Source: JAGLHV01 sp023132075 [NCBI: bacterium]
Lineage (GTDB): Bacteria; CBDUZB01; JAGLHV01
Reading direction: 5' to 3'
DNA: 12,119 bases
NCBI GenBank assembly: GCA_023132075.1
Contig: JAGLYT010000018.1
Coordinates: 1-12,119 of the forward strand
The position numbers and the translations under genes were made by a program. The notes below the pieces were generated by a model. It did no database searches, was not told the origin of the DNA, and saw only the letters and a program-made list of their open reading frames with translations. This document shows positions 1-12,119 of the stretch, in pieces (within the stretch, counting starts at the first letter, position 1; each line of letters begins with the position of its first letter).

Positions 1-29
1 GGTAAAATTATGCGTCTAGAGAGAAATAT

Positions 30-130
30 ATTTTGCCTTTATTTTCCCTGTTCTAACTCCTAACCTTATTCTCCCCTCCTCTTAATCTCCTCCCACGAGG
101 GGAGGAGAAACAAAAAAATAAAGGTAAAAT
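30..130. repeat. inverted-repeat element with GC-rich hairpin after trpD
   Basis: ATTTTGCCTTTATTTT (30-45) and the reverse complement of 115-130 match at 15 of 16 bases. They enclose a perfect 9-bp palindrome (86-94 with 100-108, core CTCCTCCC/GGGAGGAG, 5-base loop). A GC-rich hairpin between AT-rich 16-bp arms over 101 bases has the look of a small non-autonomous element or a dispersed intergenic palindrome. No target-site duplication is clear, although GGTAAAAT occurs at both 1-8 and 123-130. Confidence 0.5.
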
Positions 131-154
131 GCGTTTCGAACGATATAGCAAATT

Positions 155-1198
155 TTAGCTGTTCGTATATTCCTTCAATAATTCCAGTTTCTGTAAAGCA
201 GAACCTGAATCTATTGATTTTCTGGCTAAATCTACGGATTCCTTAATAAGTCTTATTTTCTCAGCAACATTATCGGCTTTTTTTTGCTTCCCTGCTGTAA
301 TCGCTACTGCTGCATTCAAAACAACAATGTTTAAAGGATGCCCCTCTTTACCTTTCAAAACATCCAAAAGAATCTGGGCATTTTCCTCGATACTTCCTCC
401 CTGTAAATCAGAAAGTTTCGCCCGGGGTAAATCAAAGTTTTCCGGTTGAATATAAAAAGTACTAACCTGTCCGTCTTTCAACTCGGAAACCATCGTATCT
501 CCGGTTGTAGTAACTTCATCCAAACCATCTACTCCATATACTACAAAGGCCTGTTTTACCCCCAATTTACCCAAAACTTTTGCCATTGGTTCTGTCAAAG
601 AAGAAGAATAAACCCCTAAAACCTGTGCTTGAGCATTTGCCGGATTGGTAAGCGGCCCTAAAATATTAAAAACAGTCCTGATTCCTATTTCCCGGCGCGG
701 TCCGATAGCATATTTCATCGATTCATGAAAAATAGGAGCAAAAAAGAAACCTATACCTATTTCATTAACACATTTCTCCACTATCGCCGGTGAAGCATCT
801 ACCTTTACCCCTAAAAATTGTAACACATCCGCACTGCCACAATGACTGGAAACAGACCTATTACCATGTTTGGCCACAGCTAAAGATTCTTCCGCCCCCG
901 CTACAACAAAAGCAGTAGCAGTAGAAATATTAAAAGTTCCTTTCTTATCCCCGCCTGTACCGCAGGTATCTACTATTGTTTTCCCGTCAACATTTATTTT
1001 TTGTGCTTTTGCTCTCATTACTTTAGCACAACCGGTAATTTCCTCTACTGTTTCTCCTTTTATTCTCAAAGCAGTGATAAATGCAGCAATCTGTGCCGAA
1101 GTAGCTTTTCCTTCCATAATTTCCTGCATTACCTCTTGAATCTCTGCTTCCGAAAGATTTTTCTGCTCAACTAATTTATTAATAGATTCCTTAATCAT
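155..1198 (-). CDS. trpD: anthranilate phosphoribosyltransferase
   Basis: TrpD joins anthranilate to PRPP to form phosphoribosyl-anthranilate, the second tryptophan step. The 347-residue protein has an N-terminal helical domain (1-70), then the PRPP-binding DTCGTGGDKKGTFNIST (77-93), the anthranilate/PRPP site KHGNRSVSSHCGSADVL (110-126), GPRREIGIRT (166-175), GPLTNPA (181-187) and the metal-binding DGLDE (224-228). The start follows a strong GGAGG site. It is the last gene of the run in this window: trpC, trpF, trpB and trpA do not follow within the 154 bases available, and no intrinsic terminator is visible after the stop. Confidence 0.97.
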   Translation of the reverse strand: MIKESINKLVEQKNLSEAEIQEVMQEIMEGKATSAQIAAFITALRIKGETVEEITGCAKVMRAKAQKINVDGKTIVDTCGTGGDKKGTFNISTATAFVVAGAEESLAVAKHGNRSVSSHCGSADVLQFLGVKVDASPAIVEKCVNEIGIGFFFAPIFHESMKYAIGPRREIGIRTVFNILGPLTNPANAQAQVLGVYSSSLTEPMAKVLGKLGVKQAFVVYGVDGLDEVTTTGDTMVSELKDGQVSTFYIQPENFDLPRAKLSDLQGGSIEENAQILLDVLKGKEGHPLNIVVLNAAVAITAGKQKKADNVAEKIRLIKESVDLARKSIDSGSALQKLELLKEYTNS

Positions 1199-1218
1199 TT
1201 TCCCTCCTCTTCTTTTCT

Positions 1219-1788
1219 CTAACTCTTTATATTTAAAAAATTTTTCAAGATTTTTTTCCCAACATCCGTCAATATTGATTCAGGATGAAATTGCACCCCA
1301 TAAACCTTATATTTTTTATGCCTAATACCCATTATTTCACTTTCCTTCGTCCAGGCAGTAACCTTAAGACAATCGGGCAAAAGTTTTTTTTCTACAATCA
1401 AAGAATGATATCTCGCCGCAGTGAAAGGATTTTCTATATCCTTAAAAACATCTTTTTTATGGTGAAAAACAGAAGAAGTTTTTCCATGCATAATCCTTGC
1501 TGCTCCTGCTATCTTAGCTCCATATACATATCCTATACACTGATGTCCCAAACAAACCCCTAAAATAGGGATTTTGTCGCTAAACTTTTTAATCAATTCA
1601 CAACTTATGCCTGCCTCTTCCGGACGACCGGGACCGGGTGAAATAATAATCCGGGCCGGTTTTAATTTTTCAATTATTTCTAATGAAATTTTATCATTGC
1701 GATAAACAATAATTTCTTTTTCCATCTCCCCAATATATTGAACAAGATTATAAACAAAAGAATCATAATTATCAATCACCAAAATCAT
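1219..1788 (-). CDS. trpG: anthranilate synthase component II (glutamine amidotransferase)
   Basis: TrpG hydrolyses glutamine and channels ammonia to TrpE. The 189-residue protein is a stand-alone class I amidotransferase. It has IDNYDSFVYNLVQY (5-18), the oxyanion segment ISPGPGRPEEAG (49-60), the nucleophile C79 in GVCLGHQCIG, YHSL (127-130), and the catalytic dyad H168 and E170 in GVQFHPES. It is not fused to TrpD. It begins 28 bases after trpE with AGGAGAGG ahead of the ATG, and ends in TAG 20 bases before trpD. In many bacteria one such subunit also serves PabB in folate synthesis; that is possible here, as no second amidotransferase is in view. Confidence 0.97.
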   Translation of the reverse strand: MILVIDNYDSFVYNLVQYIGEMEKEIIVYRNDKISLEIIEKLKPARIIISPGPGRPEEAGISCELIKKFSDKIPILGVCLGHQCIGYVYGAKIAGAARIMHGKTSSVFHHKKDVFKDIENPFTAARYHSLIVEKKLLPDCLKVTAWTKESEIMGIRHKKYKVYGVQFHPESILTDVGKKILKNFLNIKS

Positions 1789-1816
1789 CTTTTTCCTCTC
1801 CTATTCTGCTTTTTTC

Positions 1817-3337
1817 TTACTCAAAACCCTCTTCTGCCATCTGAATAGCTTTTACCATTGCTTTTGCTTTATTTAAAGTTTCTCTATACTCCTTTTCAGG
1901 TAAAGAGTCATAAACAATACCTGCACCTGCCTGAATATAGGCAACCTTATCCTTAATTAATATGGTACGAATAGTAATGGCCATATCCATATTCCCCTGA
2001 AAACTAAAATACCCTACCGCTCCGGCATACGTTCCCCTTTTCACATTTTCTAATTGGTCAATAATTTCCATAGCCCTGATTTTGGGAGCACCGGAAACCG
2101 TCCCGGCGGGAAAACAGGCACGAAACAGGTCAAAACTATCTACGTCCTTTTTTAATCGTCCTTTAATATCTGAAACAATATGCATCACATGAGAATACTT
2201 TTCAATAGTCATTAATTCCGTTACATTAACACTATTATATTTACAAACCCTGCCCAAATCGTTCCTGCCTAAATCCACCAGCATCACATGTTCTGCCCGT
2301 TCTTTGGGATCAGCAAGTAAACTTTTAATTAACTCTAAATCCTCCTGTTCATTTTTCCCTCTCTTGCGGGTTCCGGCAATAGGTCTCAACTCAGCCATCC
2401 GTTCTTGTTTTCGCACAAGAATCTCCGGAGAAGAACCCGCCAGACAATACTTACCCATTTTAAGATAAAACATGTAGGGAGACGGATTTATTACCCTTAA
2501 TGCCCTATAAATATTAAACGAATCCGTGTTTATTTTTACCGACAATCTTTGTGATAGTACCGTTTGAATGATTTCCCCTGCTTTTATATTTCTTTTTGCT
2601 TTTTTTACGATATCTTTAAATTCCTTTTTACTAAAATTAGATTTTATTTTAACTTTTTTTACTTTAGAGGACTTTTGGTTTTTAAATACAGGAGTTCTCT
2701 TCCTCAATTTTTTAATAATCTCATCTATCTGCCTACAAGCTTCCTTATATTTTTTTTGCATATTTCCCTTATCTTTTTTGTTTCCCTTAATTAAAAAGTC
2801 ATCCAGATGTACACAGGAAACAATTTTTATTTTATGGGATATATGATCAAAAACAAGAATATTATTGGTAAAAAGAAAAAGACAATCAGGAAGATTAAGA
2901 TCATCAGGATTAACATCCGGAATATCCTCTATAAAACGAACTAAATCATACCCGACAAACCCCACTGCCCCCCCATAAAAAAAAGGTAATCCTTTTATTG
3001 CAACAGGTTTATATGTTTTCATAAGCCTTTTAAGTTCCTCTATCGGATTTCCCTTTATCTTTGTTTGATACTTACCTCCCGGAGAATAATACTTAACTTC
3101 TTTGCCTTTGCTTTCAAAAATAAACGAGGGGTGACTGGATAAAAAAGAATATCGTCCCAAACGCTCTCCGTTTTCTACGCTCTCCAGTAAATAACAATAT
3201 TCCTCTTTAAAATTATCTGAAATCTTGGCTAACGCAGAAACCGGCGTTTCTAAATCAGCCAAAATTTCCTTATAAACGGGAATTAAATTCCCCTCCTTAG
3301 ATAATCGCTTAAATTCTTTAAAATCAGGATAAAACAT
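1817..3337 (-). CDS. trpE: anthranilate synthase component I
   Basis: TrpE converts chorismate, with ammonia from TrpG, to anthranilate, the first step of the tryptophan branch. At 506 residues it is full length. The N-terminal domain has the tryptophan feedback element LLES (50-53) followed by GRYSF, which predicts allosteric inhibition by tryptophan. The chorismate-binding domain shows NPSPYMFY (284-291), GSSPEILV (301-308), RPIAGTRKRG (318-327), DLGRNDLGRV (355-364), FPAGTVSGAPKIRAMEIID (409-427), GAVGYFSF (439-446) and AGAGIVYDSLPEKEY (470-484). The Lys-rich stretch at 184-240 links the two lobes. The LLES element and the trpG neighbour favour TrpE over PabB. AAGGAAG precedes the start. 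I see no leader peptide, attenuator or T-box in the 45 bases before it. Confidence 0.97.
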   Translation of the reverse strand: MFYPDFKEFKRLSKEGNLIPVYKEILADLETPVSALAKISDNFKEEYCYLLESVENGERLGRYSFLSSHPSFIFESKGKEVKYYSPGGKYQTKIKGNPIEELKRLMKTYKPVAIKGLPFFYGGAVGFVGYDLVRFIEDIPDVNPDDLNLPDCLFLFTNNILVFDHISHKIKIVSCVHLDDFLIKGNKKDKGNMQKKYKEACRQIDEIIKKLRKRTPVFKNQKSSKVKKVKIKSNFSKKEFKDIVKKAKRNIKAGEIIQTVLSQRLSVKINTDSFNIYRALRVINPSPYMFYLKMGKYCLAGSSPEILVRKQERMAELRPIAGTRKRGKNEQEDLELIKSLLADPKERAEHVMLVDLGRNDLGRVCKYNSVNVTELMTIEKYSHVMHIVSDIKGRLKKDVDSFDLFRACFPAGTVSGAPKIRAMEIIDQLENVKRGTYAGAVGYFSFQGNMDMAITIRTILIKDKVAYIQAGAGIVYDSLPEKEYRETLNKAKAMVKAIQMAEEGFE

Positions 3338-3382
3338 TATTTGCTTCCTTTGTTATTTATTATCTTTTTAAAAGATTATATC

Positions 3383-3766
3383 TTATTTTTTATATATTTT
3401 TTCCGGTTCAAAAAGCTTCTCTGCCGTAATCTCCAATTCCCCTGCTTCGTTAAATTTACGATAAAAACAAGAACGATAGCCCATATGACATGCCCCGCCT
3501 GTTTGTTCAACTTTGATTAAAAGAGTATCCTGGTCACAATCAAGGAAAATTTCTTTTACTTCTTGAATATGCCCTGAAGTTTCTCCCTTTATCCAGAATT
3601 TTTGTCTTGACCGGGACCAAAAACAAGTTTTTTTCTCTTCGATAGTTTTTATTAATGATTCTTTATTCATATACCCAACCATTAATACCTCTTTTGTTTT
3701 CTCATCCTGAATTATAGCCGGAATTAACCCCTTATCATCAAATTTTAACCCGTTCAAAAAATCCAT
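3383..3766 (-). CDS. hisI: phosphoribosyl-AMP cyclohydrolase
   Basis: HisI opens the purine ring of phosphoribosyl-AMP to give ProFAR, using zinc and magnesium. The 127-residue protein is the cyclohydrolase domain only; there is no fused HisE pyrophosphohydrolase. Motifs are GLIPAIIQ (13-20), VLMVGYMN (27-34), FWSRSR (49-54), GETSGH (61-66), the metal cluster DCDQD with D76, C77, D78 and D80, and [12 protein letters not shown] with C93 and C100. C77, C93 and C100 have the spacing of the family's zinc cysteines. I choose the ATG at 3766 because GGAGGGG lies 8 bases ahead. An in-frame GTG at 3799 would add 11 residues, reads from repeat-like sequence and lacks a ribosome-binding site. trpE starts 45 bases downstream with no terminator, so the his and trp genes are likely one transcript. 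Confidence 0.96.
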
Positions 3767-3838
3767 ACCCTTCCCCTCCATTTTTTTACTATTTGCCACT
3801 TGTAATTTCTTATCTTTTGTTTTTATCTTTTATTTTTT

Positions 3839-3887
3839 AACCAATAAAACCAATCTAAACCAATTCAACTGTCTTTTAACTGTCTTT
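3839..3887. repeat. composite dispersed repeat, copy 1 (hisA-hisI spacer)
   Basis: On the plus strand there are three AACCAAT units at 9-10 base spacing (3839, 3848, 3858), then two AACTGTCTTT units (3867-3876, 3878-3887). The same order and near-identical units occur at 6805-6855. This copy begins 8 bases after the hisA stop. The rest of the spacer (3767-3838) is T-rich on the plus strand and holds the hisI ribosome-binding site. Confidence 0.8.
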
Positions 3888-3894
3888 AATCAAT

Positions 3895-4641
3895 TTACTT
3901 TTTAAACTCCTTACCCTCCGCTATCTTTATTGCTTCTTCTATTTTTATGTCTTCAGTATAAAGAGCTTTTCCAATAATTACCCCCGTTACTCCCAGTTCT
4001 TCCAGTTTCTTTATTTTTCTTACATCTTCCAATTTTGCCATTCCACCGGCAATAATTATAGAAACATTCGTTTTTAATTTCTGCAGTGTCTTTTTTATAA
4101 CTTTAATATTGGGCCCTTCCAATGTACCGTCTTTACTCACATCGGTAAAAATTATTTCTGAAACCCCTGCCTGTATTAACTGCTCAGTTAAAGAAAAAGC
4201 TGATTGAGCCGTTATATCCTTCCATCCCCCAATTGCTACTTTTCCTTCCTGAGAATCGACACTAACAATAATTTTTTTTCCAAATTCAGCAACACTTTTT
4301 TTTACCAGATCAGGATTAGAAATTGTTACCGTTCCCAAAATCACCTTATCCACACCCATGGACAGAACTTTTTTAATTGTTTTTAAATCCCTTATTCCCC
4401 CTCCTACCTGCATCGGAATACTAATCTTCTTTCTTATTTCTTTAATAATCTTTAAGTTTTGCATTACACCGCTAAACGCCCCATCTAAATCCACCACATG
4501 TAACCGCTTTGCCCCCTTGGCCTGCCAAAGATTAGCCATAAAACAAGGGTCTTTAGAAAATACAGTTTCGTTTTCCAACTTTCCCTTAGTCAAACGAACA
4601 CATTGTCCTTTTCTTAAATCTACTGCCGGAATAATCTGCAT
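3895..4641 (-). CDS. hisA: ProFAR isomerase (phosphoribosylformimino-AICAR-P isomerase)
   Basis: HisA catalyses the Amadori rearrangement of ProFAR to PRFAR, the fourth step of histidine synthesis, on a (beta/alpha)8 barrel. The 248-residue protein has the full barrel. The catalytic D8 lies in IPAVDLRKGQCVRL, followed by VDLDGA (50-55), VGGGIRD (79-85), VSVDSQEG with D129 (126-133), GGWKD (138-142), TDVSKDGTLEGPN with T166 and the second catalytic D171, IIAGG (196-200) and GVIIGKALY (220-228). The IPAVDL start favours HisA over its paralogue HisF. AAGGGGA lies about 9 bases upstream of the ATG. No hisF follows: downstream there is a 128-base spacer with a dispersed repeat and then hisI. Confidence 0.96.
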   Translation of the reverse strand: MQIIPAVDLRKGQCVRLTKGKLENETVFSKDPCFMANLWQAKGAKRLHVVDLDGAFSGVMQNLKIIKEIRKKISIPMQVGGGIRDLKTIKKVLSMGVDKVILGTVTISNPDLVKKSVAEFGKKIIVSVDSQEGKVAIGGWKDITAQSAFSLTEQLIQAGVSEIIFTDVSKDGTLEGPNIKVIKKTLQKLKTNVSIIIAGGMAKLEDVRKIKKLEELGVTGVIIGKALYTEDIKIEEAIKIAEGKEFKK

Positions 4642-4681
4642 AAACGCTTTTCCCCTTTTCTTAATGACTTATTTCTTATAT

Positions 4682-5305
4682 TTAAAGCTTCCCTTTTGTC
4701 GAGGGAATTCCTTTTCTCTTAGGATTATAGGCAACCGCTTTTGATAATGCCCGGCCAAAAGCCTTAAATATAGCCTCAATTAAATGATGCATATTCTTCC
4801 CTGACCTGATTATTCGAATATGCAAAGTAATCTTCGCATTAACACAAAAAGCTTTAAAAAATTCCTCTATTAATTGAGGATCGAATTTAATAATTTGTAT
4901 ATCTTCTGCTTTATAAAAATCCCTTAAACAATCTATTTCACATCCCGGTCTTCCGCTAATATCTATTACCGCCTGAACCAAAACCTCATCCATCGGCACA
5001 AAAGAAGAAGCAAAACGCTCAATCCCTTTCTTATCTCCCAATGCTTTGAACACGGCCTCTCCCAACGCTATCCCAATATCTTCTACCGTATGATGGTCAT
5101 CCACTTCTGTATCACCCACCGCTTTAATCTGTAAATCAAACAACCCGTGTTTAGTAAATAATTCCAACATATGATTGAGAAAGGGTACAGGGGTTTCTAT
5201 TTTGTATTTTCCTTCCCCATCCAGATTCAGGATTAAATTTATCCGGGTTTCTTTAGTTACTCTTTTTATTCTTGCTACTCTTTTTGTTTTTGTTTTGCCC
5301 ACCAT
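4682..5305 (-). CDS. hisB: imidazoleglycerol-phosphate dehydratase
   Basis: HisB dehydrates imidazole glycerol phosphate to imidazole acetol phosphate using paired Mn ions. This is the monofunctional form of 207 residues, without the histidinol-phosphatase domain. Motifs are KRVTKET (14-20), FLNHML (42-47), DDHHTVED (69-76), MDE (105-107), HHLIEAIFKAFGRAL (173-187) and the C-terminal IPSTKG. All expected metal-ligand histidines and glutamates are visible. N44 replaces the Asp usual in F-[FL]-D-H-M-L, but the adjacent H45 ligand is kept. The start overlaps hisD by 53 bases. GGGAGGG lies only 2 bases before the ATG, so the next codon, GTG at 5302, is an equally good start. hisA follows after 40 bases; the hisH gene often found between them is absent. 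Confidence 0.96.
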   Translation of the reverse strand: MVGKTKTKRVARIKRVTKETRINLILNLDGEGKYKIETPVPFLNHMLELFTKHGLFDLQIKAVGDTEVDDHHTVEDIGIALGEAVFKALGDKKGIERFASSFVPMDEVLVQAVIDISGRPGCEIDCLRDFYKAEDIQIIKFDPQLIEEFFKAFCVNAKITLHIRIIRSGKNMHHLIEAIFKAFGRALSKAVAYNPKRKGIPSTKGKL

Positions 5306-6527
5306 TCCCTCCCTTTTCCTGCTTTGTTTTCAAACTGATTTCCTCCCCAGAACCAATTAGTCTTTCTTTCACAGAATTCATATGCTCTTTCAATCCTTCC
5401 ATTTCCGCCAACTTAAGGATATCACGGCTACATTTTTTTAATGCTTCTTTACTATAAAAAATAAGGCTGGTTCTCTTCATAAAATCATAGACAGAAAGTC
5501 CGGAAGAAAACCTTGCTGTTTTCCCGGTGGGAAGAGTATGAGAAGGACCTGCAAAATAGTCTCCCAAAACTACCGGGGAATACTCACCTAAAAATATTGC
5601 TCCTGCATTTTTTATTTTGAGCAGCATTTTTTCCGGATTTTTAGTTAAAATTTCCAGATGTTCAGGAGCTTCCTGATTAATAACTTTTATTGCCTCATTT
5701 AAATCTTTTACTTTAAAAAAATTAATCTGTTTCAAGTTAAAACCGTTTTTGATTTTTCGAAGCTGAGTCTGTACTTTTTTAATTAAATATGCAGAAGTAG
5801 TAACCAACCCTGCTTTGGCATTCCGGTCATGTTCCAGTTGAGCTAAAAAATCCGAAATTATATAATCACAATTTGATGACTGGTCGGCAAGAATCATTAT
5901 TTCGCTGGGACCGGCTAACATATCAATTCCCACTTCACCAAAAAGCATTTTTTTAGCACAGGTTACATAAATATTTCCCGGACCTACAATTTTATCTACC
6001 CGTGGTAAAGTATCCGTACCATAAGCAAGGGCAGCAATTGCCGGAACCCCTCCAACCCGATAAATCCGGTCTACACCGCAAATATCCGCGGCTACCAATA
6101 CCGCCGGAGTTAAATTGCCCGGGGGAGAAACCATAATTACCTGAGAAACACCGGCAACCTTCGCCGGCAAAACATTCATTAATACACAGGAGGGATAAGC
6201 ATATTTTCCCCCGGGAATATATACCCCTACTTTTTCCAATGGCTGCCAGATATCCCCCAAAAGAATTCCCTTTTCATCGTTGTACCAGCTTTTGATTCTT
6301 TGCCTTTTATGAAAACTTTCAATATTTAATTTGGCTTTTTTCAGTGCTGTGATAAAACCTTCATCAACTTGCTTATAAGCATCCTTGATTTCCTTCTTTT
6401 TCACTAATAACCTTTCCGGGCGCAATTTTACTTTATCAAATTTTTGAGTATAAAAACAAATTGCTTTATCGCCTTTTATTTTTACCTCTTCAATAATTTT
6501 TTTAACCTCTTTTTCTATTTTATCCAT
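5253..6527 (-). CDS. hisD: histidinol dehydrogenase
   Basis: HisD performs the last two steps of histidine synthesis, oxidising L-histidinol to histidine with two NAD+ in a zinc-dependent reaction. Family landmarks are clear: VGVYIPGGKYAYPSCVLMN (100-118), PRVDKIVGPGN (175-185), DMLAGPSEIMILAD (202-215), Q230 and H233 in LAQLEHD, the catalytic pair E289-H290 in APEHLE, D323 in GDYFAGPSHTLPT, and H382 in LKEHMNSV. Comparison with E. coli HisD (Q259, H262) suggests about 29 residues are missing at the N-terminus. An in-frame stop seven codons upstream rules out a longer start in this frame. The ribosome-binding site is weak (GAGAG). At the C-terminus, about 30 extra Lys/Asn-rich residues follow the normal family end and are read from sequence shared with hisB (53-base overlap). 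The enzyme is probably active, as all listed residues are present, but the truncated N-terminus leaves some doubt. Confidence 0.93.
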   Translation of the reverse strand: MDKIEKEVKKIIEEVKIKGDKAICFYTQKFDKVKLRPERLLVKKKEIKDAYKQVDEGFITALKKAKLNIESFHKRQRIKSWYNDEKGILLGDIWQPLEKVGVYIPGGKYAYPSCVLMNVLPAKVAGVSQVIMVSPPGNLTPAVLVAADICGVDRIYRVGGVPAIAALAYGTDTLPRVDKIVGPGNIYVTCAKKMLFGEVGIDMLAGPSEIMILADQSSNCDYIISDFLAQLEHDRNAKAGLVTTSAYLIKKVQTQLRKIKNGFNLKQINFFKVKDLNEAIKVINQEAPEHLEILTKNPEKMLLKIKNAGAIFLGEYSPVVLGDYFAGPSHTLPTGKTARFSSGLSVYDFMKRTSLIFYSKEALKKCSRDILKLAEMEGLKEHMNSVKERLIGSGEEISLKTKQEKGGNGGQNKNKKSSKNKKSN

Positions 6528-6581
6528 AAAAACACTCTCTAAACTTTATTTTTTGTCCTTGTCTTTTTTCTTTTGCTATGA

Positions 6582-6604
6582 GCCATTCGCCATTTGCCAT
6601 TCGC
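6582..6604. repeat. heptamer tandem array GCCATTY, 3.3 copies
   Basis: Three consecutive 7-base units (GCCATTC, GCCATTT, GCCATTC) are followed by GC on the plus strand. They lie about 55-75 bases upstream of the hisD start in the transcribed direction. Confidence 0.85.
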
Positions 6605-6609
6605 AATCT

Positions 6610-6633
6610 TTTATCTTTATCTTTATATTTATA
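6610..6633. repeat. hexamer tandem array TTTATC/TTTATA, 4 copies
   Basis: Two TTTATC units are followed by two TTTATA units with exact 6-base periodicity. The array directly follows the heptamer block at 6582-6604. Confidence 0.8.
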
Positions 6634-6637
6634 TTTT

Positions 6638-6672
6638 GTCTATCATCTGTCGTCCATCGTCTATCATCTATC
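6638..6672. repeat. heptamer tandem array RTCYRTC, 5 copies
   Basis: The five units are GTCTATC, ATCTGTC, GTCCATC, GTCTATC and ATCTATC, each differing from the consensus RTCYRTC only at purine/purine or pyrimidine/pyrimidine positions. The 7-base period is not divisible by three, so it does not encode a periodic peptide. Confidence 0.85.
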
Positions 6673-6732
6673 GTATGTGAACTGTCCTTTGTCTTTTTCT
6701 TTATCTTTTGCCTTTGTCTTTAGTTCTTTAAC

Positions 6733-6764
6733 TTTGTGCCTCTGTGCCTTGATGCCTTTGTGCC
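6733..6764. repeat. octamer tandem array ending in TGCC, 4 copies
   Basis: Four units with exact 8-base spacing occur on the plus strand: TTTGTGCC, TCTGTGCC, TTGATGCC and TTTGTGCC. The TGCC half is invariant and the first half varies. Confidence 0.85.
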
Positions 6765-6804
6765 TGTCTTTATCTGTGTATTTATTTCTGTCTTTTACTT
6801 TTCT

Positions 6805-6855
6805 AACCAATCTAAACTAATATAACCAATTCAACCGTCTTTATTAACTGTCTTT
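6805..6855. repeat. composite dispersed repeat, copy 2 (overlaps murA end)
   Basis: On the plus strand there are three AACYAAT units at 9-10 base spacing (6805, 6815, 6824). Two AACYGTCTTT units follow (6833-6842 and 6846-6855). The same modules occur in the same order at 3839-3887. The last unit covers the final murA codons and the TAA stop. Confidence 0.8.
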
Positions 6856-8109
6856 ATCTCCCTCTCTCCTTATTTCCGCACCTAACTGCCCTAATTTTTT
6901 TTCCATTGATTCATATCCGCGGTCTAAATGAAAAATATTACTAATAGATGTTTCTCCCTCGGCAATCAACCCGGCTAAAACCAGAGCGGCCGAAGCACGC
7001 AAGTCAGTAGCTCTCACAGGAACCCCGCTTAATTTATCTACCCCATTAATTACTGCCAAGTCCCCTTTAACTCTAATATTAGCACCCATACGTTGCAATT
7101 CCGCTACATGCATAAACCTATTTTCAAAAACCGTTTCGGAAATAATGCTTTCACCCGGGATGACACTCATAAAAGCCATCCACTGTGCCTGCATATCCGT
7201 AGGGAAACCCGGATAAGGGGATGTATTAATATCTACCGGCTTCAAATTTTCAGACGCACTTACTTCCATTGTACTATCATCAAATTTTATTTCCACCCCC
7301 GATTCTTTCATCTTTGCTATTACTATCTCTAAATGTGTAGGATTTACGTTTAATATTTTTATCCTCCCCCGTGTAAGCGCCGCTGCAAGCAAATATGTCC
7401 CGGTTTCAATCCTGTCTGGAATTACCAAATGCTCAACTCCATTTAATTCTTCTACCCCATGAATTTCTATAATATTTCTTCCTGCATTAAAAATTTTCGC
7501 TCCCATCTTGTTTAAAAAAGAAGCTAAATCTATAATTTCCGGTTCACAAGCTACATTCTCTAAAAAGGTAGTTCCTTTCGCCAGAACAGCAGCCATCATT
7601 AAATTTTCCGTTGCGCCAACACTGGGAAAATCTAAAAATATTTTTCTCCCTTTAAGTCCTCTTTTAGCCGACAAATGAATAAACCCTTTACGAATACTTA
7701 TTTCTGCACCTAGTTTTTTAAAACCATCCAAATGTAAGTTTATCGGCCGGGAACCTATGGCACAGCCCCCGGGCAAAGAAACCTTAACTTTTCCATAACG
7801 AGCTAAAAGCGGTCCCATTACTAAAACAGATGCTCTCATTTTACAGACTAAATCGTATGGTGCTTCCAGACAAATATTCCCTGAAGAGGATACCCGAACC
7901 CGATCATCCTCCCTTTTTATTGTTTTTCCCAAATGTGTCAGCAAAGAAATAATAGTTTTTACATCATACAAATAAGGCACACAAGTTAAAGAACACAATT
8001 TATCAGTTAATAAAGTCGCCATTAAAATCGGCAAGGCAGCATTTTTCGAACCGCTTATTTTTATTGTCCCTTCTAATCTTTTTCCTCCGTTAATAATTAT
8101 TTTATCCAT
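6844..8109 (-). CDS. murA: UDP-N-acetylglucosamine 1-carboxyvinyltransferase
   Basis: MurA transfers enolpyruvate from phosphoenolpyruvate to UDP-GlcNAc, the first committed step of peptidoglycan synthesis, in the cytoplasm. The 421-residue protein spans both inside-out alpha/beta domains. Key residues are in place: K22 and N23 in SGSKNAALPI, R92, the catalytic C116 in GGCAIGSRP, D305 in FPTDMQAQ, R331 in ENRFMHV and R397 in DRGYESM. Cysteine, not aspartate, in the active-site loop predicts fosfomycin sensitivity by the family rule. The 35-base gap after prmC contains no clear ribosome-binding site near the ATG (only AGAAAG about 17 bases away), so initiation may be weak. The last codons and the TAA stop lie inside a dispersed intergenic repeat (6805-6855), described separately. 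Confidence 0.97.
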   Translation of the reverse strand: MDKIIINGGKRLEGTIKISGSKNAALPILMATLLTDKLCSLTCVPYLYDVKTIISLLTHLGKTIKREDDRVRVSSSGNICLEAPYDLVCKMRASVLVMGPLLARYGKVKVSLPGGCAIGSRPINLHLDGFKKLGAEISIRKGFIHLSAKRGLKGRKIFLDFPSVGATENLMMAAVLAKGTTFLENVACEPEIIDLASFLNKMGAKIFNAGRNIIEIHGVEELNGVEHLVIPDRIETGTYLLAAALTRGRIKILNVNPTHLEIVIAKMKESGVEIKFDDSTMEVSASENLKPVDINTSPYPGFPTDMQAQWMAFMSVIPGESIISETVFENRFMHVAELQRMGANIRVKGDLAVINGVDKLSGVPVRATDLRASAALVLAGLIAEGETSISNIFHLDRGYESMEKKLGQLGAEIRREGDKDS

Positions 8110-8144
8110 TTTTGTTTTAATACTTTCTGTTTTTATTTAAGAAT

Positions 8145-9122
8145 TTAGTTTCTTTTTCCTTTAAACATACATTTTTGCGCCAATATTAGTCTCTCTATTC
8201 CGGAATAATCCCTAACCACCTGAATCGAACAAAAACCTTTCTTCTCCATTAAATCAACAATCTCTTCCTTCTGACCATCTCCTATTTCTAAAATCAAATA
8301 TCCTTCTTCTTTAAGATAAATCAATGATTGGGAAATAATCCGATGATAAAAATCCATACCATCCTGCCCCCCATTCAAAGCAATATAAGGCTCTTGTTTG
8401 ACCTCCAGCGGTAAACTATCAAATTCCGTAGTCTTCACATAAGGAGGATTAGAAACAATAAAATCTATTTTCCCTTTTAGATTATATCCCTCCAGGGAGT
8501 AAAACAAACTACCTAAAAGAAAAGTGATTTTATCCTCAATTTTATATGTTTTGCTATTATGAAACGCTACTTCCAAACATTTCTGACTTACATCTATAGC
8601 ATAGATTTTACATTTTTTAACATACTTAGCTATACTAACCGCAATATTTCCACAACCAACTCCCAGATCTATTATTTGTGGAATTGATTCCTTAACCAAT
8701 TCCACCTTCTCCGTTTTTTCTTTAAAACTATAAGGAAACCCTTCTTTAATTTTATTAATAACTGTTTCTGCCAGTAATTCTGTTTCCGGACGGGGAATTA
8801 AAACATGTTTATTTACAAAAAAACCCAACCCCATAAACTCTTTTTGTCCAACCAGATAAGCTACAGGAATAAAATCCAATCTTCTTTTAATCAAACTCTT
8901 ATAATCATTTAATTCTTCCTTCTTTAAAACACGGTCAAACTCTAAATAAAGTTTTAACCGCTCCAAATCCAGGACATAGGACAATAAAACTTCAGCATCT
9001 AAACGCGCCTCACTAATATTATTACTATTAAAATATTGAGTAGTCCATTTTAAAACATCGGAAACAGTCCATGTTTTTTCTTTCCCGGATTTTCCTTCGG
9101 TTTTTACTCCCGCTAAACTCAT
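8145..9122 (-). CDS. prmC: release factor glutamine N5-methyltransferase
   Basis: PrmC uses S-adenosylmethionine to methylate the glutamine of the GGQ motif of RF1 and RF2. It has an N-terminal helical substrate-binding domain (about residues 17-100), then PVAYLVGQKEFMGLGFFV and the conserved HVLIPRPETELL (106-117). The Rossmann-type methyltransferase domain carries motif I DLGVGCGNIA (152-161) and the catalytic NPPY at 225-228. At 325 residues it is longer than the usual 270-290. About 16 polar residues precede the normal N-terminus, and a Lys/Glu-rich insert sits near 124-148. The ATGA overlap with prfA makes the annotated start plausible, with AGGA about 12 bases upstream. murA follows after 35 bases. 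Confidence 0.96.
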   Translation of the reverse strand: MSLAGVKTEGKSGKEKTWTVSDVLKWTTQYFNSNNISEARLDAEVLLSYVLDLERLKLYLEFDRVLKKEELNDYKSLIKRRLDFIPVAYLVGQKEFMGLGFFVNKHVLIPRPETELLAETVINKIKEGFPYSFKEKTEKVELVKESIPQIIDLGVGCGNIAVSIAKYVKKCKIYAIDVSQKCLEVAFHNSKTYKIEDKITFLLGSLFYSLEGYNLKGKIDFIVSNPPYVKTTEFDSLPLEVKQEPYIALNGGQDGMDFYHRIISQSLIYLKEEGYLILEIGDGQKEEIVDLMEKKGFCSIQVVRDYSGIERLILAQKCMFKGKRN

Positions 9123-10186
9123 AATATTAATTCCTCACTAAATTTCTTTTGCTGTGCCTCAAAAAGAGCATTAATTATTGGATCTAAACTTCCATCCAAA
9201 ACATTCATCAAGTTACGCATTGTTAATCCGATACGATGATCGGTAATTCTATCCTGGGGAAAATTATAAGTACGAATTTTTTCACTTCTATCTCCACTTC
9301 CTACCTGACTTTTTCTCTTTTGTGCTATTTCCCGATCCTGTTTATCCCTCATCTCTTCCAGTATTCGGGCACGTAAAATTTTCATAGCTTTTATTTTGTT
9401 TTTATATTGGGAACGCTCATCCTGACATTGCGCTACTATGCCCGAAGGAAGATACGTAATTCTTATAGCCGAAGATGTTTTATTAACATGCTGTCCTCCC
9501 GGAGCAGAAGAACAAAAAGTGTCGATTTTAAGATCTTTAGGATTTATATTCAATTCCACTTCTTCGGCTTCAGGTAAAATAGCCACACTAACTGCCGAAG
9601 TATGAATTCTCCCTCCCGATTCAGTCAAAGGTACACGCTGTACCCGATGTATTCCCCGTTCATACTTAAGATGCTGATAAACATCCTTCCCCTGAATAGA
9701 AAAAACTACTTCTTTAAACCCTTTTAACTCTGTTGCATGACTATCTAAAACTTCTATCGACCATCCCTTTCGCTCTGCATATCGATTATACATACGAAAC
9801 AAATCGCCGGCAAAAAGACAAGCCTCATCCCCTCCTGTTCCCGCCCTGATTTCCATAATAATATTCTTGCTGTCGTAAGGCTCCTTGGGAATTAATAAAA
9901 GATTTAATTCTCTTTCCGTTTTTTTAAAATCTTCCTTTAATTTTTGTGTCTCGTTCTGCGCTAACTCTTTCATTTCTTCATCACTTTCCATACACAACAT
10001 TTCCTCTGTATCGCTAATATTCTTGGAGATTGTCCTATATTCCTGAATCTTTAAAACAATCTTAGAAAGCTGGGCATGTTCTTTAGCATACTCCTTAAGT
10101 TTGTTAGGTTGAGCAATAATATCCGGATTGGCTAAATTACGCTCTAACTCCTTATAACGTTCTTCTATTCCTTCTAATTTCTTCAT
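9119..10186 (-). CDS. prfA: peptide chain release factor 1
   Basis: RF1 recognises UAG and UAA in the ribosomal A site and triggers release of the finished peptide. The protein has 355 residues, the usual length. Visible signatures are the helical N-terminal domain (1-100), EIRAGTGGDEA (112-122), YERGIHRVQRVP (175-186), GGRIHTSA (191-198), the catalytic GGQ at 230-232 within SAPGGQHVNKT, and the basic segment RDKQDREIAQKRKSQVGSG. The stop-codon-reading tripeptide (PxT) is P186-L187-T188; the usual forms are PAT or PVT. Absence of the RF2 SPF motif supports RF1 over RF2. A good AAGGA ribosome-binding site lies inside the end of the DUF1385 gene. The prfA TGA overlaps the prmC ATG, so the substrate and its modifying enzyme are made together. 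Confidence 0.97.
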   Translation of the reverse strand: MKKLEGIEERYKELERNLANPDIIAQPNKLKEYAKEHAQLSKIVLKIQEYRTISKNISDTEEMLCMESDEEMKELAQNETQKLKEDFKKTERELNLLLIPKEPYDSKNIIMEIRAGTGGDEACLFAGDLFRMYNRYAERKGWSIEVLDSHATELKGFKEVVFSIQGKDVYQHLKYERGIHRVQRVPLTESGGRIHTSAVSVAILPEAEEVELNINPKDLKIDTFCSSAPGGQHVNKTSSAIRITYLPSGIVAQCQDERSQYKNKIKAMKILRARILEEMRDKQDREIAQKRKSQVGSGDRSEKIRTYNFPQDRITDHRIGLTMRNLMNVLDGSLDPIINALFEAQQKKFSEELIL

Positions 10187-11151
10187 TATAATCCTTCTCT
10201 CTCTAATTGTTCCTGCTCTGCATTCAAAACCTCATTCAAGGCCGCTAACGCTACCTCTATTTGGCCATCATCAGGAGTAGAAGTAGTTATTTTTTGTAAA
10301 AATAGTCCGGGAAACATAAAAATTCTTATCAGAGGATTTGACCTTGCTTTAAACGAAAACTTAATAATTTCATAAGAAATACCGGCAACAAAGGGAATTA
10401 AGATTAATCGAATTAAAAACTTTTCCAAGAGAGAAGCAGGCGTAAACAAAGAAAAAAGAAAAATACTCATTACCATTACGATAACTAAAAAAGCTGTCCC
10501 ACAACGAGGATGAAGTGTAGAAAATTTTCTTGCATTTTCTACTGCCAGATCCTCCTTTGCCTCATAAGTATAAACGGCCTTATGCTCTGCCCCGTGATAT
10601 TGAAATACCCTGCGTATGTCTTTCAGAAAAGAAATAACTACCACATAAATTAAAAAAACACTAATTCTTACAATGCCGTCAATTAAATTAAAAGCGACCT
10701 TGCTTTCAAACTCGAAGACATTCATTTTCAAATATTGGGTAATCATTAAAGGCAATACAATAAAAATAAAAATCCCGAATGAAAAAGAGAATAAAACAGT
10801 CAGAACCAGTATAAAGGAAGATAAAGTGTTTTTTTTATCTTTTTTCGTGCTGTTCTCTTTTAATGTCGCTTCGTTTCTCTCCTCCCCTTCCGTATCCCCG
10901 GCAAAAACATCTGCGGAATAAGTAAGTGTTTTAATTCCGATAACTAAAGACTCTATTAATACCACTATCCCGCGTAATAAAGGTAATTTTAAAAACGGCC
11001 ACTTTTGGGAAAGAGACTTTATCGGCTTTTTATCCACCATTATTTCCCCATTGCTGCGACGCAAAGCTACTGCGTAAAAATGAGGAGACCGCATCATTAC
11101 CCCTTCAATAACCGCCTGCCCTCCGACACTAATCTTTTCTTTTTCACTCAT
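10186..11151 (-). CDS. DUF1385 integral membrane protein (YqhQ-like)
   Basis: This 321-residue membrane protein carries the conserved signatures of the DUF1385 family. They are GGQAVIEGVMMRSP at residues 10-23, LLRGIVVLIESL near 58-69, YHGAEHKAVYTYE at 185-197, HPRCGTAF at 214-221 and a C-terminal TTSTPDDGQIEVA motif at 289-301. Hydrophobic segments near residues 110-138, 157-176, 216-237 and 243-265 suggest about four membrane spans, plus a possible re-entrant or amphipathic helix at 60-78. A charged, Lys/Glu-rich loop lies at 85-109. The molecular function of the family is not established; the invariant His and Cys residues hint at metal or substrate binding. It commonly neighbours rpmE and prfA in bacteria, as here. 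Its TAA stop overlaps the prfA ATG by one base (TAATG), which implies translational coupling. The start has a purine-rich stretch (AAGGAAGAGAG) upstream. Confidence 0.9.
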   Translation of the reverse strand: MSEKEKISVGGQAVIEGVMMRSPHFYAVALRRSNGEIMVDKKPIKSLSQKWPFLKLPLLRGIVVLIESLVIGIKTLTYSADVFAGDTEGEERNEATLKENSTKKDKKNTLSSFILVLTVLFSFSFGIFIFIVLPLMITQYLKMNVFEFESKVAFNLIDGIVRISVFLIYVVVISFLKDIRRVFQYHGAEHKAVYTYEAKEDLAVENARKFSTLHPRCGTAFLVIVMVMSIFLFSLFTPASLLEKFLIRLILIPFVAGISYEIIKFSFKARSNPLIRIFMFPGLFLQKITTSTPDDGQIEVALAALNEVLNAEQEQLEREGL

Positions 11152-11188
11152 TTAATTTCTCTCTTCCTTGTTTATAAACCGGCTAAAT

Positions 11189-11194
11189 ATTATA
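11189..11194 (-). promoter_or_regulatory. possible -10 box for the DUF1385 operon
   Basis: A perfect TATAAT occurs on the minus strand directly after the terminator T-run and about 38 bases before the DUF1385 start. Any -35 element would have to lie inside the terminator hairpin, and I find no good match there. A 10-bp palindrome (GTTTATAAAC, 11170-11179) lies between this box and the start codon and could be an operator. Because the preceding terminator needs a new promoter after it, the site is plausible but weakly supported. Confidence 0.35.
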
Positions 11195-11195
11195 T

Positions 11196-11226
11196 AAAAA
11201 AAGCAGAACACAAAATATGTTCTGCT
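11196..11226 (-). terminator. intrinsic terminator after rpmE
   Basis: Read on the minus strand, AGCAGAACA (11218-11226) pairs perfectly over 9 bp with TGTTCTGCT (11202-11210) around a 7-base loop. A run of seven T follows immediately (11202-11196, sharing its first base with the stem). This is a textbook Rho-independent terminator. It separates the Roadblock-rpmE unit from the DUF1385-prfA-prmC genes. Confidence 0.85.
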
Positions 11227-11249
11227 CGCTTTCCTGCAAAATAGTCACC

Positions 11250-11600
11250 CTACTTATTCTCTTTTGTTTCTTTTACTTTATTTGTCTTTTTGGGCTCTTT
11301 AGTTTCTTTTGTTGCTTTTGCTATTTTTGCCTCTTTCTTGACTTTTATTTCTCCTTTAACTTTTTTAACAGCTTTTTTTGTTTTTTTCCTTACCGTTTTC
11401 CCCTCTGTTTTCTTATAACGGGTTTTAAATTTCTCCACCCGTCCTGCCGTATCTATGAATTTTTGTTGTCCCGTATAAAAAGGATGACAATGGGAACAAA
11501 TATCCAAATGGATTTTTTTGCTCGTAGACCTGGTCTTAAAACTATGACCGCAAACACACGTTACAAGCGTTTCTTCATACTTAGGATGTATTTTTTTCAT
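11250..11600 (-). CDS. rpmE: 50S ribosomal protein L31 with lysine-rich C-terminal tail
   Basis: The first 64 or so residues are a canonical zinc-binding L31. The N-terminus is IHPKY, cysteine pairs lie at residues 15/17 (CVCG) and 35/38 (CSHC), and the signature [20 protein letters not shown] follows. L31 bridges the large and small ribosomal subunits. The ATG at 11600 is preferred because GAGGTGG lies 3-4 bases before it. A GTG at 11615 in the same frame overlaps that ribosome-binding site and would add MKRWK. The protein is about 116 residues against the usual 65-75. The extra 52 residues are low-complexity, with 21 lysines mixed with Thr, Glu, Ala and Val, and contain no cysteine. The stop is TAG. 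An intrinsic terminator begins about 25 bases after it. The L31 identity is certain; the purpose of the tail is unknown. Confidence 0.95.
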
Positions 11601-11677
11601 TTTCCACCTCTTCACCCGAATACAATAAAGTAATTATTTATTACAATTGTCTTCAGCATATAATTTAATTTTTATTT

Positions 11678-12025
11678 TTACACTAATTTTTCTAATTCTA
11701 CTCTTGCTTTTTTTGTGCTAATTCTTACCAGTCCCAAATTGGCATCACTTCCGGATATTACCGCTAAAAAGGATTCTTTTATGGAAAGAACAATAATAAT
11801 ACCCTTTTCATACTCCAACATCGACTGGACAAGATTCCCCATCGCTAATCGTTCCCCCACAATTTCCGAAGGTCCGGTAGCCCCGGCAAAAACAGCACCT
11901 ATTTCTTCTGTATCCATATCTTTAGTAGTCGCGCTATCAATAACAAACCCGTCTTTGCTCACCAACACTACCCCTTCCACTCCCTGTGTACGTACTAATT
12001 CCTCTAAAATGTCTTTTATTACCAC
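11678..12025 (-). CDS. Roadblock/LC7 domain protein (MglB-like)
   Basis: This is a single-domain protein of about 115 residues covering the whole Roadblock/LC7 fold. It has an N-terminal helix (KDILEELVRTQGVEG), a strand pair (VVLVSKDGFVIDS), a central helix around the segment GERLAMGNLVQSM, and C-terminal strands (GIIIVLSI, FLAVISGSDANLG) with a final helix. Family members are small cytoplasmic dimers that act as regulators or scaffolds for Ras-like GTPases such as MglA. No partner GTPase is in this window, so the specific role is unknown. I place the start at the GTG at 12025, because GGGAGGGG sits about 7 bases before it. An in-frame ATG at 12040 overlaps that ribosome-binding site and has none of its own; using it would add 5 residues. 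A strong promoter lies just upstream, and rpmE follows after about 77 bases with no terminator between, so the two are probably co-transcribed. The family call is confident; the cellular role is not. Confidence 0.85.
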   Translation of the reverse strand: MVIKDILEELVRTQGVEGVVLVSKDGFVIDSATTKDMDTEEIGAVFAGATGPSEIVGERLAMGNLVQSMLEYEKGIIIVLSIKESFLAVISGSDANLGLVRISTKKARVELEKLV

Positions 12026-12057
12026 TTTGACCCCTCCCATTCTATTTTATTTGGTAT

Positions 12058-12087
12058 ATTAAAGCATAAAAATATCTATTATGTCAA
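12058..12087 (-). promoter_or_regulatory. sigma70-type promoter for the Roadblock gene and rpmE
   Basis: On the minus strand there is a perfect -35 box TTGACA (12082-12087). An 18-base AT-rich spacer separates it from TTTAAT (12058-12063), which matches the -10 consensus at 5 of 6 positions. Transcription would start near 12050 and give a short leader of about 25 bases before the Roadblock start. This is the best promoter match I see in the window. It is inferred from consensus and position only. Confidence 0.6.
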
Positions 12088-12119
12088 GAAAAAAGAAGAC
12101 ACCCCTTAAAAATGGTTGG

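Follow-up and report, generated by a model that had tools for sequence, protein, structure and literature searches.

A probable mosaic of dispersed tandem-repeat phrases in the murA-hisD spacer of a JAGLHV01 bacterium

The window analyzed here is the whole of a 12,119-nucleotide stretch of JAGLHV01 sp023132075, read on the forward strand. On its minus strand murA (6844-8109) lies upstream of hisD (5253-6527), and the two genes are separated by a spacer of 316 bases (6528-6843). An earlier note on this DNA had described five short tandem arrays in the spacer, with units of 7, 6, 7, 8, and 9 to 10 bases, and these are indeed present. TRF returned arrays of period 7 (GCCATTC, 3.3 copies, 6582-6604), period 6 (TTTATA, 4.5 copies, 6610-6636), period 7 (TCTATCA, 4.9 copies, 6639-6672), period 6 (CTTTGT, 5.7 copies, 6687-6721), and period 8 (TTGTGCC, 4.1 copies, 6734-6765). 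The array of 9- to 10-nt units at 6804-6836 has no TRF row, its motif having been located by pattern at 6815-6830; a sister copy at 3839-3864 does have one.

In the sense of the genes, on the minus strand, the order is A motif, B element, linker words, C phrase, purine words, E array, hexamers, F array, and hisD leader. The A motif (6830-6859) is AAAGACRGTT in two copies, the first overlapping the last codons and TAA stop of murA, and the stop codon itself sits within repeat sequence (AAAGACAGTTAA). The last murA codons and stop differ between the sister species (6840-6860 in the window, 7800-7860 of locus L056) because they are placed in this repeat sequence. The B element (6804-6836) consists of 9- to 10-nt units, ATTGGTTnn(n)ATTRGTT, and is genus-specific, dispersed, and found mostly after stop codons; across the genus, RACRGTT occurs within 30 nt upstream in 40 of 63 B arrays. 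The C phrase (6727-6771) is a dispersed element of 45 nt, AAAGACA-GGCACAAAGGCATCAAGGCACAGAGGCACAAAG-TTAAA, built as an octamer array with one broken unit. Beyond it come purine linker words of period about 6 (AAAGAC, AAAGAT, and AAAGG, 6686-6726; TRF rows 6686-6745 and 6687-6721), the E array of a degenerate heptamer (GAYRGAY, 4.9 copies, 6639-6672), a hexamer array (AAATAT/AAAGAT, 6606-6636), and the F array of the heptamer GGCRAAT (3.3 copies, 6582-6604), the last three all found by TRF. In the hisD leader (6528-6588), the spacer aligns with the sister species like coding DNA, by blastn and by global alignment. The spacer holds at least five unit families, with further ones in the genome and no single dominant unit. 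A second spacer of this kind, hisA-hisI (3800-3894, minus strand), carries an A-B element directly after hisA, where the sister species instead carries a D phrase.

Repeats with periods of 6 to 13 cover 151 of the 316 spacer bases by TRF, a value reached by none of 500 dinucleotide shuffles (mean, 6.5; maximum, 53), and the lag-7 autocorrelation is 0.44, compared with 0.332 ± 0.024 in shuffles. The plus strand of these arrays is rich in pyrimidines and the sense strand is 71% purine, as had been proposed from the sequence. Folding is no better than in shuffles on either strand (z = 0.07 for the sense strand and +1.76 for the other), in agreement with the expectation of a largely unstructured transcript. 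In the genus at large, not every array family keeps to one strand. A general purine bias of array spacers was rejected; in the window's genome such spacers have a mean purine fraction of 0.617 (n = 12) versus 0.568 in other spacers (n = 63), but this fails in the nearest relative (0.547, n = 16, versus 0.577, n = 96). Between 6400 and 7000, 4 promoter-like sites were counted, against 1.5 ± 1.3 in shuffles, and a scan of the same interval gave no terminator-like site. Rfam gave no match in the window at gathering score.

The window's genome (G000) was compared with two congeners, G001 and G002, of which G002 is the nearest relative; all three are drafts, analyzed with simple ORF calls. The units do recur elsewhere in the genome. 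The spacer has at least 64 blastn matches at E ≤ 10, itself included, a minimum because 40 of the 126 first-look candidates were scored. TRF repeats cover 6.2% of sampled spacers in G000 (117 spacers, part of them chosen for holding hits) and 6.4% in G002 (163 spacers), compared with 0.5 to 1.5% in five shuffles of each and 1.1 to 1.3% in coding DNA, so that short tandem units of 5 to 11 nt are over-represented in the sampled intergenic DNA of these two genomes. In G001, cover is 2.7% (64 spacers), with shuffles at 0.9 to 2.2%. The longest exact stretch common to the spacer and another site is 45 nt, AAAGACAGGCACAAAGGCATCAAGGCACAGAGGCACAAAGTTAAA, in G001, followed by one of 42 nt in G000 and one of 41 nt in G002, all three being copies of the C phrase, while 60 shuffles of the spacer gave a longest exact match of 20 nt in the same 1.13 Mb. 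Exact matches of 16 nt, present in 164 of 200 shuffles, were rejected as evidence of copying, and only long matches count. The F array has an exact 23-nt copy, AAAGATTGCGAATGGCAAATGGC, at another locus of the same genome, and the E array occurs at three sites in the sampled DNA of the three genomes.

Two families show that it is fixed phrases that recur. A 33-nt core of the C phrase, with up to 3 mismatches allowed, has 3 copies in G000, 7 in G001, and 17 in G002, and the ATC of its broken unit (GGCATC) is kept in all 27. A regular octamer at this point amounts to only two mismatches, and genus copies of that form would therefore have been detected. Octamer hits in four other genomes lacked the ATC in 31 of 31 cases, and a fifth genome had no hit. 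By eye, the ends of 17 aligned C copies are sharp and their flanks differ, with no terminal inverted repeats or target duplication seen; this alignment would drop copies without CATC or TATC, of which the core search shows none. The D family has the heptamer GTCNAYA, with no strict match in the window's spacer and a strict match in its G002 counterpart. Among 52 D arrays of at least 3 units, one four-unit phrase appears in 13 and two others in 6 and 4, so that three fixed phrases make up 23 of the 52, and one array has grown to 13 pure units (L435). Recurring fixed phrases together with a 13-unit array indicate that copying and slippage both act on D.

As far as was searched, with relatives beyond the genus taken from the same domain only, the phrases discussed appear to belong to the genus. 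B has 49 matches in G000, 28 in G001, and 19 in G002, and none of 383 other genomes has more than 3; D has 36, 9, and 335. A cross-phylum D family was rejected, since the pattern occurred in 6 of 113 genomes outside the genus and its reversed control in 11 of 113. Counts within the genus are lower bounds, as B sites cluster near draft contig ends: 11 of 31 in G000 lie within 300 nt of an end, where 12.5% would be expected (p = 0.0009; 2 of 33 sites were left out for missing contig extent).

The contents of array spacers differ between sister species. G002 is collinear around the window at 91 to 92% DNA identity, but in its murA-hisD spacer the arrays are D, H, and others. In blastn between the two, 6589-6848 is unaligned save for two overlapping pieces of array sequence of 45 to 46 nt, and alignment resumes at 6588, where the 61 bases adjoining hisD do align. 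The G000-G002 comparison covered 13 orthologous spacers, of which nine align, one has zero length in G002, and one (L088, 3429-3535) aligns partly. The two array spacers among them (murA-hisD, and L077 3495-3924 versus L109) give many-gapped alignments and differ in contents, with coding flanks 91 to 93% identical. Nine G000-G001 spacer pairs included no array spacer of these families. At hisA, both sister species share TAAATTGATTAAAGACAGT and then part, one into an A-B element and the other into D; the breakpoint lies within AAAGACAGT, a word that opens two different phrases. Orthologous sites carry a D phrase instead of the A-B element at hisA and at three other genes, and unit number also differs between species (L125 versus L205).

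A wider set of orthologous gene 3' ends with arrays comprised 16 rows and 13 distinct ends, with arrays on both sides in 12 of 13 and on one side only in L006/L200. Many of these loci had been fetched for their arrays, and the fair subset is therefore the seven whose second member was fetched regardless; an array family was present in 7 of 7 and was a different family in 4, the murA pair being counted as sharing D by a loose pattern only. The baseline is an array at 32 of 602 gene ends (300 nt). One origin offered for the spacer in the earlier note was that several repeat families had accumulated at a single tolerated site, and the data support it: the families are dispersed genome-wide, and orthologous sister sites hold arrays, often of other families.

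Two further features of array spacers were observed. On a 19-kb contig of G002 (C7, locus L063), 8 of 12 spacers listed between 1127 and 17150 contain AGAGCNN and GATACAG heptamers or their complements, as if the neighborhood shared array families of its own. Palindromic elements (CCGCCTTA..TGGCGGAC and CCCCCTTTGAAAAAGGGGGTTAGGGGGATTT) stand beside or inside tandem arrays at L006 versus L200, L081 (6377-6814), and L125 (1993-2637), as if arrays served as landing sites for them.

We propose, with a probability of roughly 0.6, that the spacer is a mosaic of dispersed phrases that are copied ready-made, swapped for one another, altered in unit number by slippage, and restricted to the zone from a stop codon to the following leader. 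Each phrase would be about 25 to 60 nt long and itself a short degenerate tandem array. Ready-made phrases would be copied from other spacers into the zone after the stop codon, presumably by template switching or short-homology recombination between spacers, and slippage would then add or remove units locally. Selection would set the limits of the mosaic, at the stop codon on one side and at the leader of the following gene on the other.

The position of the arrays bears on this last step. The upstream gene is known for 49 of the 57 spacers with B, taking the first B array in each, and B is in the sense orientation to that gene in 44 and antisense in 5. Of the 44 sense arrays, 34 start within 45 nt of the upstream stop codon. 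Proximity to the next start, again taken as 45 nt, was found for 1 of 33 B arrays and for 0 of 15 D, 0 of 12 C, and 0 of 5 H arrays. Part of this placement has a simple explanation, in that bases can vary freely only after the stop codon and before the following leader; this leaves the one-way orientation of B unexplained. C is sense to antisense 17:6, D shows a mild sense bias (25:13), H is even (10:10), and the R heptamer, found mainly on one contig, is mostly antisense (1:7). The differing orientations of D, H, and R make a single messenger-level rule unfit for all families. Stop-codon supply was rejected as the cause, stops in all three frames being found in 14 of 39 A-B elements in the sense direction and 20 of 39 in antisense. 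A reversed A-B element would give a transcript of 24% C and 4% G, and we infer that selection on the messenger may keep B in the sense orientation, the reversed form being a C-rich, G-poor, unstructured stretch of the Rho type. Both G000 and G002 have Rho, which the search did not find in the G001 draft; the link between Rho and B orientation is a guess.

The same placement and the 44:5 orientation could instead mean that A-B is a functional 3'-end element, acting on the transcript through ribosome release, decay, or protein binding, or serving as a phased DNA-binding array, for which units of 9 to 11 nt, near one helical turn, would be suited. REPs less than 16 nt from a stop codon are reported to lower translation, in the available text of PMC12306157. 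However, no RNA structure is seen in the murA-hisD spacer, few gene 3' ends (the 32 of 602) carry any array, and D stands in place of A-B at hisA and the three other genes. We regard a functional element as unlikely, if the best placed of the alternatives to a mosaic of copied phrases.

Growth in place is the next alternative, and also a rather improbable one as a full account. Arrays would arise by local slippage from different seeds, with recurring units reflecting a polymerase preference, for example for 7 nt. Period 7 is the commonest TRF period in sampled spacers of both G000 and G002, and in most genomes heptamers outnumber the other classes, with slippage proposed as the cause (Mrazek 2007, as cited in the available text of PMC4679880). 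A remote 1.0-Mb genome, G067 (L210-L216), has spacers with many heptamer arrays of unrelated sequence, plus an octamer, so that array formation itself is common. A fixed composite, TCTAAATACGAAACTCGAAACTCGAAACA, recurs in its spacers. Slippage also accounts for the differences in unit number and the pure 13-unit array, and to this extent the earlier note's other idea, repeated local duplication of different seeds, was borne out. It fails for the exact phrases of 41 to 45 nt that share a broken unit at unrelated sites, of which local duplication is not the source. The broken unit and the fixed unit order of C and D at different sites in three species speak against growth in place, as does, for B, the restriction of the element to the genus. 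Local duplication therefore looks like a secondary process in the spacer. The E and hexamer arrays, of which no long copies turned up elsewhere, may be of local origin.

Movement by an encoded enzyme, a transposase such as a Y1/RAYT type or reverse transcription, is less probable still. The enzyme search covered two families. Y1 transposase (PF01797) gave 13 matches in G002, 3 in G000, and 0 in G001, the same order as the D counts of 335, 36, and 9, and we take this parallel across three genomes as a lead only. G001, at 94% completeness, has no Y1 match yet holds 28 B, 9 D, and 7 C copies, and B counts do not track Y1 counts. Reverse transcriptase (PF00078) was rejected as the copier, having matches in G002 only and none in G000 or G001, both of which carry phrases. 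Last, a decayed gene or chance low-complexity DNA is hardly credible: an 80-aa ORF crosses the spacer on the plus strand and a run of 84 codons in the G002 spacer is free of stops, but that sister spacer has no ORF of 90 aa or more and is another mosaic, the 80-aa ORF has no Pfam match, the arrays occur elsewhere, which favors a mosaic as the earlier note had held, and no shuffle of 500 reaches the repeat coverage.

For the mosaic of copied phrases, then, the joints between phrases offer a hint of mechanism. The word AAGACA immediately precedes 9 of 17 C phrases and 12 of 44 D phrases, compared with 55 of 9,277 background positions, and it is the frequency of AAGACA at joints that led us to infer template switching or short-homology recombination. 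The word is missing at that position in 8 of the 17 C phrases and 32 of the 44 D phrases, and it could be an ancestral phrase edge rather than a joint formed by homology. No donor-recipient pair or insertion event was caught, and copying rests on the shared variants. A more tentative and somewhat doubtful extension is that gene 3' ends in this genus would be a swap site where tiny mobile phrases, each a microarray and often AAGACA-initial, enter behind stop codons and replace one another through short-homology template switching, with no dedicated transposase and with A-B in one orientation only.

The octamer illustrates how far unit sequence can mislead. Arrays of (AGGCACAR)n were found in at least 120 stretches of named genomes from many phyla, and also in 10 viral stretches. 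A pan-bacterial octamer family was nevertheless rejected; a 20-mer pattern occurred in 14 of 386 genomes (145 matches) and its reversed control in 6 of 386 (22 matches), and neither matched the three members of the genus. We treat much of the cross-phylum octamer as probably of independent origin, although the excess over the control leaves room for a weaker form of the shared-family idea. Four octamer words gave no match in a limited literature search. Among 85 octamer arrays in the listed loci of other bacteria, several of which come from the same genomes, 22 lie inside predicted ORFs of at least 150 aa, some perhaps spurious. The other 63 have an upstream gene on the same strand in 36 cases and on the opposite strand in 20; 28 of the 36 same-strand arrays lie within 60 nt after the upstream stop codon, and 5 of 33 lie within 60 nt of a same-strand next start. 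An inverted relative (..GTGYCTYTGTG..) occurs within 150 nt of 20 of the 63 arrays outside long ORFs (L230-L309).

Intergenic tandem repeats in bacteria are usually ascribed to slippage in place, whereas here whole arrays, marked by a shared broken unit, travel as phrases, and sisters with flanks 91 to 92% identical hold different phrases in the same spacer. This points to an unusually high rate of movement of very short DNA segments at gene ends. If the joints were formed by short homology, such spacers would record template switching at gene 3' ends in nature and would allow it to be measured. The octamer, at 14 versus 6 of 386 genomes, is in addition a warning that the sharing of a short repeat unit among phyla is no proof of relatedness.

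Several known repeat systems resemble parts of this picture. The STRR of cyanobacteria are tandem heptamers in spacers, a likeness of description and not of sequence. The small dispersed repeats (SDR) of cyanobacteria, which Elhai reportedly described in 2008, are said to be some 20 bp long and possibly mobile. Going by the descriptions in papers that cite SDR, the present phrases, being dispersed and fixed in form, may be akin to them; each dispersed phrase here is itself a tandem microarray, with a joint word shared among phrases. REP, BIME, and REPIN elements are, in the available text of PMC3116915 and PMC12306157, short dispersed extragenic elements, many of them near gene 3' ends and combined in mosaics. 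REPs have palindromic cores, whereas the present phrases do not, the murA-hisD spacer showing no structure beyond shuffles and palindromic elements being separate ones in other spacers; in addition, G001 has phrases and no Y1 transposase match. The TAACTGA repeats of Beggiatoaceae (MacGregor 2015, PMC4679880) are likewise short intergenic heptamer arrays, sporadic, possibly mobile, and in some cases overlapping stops, but as far as the available text describes them they have one unit and lie mostly just upstream of starts, in contrast to several families after stops here. There is a likeness also to the GGGNATC heptamer SSRs of Xanthomonas and Nostoc, for which the same preference for positions after stop codons is published (Rehm 2015, PMC4692102). 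By the available text of that paper, these have one G-rich, quadruplex-suited unit type and 83% of their sites are kept between two species, while here several families share a spacer and contents differ between sisters. Heptamer repeats near stop codons are thus already known, and the phrase mosaic is a variant of them.
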